Shown here: positions 1-64,000 of the stretch, one piece after another
Layout: each line of letters starts with the position of its first letter
Position numbering within the stretch: the first letter of the stretch is position 1
Source: Owenia fusiformis
Taxonomy: Eukaryota > Annelida > Polychaeta > Sabellida > Oweniidae
Direction of reading: 5' to 3'
Length of the DNA: 64,000 nt
Assembly (NCBI GenBank): GCA_903813345.2
Contig: CAIIXF020000012.1
Span: forward strand, 2,147,318-2,211,317
Position numbers and translations under genes: made by a program
The notes under the pieces: model-generated
Database searches by the model: none
The model's input: only the letters and a program-made list of their open reading frames with translations
What the model was told of the DNA's origin: nothing

Positions 1-1640
1 GTGTCCCGGTGACTCTAAATTTCGTGTTAAATCCCCATAAATGTACATCTTTATTTCATTGAAATTCGGTATAGAAGAGTTAAATATCATGAAAGAATAT
101 GATACACGCTTACTTGAATGTAAAAGGCAATATACAAAGGACAAAACACAGATATACCGTTTAAGATTCACAAGCGTCCCCAAAACTTTCCAAGGAGGGG
201 AGGTCGACAATATCTAAAATTACAAAAACAAAAGACAGTCTCCATCAGCATAGTTTGAGCTTCAAATCTAGCCTTCTCCATCTCTTTAGACCAGGGGAGA
301 TTTTAGATAGTAGCTCTTCTGTCTTCTTCATCCGAGTCTCTTCTTCAGGACCAAGAACGAAATCCCCGGGGAAAGTCCCCATGGGGAACGTAACTCTTTT
401 TTAATTGACGCATACATGTAGCAAGGGGTGTGGTCGCCAACGCACAAGATAACAAGATAATATATCTACACCACTTGTCAACTACATAGCTCCATGAACA
501 ACGATCATGCAACAACATACTGGGTGAACTTTAGTTGGAAACCTTTGAAAAACCTAACTTTTAGTTCAAGATAACAATCCGTATGCATGATGTGTCTTAA
601 TATCAAGATTTAAAGAGGTGTTGAAACAAGGCAAGCTCCAATATTTTGGTTCCAGTTATGTAAATTAGGTCTGAGTTCAATATAGTACGGCTTCAACAGA
701 AGAAAGTTGACTTTACTTCATTTATTAAAGATTGCAAATGTATTGAACTGGATAGGAATAGAAAATTATAACAACCCCTTAATAGTGAAATATAAGAAAG
801 GCGTATTGCATTTTATTTTTGCTCCAAAAGGGCAAGATGACTGCGTGGCATTGTGGATACTTATTTGCGATGTACACACATCCAATGAAAAATATTCTAT
901 AAATATATCCCAATTTATTTATACACCAAAACCAATTGTGTACAATAACACGTCACAATAAATGTGGCTTTGGGGTATGTGATAATATTGATGGGGAAGT
1001 AGCGTTTTTCAAAGGAAATAAAGCTGATACATCATAATCTATATTGGTGGAACATCCTTGTTATGTTCCACTTACAAAGATTTTCCACTTGACAATTTTC
1101 TGTTTATTTTTTTACCTTTTCTACAATTAAATTAGTATTTGTTTCATTAGTTGGGTGTTCACCAAAGCTTGAGCTACCAACCATACGTCCGTGAATGCCG
1201 TGTTTCGTATAAAACGTCCTAGATGAAGAAAAGACAACCAGTGTTAACACACATTTCGGCCGTAAAACATAGTAAATCATTTATCATTACTTAATGTAAG
1301 AAAATGATTTATCAAAACTGTAAAAGAATCGGAATACATATCAATTGGCCGAAGAAATATTCTTATTCTTCGTAACAATGAGAACATGTAAAAATACATT
1401 ATTAGGTATCATTAGGTTCTCTTTTACCATTCTAAGTATCAAATTACATTTTTGAGTATTAAATAGAATTTACAATTAAATAATAATAATTAAATTATAT
1501 TTACTATTTATGATACTTTATAACTAATGACCTCGAGCAAGATTCAAGATTTTATTGGGTCTCAAACCAACCATTTGGTTTCTAAGCACCGTTCGTGCGA
1601 TCGACTACTGCTAGAAAACTTCCAATAGATGCAAAATTGT

Positions 1641-1723
1641 CATTCTGATACTCATAGCATCTTTCTGTTTCACCTGAAACAATACATCTCAGGGCTGAGA
1701 AGATTTGAGATGTCATGGTTTAT
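1641..1723. repeat. Dispersed hairpin repeat, copy 1
   Basis: This shares an ~75-80-bp sequence (ATTCTGATACTCATAGCATC...) with copies at 48538-48611 and 49622-49695, and more weakly near 43180-43230. The unit contains the inverted pair ACATCTCA/TGAGATGT with a 14-nt loop. It may be a MITE or SINE fragment; no family was identified. Confidence 0.8.
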
Positions 1724-3089
1724 TATGATATAAAATTGTATCCATGTGTGTAATGTTGGAAGTATGTACCGTAACAATTAATTGATATACTAAAAATAAA
1801 ATTTGGTAAACACATTATAAGCATTTTTATTTACATTTTATCAAATTACGTTCGTACTTTTTGTATTGAATGCGCGTCAAAACTGGCTACACTTAAATAA
1901 TATTTGTAAGTTTTAGATGTTGTGGCGACAATGAACAGACAAGAAATAATGGATATTTAAAATAACATCACAGCTAATATTTTAAGTGTGGTCATATTAC
2001 ACATGTTACAAGAAACTGCAAAAGCACAGTTAAAATAACATCCGGGCTTTCCGAGAGGTACATACTTTTTTAATAAGATTTTATTTGAATTTAATAAACC
2101 AGAAAACGTACCATTCAATAATTGACGCCGTAGATCCTTGCGTCCTCGACAAACCATTAAGACCAAACATGTCACATTTTTTTATTTGTATTGTTACATC
2201 AGTGATTTGCCTGAATATCCAATATTGCACATTCGCTTTTATAGTATTGCATCCTTTTTGACATAACACTGTGCAAGTTGTCGCAATAGCCGATCATTGT
2301 TGTATATCTATTGTTGTATTACAGACATTTAGACTTCTAGGAGCTTATCGTGCGATATTGTTACATAGTGTTACAATAGCGTTAACATGCTTATAACAAT
2401 GCGGGGTAGATGCAATGATTGACACCTGTCAATCAAGTTAATAGGAAACGCAGTGGTCTGTTTGGAGAACACACCCAGACATACAAGCAAATATAGACTC
2501 TGTATCAGCCAGCTACAATAAATGCTTGATATAACATTTACAAATCAATTAGCCTGTTATACCTGGGATCCTAGGTTATACTAAATCAGCGACTTAAAAG
2601 AGGCGTCCTTCGAGATAAGGTATATAAGGGTACCAGAATCCTAGGTGTAAGTTAGAGACCCAAATAGCATAGGTGTGTGTTAAGGTCTAACGAGGTTAGG
2701 TATACAGTCCCACAAAACGTGAGGCAAATGGTCGTTTATACATTCTGTATCAGAGTCTCACTTCATTTAAAACTTTTGATTGTATTCCAATGGATGGTAC
2801 AGGCTATGGATCATACTATAGACTCTGAATAAGGTATAAGAAATTCAGGCACCTCCGATACCTCCCCCCTCCTTCTCATCCCTTAATTATGCTGCCTTTT
2901 TGAGTTTCATCCAAAGAATAAAATTCTTCAATAAAAGTTATAAAAATTCATATACCCCCATAATCTCACTCACCAATTTATATAATTATGCTGCTTTTTT
3001 GAGTCTCTTATGATAGTAAATAGAAATCAATCAAAAAAGCCACATATTGATTAGACATTGGGTCGTGATATAACCGACCAACCAATACT

Positions 3090-3131
3090 TACGCCTCTAT
3101 CCATAAGTTTGACGGGAAGTTTGATAACCGA
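3090..3131. mobile_element. Solo end of Tc1/mariner-like MITE
   Basis: TA followed by CGCCTCTATCCATAAGTTTG, matching the termini of the elements at 5477-5744 and 44126-44313. No opposite end was found nearby. Confidence 0.5.
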
Positions 3132-4047
3132 AAGTTTTTATCGGATAGCATATCGAACCCTGTCGTTCTGTTTCTGAATCACAATATTTTGATTGAGTTT
3201 TCATATTTGACCTTAATTATTTGACCCCGGAATTTGACCTTTCACGTGATACTCCATCGTGACCTTGGTTGACCTCTATGTGCCCTGTATCAGTTGCTTT
3301 CCAAGTATCCTATACTTTAATTTTTAATAAGTTATAATGATGTCTGTCCTAGGAGTCTGACAGACGGATTGAGCCAGACAGACATGCATAACTTTCAAGA
3401 AAGAAGTTATACTGTAATGGTAATTTGGCGTGACGGTCTTATCTTTTTGAACTTTTGAACGTTTATGTAAATACGCATGATTAATGCATGATTTATTGTA
3501 ATTAAAACAATTAGTCATATTATGTGTCTCTAGATATCTAATACCTCACATTTGATCTTTGGCAACCATACGCCGGTCGTAGCTTCCCAAAATCGAGACA
3601 AATATGCAGCATGAGATATAGGGATAAGCAGTACGATGTAGATTTTCTGAATCGATTTTGGATCTATGGCCGACGTACGACCGCCGTAGAGCAAATATAG
3701 CCGAGGCTTAAATCATTAATACGTGCAAACTTGATCTTCATCCTAGGTACACTCAACGTCATAAGTTTGCGACTCAATGCTTAAAAATACTGATGATTTT
3801 ATTAGATTACTCTGTTTAAAACTTTTGAAAAACAAAACTATTCCTTTGGCCAGAATTTTTGTATATAATTATGGGTAGACTTTGTTTTTATAAATTGTCA
3901 AGATTATCACCTAATCAAATCACAAGGCCTATTTATCCTACATTTGATTGTGACGACAATACTAAGTGACGAAGAGTTCAAAATAAGTTCAACATTCTTT
4001 TATGTGTTACAGTTTTGGGTAACAACCGATGTTATTTGCTTTTGTAA

Positions 4048-4112
4048 ATCACCAATATTATCACCAATATTATCACCGATATTATCACCAATATTATCAC
4101 CAATATTATCAC
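4048..4112. repeat. 12-bp minisatellite, five copies
   Basis: ATCACCAATATT is repeated five times from 4048 to 4107 (the third copy has G for A), plus a partial copy. It produces the spurious repetitive reading frames over 3944-4289. Confidence 0.95.
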
Positions 4113-4632
4113 TTATGTTCAGTTATGCTGAAAACAAATGTAATATTATCGTGTCACCTTATTGTACCATTAAAAAGAAATAAAAGAAATGGGTACATTT
4201 TGGAGTATGATACTCCGACGCCGTTTTTAATACCTTTTTCTCTTAGCGTTGTTGGACTTCAAACAGAAGTTACAGTTACACGCAAATGATATATCCATTG
4301 TATGGAGTAAGTAATTTTCTTTGGTATAGCGAAACATATGAGTAAAAAATTAATTGTGTGGGTTTTTTAGTGTTTCTATGCAAAATAGCACGTTCTGTCA
4401 CAGCGGACAAATTTTTCGATACCAGCCTGTGATTCAGGACCATCACGAAATATCATGGCCTTCTTTTTGTTCCTTTCATATTTCTTGCTGAAAAACAGAG
4501 AGAAGTGATGCCTATCAGGATGATTCAGAATGTTGGCTTTGGTTTATTCAGAACGATTTATTTCTGAATATGTTTGAATTTTCCTTATAACGACAAGAAA
4601 TGTTAGAGGCGGAGTCACTGATAGGAACTTAA

Positions 4633-5356
4633 AAAGACCACGTGCAGTATGGCAAGTGATTTTAGAGGGTCATATCTTTCACAATGAGTACTTTCTGGGC
4701 ATAAATACAAGGTTTTTTATTAAAACAATATGTTTTCTTTCAAGTGAAGTACCCATGATAATAAAAATATCAATCGAACAATTCGAAAAATTTTGAATAG
4801 GGACCCCATGTCAACATTTTTTCAAAATATTGAACCTATTTACTCAAAAGAGGATCTCCCTTTTCTGATTTTTATTGCATGAAAAGATAATTCAACAAGG
4901 GGTCTAAAACATCTTGAAAAATATAATTGCATTGAAAGTCTAGTTTTGAGGATATCAATTTTCGATGACCAAAATGATGCTGAAAACAATGGATAGCACG
5001 AGTTTTCCCTATGGGAAAATAACATGGGATATGTGGTTTTTAACTTTAACGCATTTCAATACGCATCCCCTTTTCAGAAATTGTTCATATAGGTTAGAAG
5101 AAACTTTTTATATGTTTAAATTGAGAAAAGCAAGATCCTCTTTTTAGAAAATAAGCCTAACATTTTTTTTTAAATGCCAGGGTGGGGCCCTAATCCATAA
5201 TTTTTCTGAGAGTTGGATTGATATTTTACTATCATGGGGACTTCACTTGAAAGAAAACATATTGTTTCAATAAAAACCATTGTTTTTATGGCCAGAAAGT
5301 ACTCATGGTGAAAGATATGACTGTCTAAAATCACTTGCCATACTGCACGTGGTCCT
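4633..5356. mobile_element. ~720-bp imperfect palindrome (foldback element)
   Basis: The left half from 4633 (ACCACGTGCAGTATGGCAAG) is matched in reverse by the right half ending near 5356. Collinear inverted blocks continue inward (CAATATGTTTTCTTTCAAGT; AAGAGGATCT) almost to the centre near 4995. Opposite-strand ORFs in the two arms end in similar peptides (KIRKGRSSF and KLRKARSSF), which confirms the symmetry. The remainder is non-coding. It looks like a foldback transposon or an old inverted duplication. Confidence 0.8.
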
Positions 5357-5476
5357 TTGTGAGGAAATTTTAAATTGGTAAGGCACTTTGAGGAAGTATC
5401 ATAAAACTTCATTTCTACCGTTTCTGTGAGTATATGATGGGTTCGACAATTTTCATATTTTCATGTAATTATATCA

Positions 5477-5744
5477 TACACTCCCCTTCATAAGTTTACC
5501 AACCGGAGGTCCTATTTTGAATCACTTATCCAACCCTGTTCATCTTAGCCGATTTAAAAGATATCCTGCGCGTAGAGTCTAGTTATAAAGACGAAGCAGA
5601 GTCGAACGAATGCAAAGGGTATTTAAAAGATTTTATCAAAGTCATACTTTCCAAACTTTTGTTATTAAAGATTTACAAACAGACAGACTTTGATATGCTT
5701 TCCCATGAAAACTTCCGGTTATCAAACTTGTGGAGGGGAGTGTA
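5477..5744. mobile_element. Tc1/mariner-like MITE with TA target duplication
   Basis: 34-bp imperfect terminal inverted repeats (about 28 of 34 match) start CACTCCCCTTCATAAGTTT at 5479 and end with the complement at 5742. TA lies at both ends (5477-5478, 5743-5744). The AAGTTTG core is typical of Tc1-like termini. A smaller hAT-like MITE (5561-5621) is inserted inside. No transposase is present. Confidence 0.75.
5561..5621 (-). mobile_element. hAT-like MITE, nested copy
   Basis: 61-bp element with termini ATATCCTGCGCG and GCAAAGGGTA, flanked by a perfect 8-bp direct repeat TTTAAAAG (5553-5560 and 5622-5629). It belongs to the same family as 6372-6451, in the opposite orientation, and is inserted within the 5477-5744 MITE. 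Confidence 0.8.
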
Positions 5745-5756
5745 ATTTGTTATATA

Positions 5757-5855
5757 TTGTTTATGTAAATTGTAAAGATTATCACCTAATCAATTCATAC
5801 GAGACCAGTCACCTAATAATCCTTTTAAATTGTGACGACAATACTATGTTGAATA
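5757..5855. repeat. Diverged direct repeat of 3890-3975
   Basis: GATTATCACCTAATCAA and TGTGACGACAATACTA occur in the same order at 3902-3965 and 5777-5845, with variable spacing. They mark an old ~80-bp dispersed repeat or duplicated transposon fragment. Confidence 0.6.
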
Positions 5856-6371
5856 CCCAGGGCATCCTTGCTGCAAGGGTATTGTCAAGTATATATTCAG
5901 TTTAACTTATAACGACCAAAACGATTCAAAAGTCGAGGTAATTTTTGAATCGGCGAGGCCAAACGAAAATGGCCCAAAATAGCCCTTAGGTTTTTTTTAT
6001 CTTCCATCGATGAAGAGTTATCTTTCAAAGTAGTGTTTTACACCATAGCATATTTTGCATCGATGATGTAAATCATAATATGGTTGACGTGGTATTGAAC
6101 TCCATTTATAGATTGAGGAAAAACAACCAAATATAGCATGGACCATCCTGGTGTCCACGAGAGAATAGTCTCTCTCGGTCGGTCAGAATGAATATATAAA
6201 GTATATAGGCCTCGTGGTATTTTTTGTGTATTTTACTATATTGTGACATTCATCTGTTCAGGAGACGAAAATACCTTCGAGGCTCTTCATCCCAGGATTT
6301 TTTTTAGACCAGGCTATTTTCGAGAAAGGAGATACATATCTTACTATCTTGCATTGTTTCATTCATGTGTA

Positions 6372-6451
6372 TACCCTTTGCATTCGTTCGACTTCACTTC
6401 TTAAAAGAGAGCTTCGTCTTCGTTTATAACTAGACTCTGCGCGCAAGGTAT
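6372..6451 (+). mobile_element. hAT-like MITE with perfect 8-bp target duplication
   Basis: 80-bp element from TACCCTTTGC to GCGCAAGGTAT, flanked by CATGTGTA on both sides (6364-6371 and 6452-6459). Relatives lie at 5561-5621, 42630-42667, 57903-57989 and, as a partial copy, near 58800. The 8-bp duplication is characteristic of hAT transposons. Confidence 0.82.
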
Positions 6452-6776
6452 CATGTGTAAAGTTTAAGATTTATTTCTAAATATACGTCATCGCTTGTGT
6501 TTCACCTATTCTTCATACTAATGCCCAAATCACGTGACTCTAAAAGTGATATATGATTGGTTAAATCTTTAGTAGAAGAAGATTAAATATGGGTCCAAAT
6601 TTTGATTTTTGATTTCAATTATCTACACTATTGGTATTGGTATAAAGAGAGATGGCATAACGGTTGAAAGTGTGACAGAAAACAGTCAAACTAGTCTATT
6701 TTAAACATATATTCAATTTCTGAAAATGGACTTAAATAACAAACACAACTCCATTGCTTGTATTTACTATTCTTAA

Positions 6777-7782
6777 TTTATTAATTAACTTAATATTCAG
6801 TTTTATCACGATCAGGTCGTCCAATCCATTTATATGTTTCAAGTAGGCGTTTATGGTAAAGACATAATAGTTATGAATAGAGGTAAAAATGTAGAGAACA
6901 TACGTGTTAATATCAGTTCAGATGAGATGGAACATTAAACAATTTAACATAATTGTATTACATAACAAAAAATAAACAATCGACCAAGTCCAAGTAAGTT
7001 TCCATAGTAACGATTTCAAGTATATTAACTAACAATATAAATACGAAAGAAATATGAGAATAAGTTATGAATAAATATACAATCTCGCTAATAGATGTCA
7101 TGATAGTCATTCTTTCTACATTTTAAGAAGCAACGGAGCTAGCTTATCGTGAATATCATATTAGTATCTAACATTCAACAGACATCTTTATAACAAAGTA
7201 ACTATTTTAATAGTAAATGCGTACATACAATATGTATGTACTTATTACATTAGAATAACCAACTGATATAAAATGTTAAACCTGGCATCATAAATTCTAT
7301 CTCCTAATAAGTGTATGTAATGATGTAAAAGGTTTTCACAAATGCGTTTAAAGTATTGCAAATGTCACTTCTCATTTATGATTTTTAGACCATTCAAGTG
7401 TAAAATTTAGCAATGATATTTGCACAGAGTAATATTTGTTAAATATGCATCTCTTTCTTACTAATTTTAAATAAATTAACAATTAAAAGGTATATATTAC
7501 ATGGTCCTACATATTATAGTGGCTGATTTGAGATTTGGATCCATAGGGCCAAAATTACACCTGAACCCTGTATTGGGGTTTAACTATAAAGTAAGACATA
7601 ATCTTACATAGAAAATATATACAGATATTAGTATAATTTACATAACACTATATCGATTTATATACATTACACTGTGTACATATATACAAAAAAACTATAT
7701 CTATCCGTCTGAAAGATAGTTTGGACTAGAATTGAAAGCACCTATACATAATTTGTAAAACTTAATCAACAACTGAGGTGAA
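6777..7782 (-). other. Probable 3' UTR of Tbx2/3 with candidate poly(A) signals
   Basis: This is non-coding, very AT-rich sequence after the TAG stop. On the minus strand there is ATTAAA at 7211-7206 and AATAAA at 6782-6777, which would give 3' UTRs of about 0.6 or 1.0 kb. Three copies of UGUAUAUA (Pumilio-type UGUANAUA) lie at 7688-7681, 7666-7659 and 7623-7616. A short palindrome (GTACATAC...GTATGTAC) lies near 7223-7243. The true end needs transcript data. Confidence 0.45.
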
Positions 7783-8942
7783 CTATTTTTCGTGTGCCAT
7801 ACGAGGTCGTCTATCGAGACCGTTCACCATGAGTTCAATATGGCGCAATTGGCTAGCGGTGGAGTGAGTTGGGGGTAAATTGGGGCTTATTCTGCTTGGA
7901 GAATTTGGGTTGGTTGCAACTGGAGGAGAATGCAAGGAATGGAGGCTGTTGGGAGAGCCGGGACTAGAGGCACTTAGCCGCCTTGATGCACCGCCATGCA
8001 CGATCCTGCCATTGTTACCAGAGGCAGCTAGGGGAGTACTAGTGGTCACCATGGTTGTTTTTGTATGTGGGAGGCCGTATGGATTGAATCTATTGGCACT
8101 ATTCCGTGAGGCTAGAAGCTGCGACATGTGACCGTTATGCATATGTGCAGCGGAAACATTTTCTAAAGAATGGGGGAGGGAATAATTTTGATGTAACAAT
8201 GGATGCAGTGCTGCCATCTGGCTACTGAGAAGGAAATTAGGGTGAATTGAGTTTCCTGAGCTGTGGCTGACGGTTGCTAGGTGACCCATATCAGCACCGG
8301 GGTGTGGAAGGAATGGCAAAGGTAGTGAGGTTTGAGGCATACCCGCTAAAGCATTTTGACCCAGCATCATATGCCCCATATGGAACGGTAAACTGGGACT
8401 TGCACCATAAAGTCCATTTTGATAAAGATAGGAGAACATTGGGTGATTTAATGAGGGTTGTATGACTGTTACATTGGGAGGACTAGTGTGTTCTTTTGAT
8501 CCTCGACTAGTATCTGGTCTTATTGCTGTTCTAGAATCATCCTTATGATCTCTAACAGTGTCCAATTTATCTTTATCATTGCCTGTTGTTTCCGAATGTT
8601 CTGAACTAGATCGCTTTCTTTCATGGCTTTCAACTGTAGTATTTGACATTATTGTTTGTCTTCCTTGACTGTGGCTAAGATCTGCCATTGTCGGAAAATG
8701 TTCGATAATAGGGGTGTGTAGATGTCTAATTTCTGCAGATTTCGAGGGACTAGTTATAGAGGGAGATTTGGCTGGTACTGAGGGGCTATTGTCATTGTCT
8801 TTTTCAGTGTTCTCTTTAGCGTTATCAACATCGTCATCATTGTTCCTGACGTCATCAGATGTGTCCTCAATTATACTTTTGATGCTGTAATTACTATGGC
8901 TACGCTGAGTTGTTGCAGTTTTTTCACTAGATTCATTTTCGT
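7783..8942 (-). CDS. Tbx2/3: Tbx2/3 exon 6: C-terminal regulatory region
   Basis: The terminal coding exon has acceptor TGATTTCAG before 8942 and stop TAG at 7785-7783, and encodes about 386 residues. It is low in complexity at first (Ser/Asp/Lys-rich). It then carries blocks alignable to vertebrate TBX2/3 C-termini: [45 protein letters not shown]...TTSTPLAAS, a Ser/Pro-rich stretch, and the terminal [18 protein letters not shown]. In vertebrates this part of the protein carries repression activity; the same role here is inferred from homology. No frameshift or internal stop was seen. Confidence 0.95.
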
Positions 8943-11900
8943 CTGAAATCAAAAAATACGAAGTAATTTTAATACGGAGCTTTTAATGCCGAAGCCTCAA
9001 TGATTAAAGGGCGGTCGAATCATCGAGGGTCTCTTGTCTTTAAGGAAGTAAATCAACCGAAATTAAGTTTACAAGATCATTTTAGTCTATTGTCGTTCAC
9101 TTGGCGGATTGATACATATTCAATAGTTCTTACGGGTTGAAGTGGCCATAATAACACGAGTGGGACATTTGAATAGTTCCTAAAATAAGCTCAACCTAGT
9201 CCAATTATACGGGAATTAGGTATAAAACTTTTGACGCCAATCTTTGCTAAACGTTGTCTGAATTTGCCACTTGATAGATGACATACAGAATAGACATTAT
9301 TAGAGAACGTATCCCAGTTTAATTACCTTTGATTGGCGGAGTAATATGTGGAGTTATTTGTGGAACGTTTATTGGAGTTGACATCACTTCGGGCGGATTG
9401 CTTTCCTCTGGTCTGTCATCCACACATATTTCCATATCTTCTTCATCGTCACTATTGTCATTTTCACTGTCATGGATATCACTGTGGTCGTCATGGTTAC
9501 TGTTGTCATGGTAGTCACTACACCCTGGCGACATACTGGGGCCGGATTTTCCGTCAGAACTGGCTACAGATTGTGCGTTGCTCGATGGCCCGAGTATAAG
9601 ACGTCTGCAAATAGAAAATCGGCATTCATTAAAAAGTGTGCTTGATTACCATAAACGGACCGCATAAACAATTTGAAATTATTACAGATGAATTTGTAGT
9701 TTGTTGTTTAAAAGGTTAAAACGACAGACCTCCATCCAGACAGAAGGTGAATCAAATTCCATGTCTTAGCCTTAATGTTCCCTAATCCGTCTATTGAGAA
9801 CAATAAACATCAAAGTCGAATTTAGTGATAAATGCAAACTAGAATCACGAAGCAAATCAACAAACAAACTTTTACAAAGACTACTAATACGGTAAAACTC
9901 TCAAGTGGTAAACCTATCCAAGTTTGTGTACAAATCTCTGAGTATTGGCGACTTCCACAGATCCGAATACTTTGGCCTTCCCTTGCCAAATCTACCCAAA
10001 GTAGGTGGTCAATCTGTGTACAATACCATCAATACTGACCGAACTAATGTGATGATTTCAATATTGTGAAAAATTCCCGGGGTTCTGTTTTATTAATTTA
10101 TTTACTCTGTAATATGGTCTTATTACGATTTCACGATTTAAAATGCAAGGGAATGAGTGACTCTCTCTAGTAAACTATTATAATTGTAATCCTATAAACA
10201 TACTTTACAACAAAAACTTTTCACAAAGTCAACCCCTTTAATATAGTAGTTCAGTGTAAAATGTCAACCATTTACAGAAGCTGACTGTCGCCTCGGGGCA
10301 ATCCATCTGTGTACTATAAAGTATATATTCTGTCGAGGGTTATTGTTTTTAGTAAAGTATTTGATCGAACACATTCTAAGAGTTAGAGCACATTTTCAAG
10401 AGTTTTGGTATTAAATATCCGCCAATAGAAAGCAACCTTCGATACCTAGCTAAAAGAATAACATTTATGTTAAGTATTAGGCGAAATGTCTATGATTTCT
10501 GACAGGCTTGGATTTCAAGTTAAAGACGGTGTAAACTATAAACTTTGATTTCTATGTTGTTGTTAAATCATCGGCGACGTTTTAGAAATTATTGCCTCGT
10601 TATTGCAAAATCTCTCAAAGATGTTGCGTTATTTTAAGAATGTGGTTAAAACGTCGTTTGATAAAATGCCCAAAATCAGAGAGATTTTCTTAGGCTTATT
10701 CGTCACACGAAGTTAAGAAAGATATCAAATTTCCAAGATAGGCTATATCCTTATGCGATTCTTTTAAATCCCTGTTAAGATTCAATTGAATTAACGTCAA
10801 AATTGTGTTTTTCCAGACACCACACTTGACGGTAATTCTCGTTGATTTACGCTTAAGGTACGAGTGCTCATAAAGGCTATAGATTTATTTTACAAATTGA
10901 TAAATTCGTTATAAGCTCGTAAATCGCATTTGAGACTAAGTCGTTAGACGCCAGGAATCTCTAAAAACCTCTAATTTCATTCATTTTTGCTCTTTTCAAC
11001 ATTTGGCTAATATCATCAGTGATCCTTTCTTAGTTCATTTGCGGCCATATTGAAACGTCATCGAAATTGACACTATTTTCGGGAAATATTACTCCGCGGT
11101 GATTGCTTATTATCCTCTTCATTCATCTTTCAATAGGCATCTCTAATTTATTTGTCCAATTAGGATATTACACAACAATTGTTAATACGACAAAAGTGTT
11201 ACCCTTATTGAAGGTTAGAGGTAATTACAGACCACGGTGTTTAAGTGAATGGTAAATGGTCAACAGGGACAAAAAATCCTAATCGCAATCGTATTAGCGC
11301 AAGAAAACAAGCAATTGTACAGAAAAGGCTCTCGTGATGTAATGTTATTACTCGATCTGAATTCACGAAATAAGCTAAGAGCTCAACTACTACTTGACTT
11401 TTCGAGTGGTCCAATGAAATGACAATCGCGTTAGTTGGGTACAATGAAAGCTTGCGTTCTTATGAAGTGTCTGGATTACCATTTTCCATGGCGGTGGTTA
11501 TACGATATGCTCGTAATAGAGCAATCACGGCCAAAAAGATAGTGTTTTGAACAAAATATAAATAGAACTAATGATTGACAATCTATTATTAGGATCGATA
11601 TATGATCATTGTAATTATTCAACTGGCCACGTTGTTTCTGCTTTGCTAACATTATTTACTTAAAGTATGTTTGTAAACGATTCACTATCATTGAAATGTC
11701 TGGAGGTACTGTGCAATGTGGTTGAACATGTTCACAAATATGGTATACATATTGATCGTAGAGTTGATATCTACATCCGCATCAAAAATATGTATTTTAA
11801 TAATAAACTTACTTTTTCTCACGTTTCCCTGTCCCAGTGTCTCTAAATCCTTTGGCAAATGGGTTGTAGTCAATTTTCAATTGGGTCACCTAAAAATAAA

Positions 11901-14900
11901 AACAAAAATGATTATCAATATTATTTGTTGAGGAAACACTGTTGATAAGTATTAGGTCTTACTAAAAATTATGTTTCTCTGCACTATAGACTATAGGATT
12001 TTCAATTATATTTTGCGGTTATGTATGACACCAATAAAATAATGGATTATATATTTAACTAATTATATATTCAATATGTTTTATTAATTATATGTGGTAT
12101 ATTTTCTCTATGTTATGTATAGTTCGATATCTGAAGTCAAATAGCGGATGTTTAATGGTGCATTTGATACTGAAAAACACAGAAACTTCGTACAAAAATC
12201 TGAGTCCCGAGGGAGAGCTAACTTAATAATCCATTGAACACATGTTCGACTAATTTGTTAAATTATTTCTTTATTGGTGAATTTTCACAATAATTGTGAT
12301 TTTTCTAGACCTGTGCCTTATATTTGCCACTAGGGACTGCCAAATGTAAAAATTACTATGCCAAACTGACAATTTTTTCTCATCCGTTTAGACATTTGAT
12401 TTGAGTAAAGAAGCGAAACTTCGTCGTAATTACGTGACCTCTGATCCAAACTTGGAAATATTAATTCAGTGGAAAAATGGATTGGACACCTTACACGTAT
12501 TATAGGATTTTCTCTGACACGATGTTAAAACCAAGTCCTAAATAAATACTGTCGTTTCGTTTGACCTTTGCCATCCACCACTCCTAAACTTATCAAAAAT
12601 CAAGTAATTTTGCAGACGAACAGATTCTGTTACTCCGTGGCAGGGTTCTAATCAAATGTAATCGAATTTAGGGATAAATTTTAGCAAAAAAGAACACTCC
12701 ATTCATCTTTACAATGTAATATATGTCGCTGAATATTATATTAATTACATCTGGATAATGTCGGATATAATACACAAGAGCCCGCTCAGAATTGACGCTA
12801 TTGCAGTCAAACAGAAAGATAACGACAACCGTAAATCAGTCTCTTATTAGACGTCAAGTAAAATAAGTGTTACAAACAACACTCAAGGCACCAAAAAGAT
12901 GAAAAGGCAAGATAGAAACAACCAAAGTAGCCACAAAATTGTCCGCCACTTAATCAAATGAGCGTCGAACGCCCGTAACATTATTAACACGGCTGCTAAT
13001 GGAGTAGAAATTACAGTAAAGCCATTTCCGATGTCGGAATCACTGGCGCTATATTCAGAGGCAAATAGAAAATATCAATTCAGAAGCATATTCGTCAATA
13101 TTTGAAAACAAATCAAAGTTTATGACCAGAAACCTAAAGTGCCCACATTACAACAAAAATACATAAAATCTTGTAGATTGACAGACGGAAACCAATGATC
13201 AAAAAAAATACTCTAGACATTTGTCAAATCTCTAGACATTAACTCATCAATTTATTGTGGTCATATAGCAAACCAAAAGCGTTTGAAAAAACGCAAAGGG
13301 CAACAGTTGTAAGCTGTATACATTAACTCCCCTACCTTTTCATTTTGATAGGCGGTCACTGCAATGAACGATGTTTCCTTGAAAACGTATGTTCTGAATT
13401 GGCTGTATGGCAACTTCAAAATGTCGTTCGCTCTCACCAGGTGGAACCGTGGTTGGTATTTGTGCATCGAATTCAGGATGGTCTGCTAATAAAAAGATTC
13501 AGTTAGTTGTGTGCTATTACAATTTTCAGTAGTGTTCGTATTCAGGATCGTCTGCTAATAAAACATTCAGTAAGTGTTCGTATTCAGGATCGTCTGCCGA
13601 TAAAAATATTCAGTAAGTGTTCGTATTCAGGATCGTCTGCTAATAAAACATTCAGTTAGTGTTCGTATTCAAGATCGTCTGCTAATAAAAAATATCCAGT
13701 AAGTGTTCGTATTCAGGATCGTCTGCTAATAAAAAATATTCATTAAGTGTTCGTATTTAGGATCGTCTGCTAATAAAAATATTCAGTTAATGATTTGTTA
13801 AAATATCATATTGACAGTACAGTCCGGCACAAAGCCCCATTAAAATATAGCTCATAACTGCATCATGATACTGAATAAAAGTGACGCTTTATGTTTAGAT
13901 TTTATGGAGTTTTGCATTGGACTGAATTTAATATACATAATACAAATGATGGACTTTTCGGGTATACTGGTGTACTCCTTTAGACATATGAAACACCTTG
14001 ATGGATGCTTTTAAGACAATTTACGTTTGGCAACTTGGGAAAATCAACGATTTTTCACAAATATACTATGGAGCTATTGTCTATGGAAAACACAACCCAT
14101 GCTACTATAATCATAACAGCAATAGTGAGATGAGGGTTTATTCAGACGTTATAGTTGTTATTTAATGAAGCAGAAATTAGATTACTCCCGGGGGAGAACT
14201 CGGTATCAAATGTACCTCTCTCCCCCGTACCTCAATCCAATAGGAAATCCACATCTTTGTAGCTAATGCCACGCGCGAAACACATTACCCCATCAATGTG
14301 TGTTTTGCTAATCGTTTGTATACAAAGCATTACAATGTTGTGTGTATTAAGCCTAGTTTTGTATTCAATATTAAACGGTACTGTCACTTTAAGGGGCTAT
14401 GAGTGTTAATTTCGTCGAATATACTGTCACCAAAAATGACGTATTGATACAAGGGTTAGTCATCAAACACTAAAAATATACCTTCTGATTTTTTGGACAA
14501 ACTGAATTAAGTTTTTGATCAATTTTATTTGAATTATAAACGACATGACGACACTTTAGCACACACTATACACCTCGTGGTAGCCTAAATATACACGTGT
14601 AAAGCTCGATCAAACTTTTAAATCACTGGGATTTGACTGAAAAAAGTCGGAGAATGGTACAGGAGAGTATGACAAAATGAAAGTGACAATTAAAAATCAT
14701 CTTTCGAACATTGATCATGTTTTAGATCATTATATTGTATAAGCATGATTCACCGAGTCCCTCTTTATATAACTTGGCGAGAGCATCAATATTCAAGAAA
14801 TAGATGTGGAAATCAAAATGAAAAACAGGTGATATCAAAGATATCCCAAAAGAGATACAAGTAATAGCACCATGGTGACCAAATACAGAGAGCAACAAGA

Positions 14901-17900
14901 CATCATATTAAAAAATACCCTGACAAAGACACCAAAATCAGTTCAATTTAGGTGTATGATAATCTCCGGTCAGTACATTATCGATCAATTATATATCAAT
15001 TTATAATAGCAATCATGATCTATTTAGTCTGACTTCTGTGTCGTATTTGCTCGCCCCTTTGTTACCGCCATTAATTAAACAAAATAAAAGTTGTCACTCG
15101 TTGTTAAAATCTTGAAGTATATTTGACAAGGTTTCGTAAAGAGATTGCGCTCTTTATTTCAAACGTAATTAAAGTGCTATTAAGTATTCAGAAAGCCGTT
15201 AATTATCGTTTAAAAAGATTTGACACTTCACTTTCTTAAGGGCATAATATTTCACAGATTTAGTATGAAAACAATTTTTAGCATTTCCAAGTAGTTTTCC
15301 ATTGATTTAAGGCTACAAATTTCACATTAAAGACAAAGTACTTCACAAACCATTATGCCATAGTATTTCTTATCTTAAGAGAAAACTAAGAACTCTATCA
15401 TTTGCCAGAACCCTACTTATGTTTTATTTGACTAAAATTGTCGCTCGTGTTTTCATCTATTTTATTGATAGTAAAACGTGCATTTTGTCTTCATGGCGAA
15501 TTCATCATATAGGCCTATTCCAAGGTACATTTCTAGTCATTTAGTTAGGTAATATGCTTCGGTAACAGATGATTTTGAGCTGGTTTTTATACTTGGCTAA
15601 TCTTTTTTATCGTTGAAATATGGTAATAAAATACAGAAGCATGTAAAACTTGATAATATTCACAGGTATTTAATGAAATTGAGTGATGGCGAGCGGAGAA
15701 CGCTGAATATTTTATGAGTCTAACACAATCTGAAAAGACGCTTGGCGCCAACGTTCCTGTGACGTCACATTCATAGAAATGTCCTAATGAAGCATTTTAC
15801 ACCTATCAGCGAGGGATCGATCATTTATAATGATAGAAATCGTTCAATACAATAGACTAGATGTTATAGGAATTGATCAACCCGTCTATTTAAGATCCCA
15901 GACATTGAATAAAATGACAAATATCTCTCAGAGTTCACCTCACATGGCGACAAGAGTTGTGAGCGTAAAATTTTGATATCTTAGAGAAAAACATTTTTTA
16001 AATGTTCAGTCCCGCTATTGACAGGCTTACAATAAAATTGACATGAATGGCGCAGTTAATCACGAGGTTCGGAAACACCGGCGGCCCTAGTATATTCTCG
16101 GGCTATTTTCTCTCACCATTGCACAATAAATTATGCTATTCATGCCTATTATTGAAAAATATTGTCTCACTTTGGACGTTTTCATTGTTCAAATAGAACT
16201 TGTTGATTGAAAATTAATAAACTTGTCTCTCTTTTGCAGCCATAAATCTCGAAGAAACTTCGCCGGTTATGTATAAGGAAGCAGTCCGCCGACATTGAAA
16301 TAGCTTTATTCCTAAGAGAGATTTTTCATCCAAATTATTTTATGAGATAAACCTGGAAAATGTAAAAGAGAAAAAATGATGCCGAGACTGAAAAATCTAA
16401 TCGTCTGCTAACGTTAAGTTCTGGAGTATGTGGTAGAAGTTCAGAAACGCTTGATTTGACAGTTGCTGCCGCCAGAGCGCAAATCTTAACCATCTAGGTG
16501 CCTCTGCGGTGTGGCAAACCACTCTCTGTCAATTGTTATAAGTCAACAGCTTAACACAAGCAGAAAATTAAAAGATCGAGGCATATAGAAAACAGGAGTA
16601 TCCCTCAGAGAGGACCTTCTGTAACACGAAAGATAAACTAGGTGCTTTGGTCAAAATGACGGCTGCAGCGCACCACAAGATTACTTGCCATTGTACCATA
16701 CAAGAGCCAACTCACAAGGGTCTTTAGAAGGAGAGAATCCTCTAATAACTTCTTAATGAATCTTAATTACTTTTACTCTAACAGATCAGTGGAAATCAAA
16801 GACCCTATAGGATTTTCACCATCGTTTGACAGCTTAGTTCAGAGTCAAAATTCCGCGAGAAAATTACTCTCATTGTGTGTCTATTATCTGCCATTTGCCA
16901 ATTCTGCTCTGCGGCCAATTTGTGCATTTTCACAGTAATAGTGTTTAGTTAGATTACACAAATTGAAAAATGTGTTTGCCATGAATTTTTGTTCACTTTA
17001 CAACGGGAAATAGTTAAAAATACCCAGGTCTTTAATAGGATTTTTTATTATATAGATTCCGTTATACTTCCAAATTATTTATACAAATGATAGGCAACGC
17101 AAGTGTGAAGTTCATAGTTCCAACATTGACTCGAGTTACTTTGACTTACAGTCCAGTCAAAATAAATCGCATCGCTGAAAAAACACTTCATCTAAAGGAA
17201 AAACCATCAACTTTTGGATGGAGGAATTTTAATAATTATATCAATAGTTGATGCAAACCAAATGTCCAGTAAAGTAAGATATAACATTGTGAGATCTGGG
17301 AGAGAGTCCTCTATGGGTATGTTTGGTCCAAAAATTGGTGTATGTCAAAATATTTATAGCCTAACGAATATAGATAAGGCAATGAAAATCACAGCAGGTA
17401 GTAAGGATGTAATGGGATATGATCAGTGTCATAACGTGAGGGGTCATAACTGATAATAGAAACGATTAGCATCTCAGTGGATCTATCTATTCATCCCCAG
17501 AAGAGTCTCAATCATGCTATAATCACTTCTGTAATGAGGTTAATAAATATATCATCGATATAATGCCATGACTTGGCTTTTCGCGTTGATACATTTATTG
17601 ATATCAGAGTCTGACTTTATTCCAAGGGAGAGTACGGGCCGTGAATGCCACAATGCTTTTATATGCTGGTTGAAGATTTTTTGTGTATTCTACAATGCGA
17701 TGCGGCTCCACATAAAATAGATAATGTAAGCATAACAACGAAATTACAATGTCTGATATGTGTGCTTAGCCCGTCAGCTTCCCGATATCGCGATAGATAC
17801 ATCATATCCAAAGCCAAATCCTTACATGTAGGCAATACATTAAAGTGGAAATGCATACATATATTTTACATCCAAGTTATAAGTAATTCAGATAGCATCT

Positions 17901-20900
17901 CATGTAAACTATGTCACAAAACATCATACGTAGGTGAACACAAAATCATAGGCTTTAGTCCAAACATAGACCCTAAAGATACTAAGAAGGCGACAGAGAG
18001 GAGACATACGAAAACCGTGTGACGGATGTTCACGGATGTTCATTTAGTACTAGACTGGAAAGAATGTAAGAGATGGGGGGTGTCTATCATGGGCTAATGA
18101 ATGATGGTGAGACGTTTTGGTGTCAAGGATACTTCAAAGTCCCTCAGACATGAATACTATCGATAGTAGGGAGATCGGGGCCTGATAATGAGGCGCAATA
18201 TGCTAGTGTCACGCTTTCCATTGTCTAAAATGACCATGAGTAGACTCAATGATATTCATTATAGTAATAACCGTGATACTATGTCAATGGGCTGCATTGT
18301 GCCAGCCTGATAACACTGATGGGCTATATTTATTTCATAGGGTCATTTTGTTTTATCGATAATATTTCAATCGAAAGATAGTATCTCAATTTCAAATTTT
18401 GTTCTCGGCTCATAAAGGTATCATCACCTGGCACGGCATTGTGCGAAATGATGCCTTTTGATACCCCCGTCGCCAATGTCCGGGTTTTTCGTTCAGTGCG
18501 TTTGCGTCACATTAGGGACCCATTGAATGGAACTGTTTTGAAAACGCCCCGACTCAACACCAGATCGGAATATTGATTTCAAATTCGATTTCCGACTTTC
18601 GTATCGACAAAAATATTGCATGCGAGAAAATACTTAGTTTATAAATTACACTAAAAGCAAAATTAAGCTAATTTCCCTTTCACTTTGATAAATATTTAAT
18701 GATGATCAAGCAAAGGCTAAACAGGATGGTATGCACATCAATGCAGATTAACGCGCTAGAATGGATAAATCACATGAACCCAATATAATCCGACACGCAT
18801 TGGACTTCAACCATTACATCAAGTTTTCAATTGTTTTTCACCAAGCCCCTTTGTCCCATATCCCTCCCCAACAGATACGAAAATATACATGGCGACAATG
18901 ATCAGCGACTTGACGGCAGACGATAACTCCAAAGACCCGGATGTTGAGTTATTTAAGGTGGGTAAGTCTCATGATCGGTCAATCATGGATAATGATATAA
19001 AAGCGAAGGCGACAGCAAAGCATTAGATACTTGCACATTCGTGTTATTTTACTCATGTGAGAAAGAAGTTGATTAAGCGAAAGCTGAGTAGCAAAGTATC
19101 GCCTTCTTACTATTAATTTACAAGAAAATGCTGTTAACTCGAGAAGATTTGCTTTTATCTTATTTGATCAAGCGAATATGATTTAATTGTGTTGATTAGA
19201 CAAGTCCGTAGTTTTCACGCATGGCTGTACTATTAAACTGGTATTTCTTGTGCGCAAGGGTCACATTGTATAACACGTTACTTTCCATGAACGAAATGAA
19301 CAACAACACCAGTGTACGTCTGAGCCATTTGTTTTCGTCTCAGCCACTAGAGCCACAAGGTCTATGACAAATATACCCCGAAGCGATTTCGGTATTGGGA
19401 ATTGACAAAATGTGACATTTGAGATTTGCCTTTTGAGACCAATTTCAACAAGATTACACAATAAAATGTTTTTAAAAAATCAGAAAGGTCCAACGAGCAT
19501 TGAGCGCTGAAAAGACACCGATCATGAGGGGTTAAGTGGCTTCTAGTGTTCCAAGTATGTAACTTAGCACTTATTTGCGTGTTGAACACCAAAGCCTGTT
19601 TGGTTCAGAATTCAAATAAAACGTCCCTAACCATTTTTCTACAATGCAAACAGGTTTCTGTATTACACACAAAAACCCTCGAAAAGTCGTCTCTTTCAAC
19701 GATAATGTGCTTTTAAAAGAAAGTTTAATAGCCTCCGGGGGTATTGATTTGATACAAAAGTGTGTTTAGATAAAACTGTGTATTTTTACCTTGAGATAAC
19801 AGCTTTACCCCTCAAGGAGCCAGTGAGTGTTGGGTATCCGCCTGAACCAATGTTTCTGGCTCGAGCATTACAAGTTTATAAACTAATTTCAAAGGCAAAC
19901 ACCTTCATAACGTAAATTGTTTGGGTTGTCTTGACTAGGCCCTCACACTTGGTGAAAACAGCCAGCTCTGGGAATATCGCTGATTTTAGCAAGTTCCTTT
20001 GATATTTTATACTACTTGTATATAGTTGTGTTTTTAGAGAAACTTTATACCATCAACAAACTACAACATAAACTATATAATGTTAACTCACTTGTGATAG
20101 ACCTAACTTTGATCATTTATACATTTGCTTTTATAATTGTATATATATAGTCTACCAGTATTCTCGCATCAAGCCTCTGCTTCCCAATGTTTATTTCTCC
20201 CACGTTGCTTACATCAACTATTCTTGCATCAAATTTCTGGTCACTCCCCCGCTTTGTAGAACAACTGAGGCAGGGACGCGCGGAATGATACAAGACTAAA
20301 GTCGCGAGGTTATACAGGGGCTTGATGCGAGACTACTTTACGTATATCCGGTAAGTGTGAAATACTTACAAAGCCGTGTTTGTCTGAGATATTATTCGTC
20401 AGCTTCAGTTTGTGGAATGACACTAATTTGGACATCCATTGTTCTCCGCTACTTGGAGAATCGGGATGAATATACATTCGTTTCGGCATTTCTGGGTCAG
20501 CTTTTCCGGCGACCATCCATCGGCTGTTGTGAAATTTATATCGACAATCGTCAACAGCGACCAAGTCCATTAGGAGTATATATTTGGCTTTTTTGTCAAG
20601 TCCAGATAATTTAACTTTGTATGCGGGAAACATTCGCCTGGAAGCACAGTAATTAAAACATATAGATATGACGACACTAATGTATTAGGACAGTTTTATG
20701 CAATAACGGGTGGAGTAATTATTAGCCGTTTAGAACAATAAATTATAACGGCTGACATGTGGAAACTCACTATATAAATTCATCATATATTTCTTGTAAA
20801 ATTGTTAAAAAGTATATATCTCGAGTAAATTTAATTGAACATCTTGGGTCTATCAAGGTGTTTCATATTTTTGATCACTGAAGGATCGCATTAGTTTAAC

Positions 20901-23900
20901 AGAATCTTTCTTCAAAAATTTAGACTTCTTGACTAAAATTATTGATAGAAAATTAGTGTACAAGTAACGGGGATTTTTTTACCCAAAGGAATATTTAGTA
21001 TCACCATCGTGAAATCAACCAATTTCTTTATTTTATTAGGATGCATTTTTCAACAGTTTACGTTAATCAGTTGAAACTGTCGTAAACCAACATGAGCAAG
21101 TTGGGTATCATTTGTCCATATAATTTGTAGTGATAATGTATATTCCTTAGGGAGAAGACAAGCTTCTAAGTTGAAGTTAATACGGGAAATGTGTGAAATC
21201 TGCAGATCCGATCAAGGGTATCATATTGTAGGCGCCCTAGGAGTTCCCATTGCTTGTTGTTTTTAGCAATCAGACGGAAACTACACAAAATAACAGAGTT
21301 GTGGCCTTCGATGATTGTGGCTTTGGCAAAACTTGTCATTTGCAGTATTTATATCTTTATATTTGTGTTAGCTTCGGGGATTTATGTCCCGTTTATGGTG
21401 TACACCAAGGACTGATAGCATCAGCGAGTCACTTGTGGGATCATTTAAAATCTTTATCAGCAAAGTATGTTTTGGCATTTTTCCTTCACACAATATTCCG
21501 TTCAACCTTTTCACAACTTCTACTTGAAGCTACTAGATAGAACAAAATAAGAATGCTGCAAATTTAAATTGTAGTGACTGTTTTTATGCTGTTAAGTCTA
21601 ATTTCACATGTTTTATATTTAATATATATATATATTATATTTATTAATCAATTTTGTTTTGTAAATTCACAAACTAAAGTAAACTATGACATCGCAAATG
21701 CGTTTGATTCAAATTACAAATTTTAAAACAGGCAGTATCTCTATCGTTAATATAAAACATCTCTTGCTTTGAAGTGTGATTGGCGAATTAGTGGCATTAG
21801 TATATAAATGTACCCCTACCCGGCAAAGATTTGTAACAGGGATGTATTTTAACAGCGAGTTGAAGGAAAGAACAGTGTCTACACCTAGTCTGATGTAGCT
21901 ACCAAAACGACTGCCAAGGTTTAGTCTACTCTAAAGTATTTTACATTATTTTTGCTTTAAAAACATCTTAAAGTGTGATGGGTTCAAAGCAATGCACTAT
22001 TTCTCTAGTCTAGCGCCTGTCAAGTCAATTAGGACCCTAATAGAGATATCGGACTGTACAAACGCTATACCTCAGTGATAAACGAGCTTTTTAATCAAGT
22101 GAACAACTTCTCAAAATTATTTTCACATTTTTAAGGAACAACACTCGTTTGATCTGTTTTAGCGGATTGTTTGGAACCAAACAATGCCCCTTAATTTTAT
22201 ACTACCTGTGATTATCTCCCACTTGAGTATTACTACACCAAATGTTAAGTATATATACAAATTTAGTTATATATAATGTTAAATTTGGTTAAAATCACCA
22301 GCGCGTAGCAGTGCATCAAGTTATTGCTTTTTCCAAGTTTTCAACACTAGCGGAGAGCCTGGAGAAATAGATACTAGGGGTGGGCATAGAGATTTCATTT
22401 GCGATACTATCAAGCGCCATATTTTCAAAATGTCAACCTCCATTGGACTGAGCCACATCTTGTCTTGCATCTTGTCAAGATTACGTTAGAATACCGAACG
22501 ATAACTATACATCAGAGAGTGTCTGGAGATTGTTTTCCGTTTCTTGATGTGCTGATGGAGTTAACGGGATAAGTATAGAAATCTTTCAGCATGCTCTTTA
22601 CTGTTTCTGTAATTGATGGCGGACCAGTAAATTTCTGACAGCTCCGTGCCGTGATTGCTTTAGTCTCTTCAGAGGTGTTAAGGGTCTGCGAAAAAGAATA
22701 GCGAACTTCTGAAAGTACCCGCTCGTGTTGCTAACTTTCTGACAGTTGTTGTCGGGTGGTTGCCATGGTGTTATTTTAACACAACAAATTCTCACTCAAA
22801 GTGACAATATAATGATTCTAGCTGCAGACGCTAGACCACGTGGCGAGGGGAACAGATACTAAAACCCCTTTGATTAACATTCTCCACCATTCTGGCGTAG
22901 CCCTTGTCAGAGTTACTTACCAAGGCCCATAGCAGTTTTAAGTGCGCATACAACAATTCATTATCTGGATTGGAGTCTAAACGTGTCAGAATTCAGACAA
23001 TAGCAACCGACTTATTTGAAAATATGTTGTAGTTTTCATTTTGTTAATGTTCAGATGCATTGAATAATCATTTTACATGTGTGTTGGTGGAATAAGTTCA
23101 CTTGCATTATCATATAAGGAGATGCGCGTTTATAAAAGGAAACTTTGTAGCAAACAATATTCGATGTTGATATAATCTAATCATGATGCAAGTGAAATTA
23201 TTCCATCAACATTTGAAATGCAACGACAAGATTTTTTTCATTTTGAATAAAAATGATGTTCATCCTTAATTATAAACATATTTATGAGTTGTTAATTGTT
23301 TGACTTATCACATTATAATGTATTGTATTATAAACAAAACATGTTTCCTGTTCGGCAATACGATATCTTCAATCTTTCCATTTCGTGTAGAGTTCTATTT
23401 CATAACATATTAACATTTGTAATAATATGTATAATTGTTTTATTATAGACTACTTCTGTTAAAGGGAATGCGAAGTTTTGTCCCTTAAACTTGATAATAA
23501 GTTAGAATAAAGATATATCTTTCAATCCAACTTAGTTTTATTGTTCTATCATTATCCTTTTAATTGTTATTAAGCCCCGGGTTTTGCATATGAACTGGAC
23601 CACGGAGCTGCCATTTCAACCGTAAAGTGGTTCTTTGCGACATTGTTATGACGTCATTGATGCCAGATTGATGCCTTGGCATTTTAAAAGTTTTGTGGCG
23701 CCATTTTTGAATCAAAAAATGAATGCCGAGTTGTTGCCATTCCAAAGCCAAAGAAATCATTTCAATGGAACTAAAAAAATACGTATATACCACCCATAAT
23801 AAAGAACGATTTCAATAGAATATTAACGCCGGCATTTTCGGAATTGCTTTTTACCTATCTAGACATGGAATGCGGGTTAGATTTGTTCTTTATTTACGCT

Positions 23901-26900
23901 TGAAACAATCTGGGATTCGTGACTTTTTAACTTTTATAAGGTCTAGCGCTAAATGCGAACAGAGAATGCTAATTCTATCAGGCGAATGCAAACTATTTGA
24001 ATAAAACATAATAAAATTAATTCAACCAACCCGTCTTGAATTTCCAAGAATGCAATGGTTTAATTTGCTAGTCTCATTACAAAAATACGTCTTCGTACTT
24101 TAATATTCATTGCATTTATGTTTATCTTTAACACATGTATTCAAAAAAATTAAAATTTAAAATTAAATTTTAAAACCGTATTCAATTACTATCATGGATT
24201 CTTAGCCTCATGTCACATTTTTACGGGGACCGTACGGTCTATCATTTCTGTGGTAAGTAGGACTCTTGCCTAAGTATTTCTGCAGTCAGATAATTTAGCA
24301 GTCACATTTGCTAAGATAGCCGAACGACGTATCTTGATTATGAGGAAAAACTACGATTCCCGTACGGCTGATAAATGATGACGCACGATCAGCGTAGGGC
24401 GGCCCTACGACGTGCGTAGTTTTTCTTGAAGGCATCCACAAGGGGTTCTATGGTTCGGAAAGGTCAATTGTAACCTATGAAGTCCAAGCGCAGCCGCAAG
24501 TCGACCGTGAATCCGACGTACGGCCGTCGTGAGACCTACGGTTTGGCTGCTGCTTGTTGATATCTATGGTGACCAAAGTTATAACTCCGACTCTACGCCT
24601 TGTAAAAACTGGATATGTCGTGTACGTAGACAGCAAGGTGACCTTAAGTCGACTGTAGTTTTCCTATGTTTGCAGCTGAAATTTACTGATTTCAGGGAAA
24701 TACGATCGACGTGTGGTCGCATTGAACAAATGTGACTGAAGCTTTTAAAGTTCCACTTATTTTCCGATATAGAAAAACAAAAGGTTGTATGCCATTAAAT
24801 TGAAAATCATTATACTGTAGAACTGGTACTTACCACGGATGTTATATAATTAAATTCGAGCTCGAAATCAGGAATTGTTTTTAAAAATAAATATATAATA
24901 AAATAAATATTAAACTATTGGCGTACTATCAATACGGCAATTGCCTTATCGTCGTTGAATTGAAATATCATACTAAAATCGACCCCATCGTCTCCCCGCA
25001 TCACTGAATGTTATGAGCCTTCTCTTGTCATGATCCAAGGTGAAATACCATTGAATTTTGAAAAGCTATTTTGTCATATTGAATGTCGCTACGGTGATAT
25101 GATGATTGAAATTGTTCGTTTAACAACTGAAAAAAATTAAACATTACGTATTATTCTTTGAAAATATGACAGTGGCATGTCCTTGTAAAGCTATTGCCAA
25201 TCTTAATATTTAGGAGATTGGCATTTACATACGTATCATTTAGACGACATCGATTTTTCGTTTTTTTGTTTGCGTTTTTCATTAGCATTTAAATGGCTAA
25301 ACACTTTAGGGAGTTACTGTTTCATTGGATTACTACTTTTTGTTTTGTTTCTTTCATTCTCCAATATGCACCTATTCATATTTAAATAGAATACTACAGA
25401 TTGAAGAATTCTACCATTTATGATTAGGTAAGAAAGCAATTGCGGCAGTATGCTTATTTGCCGACGTAAACCTTAAGATTAATAATGATGTGCCGTAAAT
25501 GCTCATCAGCGCATTAATGAACATTAGCATAGATTTCGATATTTTAAATGGTATGTCGTGTATTTACATAAATATGGTAAATGCAACTATTTGTTGGATG
25601 CGTTCAGCCGATGATATAACTTACTTATTTTCACCACAAATACGCCAACACATTAGCCACATTAATCTTAGTTAAATAAACCCCCATTGATGCACAGTAA
25701 TGCATTTATGTGTAAATGCCATTTTGTATATTTTAATGCATTTACCTCATTTATCGGTTAAATATACAAGAAAGCATTTACAGGATTTGAACAGATTTAT
25801 CCTTTTTGACTCAGTGTTATCATTATACAAAATAATTCTAGTGGATATTTTTCAAGTGGAATATTGCGATGACTTCCGAATCGCGCAGCCGATATCTCAT
25901 AAGTTTAGTGATTTTTCTACCTAGCCTATAAACTTACTACATTGGAGAAAATAAATACAAACATTTAAAAAAGACATTGCAACAATTCAATTTCTATGAA
26001 GAATATATTGAAACAACTTTTTCAAATATATGATATGATATGGACATGAACATGCGGCAACAATGTTAAGCGGACAGAAATAGTTATAAAATATCAGTGA
26101 AATGTGTTCTATTTCTGCGATCCGAGTATGACGTGATTACGACATTTCCGAGGCATCAATTTTAAGGCATCAATGACGTCATTGATACATAACAATGGCG
26201 GCATCCACAGCGATCCAGATATGGGTACTTTGAACTTGAATTATATGTTAGTTCAAACACGATATGTCCCATGAGTGAGCTGAAGTGATAGATGATGGTT
26301 ATAAGTAGCCAGCGTGTAAATTAGAACATGAAACTTCGCATTCCCTTTAATAACATTCTATTTACATGTTTTCACGATCATATTTTCATATGCGGTCTGG
26401 TTAACATTGTTCTGCATGAGATATGCTAATTAAATTATATCAAATTGTTTTAGCAAGAATTTTTTAAAATACTATTGCTAGCAGATGTCCACAAAGATCC
26501 GGTGTTAGTTTTAAATGATAAAGTGATCCGTTTGGTGGATTTACAACCACTGCTACCATGTATATTGTTTAGAGTAAATACTACTTAAAAAGATCTATTT
26601 ACACAGCATAGCGATAAAAATGTTTTAGACCCCAACACCAAATTAAAATAAAATTATTCATGGTTAAGTATTTGAATTGATATAAAACACAATTGTGAAT
26701 TGTAATTTGTAGTAATGAATGCGTATATTTGTGGTTTTTCTTATAGTTTCCTATCTCATGTTTGTTTATGAATTACATTCATGTGATGAGTTTCTCTTTT
26801 TAATAATTTCCCAATGTATTAAGTGCTATTTCTCCTCCGATATGTTCACTTAAAGATAAACATAATTCACAAGAGGCAACATTTAAGAAAGCCTAACACT

Positions 26901-29900
26901 TCAAACCTCCATAAACTATAGAAACACGATGATCCATTACTCTAAAAACAAAGTAGAAAACAGACTGTGAAACATCATGTTGAATTAATATTTCATGAGA
27001 AAAATACAAGGGCAACATTTGAAACAAATAAATAAATATAATATGATAATAAAAATAAGTATAAGCACCGATAAACTATTAAAAAATAAAAAATAAATTA
27101 TATTAATCTTACGTGAGAAATATAAAATAGATTCAGGAGACTCATAAAAATTGAATCCCAAAAACGGCTAACAGAAGATGCGACAAGATGACAGAGATAA
27201 AACGTCTAGAAGTGTTCACAAAAAGACTATGGATAAATCAGCTTTAGGGCCATATTCTGTTTCACTTTCATTGAATATTTCTGCTCATTGGTTTATTCAT
27301 TGACATTTAATTTAGCCTTTTTGACACACCGACTCCTATTACCCTAAACGATGAGCATAGACGCTATTTAGACCACGTGACCCATGACGACATTATTACT
27401 ACCCATTGAACATTTATCAAATTTTATTATCACCCTGAAAACCGAAAACAAGCGATGTCTCTAGCTAAGTGTTTCTTATTTATAATGGTCCTACTAGCGG
27501 GTGCCATGTAGGGAATTTAAGTATTTGTTTGGCTGTTTTAACTCGTTTTATAGAGAGTTATCTACAAGTGGAAGTCTCCACTTGCATGTGTGAAAAGGCC
27601 GCGTAAATGAGACAGAGACAACTCATAGTAGTGTTGTGTGTCTCCATTCGCTGATAATAGACTGATATGGGGATCTTACTCCCTCTGCCGTCAGTCTACT
27701 GATACACCGGTAGATAACGGGCGATATTTGACGACTAATTACCTCGTGAGAGAAGTTTTTGACAGCCAAATAACATGGAAATATGTCATTTAGTTTTTTT
27801 CAAAGTGTTTTAAGACTACCGAGTAGTTTAGGGAGACAATCGCTATGTACTGTATATTATAATTATTTTAATTGTAGTGTTTTTCTGTTATCTTTTTTTG
27901 TATTATGAAACCTTTGTGACGCTTGGACATAATAAATGAAAGATAGTTTAGACAGGGCAAAAACCTGCATGCGTAAAATAAACACAAAAAAATCATAATT
28001 AATGATATCATCACAAGGGGCTTATCATTTTTTCTCATATGATTTGTTTTGATTGGATCTAAAGCGATACCAATGGGGATCACTTTTACACAGATTCGTT
28101 TTTAAATGAATACCAATCAAAAAAGACGACCTTCAATCTATCTTGAATTGTATTAAATCTCCATTCTAGATTTTCTCACACAACTATTCTTAACTGTAAA
28201 TAATTAGTTAATTAATTTCAATACATTTAAGAGCTTTCTGAAATACTTAAAGTTTACGATGCAGAAGTTTTAGCTTTCATCTCAGAATACTGTCTGTTCA
28301 AATGTTTTTGCAGTAAAGAAATTTAAGCAATAATGTCTTTTTCTGAGTGACTTGATCGTATAAAGTGTCCGTAATACCGGAAATTTACAATGTGGACATT
28401 TTAGCCTTTTCCACCAACCTTATACGTATTATCTACAATACAGAAAGTTTACAATTTAGACGGTAATTTCTAAAAATCTATTATCTATAAAACCAAAACT
28501 TTATCGTGAAAACATTTATGTTATTATCTACGATACAGAAAGTTTACAATGTAGACAATAATATAACAAATCGTATGTTGTCTACAATACCAAAAGTTCA
28601 CACAATCTAAACATTTTAGCTAGTTTATCCTTATTGTGTTGTATGCTGTATATACATTTTAGCTAATTTCTCCCAATCTTATATTGTCTATAATACCGAA
28701 AGTTTACAATATGGATATTGTAGCTTAATTTCCACCAATTTTAGTTGTCTGGCATGTTGAAGTATGTTTTACACAGTGGCTCGGTTTTGGACATTGATAA
28801 ATGGCTACTAGCCGGTGAGGCTTATTGAAAAACAATATAGGTAGATATGTACACACTTATTGTGTCAATCCTATTCGCTAGCTGATTAGTTTCGCACCTG
28901 AAATCTTTTGTTTTAGCATGTTTATGACGTTTAATACTCATTCATCTAAACATAGTCTATTCGGCAGATAATCAACTTGGATTTTTTAAGTCATGTTCAG
29001 TCACTGGCCAAAGTGGGAGTCTGAAATGTTACTAACTAGAGCACCACTGCGGCGCCCGATTAATATTTTAATGCATAAATGGTGATTATATGACGATCTT
29101 GTAGCTCATCTTCTCATGCTATCGATTTGGCTCCCTTGCATTTAATAAAAGGAAACTAAATTTCGTGTGGAGTGGGGCATTCCCAATAATGATCCATGCT
29201 ACCTGGTCAGACTTGGAGATATGGTAGTGCTATGACCCAAGGGCATGTGTGGAATAGTCCTTCATTACTGGGGCGCTTTTTGGAAGAATAACAGCCTTTA
29301 CGGGACAAGCTGGTGTATCGGCCTGATCACATTATACCATACCAGGAGCAAACGTTATTAGACTAGCACAAGTCATAACGTATGTTTCGTATGATACAGA
29401 CTTATGATTCTTTCATTTATTGGCAGATTAACTAGAGGTGATGCGCATGCGCCTTTCAATGAAGCAATCGTTTAAGTATTATCTAAGCAAACAGAGTCAT
29501 TATCTTCCTTTTGTGATTCGTAAATCCATCTAGGTTTTACACCTCGAAAAAATAATGGTTTAAACATCGCCACACTTATCACTGAAGTGTGAAGACGTAG
29601 TACAATCAAGCCAAACCGAAGATTAATGAAGATTTAATACTTATTGACAACAGAAATGATAATGACGACGCTGCTTGTGAGAATATTGAAGATAAACATT
29701 CGAAATGACACACTGCGAGATAAAGATGAGCCCCGTTATCTGTGTAGCAATGTTGTGTTAAATCACAACCTACGATTAAAACAAAGCCCCTAAATGCTGA
29801 TTTATGACCGTAAAAGTTTAAGTCACGACATGCTGAGATAACTTGAAATCAAACTATTTTTTCAAATGTTTAAATCGTAGAAAAACATAGGATTGGCTTT

Positions 29901-32900
29901 AATGTAGATATGAAAAAGTAAAACATTAACAGACGTGTACAACACTTTAAAACTATTGAATCAAAGATATGAGCTAACCAGTCAACTTCAGTTGTCGATT
30001 TATAATTGCTTTCAGTTTGATTTTCTGCATTATCTTTCTCCGAAATGCCTCGATGTTATTTTTCTTTATTCTCTTTTGATAGTACCAGCATCGTTTTGGC
30101 TGGCTGGTATATCTAACACTTGTTATACTTCAAAAACATATTTTGTACATTTGGCCCCTTTTAGCGACACGTGGATCCGCCTTTACAAAGTCCTTTGAAG
30201 CAATTTTATGTTCTCTTTCTTTGGAGTTTGTGTTAATTAATGTAGGATATTGTTATTTATTTGCTGCTAAATTATGATCCTGTATAAGGGTTTCACACTT
30301 TAACCAGAATGAATACATCCCGGTTGAAGCATGCAATTTAAGCTAAATCACAAAATTAAATTTTAACTTCAAATTAATGGAGTAATTGAATTCAAGTCAA
30401 AGAGCATTAGAATAAATCACATGCATCTGTTTTGTTATATCAAAAACTAAAAAGGTGACACAATTAAAATATACATTTAAATTCAAATGTTTAGTTGTCA
30501 TGCCTACTAATGCAAACGGCCGACTTGCTGTAACACCGTCGGCTTCACTGCTGGTTAGGAAAATACTTTGCACAATATGTTGCCATCATAATGTGCGAAT
30601 ATACTTCTAAACAATTAATACTTAATACAATACATATGTCTGGTGTTTTCGTAATGTTTTGCACATTTTTCTTATAACAATAACTGGTCAGCATGTTCGC
30701 GTTTATTACCTGAGAATTCTCACACCTGATTTTCTTTTACAGCCCTGTATCTAGATTTCCTTGGAATAAGTTGATATCTAGTGCTATTATTTCTTCTCGA
30801 TTCAGTTTTACGACATTTAAGTAGTCTGTGTAGAGAGATAAGGGTCGTATAACCTATTCTAAGGGTTCTAACTTCATGATTTCTTGCCAGAAATGTCGAC
30901 GTAATTCTCATTAAATTCTCTATTTCATAACAACATGAACAAAATTCTCACCATTTACTTGCACTTAGGACAGAGTTATCGCAATATTTCTATGACTTTT
31001 GCGCACTTTGAACTGATTTGTAGACTTTATTTGCGCGTTTGATACATTATTTATTAAAATAATCTGAGTTTGATTTTATCGAACAAAAAAGCGTCGGTCG
31101 TAAGGTTAAGATTGCCTTCAAGGAGCTTGGCTTGCCACACACAAAAACTATAGAAGTGATTACCTCTGTAGCAGTCTTAATTTTTTCACTTGAAGTTGTA
31201 TTTCGAAACCTATCATTGATTTTAAGCTATACTGTCGTGGCTTGGTAATGATAGTCTCTATTCCTTTTCCAGTAGGATGAAAAGATTCACGCCCAATTTA
31301 AAATTTCAGTCGGATAAAAGACAATAGCGCCGAAGATGAAATGACAGAGTTAATGAGCACAATCGTGCGTCCCTGGTTGTTCAATCTACCAAAGCGGCCA
31401 CAATGTAGCCAAATACACGCAACTTCTGTTGAAATCCACACACAGATCCACACTTAAAGGCGGCTCAATTTTCGCACCGTGAAACTGTAAACCTCTTGAC
31501 TAGTGTCGCCGTTTCACGTGGCTAAAATGCTACGTCATCACACTTGATGAAATCATAATTACAAGCAGAAATATGAAACTGAAAATTGGAAGAAAATAAC
31601 TTTTGAATCATTTTTTCGTTGTAACCCGAAGACAATGTGGTGTTTATTTTTGATCGGCAGTCTCTTGTTTCCGAGTTTCCTCACCAGAAATAATTCCACT
31701 AATTTAACATTTTTCAAGAAAACTAATTTGCCTTGCACAGTATGGTCATATGTGGGTTTTATCAGATGATGACATATACCAATATGTTTTTTGCGAGATT
31801 AAATGACAACCGCCACCTAAATATCATGCGGACCCCTATGGATTTGAAACAGCCTGGCTAATAATATTTTATTATTTATAATCGAGGTCACGAGATCAAG
31901 TGGTCCTCAAAAAGAGCAAGATACATAAATTTATCTTGCATCTATCCAAAGATATCAGCAGAGAATATACGATGGAAAAACGAACGTTCTGCGTATCACA
32001 GATCCCTAAATTGTCTCGAAATCTATCACCAAAACTATCTTCCCACCCACTGTCTTTTTGCCAAATATACGCAAGGGAGCGAAATTGGGAGACGTAGAAT
32101 TTTATACGAAATAACTCAGTGAATAAAGATGAAAAATTGCGCATCTGACCTTTTTACCATGAACCCTTTTATCTTCAACAGATGGCGCTAATATGATATG
32201 CCCCCATACTCAAGTAACCAGTTGGTCCCAGTAGGAGAACTACTTGTACAATCATATGGCTATATAATAACCATTTCTCATGCATCCTATTTTTTATATC
32301 ATCTTTTGTAGTTTTGATGATGTACACACCTTTTGCAATAAAACAACAATAATGAAAAGGGATCGTTTTAATTATCTGTCTATTTTCATTGATTATAAAT
32401 TAAAATTACACTTTGATATATTAATAAAATAGTCACTGAAGTGTACAAAAACTTGATAGTTTCGTAATTGTTGCTTGAAATAAGGGTAGGTTAGTGGCAC
32501 ACCTTTGTTCATATAGAAACACAATTATGATTTCGCTATAATTTAATTATTCTTACAGGTCGCGGATTAGTATATATTTCACTAGGCATTGAAGTTATGC
32601 TCATTTCTCACGGATTGGATATAAAAAGTGGTAGATTTGTGAACATGTCTTTCTCATAAAAGAGTGTTAGCCATTGCTAAAGCTTTATCCATTGTCCATT
32701 TGCTGATATAAGTATTTTATAAATAAGTCTAATCGTGACATTTTCTTTTAAAGTATAAAGAATTGGTAAATTTGGTAGATCATTTCAAGATTTGCAAAAT
32801 ACAATGCCAGCATAAATTTTTATATGTTTGATCTGAACTATTTACTTTTCATGTCCATGATATTAAGGAAAAGTAACGTTTGATAATATTTCAGCTACAA

Positions 32901-35900
32901 ATGAATGGAATGGGAATAGAAATGCAAAATTTTAATAAAACGCATGCAATACTCCAAAAATTTGACGTTGGACACGTAAAAAGTCAATAATAATTTGCTG
33001 AAAGGGCCCCGTTTTTCTAAAGTACAGATAAGTCTCTCTTATTTCTTGTTCATATATATGTAAAGCAACGTTCTTGGAATTTGCTCACGTGTATATTGGG
33101 ATGACATAAGCAATTGACAATATATTGTCACCTATTTAAACACCATCATCTACAAATAGTACATAGAAGTGTGAAGTGTGCTGAAGAAGACACAATACTC
33201 ATCTTAATTCATAAGAATTGGGATGAATTTGGAGAACGATATCCTTAACCCACCACTTAACAAAGAGAACTTTTTAACTTGAACTTTTCACGAAATGACT
33301 CTTTCAATACAAAGTGACTAAATGGTACAAAATATTTACATTTTCGTTGTTGTTCTTTCAAGGTTCAAAAACATGATTCGTGGCTCAGATTTTCATTGAC
33401 TTGTTTTGTGGATTGAATCTTTGTATTAAGTTAGAGGTGGTTATCTTTTCTTGTTCTAAATGTCCTTCTCTTGCTTTGTAAATTTCTTACAGCTATTAAA
33501 ACCTACTACCTCGTTACTAAAATTGAAATTATGAAATTAGAAAATTTGATTTCTGCAACTTGCACTCTTTGACAAATGTGTATTCTATAATACATCATAG
33601 AAATTGCAAGTTCCTTTCACTTCTTTTATCTGTAGTTATCAATACAGGTTATCAGAGTTATGAAGTGTCGCAAGATAACGGACAAGAGTCCCCTTGAATT
33701 ATCAACCATTACTACCTATCAACTTCTCATTAGCCACAAGAACATTGCAAATTCATTCCTGATGTAAGAAAGTAAAAGTCATATTTTAGACTCCAAGAAA
33801 ATTGAATTATATTTTTAACAGGTGTTGCGTGGACTAGAAGCGATTTACCTGCGATTACCTGTAATTAGCAAGTATGTTTTATCAAATAATCTCTTTGATA
33901 TCCCAAGAACCTGCCCATGGGTCCCAATTCAACCATTGTCCGATATTAATTGATATAAATGTCTACTTTTATAGCTATTATTATGTGCTTTATTTATCCC
34001 AAGTATTTTGTATTCCAGTGTTTTGCCGATTGGGGTCTTCGCAATCATAAGTTCACATCTAATTAACAGCTGGGAATTGTTGTGCAAAATAATTAAACAC
34101 TGATTAGTTAAAGTAGAACATATCATGATTCGAACTTATTCATCTTAAGCATTCACCGCACGTTGATTTTTTTTATGTATGTGGTATTATTTGAATACTC
34201 TATTGTTATCCAGAAGTATCTGATTCAACACGATCTGGAAAAACCTTTATAAGAAATTGGAAAATCATATTTCAACCAGATTTGTCTAGACTCTATGGGC
34301 TGTTGAAAAGATGGTGAAATGATTTGATTAAATGATCACATTGGCACGATCTAAACCCTCATTGAAAAATAGTATTATGTCACACTTTGCCCCTGTTATG
34401 TCACACTTTGCCCCTGTTATGTCACACTTTGCCTCTGTTATGTCACAATTTGACCCGTCACTCAAACGTATCAAAAGCCTTTCACAGATCACTAGCTAAA
34501 ACAACTAAGGTAACACCACATAACATTGTGCAAGGAGGTTGGCATTGAGGTACTTACAGTCAAAGGATATTAACTGGACAATTCCGCACAGAAGGTGCTA
34601 ATAACAAGAATATGTCAAAATATTTATGATATTTATATGAGTAATAAGCTTAGGAAACATAAGACCACGCATAAGACTTTTGATAGATGTTCTTCCAGAA
34701 AATAAAGCCAATATGTATAATTTAGAGTCGGTCTGTAGACTTTCTGGAGACGGCCTTAATAGGCTTGTTTCTAGCGTTTTACAACAAGAATCAAGTCTGC
34801 AGCCATACCAGCAGGTGAATTATATACAACTGCTCAATTAATGTAATTGACAATCAAGTATTTCTCCTGAAAAAATGCAGGTTTGCCTTCATTATTGTGT
34901 AAATAAACAACATTGAAAATAGCACATGTAGAAATGAGATTTGTAAAATCACTGTCCTAAATAGATTTGTAATAAAACATGGATAGAGTTATGCTTTTTT
35001 ATAGTATGAAGGTTTCAAGTATTGCAATATTCAACACTGTAGCAGTTAGTTATTTATAATGTTTAATCTTACTTGGTAACAATCTAATAAAAAGAGATTT
35101 TATCGTTTGTTATATCAGGTATTATTTTTTACGTGTGTTCGCTTGATACCTGGCATTGTCTGGGATATTTGCATTATGCCATTAAAGACCTTTCTTCATA
35201 CCTTTTATACATAGGTTGTTAACAGTATTGTCTGATTCAATCAACATTTAGATTATGCTCAAGAAATACACAAATAAAGCATTGTATATAATTGTTTTGA
35301 GAGACCCAATTTTTATAACTACAACATATAAAGGCCAGCGTAAACTGAATGTTCAAATAATATATAAGCAACAATAGATGCAGTTTTTGTTGGGAAGATT
35401 TCCGGTTCAGTTTTATTAGTGTCATTTCTGGTTTTAGGGTTTGGGGATTGCCATTTTGAGTGAGTCATGTCGACGGATGTCCAGTTTGGTTCAGGAACCA
35501 TAAGTATTATGATTTAGATACTAATTTATCATATATTCTATTATATTACTTAATGTTAGACTTTGGTTATATTTACTGATTTAAACATGGAAAATTTTGA
35601 AAGACAAATCAAATGTGAATAAATTTGAATTGGGCAACAGTAAGAAATATACTTTTAACAGACTCTATAGTTTCCCTTTTTAAAGTCTTATACAGTATAC
35701 GTATATTAATAATTTGACAGGAATTATAAAGTAACTAAATATAAAAACAATTTATATAAAGTTTTGAGAGATTCTCTTTCTTTACTTTATAATTCCCCTT
35801 CTTTTAAGTTGAATATAAAAAGAACAATTTAAACAAAGTTATGAAATTCTCTTTTATAATTTTAAATAATTTTCCTTCTTTATTGTTGTATATATTAATA

Positions 35901-37470
35901 TAACGTGTGACAACGTCGTTATTAAGAGCAAGTTTCTTTGGAGTGATTTATCTTAACATGCAAGAGCGTGTTGTTGAACGCACCTATGTGACATAAGTGT
36001 GTCATTTTCAATGTTTCTGTCACAAGAATTGGTAAAAACTGTGAATTGCATAATAAATTGAGCAACACTTTAACAAGGTAACAAAATGAACAGGTGATCC
36101 GTCCAGTTGCTAATTGAACGAAACAATAAAAATACTTTATTACTTATTTATGTATCATATATTCAGTATTATATATCCAATTTAAAATATAAATTAAAGA
36201 CATTGAGAATAACAGAATGGAACTGAACTTTTGGTTATTTTTTCCAAATATATTCCCTGAAATATAGATCGATGGTTATATGTTTATAAATTGTGTAAAA
36301 ATATGTTTTATAAAAATGATAGTTTTGATATATGTGAAATATTACTATTTTAAGTCAAATTAAGTTTTTTCAGTACTTTACCCAAGATATGGTGCTTTAT
36401 CAGTTTATATACTTATATACTTCACAAATTTTACAAGAATTAATAACAATTATTTTAGTAAAGTGTAACATTATTTAAGCTCAGACGTGAAATTTATCTA
36501 TTTCTTAACAACATTTTTGGTACCAACATGTTTTAGATACTTTATATATACTATTTATATTAAATATTTTTAATTGCTTTTATTTACCACTTATTTGAGG
36601 AAAGAGTAAGTTTACAATTAACTGATATGTGCAGATACAGTAATAGAGCTTTTGCTCTTTTATTGTGAAGCAAAAATCAATATAAATCAGCTTAAACGAA
36701 GTAAATAATGGAGAAGCTTTATTATCACAAATTTGTATACTGCAAATGTCTAAAATATAAACTTCAAACAGTTCTTGAACTTAGTATTTTTATGTGGGAA
36801 ACTGTGTTGTAATTGTTTTTAAATTTGATCTTAACTCGTTATTATCTAGTTATTATTATCAAAGAAACATTTAGTTTATGCTTTGTATTTATCAAATTCT
36901 ACATATGTTTTTTAACCTGACATTGTCAAATTGTCAATTATATTTTATATCTTTCATGCGATAATGGATGATCTAGTGATTGAAATTATTATTAGCTTAC
37001 TCTAAATGAGTAGCAAGCAATGATTTGTTAGTTCCTATAAGGTTTGTTAGTTAGTCTCTGATGTCTTACCTCCCAGATTTCGTAATAACCATCTCGGTAC
37101 TGTGTTTATGAAATTGCTCCCACAGTTCTTTATTGTCCAATTCTACCTTAGGGTCATCTTGAACGTCGGGCTCTGGCTCTAGAGGGCGCGGGTAGCCCCT
37201 TGCCATGTGTTGATGGGCTATGATATCTGCGGGCGTAAGAGGAGTCCTAGCAACCGTTTGCTGTAATTTAGGCAAGATACTAGGGTGTATACCATGCGGC
37301 ATACCCGGTACTTGGTACGGGTTCTGCCCAACTTGACTCACTTGCCCCAAAATTGCACTCATGCTGTAGTCCGTAGAGGGCCTCATAAGGAACGGCGAAA
37401 AAGCCATAGTAGCTGCTGCGGTTCTCTCGTACTCCGTGGGCTCGCTACGCCCGGTTTGATCGTATATCAT
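7783..37470 (-). CDS. Tbx2/3: T-box transcription factor, Tbx2/3 (omb) class; six-exon CDS
   Basis: The CDS joins 37470-37070, 20637-20370, 13482-13336, 11889-11813, 9604-9327 and 8942-7783 on the minus strand. It totals 2331 nt, or 776 residues plus TAG, close to the 700-745 residues usual for TBX2/TBX3. The product should be a nuclear DNA-binding protein; the Tbx2/3 family mostly represses transcription through T-box half-sites. Residues about 106-298 form the T-box, with [55 protein letters not shown] and [11 protein letters not shown]. The Tbx2/3 class is supported by N-terminal MAFSPF...MSAILG, by [14 protein letters not shown] and RFNPYGLP in the C-terminal region, and by the tail [13 protein letters not shown], which resembles the family motif SxLQxIQRLVSGL. 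Introns fall at the conserved T-box positions (R|RMFP, HGF|TILN, EK|VTQLK). Substitutions seen include Tyr280 in the usual IDNNPFAKGF. The family call is secure. The exact start (residue 1 or 22) and possible alternative exons are not. Confidence 0.95.
8943..9326 (-). other. Tbx2/3 intron 5 (384 bp)
   Basis: A short intron with donor GTAATT and acceptor TTTCAG; phase 1. No repeat or conserved block was recognised in it. Confidence 0.9.
9327..9604 (-). CDS. Tbx2/3: Tbx2/3 exon 5: acidic, Ser-rich linker
   Basis: The acceptor TTTGCAG precedes 9604. The first base completes a Lys codon, and the frame continues [20 protein letters not shown], then an Asp/Glu/His/Ser-rich run ([19 protein letters not shown]) and a Pro/Thr-rich end (ITPHITPP). 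The donor is AAAG|GTAATT at 9327/9326, phase 1. No folded domain is recognisable. An acidic disordered segment following the T-box is also seen in other Tbx2/3 proteins. The call rests on frame continuity with exons 4 and 6 and on good splice signals. Confidence 0.88.
9605..11812 (-). other. Tbx2/3 intron 4 (2.2 kb)
   Basis: AT-rich intron with donor GTAAGT and acceptor TTTGCAG. Nothing recognisable was seen beyond short chance ORFs (for example at 11241-11444 and 9832-10038). Confidence 0.9.
11813..11889 (-). CDS. Tbx2/3: Tbx2/3 exon 4: end of T-box
   Basis: This 77-nt exon encodes [19 protein letters not shown] and TGKREK (residues 273-297) plus two bases of the next Lys codon. The acceptor is TTTTTAG before 11889 and the donor AAAAA|GTAAGT at 11813/11812. 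It holds the C-terminal T-box helix that enters the DNA groove in known T-box structures. Tyr280 replaces the Asn normally found in IDNNPFAKGF; the reading is clean on both sides, so this is either a genuine substitution or a sequencing change. Confidence 0.96.
11890..13335 (-). other. Tbx2/3 intron 3 (1.45 kb)
   Basis: Donor GTAGGG, acceptor TTTTAG, phase 0. AT-rich; no repeat family or second exon was recognised. Confidence 0.9.
13336..13482 (-). CDS. Tbx2/3: Tbx2/3 exon 3: T-box, second half
   Basis: The exon has 49 codons (residues 224-272), from [14 protein letters not shown] to [11 protein letters not shown], and carries conserved T-box core and DNA-contact segments. The acceptor reads TTAGCAG before 13482, so it is a tandem NAGNAG site; using the upstream AG would add one Gln before Thr224. 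The donor is AAAAG|GTAGGG at 13336/13335, phase 0. Immediately upstream in intron 2 is a minisatellite whose units resemble this acceptor and the first codons of the exon. YVFKETSF carries Lys where vertebrate TBX2/3 has Pro. Confidence 0.97.
13534..13794. repeat. Minisatellite, 42-44-bp unit, six copies, resembling the exon 3 splice acceptor
   Basis: Units begin at 13534, 13576, 13619, 13661, 13705 and 13749. On the minus strand each contains TTTTATTAGCAG followed by ACGATCCTGAATACG (small variants; the 13576 copy has TCGGCAG). The real intron 2/exon 3 junction reads TTTTTATTAGCAG|ACCATCCTGAATTCG, so 13 of 15 exonic bases match. The array therefore looks like an amplification of the splice junction itself. 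Confidence 0.92.
14189..14227. repeat. Short GC-rich hairpin
   Basis: Perfect 9-bp inverted repeat CGGGGGAGA/TCTCCCCCG (14189-14197 with 14219-14227) around a 21-nt loop, in otherwise AT-rich intron 2. Confidence 0.7.
20163..20331. repeat. Inverted repeat next to exon 2
   Basis: CTCGCATCAAGCCTCTG (20163-20179) pairs with CAGGGGCTTGATGCGAG (20315-20331) at 16 of 17 positions. It is about 40 bp inside intron 2 from the exon 2 donor. A diverged direct copy of the left arm (TTCTTGCATCAAA) lies near 20221-20233. Confidence 0.65.
20370..20637 (-). CDS. Tbx2/3: Tbx2/3 exon 2: T-box, first half
   Basis: The acceptor TTCCAG precedes 20637. The first base completes the split Arg codon, giving [20 protein letters not shown]. 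The exon encodes the central T-box including [20 protein letters not shown] and [19 protein letters not shown], through ISDKHGF (residues 134-223). The donor is TTT|GTAAGT at 20370/20369, phase 0. An imperfect inverted repeat (20163-20179 with 20315-20331) lies just inside the following intron. The exon is nearly identical to the family consensus; SKLVSF replaces the more usual AKPVAF-like stretch. Confidence 0.97.
23459..26350. mobile_element. ~2.9-kb non-autonomous DNA transposon, TTAA-flanked (Kolobok- or piggyBac-like)
   Basis: The ends are perfect 20-bp inverted repeats, TTAAAGGGAATGCGAAGTTT at 23459-23478 and its complement at 26331-26350. Homology appears to extend inward: CATTGTTATGACGTCATTGATGCC-like blocks occur about 150-180 bp in from both ends, in inverted orientation (near 23641 and 26203). 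TTAA at both ends followed by AGGG fits Kolobok (TTAA duplication, RGG termini); piggyBac also uses TTAA. No transposase ORF is visible inside. A GC-rich CGTACGG-bearing segment (24220-24740) may be a nested insertion. Confidence 0.65.
24344..24426. repeat. Nested hairpin with CGTACGG-type motifs
   Basis: GGAAAAACTACG (24344-24355) pairs imperfectly with CGTAGTTTTTCT (24415-24426), and CGTAGGG/CCCTACG forms an inner palindrome at 24393-24409. The surrounding 24220-24740 is richer in G+C and CpG than its neighbours, with CGTACGG at 24230, 24361 and 24518. A similar GGCCGACGTACGACCGCC stretch occurs at about 3669-3690, which suggests a dispersed repeat family. Confidence 0.5.
27557..27718. mobile_element. 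Multi-hairpin structured element (MITE or ncRNA-like)
   Basis: A closing stem GTTATCTAC/GTAGATAAC (27557-27565 with 27710-27718) encloses three hairpins. These are CAAGTGGA/TCCACTTG (27565-27584), GAGACAGAGACAAC/GTTGTGTGTCTC (about 27610-27643) and TAGACTGA/TCAGTCTA (27658-27698). No ORF fits. It could be a small terminal-inverted-repeat element or a folded RNA gene; no known RNA family was recognised. Confidence 0.5.
28240..28750. repeat. Degenerate tandem array, ~45-66-bp units
   Basis: Roughly seven diverged copies of a unit resembling GTCTACAATACCGAAAGTTT followed by ACAATGTAGACATTTTAGC. Recognisable starts lie near 28370, 28436, 28488, 28532, 28586 and 28690. The divergence suggests an old array. 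Confidence 0.75.
34376..34459. repeat. 21-bp minisatellite, four copies
   Basis: TATGTCACACTTTGCCCCTG plus T repeats at exact 21-bp spacing (34376, 34397, 34418, 34439). The last copy has diverged. Confidence 0.92.
37070..37470 (-). CDS. Tbx2/3: Tbx2/3 exon 1: N-terminus and start of T-box
   Basis: This exon encodes residues 1-133 and two bases of codon 134. The ATG at 37470 is the first in this frame, because an in-frame TAA lies 18 nt upstream. Its context is poor (C at -3). The second Met, residue 22 at 37407-37405, has A at -3 and G at +4 and begins MAFSPF, matching the family's conserved MAYHPF, so it may be the main start. Residues 106-134 ([21 protein letters not shown]...) open the T-box. 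The donor is AG|GTAAGA at 37070/37069 and splits an Arg codon, as in other T-box genes. Confidence 0.93.
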
Positions 37471-37700
37471 TAGTCCTTGGTCTCCTTAATGCACAGTCCT
37501 TTATAAAGATGCTCAATTTTGGTGCGTTTCAAGATTCAGCAGCCTGAACAAGAGGAGAAGCGAGTAGACACTACGGACGATCAGTCGATGATAAAGCTTA
37601 TAAGACTGCCACTGTATGAAATATCTAATAACCGCTGATTGGTGGAGGTCCCGACAGAAAGGAGTCGATATCACTTAAGTAGGCGGAGCTTGTTACAAGC
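37471..37700 (-). promoter_or_regulatory. Probable Tbx2/3 core promoter and 5' leader
   Basis: Read on the minus strand, the 230 bp upstream of the ATG hold a GC-box-like CTCCGCC near 37682-37688, a classic CCAAT box (ACCAATCAG) at 37643-37635 and a TATA-like CTTATAAG at 37604-37597. Together they would place transcription start near 37570 and give a leader of about 100 nt. A second TATA-like CTTTATAAAG (37508-37499) is too close to the first ATG to serve it well, but it could serve the Met at 37407. An upstream 5' exon cannot be excluded. Confidence 0.5.
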
Positions 37701-40700
37701 ATATATCACCTAGTCATGTATCAACTACTAATGGAGCTATGATTGACTAGTGTGTTTAGTCTAGTCAACAGACTATTCGCTAACTGGGTGTAATAGTCAG
37801 AGCTAACCTTGTATAGTAGACTACGCCGTTAGATGCCTCCTGCGTTGATCAGCCAGCGGTAAAGAAGCATTGCTTTGATACTATTGTGAAAATGTGGCAT
37901 GTTGTCAACAAAAGCAGTCTGCCGTCAATACGTTTGGCGACAAAAGGTTTATAGATGGACATAGGCACTTATGCATACAACACAACATCAAACTTTCTCT
38001 AACTTGAGATATACAGAGATAGAACAGTGTTCAGGACAGGCTGCCCCCTTGGTTGCCTCCGTTTGACGACGCTCTTAACTGATATGTCTACCGACCCCTT
38101 ACAATTATCTAGTTATTAGCGACCCAAACCCGGCGTCATATGGTAAGATGAAAAAATATGATTTCATATAGATAAGTTAATGAATTCCCACAGTTTCATT
38201 TGTATGAATTGCATTTCTGTTATACATTTGAAGCGCTGAATTATAGTGAGTCAGTGTATATACATTTTTGCAATTTGCCTGTTTCCGCGGAGTGGCGCCC
38301 TGGAAATGGTGTAAGGTCCATTTACCAGTTATGAACGCTACTATCAAAGGTAATCATAATCTAGATGCTAGTGATGATGCTAATTACATGATAGACCAGA
38401 ACGATTTTAAGATAGAATGTTGACGGTGCTTTATGAGCTAATTATTATTGGAGGGAGGCTTGAGCCATTGCTAATGAATGACTAACAATCGAACCCTTTG
38501 GTAAATTCCTATTTTCATCTTTTGTTTTGTTTATAATGAATAAAAACACACATTGGTTACATAATCAATAAAAAATCTAAATGAAAACTATTCAAATGTA
38601 TCAAAACTGACTGAACATACCGAAATAGAGAAATACAAGAATTGAACCAGAGTGGTTATAAAAAATGGGCACACAAGTCACAAAAGCCGTCATGGACTGA
38701 CGGAGCAAAACACACAACTGAGGCAACCTGCAAGAGCACGTTGGGGCGGTAGGAAGGCATTTCAGGTGAACATAAGTGCGAAATTAGGAAGTTCTAGAGC
38801 AAGATAAGCAAACATGACGTAAGTTAACTAAGAGATGAAGTGATTTGAACAAGTCACGATCAATACATAAACTTGGTCTTTCTAAATAAGCCCAATGTTC
38901 CTTCCCGCCCCGTCCTTTGACTGACACAGTGAGGTGTCAAGAACGGTCGAAAATCAGTTGATTTTATGTTTGCCTACAACTTGACGGAGACGGGAGTCTA
39001 GAGTTTTTATTGACTTAGGGTTGAATGTCAATAATCCCACGTGAGTTACTCTAACTCACAAACATTGTCCTCTATCACTGATCGCACTCTCCAAATCCCG
39101 ATATTGTATCCTCTCTAAGTAGATTTGCCATAAATGGATAACACGATAGCGCTGCAATGGAGAATGGAGGATACGATACTATCCTGAGATCAGATCGACC
39201 CCAGATCATCTCCACAAAGAGCATCGAGCGCCACCTTTAGTACACTCGCTTGATTACCTCCTTTTCTCTTTTTGTGATTTAACAGTCAGGTTATGCCATT
39301 TGGAAGTGAAGAAAGAAATTCATATAATGTGGCAATCAATGCGAATGATTACTTATTCACTAGTTCCGGACATTGAAACATTTCTAAGTAGCATAGGCGC
39401 CGTACATTAGCGATACACAATACACCATATAGGTGTACACAACCCTTACGGGAGAACACTCCTGTGTTAAACTATGTGGAGTAACCTCCAATGAATCAAC
39501 CTGTCTTTTGGCTCTTAATATTCATTTTCATGATCACTTTAATCATTCAACAAGAGTTTCAAGAGTCTTAAAGGTGCGACTTTTTATAATGATTTGATTT
39601 GTAAAAATCTTGACTGTGTAGTAAACAAACAATTTAGAGTCTAGAGAACATATTTTACACTATAAATTGCATTATAAGGTGCACGTCGTAGACTTAGAGA
39701 CACCACTACTCGAAAAGAGCAATTGGTGACACGACAAAGGTGTGAACTTTTCAAATAATTTGATTAACAATTTTTTTGTCGATTATCAAGTTTGATTTTG
39801 AATAAAATGGATGCTAGTATTAAATGTATACCAAGCGGTATATACGTCAACCGTGAGTTTTATAAAGTATATAATTTTGTGCGGTAGAGCGGCGGGATTT
39901 TATCGGAAAAATGAATGGGCATCAAGGGGTCGATTTAGGGCACGACACCCAGAGAGATCCGAAAAACTTCACTAATCCTAGGATTAATTGCCCCAATTAA
40001 TGTATCAACCTGATAAATGTTTCATCTTCCAAAGTAATGAGTTGATCTGTATTGATTTCTAAGAATTATTTTTCGTGATTTGTTATTATATCACTTGCGC
40101 GTTTTATATTAAAAGTGCGTTCGCGATTAATTCAAAAGAAAAACAACACAATGGACAGTGCTGGAATTCCTGAATATCAAAATAGTACATCAGACCGTAA
40201 TAAATTGAAGCCACGCAAAATGTCTGGTTGGTCATTTCGCTGGCTGAGACGATATTCTGTCCCGATGTTGTAATAGTAAGTCCTGGCTTTATTGATCGTG
40301 GACAAGACGCGTTGTCTCGGGCCTGTGATAGAGTCAAAACATTCGCTAAGATCTCTGTCAAGTCCGACAGCGCGATCGCTGTGATAAAACATTAATTTTA
40401 CACTTGAAATTTAGACCTTAAATTATCATATTTTCCGGGTTTTTGAACGGATGGTTTTTCACTAGTTTTTGGCGATTTGCTCAGCTTGAGTTCGTTAGCG
40501 GTATTGAAAGTTAAAGAATGACACTGTGTAAAACGTCGGGACACCTAGCCTTAATGCCGCAAAAGCAAGGGCCACCAAGGGCTCTAGTATAAACTTCAAC
40601 CATCTCAGACGCAGGTCGTCTCCAACAAAATGAGCATCTAACTAGAAAATTAGCTCAAGTGAACTCTTCAGGGGACAAATAGACAAAAGCAGGGGGTCTT

Positions 40701-42600
40701 TTATATTAAATCAACCGAGTGATTGGCATACGAATGGATCTAACTCCGCCTTCTTTGTAAGGACCCTTCAACCGCATAAAATAATTACCCCAAATAAGAC
40801 GGAGACGGGTCTATAAAGGAGTTCATTAAAACTCCTTTAACGTTGAAAAGGCAGGTCTCGGCTTAGAGAGGGTATACTTAGGTGTGAATGCGCATTGTAC
40901 GCTGCACACGCCCCTACATTTACCACACATAAAGCTTAAAATTTAACAGTCGTGGCGCCCATTGAACACTCACTTCATTAAACACGTGAAAATATTGTAA
41001 TACACAAATCAAATGCTTGTAATCGAACCAACAAATACGTATTTATGAACTTAAATAAAACTTCTCTCGAATCTGGATTAATCTTTAAGAAAACTTAATG
41101 CACGTTGAGTCTGCTAAACCCCAGTCATCTAAAAAGCCGAAAGGCTCCATTTTCGCGTATTACTCTTACACCTGGCTGCCTTTTGAAGTTTAACTTGAGT
41201 GGACAAAGTGTATGTTGAAGTATAAGGTGATTTTGGGCTGATCCTATTTTACATGATGAAAATCCGCACTTCAGTACACTCTGCACAATACCAGGCAGAC
41301 ACTTAGCCCAGCTCTTGACGCCACTTTACGTCCCAATGTTATGTTTCAAACATAAGCTCCACTGGGTTTAGTTGGAAAAATTTACCGGCGACACATTTTT
41401 GATGTTTTCGGGCAAACCCGGCCAGGCGGGCATTCCATTTAAAAATAACATTATTTGTGACGGTTGTGAAATTTACCTGGATTTACTATCTTTTAAAAAG
41501 TGAAATTGATTTGTAATTAGATTATTTATTTCAATCTTTTTTATTTTGGATTTAGTCCAAGATGTGAATTAAATGTCTCCTGATAATTGAAGATGCAGTT
41601 TATTCTCAGTTCCCATTTGGAAAAATGCGGAACGGCGTCATGGCAGCATCCATGCATTACATCCAGTGAATGTGTTATTGTGGCGATCTAAGCATTCCGT
41701 GCTTAAAGTGAATATGCACGGCCGGAGAGTTACAAGTCAAGCCATGTGTAGCTATGATCGGCGAAAATACAATTCGAAAGCTTTGATGTTTCAAATAAAG
41801 GGATTTAAATGTTTTATATCGAAATTAGAGACGAGGTCCACAAAAAGTAAATAACAAACTAATTTCCCATGAATCGCTTATGAACTGTCCACGCCACTCG
41901 TGGAATGCTCCGCGAAAAAATTAGTCCCGTTTGCCGACAAGGTATGTAATTAGCCTGTACACCGAGCGACTATTTTAACAGGTACATTGAAGTGTATAAT
42001 GATAAACGTCTACACTGAATCTTGATATAAATCTGCTGTGGCACCTATGGTTTGTTAGCGACTATATTAGCCCTTTATGTCGTTTTTATTACCAGGACAT
42101 GTACCTTGAAAACAGCGATTCGAGAAAACTTTCCTCTTTTTGCTGCAGGGAAAATGCAATAACCACCATTGAATCAGCCTTGTGTTATTTTTGAGTTTCT
42201 GAATATGCATCGTTATGTCTTACTAAATGAATTTCTAATTATACGTACTGCATCGTTTTTGAATAAATAAAATAAAATTTTTAAATGCTTTTATTTGAAG
42301 CTTTTAGATCAATTTTTGAAGGAAGTTGCATCAATTTTTGTTAAATTCAAAACGATGTTTTGGCTTGTTTATGCCACAATCGCACACCCGACTGAAAACC
42401 AACATTTCTTTGGCGACCGCACCCACCCCCTCACTGAATGCTGGCTACGCCCCTGCTATGTATATATAATAGTAATATATCATATAAACAATGTAATGTA
42501 ATGTAATTGGTAAATAGATTAGAGGTTTTGACATGTGGGAATCCATACTCGCTTACCAACTTGATTTTCAAAAAGATTTCATACCTTGGTAATCCTAGAT
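37701..42600. other. Upstream flank, no gene recognised
   Basis: Non-coding DNA directly upstream of the promoter. Perfect T-box half-sites AGGTGTGAA occur at 39738-39746 and 40880-40888, which are candidate autoregulatory sites at most. No exon or repeat family was recognised apart from short palindromes (for example GTGAGTTA/TAACTCAC near 39041-39059). Confidence 0.5.
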
Positions 42601-42629
42601 GGGAATCCACAGTATTACTAACACTTAAC

Positions 42630-42667
42630 TACCCTTTGCATTCGTTTATAACTAGACTCTGCGCGGA
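42630..42667 (+). mobile_element. Internally deleted hAT-like MITE copy
   Basis: TACCCTTTGCATTCG is joined directly to TTTATAACTAGACTCTGCGC. Compared with 6372-6451, the central ~35 bp between two TTCG repeats are missing, consistent with a slippage deletion. Confidence 0.65.
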
Positions 42668-44125
42668 GAATGCAGCATAACATGAAGAGAGACTCTGATG
42701 AATCAAAATGTGGAGTTGAAGTTCCTATGATGTAATAAAATTAGATGAACTCTTTGATGATGACTTGATTTTTGAAAATTTTGACTACAGTCTCATTCAT
42801 ACTGTGCAGTAAACAAACAAATTGGAGTCTAAGTATTTTACACTGTCTTCAAATTGCCAATTATGAGATGCACGTTAAAGACACAGAGGAACCAATACGC
42901 GCAAAATGTTAACTATGATTTCGGAATTTCGAAGTTAATGGTTTGATGAATTTCTCCTTTTAGGTTTTTGATTTTGGCTTTATATAATGCTGCACACGAT
43001 TTGCTGTTGTTGCAGATACTTGGTAATCTAGGTTAGATTTGAAATCGGGAACAATGGAACATTTCCAAATAAAGATTTACAAGTGATTACCTTCGGATCA
43101 TTGCTTTTTTTATCTAGTTCTAAAAACAATTAATTGAAATCAAATGAAAACCTCTCAAACTACACCAATGGCAATAACCCATTCTGACACTCATCACATC
43201 TTTCTGTCTTCGACCATACTAGTGTGAAGCTAATAGAAGGCCATGCTTTCTCATGATGCCAATAACCCTAGTCACACCAAACTAGATCTCAAAGAAATCG
43301 TCCCATCCAATCCTAAAATATATACGGGTTGTGGTCAGGCTGCGAACACAGCAGGAAGGGTGCCGTAAGAATGTGAACGCAGGCTCGAAGTTTTGGAAGT
43401 TTTGGAGCTCCCTCCCTGTATTAGCACCTCCCAGTCATCAGTTCTCAAAAGACACATACATAGCATTAGCATAGTATAATAAAATATATATAATCATAAC
43501 AAAATCATTGATTTGTAACCTAACTCGAAATTTTCTTAATTTCAATCATTCACTCTGTTCGAATTTAGCTACGAGCAATGTGTACCGAAATTTCAAAAAT
43601 AAGCAATACCGGATACTCTAAAAACACTCATCTCTTAACAATTTTAATTTAAATAGAACAATCAATGCAACGGGCTGCTTTTTGTTTAGTTTCTACTCAA
43701 AACAAATCACTTAGAAATGAACTAGGGCCAAATGGCAGTGTACTTCGCGATCTAGGGGCAAAATTTGCCGCCAAGTGGTTGCGCATTATTGTCGTGAAAA
43801 CACCATCGTTTACATAGCTGTATTGAATTACGACACCTAAAGGCTTGGTATTTTAATTATCCAAACACCCGGCGATCTTTCCATGAAAAACACCAATTGA
43901 TAAACAATGAAAATAAAAGGTAAAAATTGTTTCCGTTGCGTATTTCCCTGAGACTTTCCGCAGGCGACATTCACAGTGTGCTTTTGTGGGCGACATAAAA
44001 CATTATCGAGCGGGTCGCTATTGAGAAAAATGTTTCGTTATGCACACTTACAGACCTACGCCAACCGTGGGGTATTATTTAACGATTGTTGATTTGAGTG
44101 TCACAAATATAGATATAAATATAGA

Positions 44126-44313
44126 TACACCCCTGTCCATAAGTTTGGCAATTAGAAGTCAACTTCTTGGTCGTGTGTTAAAGCGTGTTTATATTTCGTG
44201 ATTCATGAAATTCACCTTTGTCCCAAAATTCTATTGGCATAAAGGAGCAAAATAAAAAGCCAGACATTAACGCTGCTATGAAATGAAGACTCATACTTAT
44301 TGAGGGGAGTGTA
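44126..44313. mobile_element. Tc1/mariner-like MITE, second copy
   Basis: 188-bp element with TA at each end and termini CACCCCTGTCCATAAGTTTG and (complement) CACTCCCCTCAATAAG. A partial duplicate of its right end lies about 50 bp further on (44345-44385). Confidence 0.65.
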
Positions 44314-47300
44314 TATACGTCTGACATCTGTGTCCAATGCACATGCGTGCACTTATGGAGGGGAGTGCGTGTATACGTCTCATATCTGTGTTCATGTGTG
44401 CCAACTTAGAAAACACGCCAGGTGACATAGAAATAAAAAAAATAGCACACACCTCTTTAAATGTAAAAGTATGTCAAACAGTTTCAAACAATGTGAAAGA
44501 GAAATAATTATTGGAAAATGAAATTGTGACAAAAGTTTTTTTGACATTTAAAGAGTCAGCAAAGCCAAAAACAAGTTGAGAGTAACTCTCCGAAAAAAAA
44601 TCACAAATACTTAAATATGTTTCTTAAATTCTCTCAAAATGGAGTATTCACTATAATAAGTGCGGTCTACACTTAACAAATAGATCACTCTCGAATGGTC
44701 ATAACGCGGTCAACGCTTGAAACTGCTCGTCGTTCTAATTACACTAAAATCCTCTACTATTTTTTATTTCTAAGATTATAGCAAGATAATAGCAGTGAGA
44801 AGGCTTCAGACGCAAACTCAGAGACAGAAGTGTTGACATTTTGTAGCTATACCTGAAATATTGCATCTTTCCACGCAAAGGGCCTAAGCTTTAGGTGTAG
44901 CTTAGTTGTAAATTGTTCACATTTGGCGTCTCCTTTCATGCCGCCAGTAATAAAACGCCCGTTATCTTCCTCTTACAGGCATCCTTAAACTTTGCGCATA
45001 CATCTTAATCACAAGCAATAGACTGCATAGAGGAAGAAGTAATACACGAAAAATGAAAACATAGGCCTGATATAATTAATGGTCTCCTTTATACAAATAA
45101 AGATAATCTACGACCCCCTCCCCACAATAAATTTCTAGGTAAATATTATAATTGTTTTGTTAGGTTGCTTGGAAATGTGGAAGTTTAAACAGGTGAAGAT
45201 AGAGTTGTAACCGCATATATCATTGAATAAGCCTCGCTACACAAACAAGGAAACTGTGATCCTTTTGACTACGTCTTACAGGTTGTTTGTGTTCCGGTGT
45301 GAAAGCAATGATGGTCCCCCAGGGATTATGGTCCCCTTTCTTAACGGCCCTTATTGGCCCTGATTGCGTATAAGATAATGAGGGAAAGAGTTGTATTTAG
45401 GTCATCATATAAATCAATGGAGAGTAGGACCATAATTTGATAGGACCCCCTACCCTTTTACACCGGGGATCGCTGCCATTCAGTATACTAAATGACGATG
45501 TTTTTACCGGTGTCATCTCGATCGCTTCAAGAAAAACTGCGGATGAACTATTTTAATGGACAAAATCGAAAGTGAAAATGGTCACGTGTGAAAATGTGAC
45601 GACAACAGATGGGTTATTTTCATCTCATTCTTTTGCAACTGCTCAATAGCCGATTTCTTTAATTAAATACCATCCAGGTTTGCTGGTTTGCAGGCTATGA
45701 AGCCCGCTATGAAGTTGTTTTTTTCGAAAAACGATTTTATGATGCAGCGATGTATGTAGACAGGATCAAATATTTTGTGAGGCAAAGCTGTAAATTGGTG
45801 AGGCAAATTTAGTTAAAAGGAGGTATAATACGTACTTTTGAATGACATTTCAAAAACGTATGGCTGATGCACTCTTAGATGTTTTCTTTTTCTTGCTATG
45901 TTCTGCAACCATTTTTGGTATTTTCCCGTTGCGCTTGTACATACTGTATCAATTATTTTCTTTCAGCAAAGAATTCGAATTGTCGATTTAAATTCCACTA
46001 TCACTTGTCTGCTTGGATTTGTTAATGATCTGATTGTTCCGACAAAAATTTGATGTCTCGTCATTTCTAGGGCGTACGCACGTTTAATAAACATAAAAAT
46101 GGTTCCATATTTTATACCTCTAACAAACTTCCTTGAAAATGGACGGGAGGTTAACCTCACATTTAGGATTGCACAAGAAGTAATGCTTACAGTTCCTTGA
46201 ACTGGAAGAAGAAAGGTGATGTTAAAAACAGATATAAATTAGACGGGGCGTATAAAAAAGCCCCCGTATACCGAACTCTTGTAAATTTTTCTTTCGGACC
46301 ATCCTGCTGATTAAAATACGATCTATAGACCCGCCAGATCTACCATTTTATCAATAATGATTATAATTACTAATTACATATCATATATATTCAGATATTA
46401 GAAATAGTAATCATTTGTTTTAGTACTTGTGTTGTAGTACAAGTAAGACAAGAATGAAATGAAATGATTTATTTTCTATGAAAAAAGTATTCAAATATCA
46501 GTTGTCATAAAAAGGTGTGATAATTTTGGAATTTTATATAACGAAGATGGCCGAAGATGCTTCAAGGAACCAATCAAATTCCCTCTTAAAGATTCGGCTA
46601 TCTTCGGCTATCTTCGGTCGGTCGCGGTCAAAACATCGTTACCCAAACAGATAATATACAAGTGAAAAAGATACAGTTTTCTCAATGTTGCCCCGTGTGC
46701 TTGGTACAGACTCCGCTGAACATTTCGTGCTAGCAATGTATCTGACACTTGAACTTGACGTTGCAATCACTTCGATCTTTGACAAATCTTTCCGTAATAA
46801 CAGAACCCATACCAACTTACCGGAAGGCTTGTCTCGGTCATTATATCTACCGGAATCCATGATTGTTCCGGGTATAGTCTGAAGTGGATTTAATACATGG
46901 AATTGTATTGAACTAACGGCGGTGAGTGTTCATTTCGTGCCGGGTTACAACATACAACTACTCTGCATAAAACACGCAATGTATATTGTTCCAAAAAACC
47001 GAACATCAAAAATTCAATAAACAGCAATTATTTCCTTAAATAAATCATACCTCTCTCACAGATTTCTCAATACAAGAGTGAAATTTGATACATTTGTGTC
47101 GCATAACAATTCATTCTTATTTATTATTTAGAATGTTTTATTGTTTCTCCCCGTTTGAAATAAATACAAACGGAGCGAGAGGCGCCATAAATTCTAAGCC
47201 TCGGCTTCGAGCGATCCCGGCGAGAGGTCTCGGTGATGCGCCTTTATTACTGAACAATGATCGGTCATGTCCACATTGGATGTAGCACGAGAGTTCAGAG

Positions 47301-47813
47301 GAAAGATCGATGGATGTTAGAACTATGTGCTCTATTTGTCTACCTCATGTGATGAAGTCGTATGAAATATTTTGATAGATGGATCAACCGTTTGGATGTC
47401 GATCTATTTCATTGCAGTCAACTTGATTTCAATTAAATCACGGTCCTATGTTTTCTGGATATGGTTCACTTCTCAAATTTTTAACAGGGGGTGGGTCAGA
47501 CGTTGACTTCCGTAAGTCATAATGAATTATGATATCGTGTACCTTTTTGTAAACGTGTTGGTGTTACGCTCAATGGGTTCGGTGACGTCCGTTGGTCGTC
47601 GGCCCGGTCGTCGGATTAATTAACACATCAACTGTTGCGTTGTGAGGACTGTAGAGTGCGAGCCAAACCTTAGGATTAAAGTTTTTGGATTAAAATGGGG
47701 TTGCAATTTGCCCTTTAACATGGATTCAAACTTGTGAGTTGACTTGTTGACCTAACCCCTCATCATGATAAATATTTTCTATCTGCCCTATCTACCAATA
47801 GAATCATTGATAT
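44314..47813. other. Non-coding flank with a GC-rich patch
   Basis: No exon was recognised. 46543-46620 carries four CCGAAGAT-type motifs in inverted orientation. A T-half-site AGGTGTGA lies at 46513-46520. At 47165-47285 a GC- and CpG-rich patch in AT-rich DNA contains CCATAAA (Hox/Cdx-like) and GAACAATGA (Sox-like) motifs. Confidence 0.45.
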
Positions 47814-47907
47814 AATACCTCACTTTTGTTACGTAAACGGAACTTCAAAAATGGTTAAAATCTGCACTTCTAGCCCAGTTCCGTTTACGTAATAATAGTG
47901 AGGTATT
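47814..47907. mobile_element. Small foldback element (31-bp arms)
   Basis: Arms at 47814-47844 and 47877-47907 match at about 29 of 31 positions (outer end AATACCTCAC, inner end TTACGTAAACGGAACT), with a 32-nt loop. It would fold into a strong hairpin. Confidence 0.85.
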
Positions 47908-48478
47908 TAGTTTAAGCTTGCATATATAATCGAAACGCCAGCCTATACGTATGACCAATCGCCTATTCAAATGCATCGCTTAATATTTTCCGTTCACGTT
48001 TATTCTGGTCGTCGTCTGAATTTTTTTTCGCATACGTGTACATTTTCTTAAACACATGATACTGACATACGTTTGTGGAGATTCTGCTTATAACTCGTGA
48101 TAAAAGGAAAACAGAAAAAATCGCACCGTCATGGTTCCGACATTTTGTTACCGAAACGGGTCCGTTCGGTAACTAGTTTGAAGAGTGCAGTACCATCGCT
48201 CACTCTCTTACATGCAGTTGGTGTATTGAAAAAGCATGATTTTGAACATTCGGAAACAGAGACCAGTGCAGATTTTTGTTAGGACAGCGGTGCAAACATT
48301 CAAAACTTTTACAATGGCGAAGGGGACAGGAAAAAATCGGTGCTAGAGAACTGTGACACCAGAAACAAGATCGATCTGTCGTTACGCCTAATTTTGATTC
48401 AATACATTATTCGTTTTATAATGAATAACTGAAACTAAAGTATCATGTTTTGGGTTAAAAAGGCATAATACCTATTTG

Positions 48479-48620
48479 TACGCTTCCCTTCAAAAGTTTG
48501 GTAAATAAAAGTTACATGTTGGTCCAAGCTTAGCCCATTCTGATACTTATAGCATCTTTCTGTTTCACCTGGAACCATCTCAGGGCTGAGAAGAATCGAG
48601 ATGTCATGGTTTATCATGAT
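48479..48620. repeat. Solo Tc1-like MITE end followed by hairpin repeat copy 2
   Basis: TA plus CGCTTCCCTTCAAAAGTTTG (48479-48500) matches the Tc1-like MITE termini. The hairpin repeat described at 1641-1723 begins about 40 bp downstream, at about 48538. Here the ACATCTCA/TGAGATGT stem is reduced to 6 bp by changes in both arms. Confidence 0.6.
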
Positions 48621-49621
48621 GAGCTTAGCCTAACATACGGTAAGTAAGATAATGCCGACTTGGGCAAGGCTAGTCCAACGGTCCAAGCCTAATGATTGTT
48701 ATGAAGTCGGCGCTGATATCAAATTCATAATTCATTGGATTCATGGGCAACTGGTCTCGTATTTCAATATCGAAGAACGAGTGCCATTTCAAACAGCTTG
48801 ATTTTACTTCTCTAAAAGAGAGGTACATGCGTATGGGCTGATATAAGTGTTAATAGGTGAGCTACAGTTATTGCTAATTGGTTAACTTTTTTTTTATCAA
48901 ATGTCTTATTCTACAATTCTCATTACTGGGGCAAATACGTAGATGCAAGTGATTGTTATTAACGCCATTTAGGCAATGCGTTTATTCACCCTTGGTATAC
49001 GCAGCTAACGAAAATTGACCGGTACGGGTCAAAAGCTGGACCGGTACGGGTTAACGGTTTTATTTAAATTTAATACAGCCATAACTTGCTCAATATTGAC
49101 TTCCTCGTGTCTAATTTGAAATATATGATGCCTCCCGATGCTTTTAAGTAGCCCAGTTTTTTACAGATTTTTAAACGGACCAAAACTCTCTAAATGCGTT
49201 GTCGTTAAGTAGTTTAACAGTTGTAGTGTATCGAACTTAGTTAAGTTAAACCAACGTAATATTCTATACAATTATCATTGCTTTCACGTGTTCCAAAACT
49301 TGAGTTCGAATTTGAGGTAAATGTATGTTTCAAATAACGCGAACCTGAAGAATACCTTGTCGCAGAATTTGATAGCTACCGTCTGTTTATCTGCTTCATA
49401 TAATAACCAGTTAAACATAAAAATAAGAAATCTAAAGACCATTGTCGCAATAATATATAGAAAAACATATCCATGCTGCACATGAATGACATCAAACAAA
49501 GTCATTAGATTTCTAATTCTTTAGGTTCAAATGGTTATTATGAAGCTGTTGCGTTGTGGCTGATTCATTTCACTCGATGCAGCTACGCATCTCGTGCAAA
49601 GTTTGAAACAACACCTTAGAG

Positions 49622-49700
49622 TCATTCTGATACTCATAGCATCTTTCTGTTTCACCTGAAACATCTCAGGGCTGAGAAGAAATGAGATGTCATGGTGATG
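49622..49700. repeat. Dispersed hairpin repeat, copy 3
   Basis: Nearly identical to 1641-1723, but without a 4-nt insertion present there. The stem ACATCTCA/TGAGATGT is intact. Confidence 0.8.
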
Positions 49701-49790
49701 CCTTAGAGTGATCAGTCTACTGTGTACTTAGTCCAGGACTTAAATCCTTAAACCAACAGCTATCTTTTAAGAAGTTACAGGGTGAGATCT

Positions 49791-50431
49791 ACAGGGTGTC
49801 CAAGAAGTAAAGTTCCAAATGCTCTGTATTTCAAGATGTACTTGGTCTGAGATGAAATTGCTATAGAATATAGAATGACAGTATAACACTTTATTCTGCA
49901 ACTATTATGATATATGGTCTCAAAATTATAAAGTTATGGTTGTTATGGTCACTCGAGTTGTGGGTATGTGTACGTTCGGCGGTTGGTGTTCGGCGTTCAC
50001 GCTGTAGAAGCGGAGACTGAAAAGGTAGACCTGTTTAAGTGATGAATGTTTGGGGCAAATTTTTTACTGGAAAATATTTTCATGCGTAATTGCAATTGTG
50101 CTATTGTACCCATTAAAAAATGAGCCCCATTTTCCGCCATTGCCATTTTGATCCACATCTTTTGACGATCAAGATTAAACCGATCATATTGCTCTGGACC
50201 ACGGCATCTTATCCTTATCACATTGTTCTTGTTTGCTATAAGAGGGGGATTAACCCCAGAGTTCAAAAATGACATACGCTTATAATCTAAACCTGTATTG
50301 AGATGACATACACCTCTGATTGGTTCAAATCGATAAACAAAAATGGCGGATTCAAAATTTCCTAATAACGCTTCGAATAATATTATGTTGATCCCTGGCG
50401 TATTAACCAATATCATAGCTTGGTTCTTCAC
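49791..50431 (-). pseudogene. Possible transposase remnant (mariner/Tc-like DDE type)
   Basis: A 144-codon minus-strand ORF (50431-49997) is followed 180 bp on by GGAACTTTACTTCTTGGACA and CCCTGT (49812-49791). This resembles the CTTTTTGGACACCCTGT ends carried by many animal mariner-like elements. The ORF's QKMWIKMAMAENGAHFLM resembles the short C-terminal NGxHF stretch of such transposases. No catalytic Asp residues can be assigned and no 5' end was found. The identification is tentative, and it could be an unrelated chance ORF. Confidence 0.35.
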
Positions 50432-50627
50432 ATCAAGATAAAGAAATATGTAAGGAACATGTTTACATCGATTAAAACATCACGATGTTCGAAAATTAAC
50501 TGGTGAGAATTTGCGCAAACGAAGGTTGTACGCAAGAGGCGTATTATGTCAGTCATCGCTAAAGCTCTGGGGCTTTCCCTCCTCTTTTTGCTATGTAAAC
50601 ATTCGGAAATCCCTACGTGACAAAATA

Positions 50628-50738
50628 TAGTCTAGCTACAAGCCTCTGTGATCCCCTCCCACCCCCTCTACTTGACTAAACACCTTCTCACACTTGTTGT
50701 AGTGGCGAGAGAGATCACGGGGGCGTGTAGCTAGACTA
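50628..50738. mobile_element. 111-bp MITE with 9-bp target duplication
   Basis: The terminal inverted repeats share TAGTCTAGCTACA perfectly and about 24 of 28 bp overall (outer part, then GTGATC blocks). The direct repeat GACAAAATA flanks the element at 50619-50627 and 50739-50747. Duplications of 8-9 bp suggest a hAT- or Mutator-like source. Confidence 0.8.
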
Positions 50739-51857
50739 GACAAAATATGGACCGAAACGACAACCGCAATTTCTTGTTTGGGTTAATTTACATGTAAATC
50801 GTTATATTGATAAGTTACTTCAGGTGTAGCGGAGTAATTAAAATTGATTAACATGTATTTTTCTAAATCCTTTATTTTTGCTTTAAAAATATACATAAGT
50901 GAGACTAGACTACTCATATTTCCCCCAAATCTTCAAAGACTGAAAAATATCGTTGATGGAAAATATTGGATAAGATTTCCTATACCCTGCAGGCGTGACG
51001 TGGCGTCACCATTGTAAATTTAAAAAACAAACAAGGTTGCATGTAACAATTGACAATACCTCTTTGTGGGGTTATAAATCGCGTCGTTTGAAATTGATAT
51101 ATAATTGATAATTCTGCTTAAAATACTAATATATTGTCTTGTTAGGAGAGACACATTTCTACTTCCACTAAAATGTTTCAACAACTTTCAATCAGTTATT
51201 ATCGAACAATTACAATATCACACAATATAATGTGATAACACAATGACAATTGAACGCTGTGATACTTCATATATAATTCATTCAATGAACCAACATCAAA
51301 CAGGCTTCAAATTGCTGGAATAAAAGTCAACGCAATTGTTGAAACGGAATATTAAATCATATTTGCTGTTTTCTGATTCATATTATATTTGATGAATAAT
51401 GAATAAACGCACCCTTGAATCCACAAACAACAGACAATGGTGCTTATTTCATTAATATTCTTGGTGATTAGATCGCCGTGCGTTCTTCCAGAGAACAGTG
51501 TATGGGTATTGCTCAGGGCACTGCCAAAGAGAAAGGGACAGTTTCCAAAAACAGTAATTATCATATTAATTTACTTGTAAAAGAGCAGAACAAAGTTCGA
51601 TGCGTGTTTCTGATTAAATGCAGGTGGAAAAATTATATCTGTAGCAAAGAAATTAAAAAAAAAAAATTCAAAATATTTGAGCTTTTCTAAATTGGGAGCA
51701 ATTAAAAAAGGAAGCCTTGTTGGCTGAAGCCTTGTAACCTTCTGGAAAAGGAAAAAATATTTTGCTTAGCCCAAAAATTTAATAAAGAGAACTAGGAAAT
51801 AAATTAAGAATTGACGTCATTTCAATTTTATACAAAAATGTTCAAGTTAGATAAATT

Positions 51858-52484
51858 GTTTTATCCCACGATTAATGTGTTATCTGTACAATAACAGCTA
51901 TTGATATTTCTGATATTATTGAAATCCGTGTGATATTTTCCAGAAAATCGTTTATCAAACTCATATGCGTGTGATATCGTTTATCCCACGCATATCCGTG
52001 TGATATCACATTTGCATTTCGTGCAACAATATTGTTGGAAATTAGGTCAGATAATTTATTCTCTTTTGAGAAAATAGCTCCGTTAATTTTTTCTATTTAA
52101 GTTTCATCGGTGTATTGAATTACGATTGTGTATATAATTTGATTAGAAGGCTGCTTAATAACGATTAAAAATGGTATTTATGACGAACTATATCATGTAC
52201 AGAAAGTAGTGCACATTACTGCGCAGTGGCCAGTGCAAATTCGTCTGACGAAGAATTGGCGAATCTCTAGTTTATATTGTCTGCCAATGTCCTGGAAATT
52301 GGATCAGAACATCACAAGGTGATTGTAATCATGGGATAAACCCAATATCACATAATTTCTCGTGATATCATTTTATCGCCTCGTAGATATCAAATATCAA
52401 CACTCATTCGCTTCGCTCACTCGTGTTGATATTTGATATCAACTCGGCGATAAAAATGATATCACTCAAAATGATGTGATATTC
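51858..52484. mobile_element. Palindrome-bearing repeat element
   Basis: A strong palindrome at 52343-52484 (arms GTGATATCATTTTATCGCC and ATATCAAATATCAACAC with their complements) centres on CATTCGCTTCGCTCACTC. Upstream, CCGTGTGATAT/GCGTGTGATAT motifs recur at 51928, 51966 and 51987. TTTATCCCACGATTA-like sequence near 51861 is mirrored by TAATCATGGGATAAA near 52327, so the whole stretch may be one element. Confidence 0.6.
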
Positions 52485-52639
52485 TGTATATACAGCATTG
52501 AATATTCACATTTTAACTATATGAAATGTTCTATGGTGTTCCCATGTGTAGAGATCAGAAAATATTCTCTGTAATAATTTCACAGGTATTGCCCCATGTC
52601 GGACTATGCCCTGGGGTTGATGTGTATTAAAATAGTTGA

Positions 52640-52720
52640 CAAGGCAACGTGTAAAATGTCACCATCTGCCATTTGTCACACACGCCAAACGCCAACCGGC
52701 ATGCACAAAAAGAGACTATA
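52640..52720. repeat. Dispersed repeat, copy shared with 61098-61200
   Basis: AAAATGTCACCATCTGCCAT followed by GCCAAAC, CCAACCGGCAT and CACAAAAAG is repeated with small changes at 61120-61196, in the same order and orientation. Confidence 0.6.
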
Positions 52721-52838
52721 AACAGTGTGTCACCACTTCTGGTGGTGACATAAAAAGGTACATATTACAATACAAATATACCAATTAATAATTCTTAAAA
52801 CTTTTTCTCAATTCATGCCAGTCTTCATTCAAATGGAT

Positions 52839-52935
52839 AAGAGTAGGTAATTACCCAGAATTCAAAGACGAATCTATCTTCATGTTGATATCACATACAA
52901 GTCCATCTTTGAATTCTGGGTTAATTCCCACTCTT
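52839..52935. mobile_element. Foldback hairpin element
   Basis: AAGAGTAGGTAATTACCCAG plus AATTCAAAGA (52839-52868) is mirrored by TCTTTGAATTCTGGGTTAAT and so on to 52935. Weaker pairing continues outward to about 52825-52945. The loop is about 35 nt. Confidence 0.75.
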
Positions 52936-53454
52936 AGCTTGAATTATCAATTATCAGTCGGGATTTTCTTTCTGTCATTTAGTGAGGAAAAACTCGCCAC
53001 ATATTGACATTTATTTCACGTTGGTTAAATGTCATATTTGACAACCCACAGATTGCAACCGGCATTTCTATGCATCAAAGATATTTTAGTATCAACTATA
53101 CGGCAACGTCACAAAACAATATGATTACTTTTTCAATCAAATGAAACTTTGATGTACACATATGTCATTTTGAAGTTAGAAATACCAGATTGATAAGAAG
53201 TTAATTTCAAATAAATGTGTCATTGATTTCATTAAGTGATTAACTAAATCTTTGAACATTAACATGATTGTATTTCACATTGTTACTTTCAAAAAGTATC
53301 AGAGTACTTAGCTTGAAACACTTTGAAACATAGAAAATGTAAAATCTGTTAATAAACATGGTACAAATCAAAGGTTTTATATTTTTCAGATTCATTAATT
53401 GATTGACAAAGCAATCAATGCCATTTTATCCTATTGTCAAAAAGAGACTATTGT

Positions 53455-53715
53455 CACATACTGATGAGTAATTATGGACTATTAATTAAAGGCCCTGTGT
53501 AAAATTTAATGCACATTGTCAAAAATAGACTGCAGTAAAACCTGCCTTAGTGAACACAACTCATTAGTGAACACCTCTCTTCAGTGAACACACTTCCTCC
53601 GCACATACTCCATTGACTTGCTGTATAAATTACCCTCATTGTAGTATGCAATAATGTTTCATACTGAGGAGTACTTATGTACTGTTATTTAAAGGCCCTG
53701 TGTAAATATAAAAGC
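53455..53715. repeat. Direct repeats and short tandem GTGAACAC motifs
   Basis: TTTAAAGGCCCTGTGTAAA-like blocks occur at about 53486-53507 and 53680-53700, each preceded by CATACTGA-GAGTA. Between them AGTGAACAC is repeated three times at 16-18-bp spacing (53551-53591). The TTAA-AGG ends resemble TTAA-type transposon termini. Confidence 0.55.
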
Positions 53716-54464
53716 ATTCTGGCTATTATTACCCATTGATGCAATGCACCTGTTCTATTTCAAGAAGCATTTACATGTTAAGAAATTTTGTTCAAATTAG
53801 AGTTATTAATTTTTAAATGGTTTGAAATCGCTTAGCTTATTTAATTAATTCTTGGAAAGATGCTGCTTTCAATCAAATTAAAGTTTTTTTTACAATTTAC
53901 AATGCATAGTGGCTTATCATCAAAGAAGCTAACATTTTAAATGTGTGGGGAATTCAAATATTAAAAAAATTAAGATCGAGCAACTTTTTCAAAAAAACTA
54001 GATAATAAAGTATTCGAATGGAAACAAATATTTTCAAAAAATTACCATTATATCACCAATTTTCAAAACTTTCTTCACTTTCCTGCACACCATTTTGATC
54101 TATGAAGACAATATTCTAAAATTTAAAAAAATTTAAAAAGGTTGCTTGCTAGATTTGATTTGTGCTCAATTAAACAAAGTCTGTATTTTATATTTATACA
54201 TTATATTTATAAATACATTCACATATTTACACAATCTCCTCTATATTACAATGTTTAATTTTATTTATATTCACAATTAAAATATTAATTGATAATAATA
54301 CACACACATGTATAACAATGGTGTTTTAGATACAGTTTTTTCCTAATGTCAGCTCCAAATGAGATTTTGTCCATCTTTAATATAACTTTAGTATAACATC
54401 CACATCCTTCTGTTGGAACTGACCATCATTTCTTGTGTTGAGATCCTAGTATCAAGCACGACTT

Positions 54465-54637
54465 CAGACTGACATAGCATAACCTGAAAATAGAAAGAGT
54501 TCCCATTTACATGCAATTTTTGCAGACTGTTAGGAGAAAATGCTGATTTCTGACTGACGTAGCATGGCCTGAAAAGAGAAAGAGTTCTCATTTACATGCA
54601 GTTTTTGCAGACTGTTGCGAGAAAATGCTCAATTCTG
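54465..54637. repeat. 85-bp tandem duplication
   Basis: Two adjacent copies (TAGCAT-CCTG-AAAGAGTT-TTACATGCA-TTTTGCAGACTGTT) start about 85 bp apart (TAGCAT at 54475 and 54560), with roughly 88-90% identity. Confidence 0.88.
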
Positions 54638-56359
54638 ATTGTGGTTTATAGGTTTCTAATTTTTGAAGTTTTGAAAACGTGAATATTAATCCACATATAT
54701 GGCAAAATATAACAAAGAGATAAATATTTCCTATATCTGAAAAATTGCTGCATTTTAGTTTTGATCAAACAAAATGTGTTCAAATTTTGAGGTTCTTTAA
54801 CAAAGTAATATATTGCAGTTTAAAGAATTAAATCCCTATAAACAGTATAAATGAAGCAGCTTAAACTCTGACCTTGACAATATTTACACAAAATATAGAT
54901 ATACATGTATGACAACTGAATTGAAAAGATATTCAACAAGCTATCAATCATTTGTCAATTGTCACATTTGAATTTGATCTCAAATCAAAATCACTCATCT
55001 AGGATCTATAAAAATGTGTGCTAGGAATTCAGTGACACTTATTTTTCCAACATTTGTAATTACTTTGCATTTGTAATCAATACTTTGACATTTCAATTTT
55101 GAAAAATAACAGTTATGTAACAAAAGCAACAATTTTATTTTCTGTTCACACAATATGTACAACTTTAACAATTAAAATGTGAATAATAATTACAACTTAT
55201 GTAACCTTAACCATCATAATTAAGGACAGTGGGCTATTATGTATCATTACAAAAAAGTGATTTTCCTTATCAGTCCATTACATCACAAAATATGTACAAA
55301 AAAATGTGAACTCCCTTCGAAGAAATGTTACCATATGGGTCAGTTATATAGCATACAATAGGCATATACTATGACAAAATACAAGTTTACTTTTATAGTA
55401 TAATGATATTACAGAAACAATGTATAATTTCCAAAAAACAATTTGTTCTGCTGAGAAAATGACATTAAATAATAAGTGACAAGTAAAATACGATGAGGTG
55501 CTGATTGGGGTGACATATTACATAAAAGCGCCCGGCTACTCATTTCTAGAATGGGTTATTTCAGAAACCTGGAATTTCCTACTTTTGTTCGTTTCTCAGA
55601 TCACTTATTTTATTCTGTTTATTCTCATTTCTGCAGTGGAGCTCTTCAATTGGGAGGGGAAAACATGTTTTCTTAAAAGACCAACAGATTACCCTCAAAG
55701 TTTGCTCCAATCTCCATGTTTGGTTTAACATGGGACTTACAGAGTGGTATTTTCTACCAATTTTTTTTGTTCATTCTTTCGTTGCAAATGCAGAAAAAAT
55801 ATCAGAAATGAATCAAGACTTTTGCATCTTCTCAAATGAATTATTTTCCTCTAATGTATCTTTCATGGTACAGTGTAAACAAAGACTTGAAGTGGTATCA
55901 TATTTCAGAAATAAAGATCAGTGGGAATGTGATGTGCTCGGTTCACTGATCACGATTAATGAAAATGTAAAAATACTTCAAACATTGAATTGTTAGTTTC
56001 TGGCATTATTAGAGAATATTAAAGACCATTATACCTTGTGGTTTCACGTTGAAAATAAACAACCAAGGAATATGATGATGCTATCAAAATATCAAATTGA
56101 TGTGAAATTCTGATAGGAGATAACTTGTGTGAAATGAAACTGGTGCACACAAGGATTTTCCATAGTGGAACTCTCAAAACCAAAGGACTAAGCTAACTAA
56201 GCTAACTAACCTGAGCTAAGAAAATGCTCAGATTGCATCAAATAATGTCTTCGAAAAAACATTTTTTCTGGGGGAACACACCCCGGACCCCCCCCCCCAA
56301 GATCAGACATCCCCAAGTAGGTGTACCAGCTCAAAATATAGCCCTTGCACCCATGGTTC

Positions 56360-56990
56360 TCCAGTCATTCTCTTCAATTGGGTGTTGTTCCTAAGTCATC
56401 CTCTTCAATGCAACAGGGCATTGTTCTTAAGTTATCCTCTTTAATATGGCACCGTTCTAAAACTGTTCTAAAGTGATTAGTTTCAATAGGGCATTGTTCT
56501 CAAGTCATCTTTTTCAACAGGGCATTATTCCCAAGTCATCCTTTAAAACAGGGCACTGTTCCAAAGTCATCCTTTTAACAGGGCATTGTTCCAAAGTCAT
56601 TATTTTCAACAGGGCATTGTTCCCAAGTCATCCTTTTCAACAGGGCACTGTTCCCAAGTCATACTTTTCAACAGGGCACTGTTCCCAAGTCATACTTTTC
56701 AACAAGGCACTGTTCCAAAGTCATCCTTTTCAACAGGGCACTGTTCCCAAGTCATCCTTTTCAACAGGGCATCGTTCCAAAGTCATCCTTTTCAACAGGG
56801 CATTGTTCCCAAGTCATCCTTTTCAACAGGGCACTGTTCCCAAGTCATACTTTTCAACAGGGCACTGTTCCAAAGTCATCCTTTTCAACAGGACACTGTT
56901 CTAAAGTCATCCTCTTCAATAGGGCATTGTTCCCAAGTCATTCTGTTCAACAGAACATTGATCTAAAGTCATTCTTCTCAACAGGGTCTC
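56360..56990. repeat. 31-bp minisatellite, about 20 copies
   Basis: The unit CAACAGGGCACTGTTCCCAA plus GTCATCCTTTT recurs at 31-bp steps (for example 56641, 56672, 56703). Edge copies are degenerate. Because 31 is not a multiple of 3, the reading frame rotates through all three phases of the unit, giving long stop-free but meaningless ORFs (56473-56966). It is preceded by a C-rich run at 56289. Confidence 0.95.
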
Positions 56991-56999
56991 TATTGGTCC

Positions 57000-57890
57000 A
57001 AGGGTGTTTCAAGAATTCCATCACTTAGCAAGGCTCAATATCGGAAGAAGAACAGGCTGGGGGATTTTCCCAACTTTTAAAAAATATTTTCAATTTTTTC
57101 AATAAACAGCTATTCAATGAATGGCTTGACCACTTTATATTTCCTTATTCATTTGCAAAAATACAAGTCAAACAACAAATTCCTAAAAAAAGTCCAGGCT
57201 TTATTATTTACCAAAAAATGACCACGATATGTGTATATTAATTGCTAAAAGTGGTGAAAAACATGTCAATTCTCACCGAGGACTTGATTAGCGCAATCTG
57301 TCGTTGGTTAGAGGCTATTAACTGGCCGCACATACAACCCTCTTACACAAGAGAATGATGTAGTATTTATTTACTTCATAATTTATCATCGTATGTTACA
57401 ATATCTTTTTTCAAATATTGCCCCTTGTCTATATATTATTGTTATATAATTACCACAAAAGGGCAAAATAAAATGTCATATTTGATGTTATGTTTCATCA
57501 AAGACATAAGCTGCATGATAGAGATTTTATAACATATAACATTTGTATGATACCAATTATGTACTTTCTAAACATAGGGAAGATAAAGACTGCTTTCTAA
57601 ATATACTTTGTCTAAAATACTTAAAGTGTCTTAACAGCAGACCTCCTCGTCAAAATTGAATTGCACCATTTAATGATGTAATTTTCTTTTGTGCCCCTGG
57701 GCCAGCGCTCACGTCCCACCCTGTAGTAGTTGGACAGGCACTTCAAACCCTGGAACTCTGGGCTGATGGGCTGACATATTAGTACCACTCTTTGACTGGT
57801 CTGTTATGTGGTTATCCCCAGTAATATGATCATGCAGTATAGGCACATTTTTAACTGACTCCCTCCCTGGGATGAGATTTGTGCATAAAT
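57000..57890. other. Non-coding stretch
   Basis: AT-rich sequence with no recognised exon. A GC-richer segment at about 57690-57800 has no recognised identity. Confidence 0.5.
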
Positions 57891-57902
57891 CTTAGCATCA
57901 AA

Positions 57903-57989
57903 TACCCTTTGCATTCGTTCAACTTCACTTCTTAAAAGAGAGCTTCATCTTCTTCTTTGTAGTTACACTAGACTCTAGGCACAGGGTAA
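57903..57989 (+). mobile_element. hAT-like MITE copy
   Basis: 87-bp element starting TACCCTTTGCATTCG and ending CACAGGGTAA. It is flanked by GCATCAAA (57895-57902) and GCATCGAA (57990-57997), a 7-of-8 match as a target duplication. A partial relative (TTGTTCGACTTGGATTCTT) lies near 58803. Confidence 0.72.
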
Positions 57990-59419
57990 GCATCGAATTT
58001 TGGACTTTTAATTTCCTATAAAATTCCCCACAGATACTAGGAGTGGCTGTTACAATATTACACGATTCAAACCTAATTTCCAATTTGCGATCAATTTCAT
58101 GAGTGACAAAAATTGTAACTACTTCATCAAAGGTTAAAATGAAATGAGACAGTTAACATCTTTGGTAATACAAGTACAAATATATTCATTACGTTATAAC
58201 ACTACATTTTTGTTTCTACAATTGAATTTGTCACCCCTTAACCCGAAGATAATAATTTGACACTAAGGCCTTTGCACCCTGTAATTATTTTCACAAATTA
58301 CATTTGTCTTACATATGACTATGTGTCATATAATAAACACATTCTGAGACCTTGTTGTAGGATATTGATATCCAATCACGATTATGTCAAGCACGTCATT
58401 ACTTTCAAATTACCCTTTTCAATCAACTAATTCTAGTTCTCTTACACCCGCCCTACCCCTGCTCTGCTATCTTTCCAACTGCATGGGAAGAAACTGTGAA
58501 ATTAAAACCAGAATAGAGGACATATACTGTACTCCGGTATTTTTCGTGTGCGATTTAGTTTCAAGTTATACGCGATTGTGGTAAAATCGCGAAAATTTAT
58601 CTTCGCAAAATTGTCAATTAAATCCCCAGGGATTTGTGAAAATTTTATTACCTGGGACCCCGTTGCATTTCGTGTTATATAAAATGTTTGTCAAATGTTT
58701 TAAGGCGATAAATGGTATAATTAGACAGTTACAGTGGTTTATTTGATCAAATATACCAAAAAATTACAATGTAATAGAGGATAAATAGAAAAAAGCATGC
58801 ATTTGTTCGACTTGGATTCTTAAAAGAGAACTACATGTTTTTATTCTTTCCATTCATAATAAATTCCTGATCTCATCAAGCCAATCAGAGTTCGTTGTCG
58901 AATTACGCATGATTTTTCTATATATGGCCATTTCCTCTGACATCATCACATAGTTAATGAGCATGGATTTAGCAAGTGTTCCTATTCCTGCTCACTGATT
59001 TGTTGACAATATGTCAGCGCGGTAGGATTGAAATAATTTATGGCCCGAGCTGTCACGGGCACCAGTTGTGGGAGCGGGGCTGCTAAACTGTAATATAATC
59101 TATACTGTACTGGTAGAGGGTGGTCTAGAGTCTGTGTACAGAGTAATCTTATCAGTATCAGAACTTTAAATTGTGGATCATAGTCAGAGTATATTAATTG
59201 TTAATACTGGTCTCTGGGCTTAAGGGTAGTTAGAACAAAGTCAATGCTTTATCATTGCACAATTATTTAAATTACTGAAATTATCACTCAAACGTTTGAT
59301 TTTCATAAAAATAATTATATTCGATTTGACGTCAGCAGTCAGGACACAAAGATTATTCACAGTTTATTATCTGAAACAATTGTACACATTATGGTTCATC
59401 TTATACTATTATACATTTA

Positions 59420-60375
59420 GAACTCAAATTAACTGTTTTATAAGAGATTTGTCCATAGATCACACACCAGGGTAATGTCCAGTGCTCTCCTTATACATCG
59501 GACCATGGGACAAATCCGACTACTTTTGCTCTGGGCCGACCAGGATTGACAGACTGTCAGTCCGAGGAGATACCAAATTATGGTCAAAACTTCAGTCCGA
59601 TTGTCCTTTTATCCTTCCCCAGGAATATGACTGTAATACAACTCATTGTCAGCAGTAAATTACAAAAAAACTTCAAATATTTCAAAATATTTTCAACAAT
59701 TTACGTTTCCAGTTGGTGTTGTTTTTTGTTTTTCTTTTGGAGAGTAAAGGCACCACCTGGCGAGCGGAACTACTGTTCAAAAATTGAAAGTTTTTCAGTG
59801 TCTTTCAATTTGAGAAATGATAATGTTAAATATTTGGCTGTGGATGCGTTAATTCAATGCAGGAGTTATTGATAATCAGGTAAGGCATTGTAGTGTTATG
59901 GACATAAACGGCATTTGTATGAAAAATGAACCCCAAAGTTCATAACACAATCGAATTCCCGAGTGGCTCCAGTATTTTTAGATTTGTTGTAAAGCATGAT
60001 TTTTTCGCGTACTGTACACCTGGCGAAATCGTGAAAAACACATGCAAGCAAATTCAATGTGTTTGACAGTCTATCTGGATCGCTGAGAATGAGAAGATAC
60101 AGCATAAATACGAGTAAGCCTATGTAAAAATTGAATGTTACTCATTTCTTCCTTGACTGACAAGAACCAGTCTGGACTGGCTACTAATTAGAAGTAGTCA
60201 GTCCAGGGACTGGCTACTTTTGGTCTGGGCTGGTGAACTCTTCCAACTTGTCAGTCCGTTTGTCCTGTGACTAATTTTGCACTGGTAATGTCACAGTTTA
60301 TAAGTGATTTGTCCCAAGATAACATATGAGTAACATCACAGTTTATAAGTGTCCCTAGATCACACACCAGTGTAA
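59420..60375. repeat. Clustered diverged repeats
   Basis: TTTATAAGNGATTTGTCC and GATCACACACCAG blocks occur near 59440-59475 and 60300-60370 (two tandem copies in the latter). GACTACTTTTGCTCTGGGC and the later CAGTCCG pattern recur near 59518-59565 and 60215-60260. A 108-codon ORF (59546-59872) begins inside one of these repeats and matches no known family, so it is not called as a gene. Confidence 0.5.
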
Positions 60376-60382
60376 CATGCTA

Positions 60383-60692
60383 TAGTGGATGAGCTCGGAC
60401 CATATTTTTACTCACACTATTGCATTTTTATAATTATGTTAATTATTTGTAGTTTATCATTTGCCATTGATTTTGAAAATAATAGGGTCTAGTTTTTCAG
60501 CCTCTTCGAATAATTGCCATGTATACCCCCCAAGCTACTTTTATGAGGGGGTAATACGATAAGCATCAATAATTTATGTTCTATATCTCCAATCAAATTT
60601 ATATTTCTGGGGAGATGATAAACTACAAATAATAAACATAATTATAAAAATGCAATAGTGTGAGTAAAAATATGGTCCGAGCTCATCCACTA
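60383..60692. mobile_element. 310-bp MITE with 78-bp terminal inverted repeats
   Basis: 60383-60460 and 60615-60692 are inverted copies matching at 77 of 78 bp; both outer ends begin TAGTGGATGAGCTCGGACC. The 154-bp centre is non-coding. The near-identity of the arms suggests recent insertion or gene conversion. The flanks do not give an unambiguous target duplication. Confidence 0.9.
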
Positions 60693-60699
60693 CTATTAT

Positions 60700-62600
60700 G
60701 CTAATTCAACAACACCATATTTATGATGTGACATTTACAAAATGAACCATTTATTAATATAAGGAGGTTGACTTCAATGTAATGTGTTGGAGAAGTAAAT
60801 GGGGGGGGGCTCAACAGTCTTGAAACAAGACTAGACAATTCACAAGTTCAGCATGTTAGTCAATCAGGCTTTTTGATGTGACAATAAAGAGGCAATCAAC
60901 CCATCAACATACTTTTCAAATATTGTTGGCCTTATTCACCTTTTTTAATCTAAATAAGATACTATTCATTTTTGTCTATTATCTCTATAGAAAATGTAAA
61001 TGCAATTTACAAAATTGTTTTAGTTGAATACTTAAAATTCACAAAACAACAATAAATAAATAAATAGTAGTCTTGGGTCCAAAGTTGGTACAGCATGGAC
61101 AACGAACAAGGCATTTACATGCAAAATGTCACCACCTGCCATTTGTTAAAGACACTGATCACCTTATGCCAAACACCGAACACCATTCACAAAAAGTTGG
61201 AAATTGTAACAAAAGAAATGATTTGAGTTATACAAAAGACTTTAATACATGTATATATATATTGACTTCAATAGTCATATTATTCGAGCCTCTTTCATGT
61301 AAATGCCCACATGGGGCAAAACAAATTACTAAATGAGATTTCTTTCTCACAGTACATCATATCCTAGGTTTATCAACCATAAATTGAATAGGAAGTGAGT
61401 TACGAAGCAACAAATTAACTGGGCCACTCTGTACATGTAGCACAACAATCTTCTGAAAAGGTTATAGGCTAAATTCTCATTGACACAATGAAAAAAATAA
61501 ATACTAAAATCCCTAAACATGATTTCTATTAGATAGCCATAACCATTTCATATCTAGTAATAACTAGTTCTTTGCCCCCGATTTATCAATAGCTGTCCAA
61601 TTTTGTCAAAACTGTCTTCTTATACAACGAAAGATCGCTGACTCCTGATAGCTTATTTGTTGGTTCACACCTAATGTAGCTAATGAAACAAAATGGCCGA
61701 TACGGGAATTCACTCAAAGCCCTTCTGCTATTACGAGTCAATTATGTACTAAGTGATAAATATTACCCATAACCCCAGGGATTTGGTAGTTATTTCACAA
61801 AGCATGAAAAGTAACACGTTTTTGTTAGATTATTTGTATCGTGTCAAAAAGAATGACATCGCCCTTAAGAAATATTCTGACGTAATGAAAACTAAAATGC
61901 AAAATAACAGTGCTAAAAATTAAAAATAACAACCAAAAATGTATACAAAAAATCATCATGACAACACTATAGATATTAAAAAAACATCTGGGTACTTTTA
62001 ATTTGTGGAAATCGAGAAAAAATTACCAAAATTGGAAATGTATTATTATGGTTGTTTTAAGTCCAAAAAAATCTCGCCCATCATAATTTGAATCAAAAAA
62101 TGGTCAGGGCATTTGGAACCAGAGTGAACTTGAAGAAAAAACAGATAACCCGTACCCCGAATAGACACCACAATAACTGATTAGATATTTCAATGACCTC
62201 TGACCTTTAAAGCGACACAATTCCTGGAAGCAACACATGTATACCGTGTGCTCTACTCCAAAGTGATAAAATTCCATAATTACATGTATTATAACTGGCT
62301 AATTATAGGGGCACAGGCAACATTTTGTCCGCTTAAACAAAAGGTTATAATGACGCTTTGTACGGTACCTTATAATTAATCGTTATCATTTAGTCCAGTC
62401 AACTATCCACTAATGATAAAACAGTAATAGAGGTATAGTGTATGGTTATACAAAATAGTGAAATGTTTAGCAGTAAATTATAGGTGTGTGAATTGATAGG
62501 CAGGTTGTTATCACCGGCTATTAGCCTCTTGTGGTTAGTGCCTTGTGGTCATTATATCAATGAACGATTGATAATTGAAGAGAGGCTCAGGTCTATCAGC
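60700..62600. other. Non-coding stretch
   Basis: AT-rich with a G-run near 60801-60810 and the dispersed repeat copy at 61098-61200. A T-half-site TTCACACCT lies near 61664. No exon was recognised. Confidence 0.5.
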
Positions 62601-62639
62601 AGAGGTCTCTCAACTTCTTGGGCCTTATTTCTAAACCCC

Positions 62640-62752
62640 TTATGCTTCATATTTAAGGGTCTTATTTCACATTTGAGGACCCTGCTTCTCATTTGAGGGC
62701 ATTATTTTATATTTGAGGACCTTACTTCATAAGTGAGGGCTTTATTTTACCC
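62640..62752. repeat. Diverged outlier block of the 20-bp satellite
   Basis: About five degenerate copies of a 20-bp unit (TTATTTCACATTTGAGGACC-like), clearly related to the array at 63545-63970 and separated from it by ~800 bp of different sequence. Confidence 0.75.
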
Positions 62753-62869
62753 CCCTATCTCACCAAACTAGTTCTTACCCGTTCTTGCCAGTCCTATGAA
62801 TACTGGTTAATCTGGCTGTGGTCAAGAAATATGTCTAAAATAATTAGCTACTTCGTTCATAAACAGTCT

Positions 62870-63535
62870 TCAATACGTCCATCTCATTCGCAGTTCGTTC
62901 AGGTCGCACCACGTCGGTGTGCAATGTCGTGTAACGCGTCCCTTAGTCTAGAAGGGCATCATGACCTGATTACAGAATGGTATGGTCGCCATCGAAATTT
63001 GAATCGATTCAAAATTCTAAATCACATTCCCCGTCCGGGAAAGTCCATGAAGTTCGTAAACAGACTGTAGAATGTTGTAGCTACGTTCATTCAGTTCGCA
63101 CACAGTTTAAAACCAGTTTTGAAGAACGCTGTGGCAACTTGTTTGGTGTCATAGCTATATTTTTGCTACCTCGTTTATAAGCAGTCTTAAATAGGTTCTT
63201 AATCAGTTTAAACCCGTTTGCAATTAGTTTTACCTCGTTCTCAATACATCCTAAGACAGTTCAACTTGTTGTTAAAACGTCCCTAGTAGGATTGAAGTAC
63301 GACGGTTCCATTCGTAGTTAGTCCAGCTCGTCGCTAGTACGTTGTCACTCTTTCTAATTGTAGATCGTATCGACCGAGAGAACATGTTTAGCATGATCTA
63401 AGTTCTAGAGGACCTACCCATTCGAGTATGTTCGATGAAGTTTGAAAATAGACCCCAAACAGTTCTAAGTACGTCCAGTCCGATTGTACACAGTTGAAGA
63501 ACGTAGTGAAAACTAGTTTGGTGTGATAGTAGGGT
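62870..63535. repeat. Spacer with duplicated ~110-bp module
   Basis: ATGAAGTTCGTAAACAGACT...GAAGAACGCTGTGGCAACTTG...TTTGGTGTCATAG (63046-63151) recurs in diverged form at 63435-63526 (GATGAAGTTTGAAAATAGAC...GAAGAACGTAGTGAAAACTA...TTTGGTGTGATAG). AGTTCG/CGTCC motifs are scattered throughout. Confidence 0.55.
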
Positions 63536-63544
63536 TACAAATGA

Positions 63545-63970
63545 GTGCCATACTTCACATTTGAGGGCATTACTTCATATCCGATGGCCATACATCACAT
63601 TTGAGGACCTTACTTCACATTTGAGGGCATTACTTCATATCCAAGGGCCTTACTTCACATTTGAGGGCATTACTTCATATCCAATGGCCTTACGTCATAT
63701 TTTAGGGCCTTACTTCACATTTGAGGGCATTTCTTCATATCCAATGGTCTTACGTCATATTTTTGGGCCTTACTTCACATTTGAGGGCATTACTTCATAT
63801 CCAATGGCCTTATGTCATATTTTAGGGCCTTACTTCACATTTGAGGGCATTACTTCATATCCAATGGCCTTACATCATATTTTAGGGCCTTCACTTCACA
63901 TTTGAGGGCATTACTTTATATCCAATGGCCTTACTTCACATTTGAGGGTTCACATTTGAGGCTTCACATG
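63545..63970. repeat. 20-bp satellite with 60-bp higher-order period
   Basis: TTACTTCACATTTGAGGGCA and two variant 20-mers alternate to give a 60-bp repeat, very regular from 63661 to 63900. The 114-codon ORF across it is a by-product, because 60 is divisible by 3. The array runs nearly to the window's end. Confidence 0.95.
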
Positions 63971-64000
63971 ATGTATACAACTGTTTGAGATAATAAACTG

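Follow-up and report, generated by a model that had tools for sequence, protein, structure and literature searches.

A minisatellite resembling amphioxus mirages, apparently copied from the intron 2/exon 3 junction of a Tbx2/3 gene

Minisatellite-like duplications of exon-intron boundaries have been described in amphioxus under the name of “mirages” (PMC3087553, PMC3902484). The genes reported there to carry them are Adh3, the globins BflGb6 and BflGb9, troponin C and PGBD5, the last having been added in PMC3902484, which cites Adh and troponin C. The mirage of BflGb6 repeats the 3' end of an intron together with the start of the exon, in six or three units depending on the haplotype; its units are homogenised inside the array and not at its edge, and RT-PCR suggested undisturbed splicing (PMC3087553). 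Mirages are also characterised by unstable length, between haplotypes or in somatic cells. Splice-junction sequence is also duplicated in alleles of the human CBS gene. In c.844_845ins68, the intron 7/exon 8 junction is duplicated, with a strong preference for the more distal site (PMC2630376, which speaks of a “donor” site, whereas a 3' splice site is named in the title of Romano 2002, cited there); the 31-bp VNTR c.1444_1467+7(16_21) covers the end of an exon and the first 7 bases of the intron (PMC2630376). More broadly, human segmental duplications contain minisatellite units averaging 30 bp, in about four repeats, some of them at exon-intron boundaries, and an alternative transcript was supported in 66% of the intron modifications (PMC2812944). 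In Drosophila, intron gain by tandem duplication has been described in which proto-splice sites within coding exons are duplicated (PMC2891723), and in the merle allele of dog PMEL the length of a sequence decides between the true and a cryptic acceptor (PMC7349775).

The array considered here lies in a Tbx2/3 gene on the minus strand of a 64,000-nucleotide stretch of Owenia fusiformis DNA, which we will refer to as “the window” (GC content, 34.9%). The gene model has six coding exons and encodes 755 aa, with a GT donor and an AG acceptor in all five introns; exon numbers refer to coding exons only, counted from the ATG chosen in this analysis. The first coding exon (37407-37070) starts at this ATG. 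Exon 2 (20637-20370) ends at a gtaagt donor in phase 0, located at 20370 as a preliminary description of this DNA had proposed, which is the partner of both the true and the decoy acceptors. Exon 3 (13482-13336; 147 nt, phase 0) encodes a segment ending in TAYQNEK and matches TBX3 1h6f. Exons 4 (11889-11813), 5 (9604-9327) and 6 (8942-7783, including the stop) occupy, with their introns, positions 7783-11889. A single T-box was detected at residues 88-268 of the model (PF00907, E=1.2e-81; Pfam), whose best match among the 14 matched PDB sequences is TBX3 1h6f (348.9 bits), followed by TBX5 (231.4) and TBX1 (221.1). Judged by these structure-match scores, which do not separate TBX2 from TBX3, the domain is closest to the TBX2/3 group. 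The sequence around the exon 2/3 junction is the same in TBX3 1h6f.

Within intron 2, a short way upstream of exon 3, Tandem Repeats Finder reported an array of about six copies with a period of 42-44 bp (13521-13787), for which an 85-bp dimer period scored slightly higher (437) than the periods of 42-44 bp (425 and 395). Six units each copy the 3' splice site, with a branch-point-like box, a T-run and CAG, followed by some 16 bp derived from exon 3; read along the gene, a unit runs from the exon-like ACGATCCTGAATACGA through a ACACTTACTGAAT-like stretch and a T-run to, usually, TTAGCAG. The true 3' splice site (13483-13510, minus strand) comprises a CTAAC branch-point-like box, whose A is 21 nt from the intron end, a T-run and TAGCAG, the first exonic base being 13482. 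The first “exonic” bases of the decoys are 13766, 13722, 13678, 13636, 13593 and 13551, so that the six decoy acceptor units of 42-44 bp announced upstream of exon 3 in the preliminary description were all found where it had placed them. From the outer edge inwards along the minus strand, the array starts with the intronic half of the outermost decoy (13767-13790; TTAAC box, T-run, TAGCAG) and continues from junction 13766 to the acceptor of junction 13722 (13723-13766, 44 bp), from 13722 to the acceptor of 13678 (13679-13722, 44 bp), from 13678 to the acceptor of 13636 (13637-13678, 42 bp), from 13636 to the acceptor of 13593 (13594-13636, 43 bp), from 13593 to the acceptor of 13551 (13552-13593, 42 bp) and from 13551 to a decayed acceptor, TAATAGCAC (13519-13511), which closes a segment of 41 bp (13511-13551). 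This extra copy, situated between decoy 13551 and the true site, has CAC in the place of CAG (virtual junction, 13510), and its exon part is apparently mostly gone.

The CAG acceptor is intact in all six decoys, and the TAGCAG (NAGNAG) form is present in the true site and in five of them. The two motifs said earlier to flank every decoy junction proved somewhat less constant: TTATTAGCAG is exact before five of the six junctions, being replaced by TTATCGGCAG at 13593, and ACGATCCTGAATACG is exact after four, with one change each at 13766 and 13678. Across the six units, only 2 of 90 exon-derived bases depart; compared with the units, the true junction shows 2 differences among 15 exonic bases. 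As in mirages, the inner units are alike and the copy at the inner edge has diverged.

The relationship between array and junction was evaluated by aligning the true junction and 40 bp on either side of it with the doubled repeat unit. An ungapped match of 41 bp (25 intronic and 16 exonic bases) with 37 identities and a score of 62 was obtained, versus a maximum of 30 among 5000 dinucleotide-shuffled units; taken by itself, the exon part gives a weaker result (a score of 22, equalled or passed by 8 of the 5000 shuffled units). By these scores, the resemblance of the array to the junction is not a matter of chance, and the earlier statement that both are nearly the same is borne out (37 of 41 bases). 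Like those of mirages, the tandem units combine sequence from the intronic and the exonic side of a single splice boundary. The exon side of the junction encodes TILNS, identical in TBX3 1h6f; since these bases encode a T-box stretch conserved in this way, the array would have been copied from the junction and not the reverse. Ten junction stretches of the gene were queried, and none of the other nine had tandem copies; for the exon 2 donor, intron 2 contained one weak match of 18 bp (20174-20157, E 0.018). A dispersed repeat was rejected within the window, as the best unit match outside the array (13431-13830 masked) scored 27, inside the range of best scores from 20 dinucleotide-shuffled windows (25-37). 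By BLAST, the best match of the array elsewhere in the window lies over the exon 5 acceptor (9632-9602, E=0.057).

Broadly, we propose tandem duplication of a segment of about 43 bp over the intron 2/exon 3 boundary (at least from intron -25 to exon +16), which then may have grown by slippage or unequal exchange, the presumed modes of expansion, into a minisatellite of the mirage type. The upstream copies would have turned into intron, each of them keeping a near-complete local 3' splice site; as the 3'-most acceptor alone would be joined to the intact exon after each duplication, it alone would give the full protein. Ordinary minisatellite turnover is visible in the units, in their lengths of 42-44 bp, in the best-scoring 85-bp dimer and in the decayed edge copy. 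Slippage of the junction had already been put forward as the origin of the array, and its derivation from the junction is strongly supported by the alignment.

Eight other tandem arrays of the window were scanned with loose acceptor and donor motifs, and several acceptor- or donor-like matches were found in two of them, in regions with no gene model. On the minus strand, 12 loose acceptor-like matches lie in the array at 54463-54638 (85-bp unit, 2.1 copies) and 9 donor-like GTRAG matches in that at 63542-63948. The latter and the array at 62643-62749 are tandem repeats of 20/40/60 bp whose consensus units, built around TTTGAGGGC, are alike. Furthermore, a 31-bp minisatellite of about 16 copies (56481-56986) is overlapped by long ORFs in three plus-strand frames, as is to be expected of a period that is not a multiple of three. 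Ten ORFs picked from the 97 other ORFs of at least 65 aa gave no Pfam match above the curated cut-off; two weak matches among them, far below it, were taken as chance.

Locally, the decoys and the true acceptor are hard to tell apart. Over the 15 bases from -13 to +2, three of the six decoys match the true site fully, two show a single difference and one shows two; the units thus carry potential splice signals, with CAG in all six and 13-15 of 15 bases as in the true site. The true site and every decoy have a branch-point-like box of the form yTnAy at 20-22 nt from the intron end, and the stricter yTrAy box is found in the true site (CTAAC) and in only three decoys. Scored with a crude profile, decoys 13722 and 13678 reached 4.11, the true site 4.01 and the other four decoys 2.28-2.82. 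Eight of the 329 AGs of intron 2 reach the score of the true site, which is itself one of them, and five AGs above it lie outside the array, for which reason local score was rejected as a predictor of usage. Structural occlusion of the decoys was not supported either, as the RNA of the array (13483-13800, minus strand) folds more poorly than each of 100 dinucleotide-shuffled sequences (z 2.41); given this weak folding, the decoys should be accessible. Being nearly identical, the local signals cannot explain why decoys would be ignored. It is the context that differs: the complete exon 3 with its donor lies downstream of the true site, whereas each decoy is followed by about 16 bp of exon-like sequence and then by intron. 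We infer that the 3'-most acceptor is most likely preferred over the decoys, the spliceosome mainly using it because only there do the whole exon 3 and its donor follow; decoy use, if any, would be leakage cleared by nonsense-mediated decay (NMD). In this sense, the minigenes with duplicated splice sites of Reed and Maniatis (1986) reportedly pointed to exon sequence as a determinant. Two further features of the acceptor can be mentioned. Use of the upstream AG of its NAGNAG (13488-13483, minus strand) would add one glutamine between HGF and TILN, in the T-box. Besides, AGCAGAC, present at the true acceptor (13487-13481) and at all the decoys except 13593, equals a heptamer reported as enriched in introns flanking multiple alternative exons of C. 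elegans (PMC4039745), a match that is probably a coincidence of the AG/AC junction.

The consequences of decoy splicing can be predicted from the sequence. Exon 2 ends in phase 0, so every decoy would be entered in frame and translated as TILNTNT, with a stop following at codon 8, 18, 9, 9, 9 and 22 after junctions 13766, 13722, 13678, 13636, 13593 and 13551, respectively. A premature stop, as in a poison splice site, is therefore predicted for six decoys out of six. The preliminary description was right in expecting a retained frame with a stop within about 25 codons, and in placing most of the stops at codon eight or nine (four of the six copies). On the other hand, it overstated the loss to the protein as the second half of the T-box: the junction falls after residue 202, and what would be missing from the product is the final 66 of the 181 T-box residues, roughly one third. 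The 5' extensions of exon 3 would measure 284, 240, 196, 154, 111 and 69 nt in the same order, with the stops 150-407 nt upstream of the exon 3 end. Transcripts with a stop more than 50-55 nt before an exon junction are subject to NMD (the 50-55 nt rule), so the decoy-spliced transcripts are predicted to be NMD substrates. The array has no donor-like GT, its only three GT dinucleotides being found in AATGTTTTA (twice) and ATTGTAATA; recursive splicing and cassette exons are thus ruled out, and a 5' extension of exon 3 is all that the decoys could produce.

Taken together, we consider it quite probable that the array is a by-product of slippage or unequal exchange from the intron 2/exon 3 junction, largely ignored by the spliceosome and presumably near-neutral; the amphioxus mirages, with their apparently normal splicing, make such a by-product a more likely reading than a switch. 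It is unlikely that a few per cent of the splicing goes to the decoys, with NMD clearing the products of a slightly deleterious but tolerated array: the near-complete local splice signals and the weakly structured RNA would allow it, against which the amphioxus mirages are reported to give regular mRNA. This splicing noise differs from the by-product reading in degree only. Tandem arrays are error-prone in assembly, and the copy number given here could be wrong. In fact, the BflGb6 mirage appeared aberrantly assembled in the draft genome (PMC3087553); the present units, however, differ by substitutions and indels and include a decayed edge copy, unlike the stutter of a single unit, and a misassembly of the copy number or of the whole array as the explanation is most improbable.

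A functional role was the other possibility raised in the preliminary description, in the form of a tunable brake on productive splicing. Spelled out here, decoys would compete with the true acceptor, and a copy number varying by slippage would set the share of Tbx2/3 transcripts going to NMD. This is decidedly unlikely in our opinion, and we find it very unlikely that the six decoys act as a copy-number rheostat, diverting Tbx2/3 pre-mRNA to NMD while slippage alters the dose between individuals or cells. Exon 2a of human TBX3 is taken here to lie in the intron matching the array-bearing one. Alternative splicing of human TBX3 within the T-box through this exon (PMC7044113) would be in line with a brake, as would the merle allele of dog PMEL, in which length tunes whether the true or a cryptic acceptor is used (PMC7349775), and the boundary repeats of human segmental duplications that alter splicing in some genes (PMC2812944). 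So would the array itself, with CAG, T-run and yTnAy box kept in all six decoys, any of which would lead to a stop at codon 8-22 and, by the rule given above, to predicted NMD. Nonetheless, one edge copy has lost its AG, the strict yTrAy box is found in only three of the six decoys, and the published mirages are reported without disturbance of splicing. The retention of AG is also what chance would give. In the ungapped columns -13 to -4 and +1 to +22, which leave out the branch-point columns and indels, 8 of the 192 unit bases outside CAG deviate from the majority (4.2%), a divergence at which 12 intact AG bases out of 12 are expected 60% of the time; with P=0.6 for zero changes, selection on AG retention was set aside as a test without power. 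The exon extensions are free of reading-frame constraint, and neither of the tests of selection (unit lengths against frame, AG retention) favours function. Of the slippage and the brake originally proposed, derivation from the junction has thus gained support, and frame-free extensions, chance AG retention and the published parallels leave the brake without any of a positive kind.

If the decoys are ignored, the locus would be a natural experiment in which one of several near-identical local acceptors is chosen, and which, if true, isolates what the exon context downstream contributes to the selection of a 3' splice site. Should the decoys be used, the locus would represent a control, tuned by slippage, of the dose of a developmental regulator. 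In both cases, a T-box gene joins the genes with junction-spanning minisatellites. Among other known systems, the intronic minisatellites of an earthworm metallothionein and an abalone TSSK1-like gene are not described as splice-junction copies in the passages dealing with them (PMC12783039, PMC6905558), nor is CeRep25B of C. elegans in the corresponding account (PMC4039745). The dog merle PMEL allele also has a slippage-prone sequence at an acceptor, but this is a SINE with variable poly(A)/poly(T) and not a set of junction copies, and its phenotype is known. The repeats of human segmental duplications share with the Tbx2/3 array the minisatellite units and, in some cases, the location at exon-intron boundaries; unlike it, they were found as differences between recent paralogues, and can create new introns and alternative transcripts (PMC2812944). 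The CBS alleles also duplicate splice-junction sequence, although ins68 is a single 68-bp copy and the VNTR lies on the donor side of the exon, with 16-21 units. The amphioxus mirages come closest. As in them, the Tbx2/3 array is arranged head-to-tail and its units join a splice signal with the first part of an exon, and, as in BflGb6, it is located at a 3' splice site and has six units, similar inside and diverged at the edge. The units of 42-44 bp differ from those of BflGb6 (150-160 bp; 10-72 bp in Adh3), and the gene is a different one, a developmental regulator, with an anatomy described here from one sequence. By this anatomy, the Tbx2/3 array is to be classed as a mirage, a little-known but already described kind of repeat.
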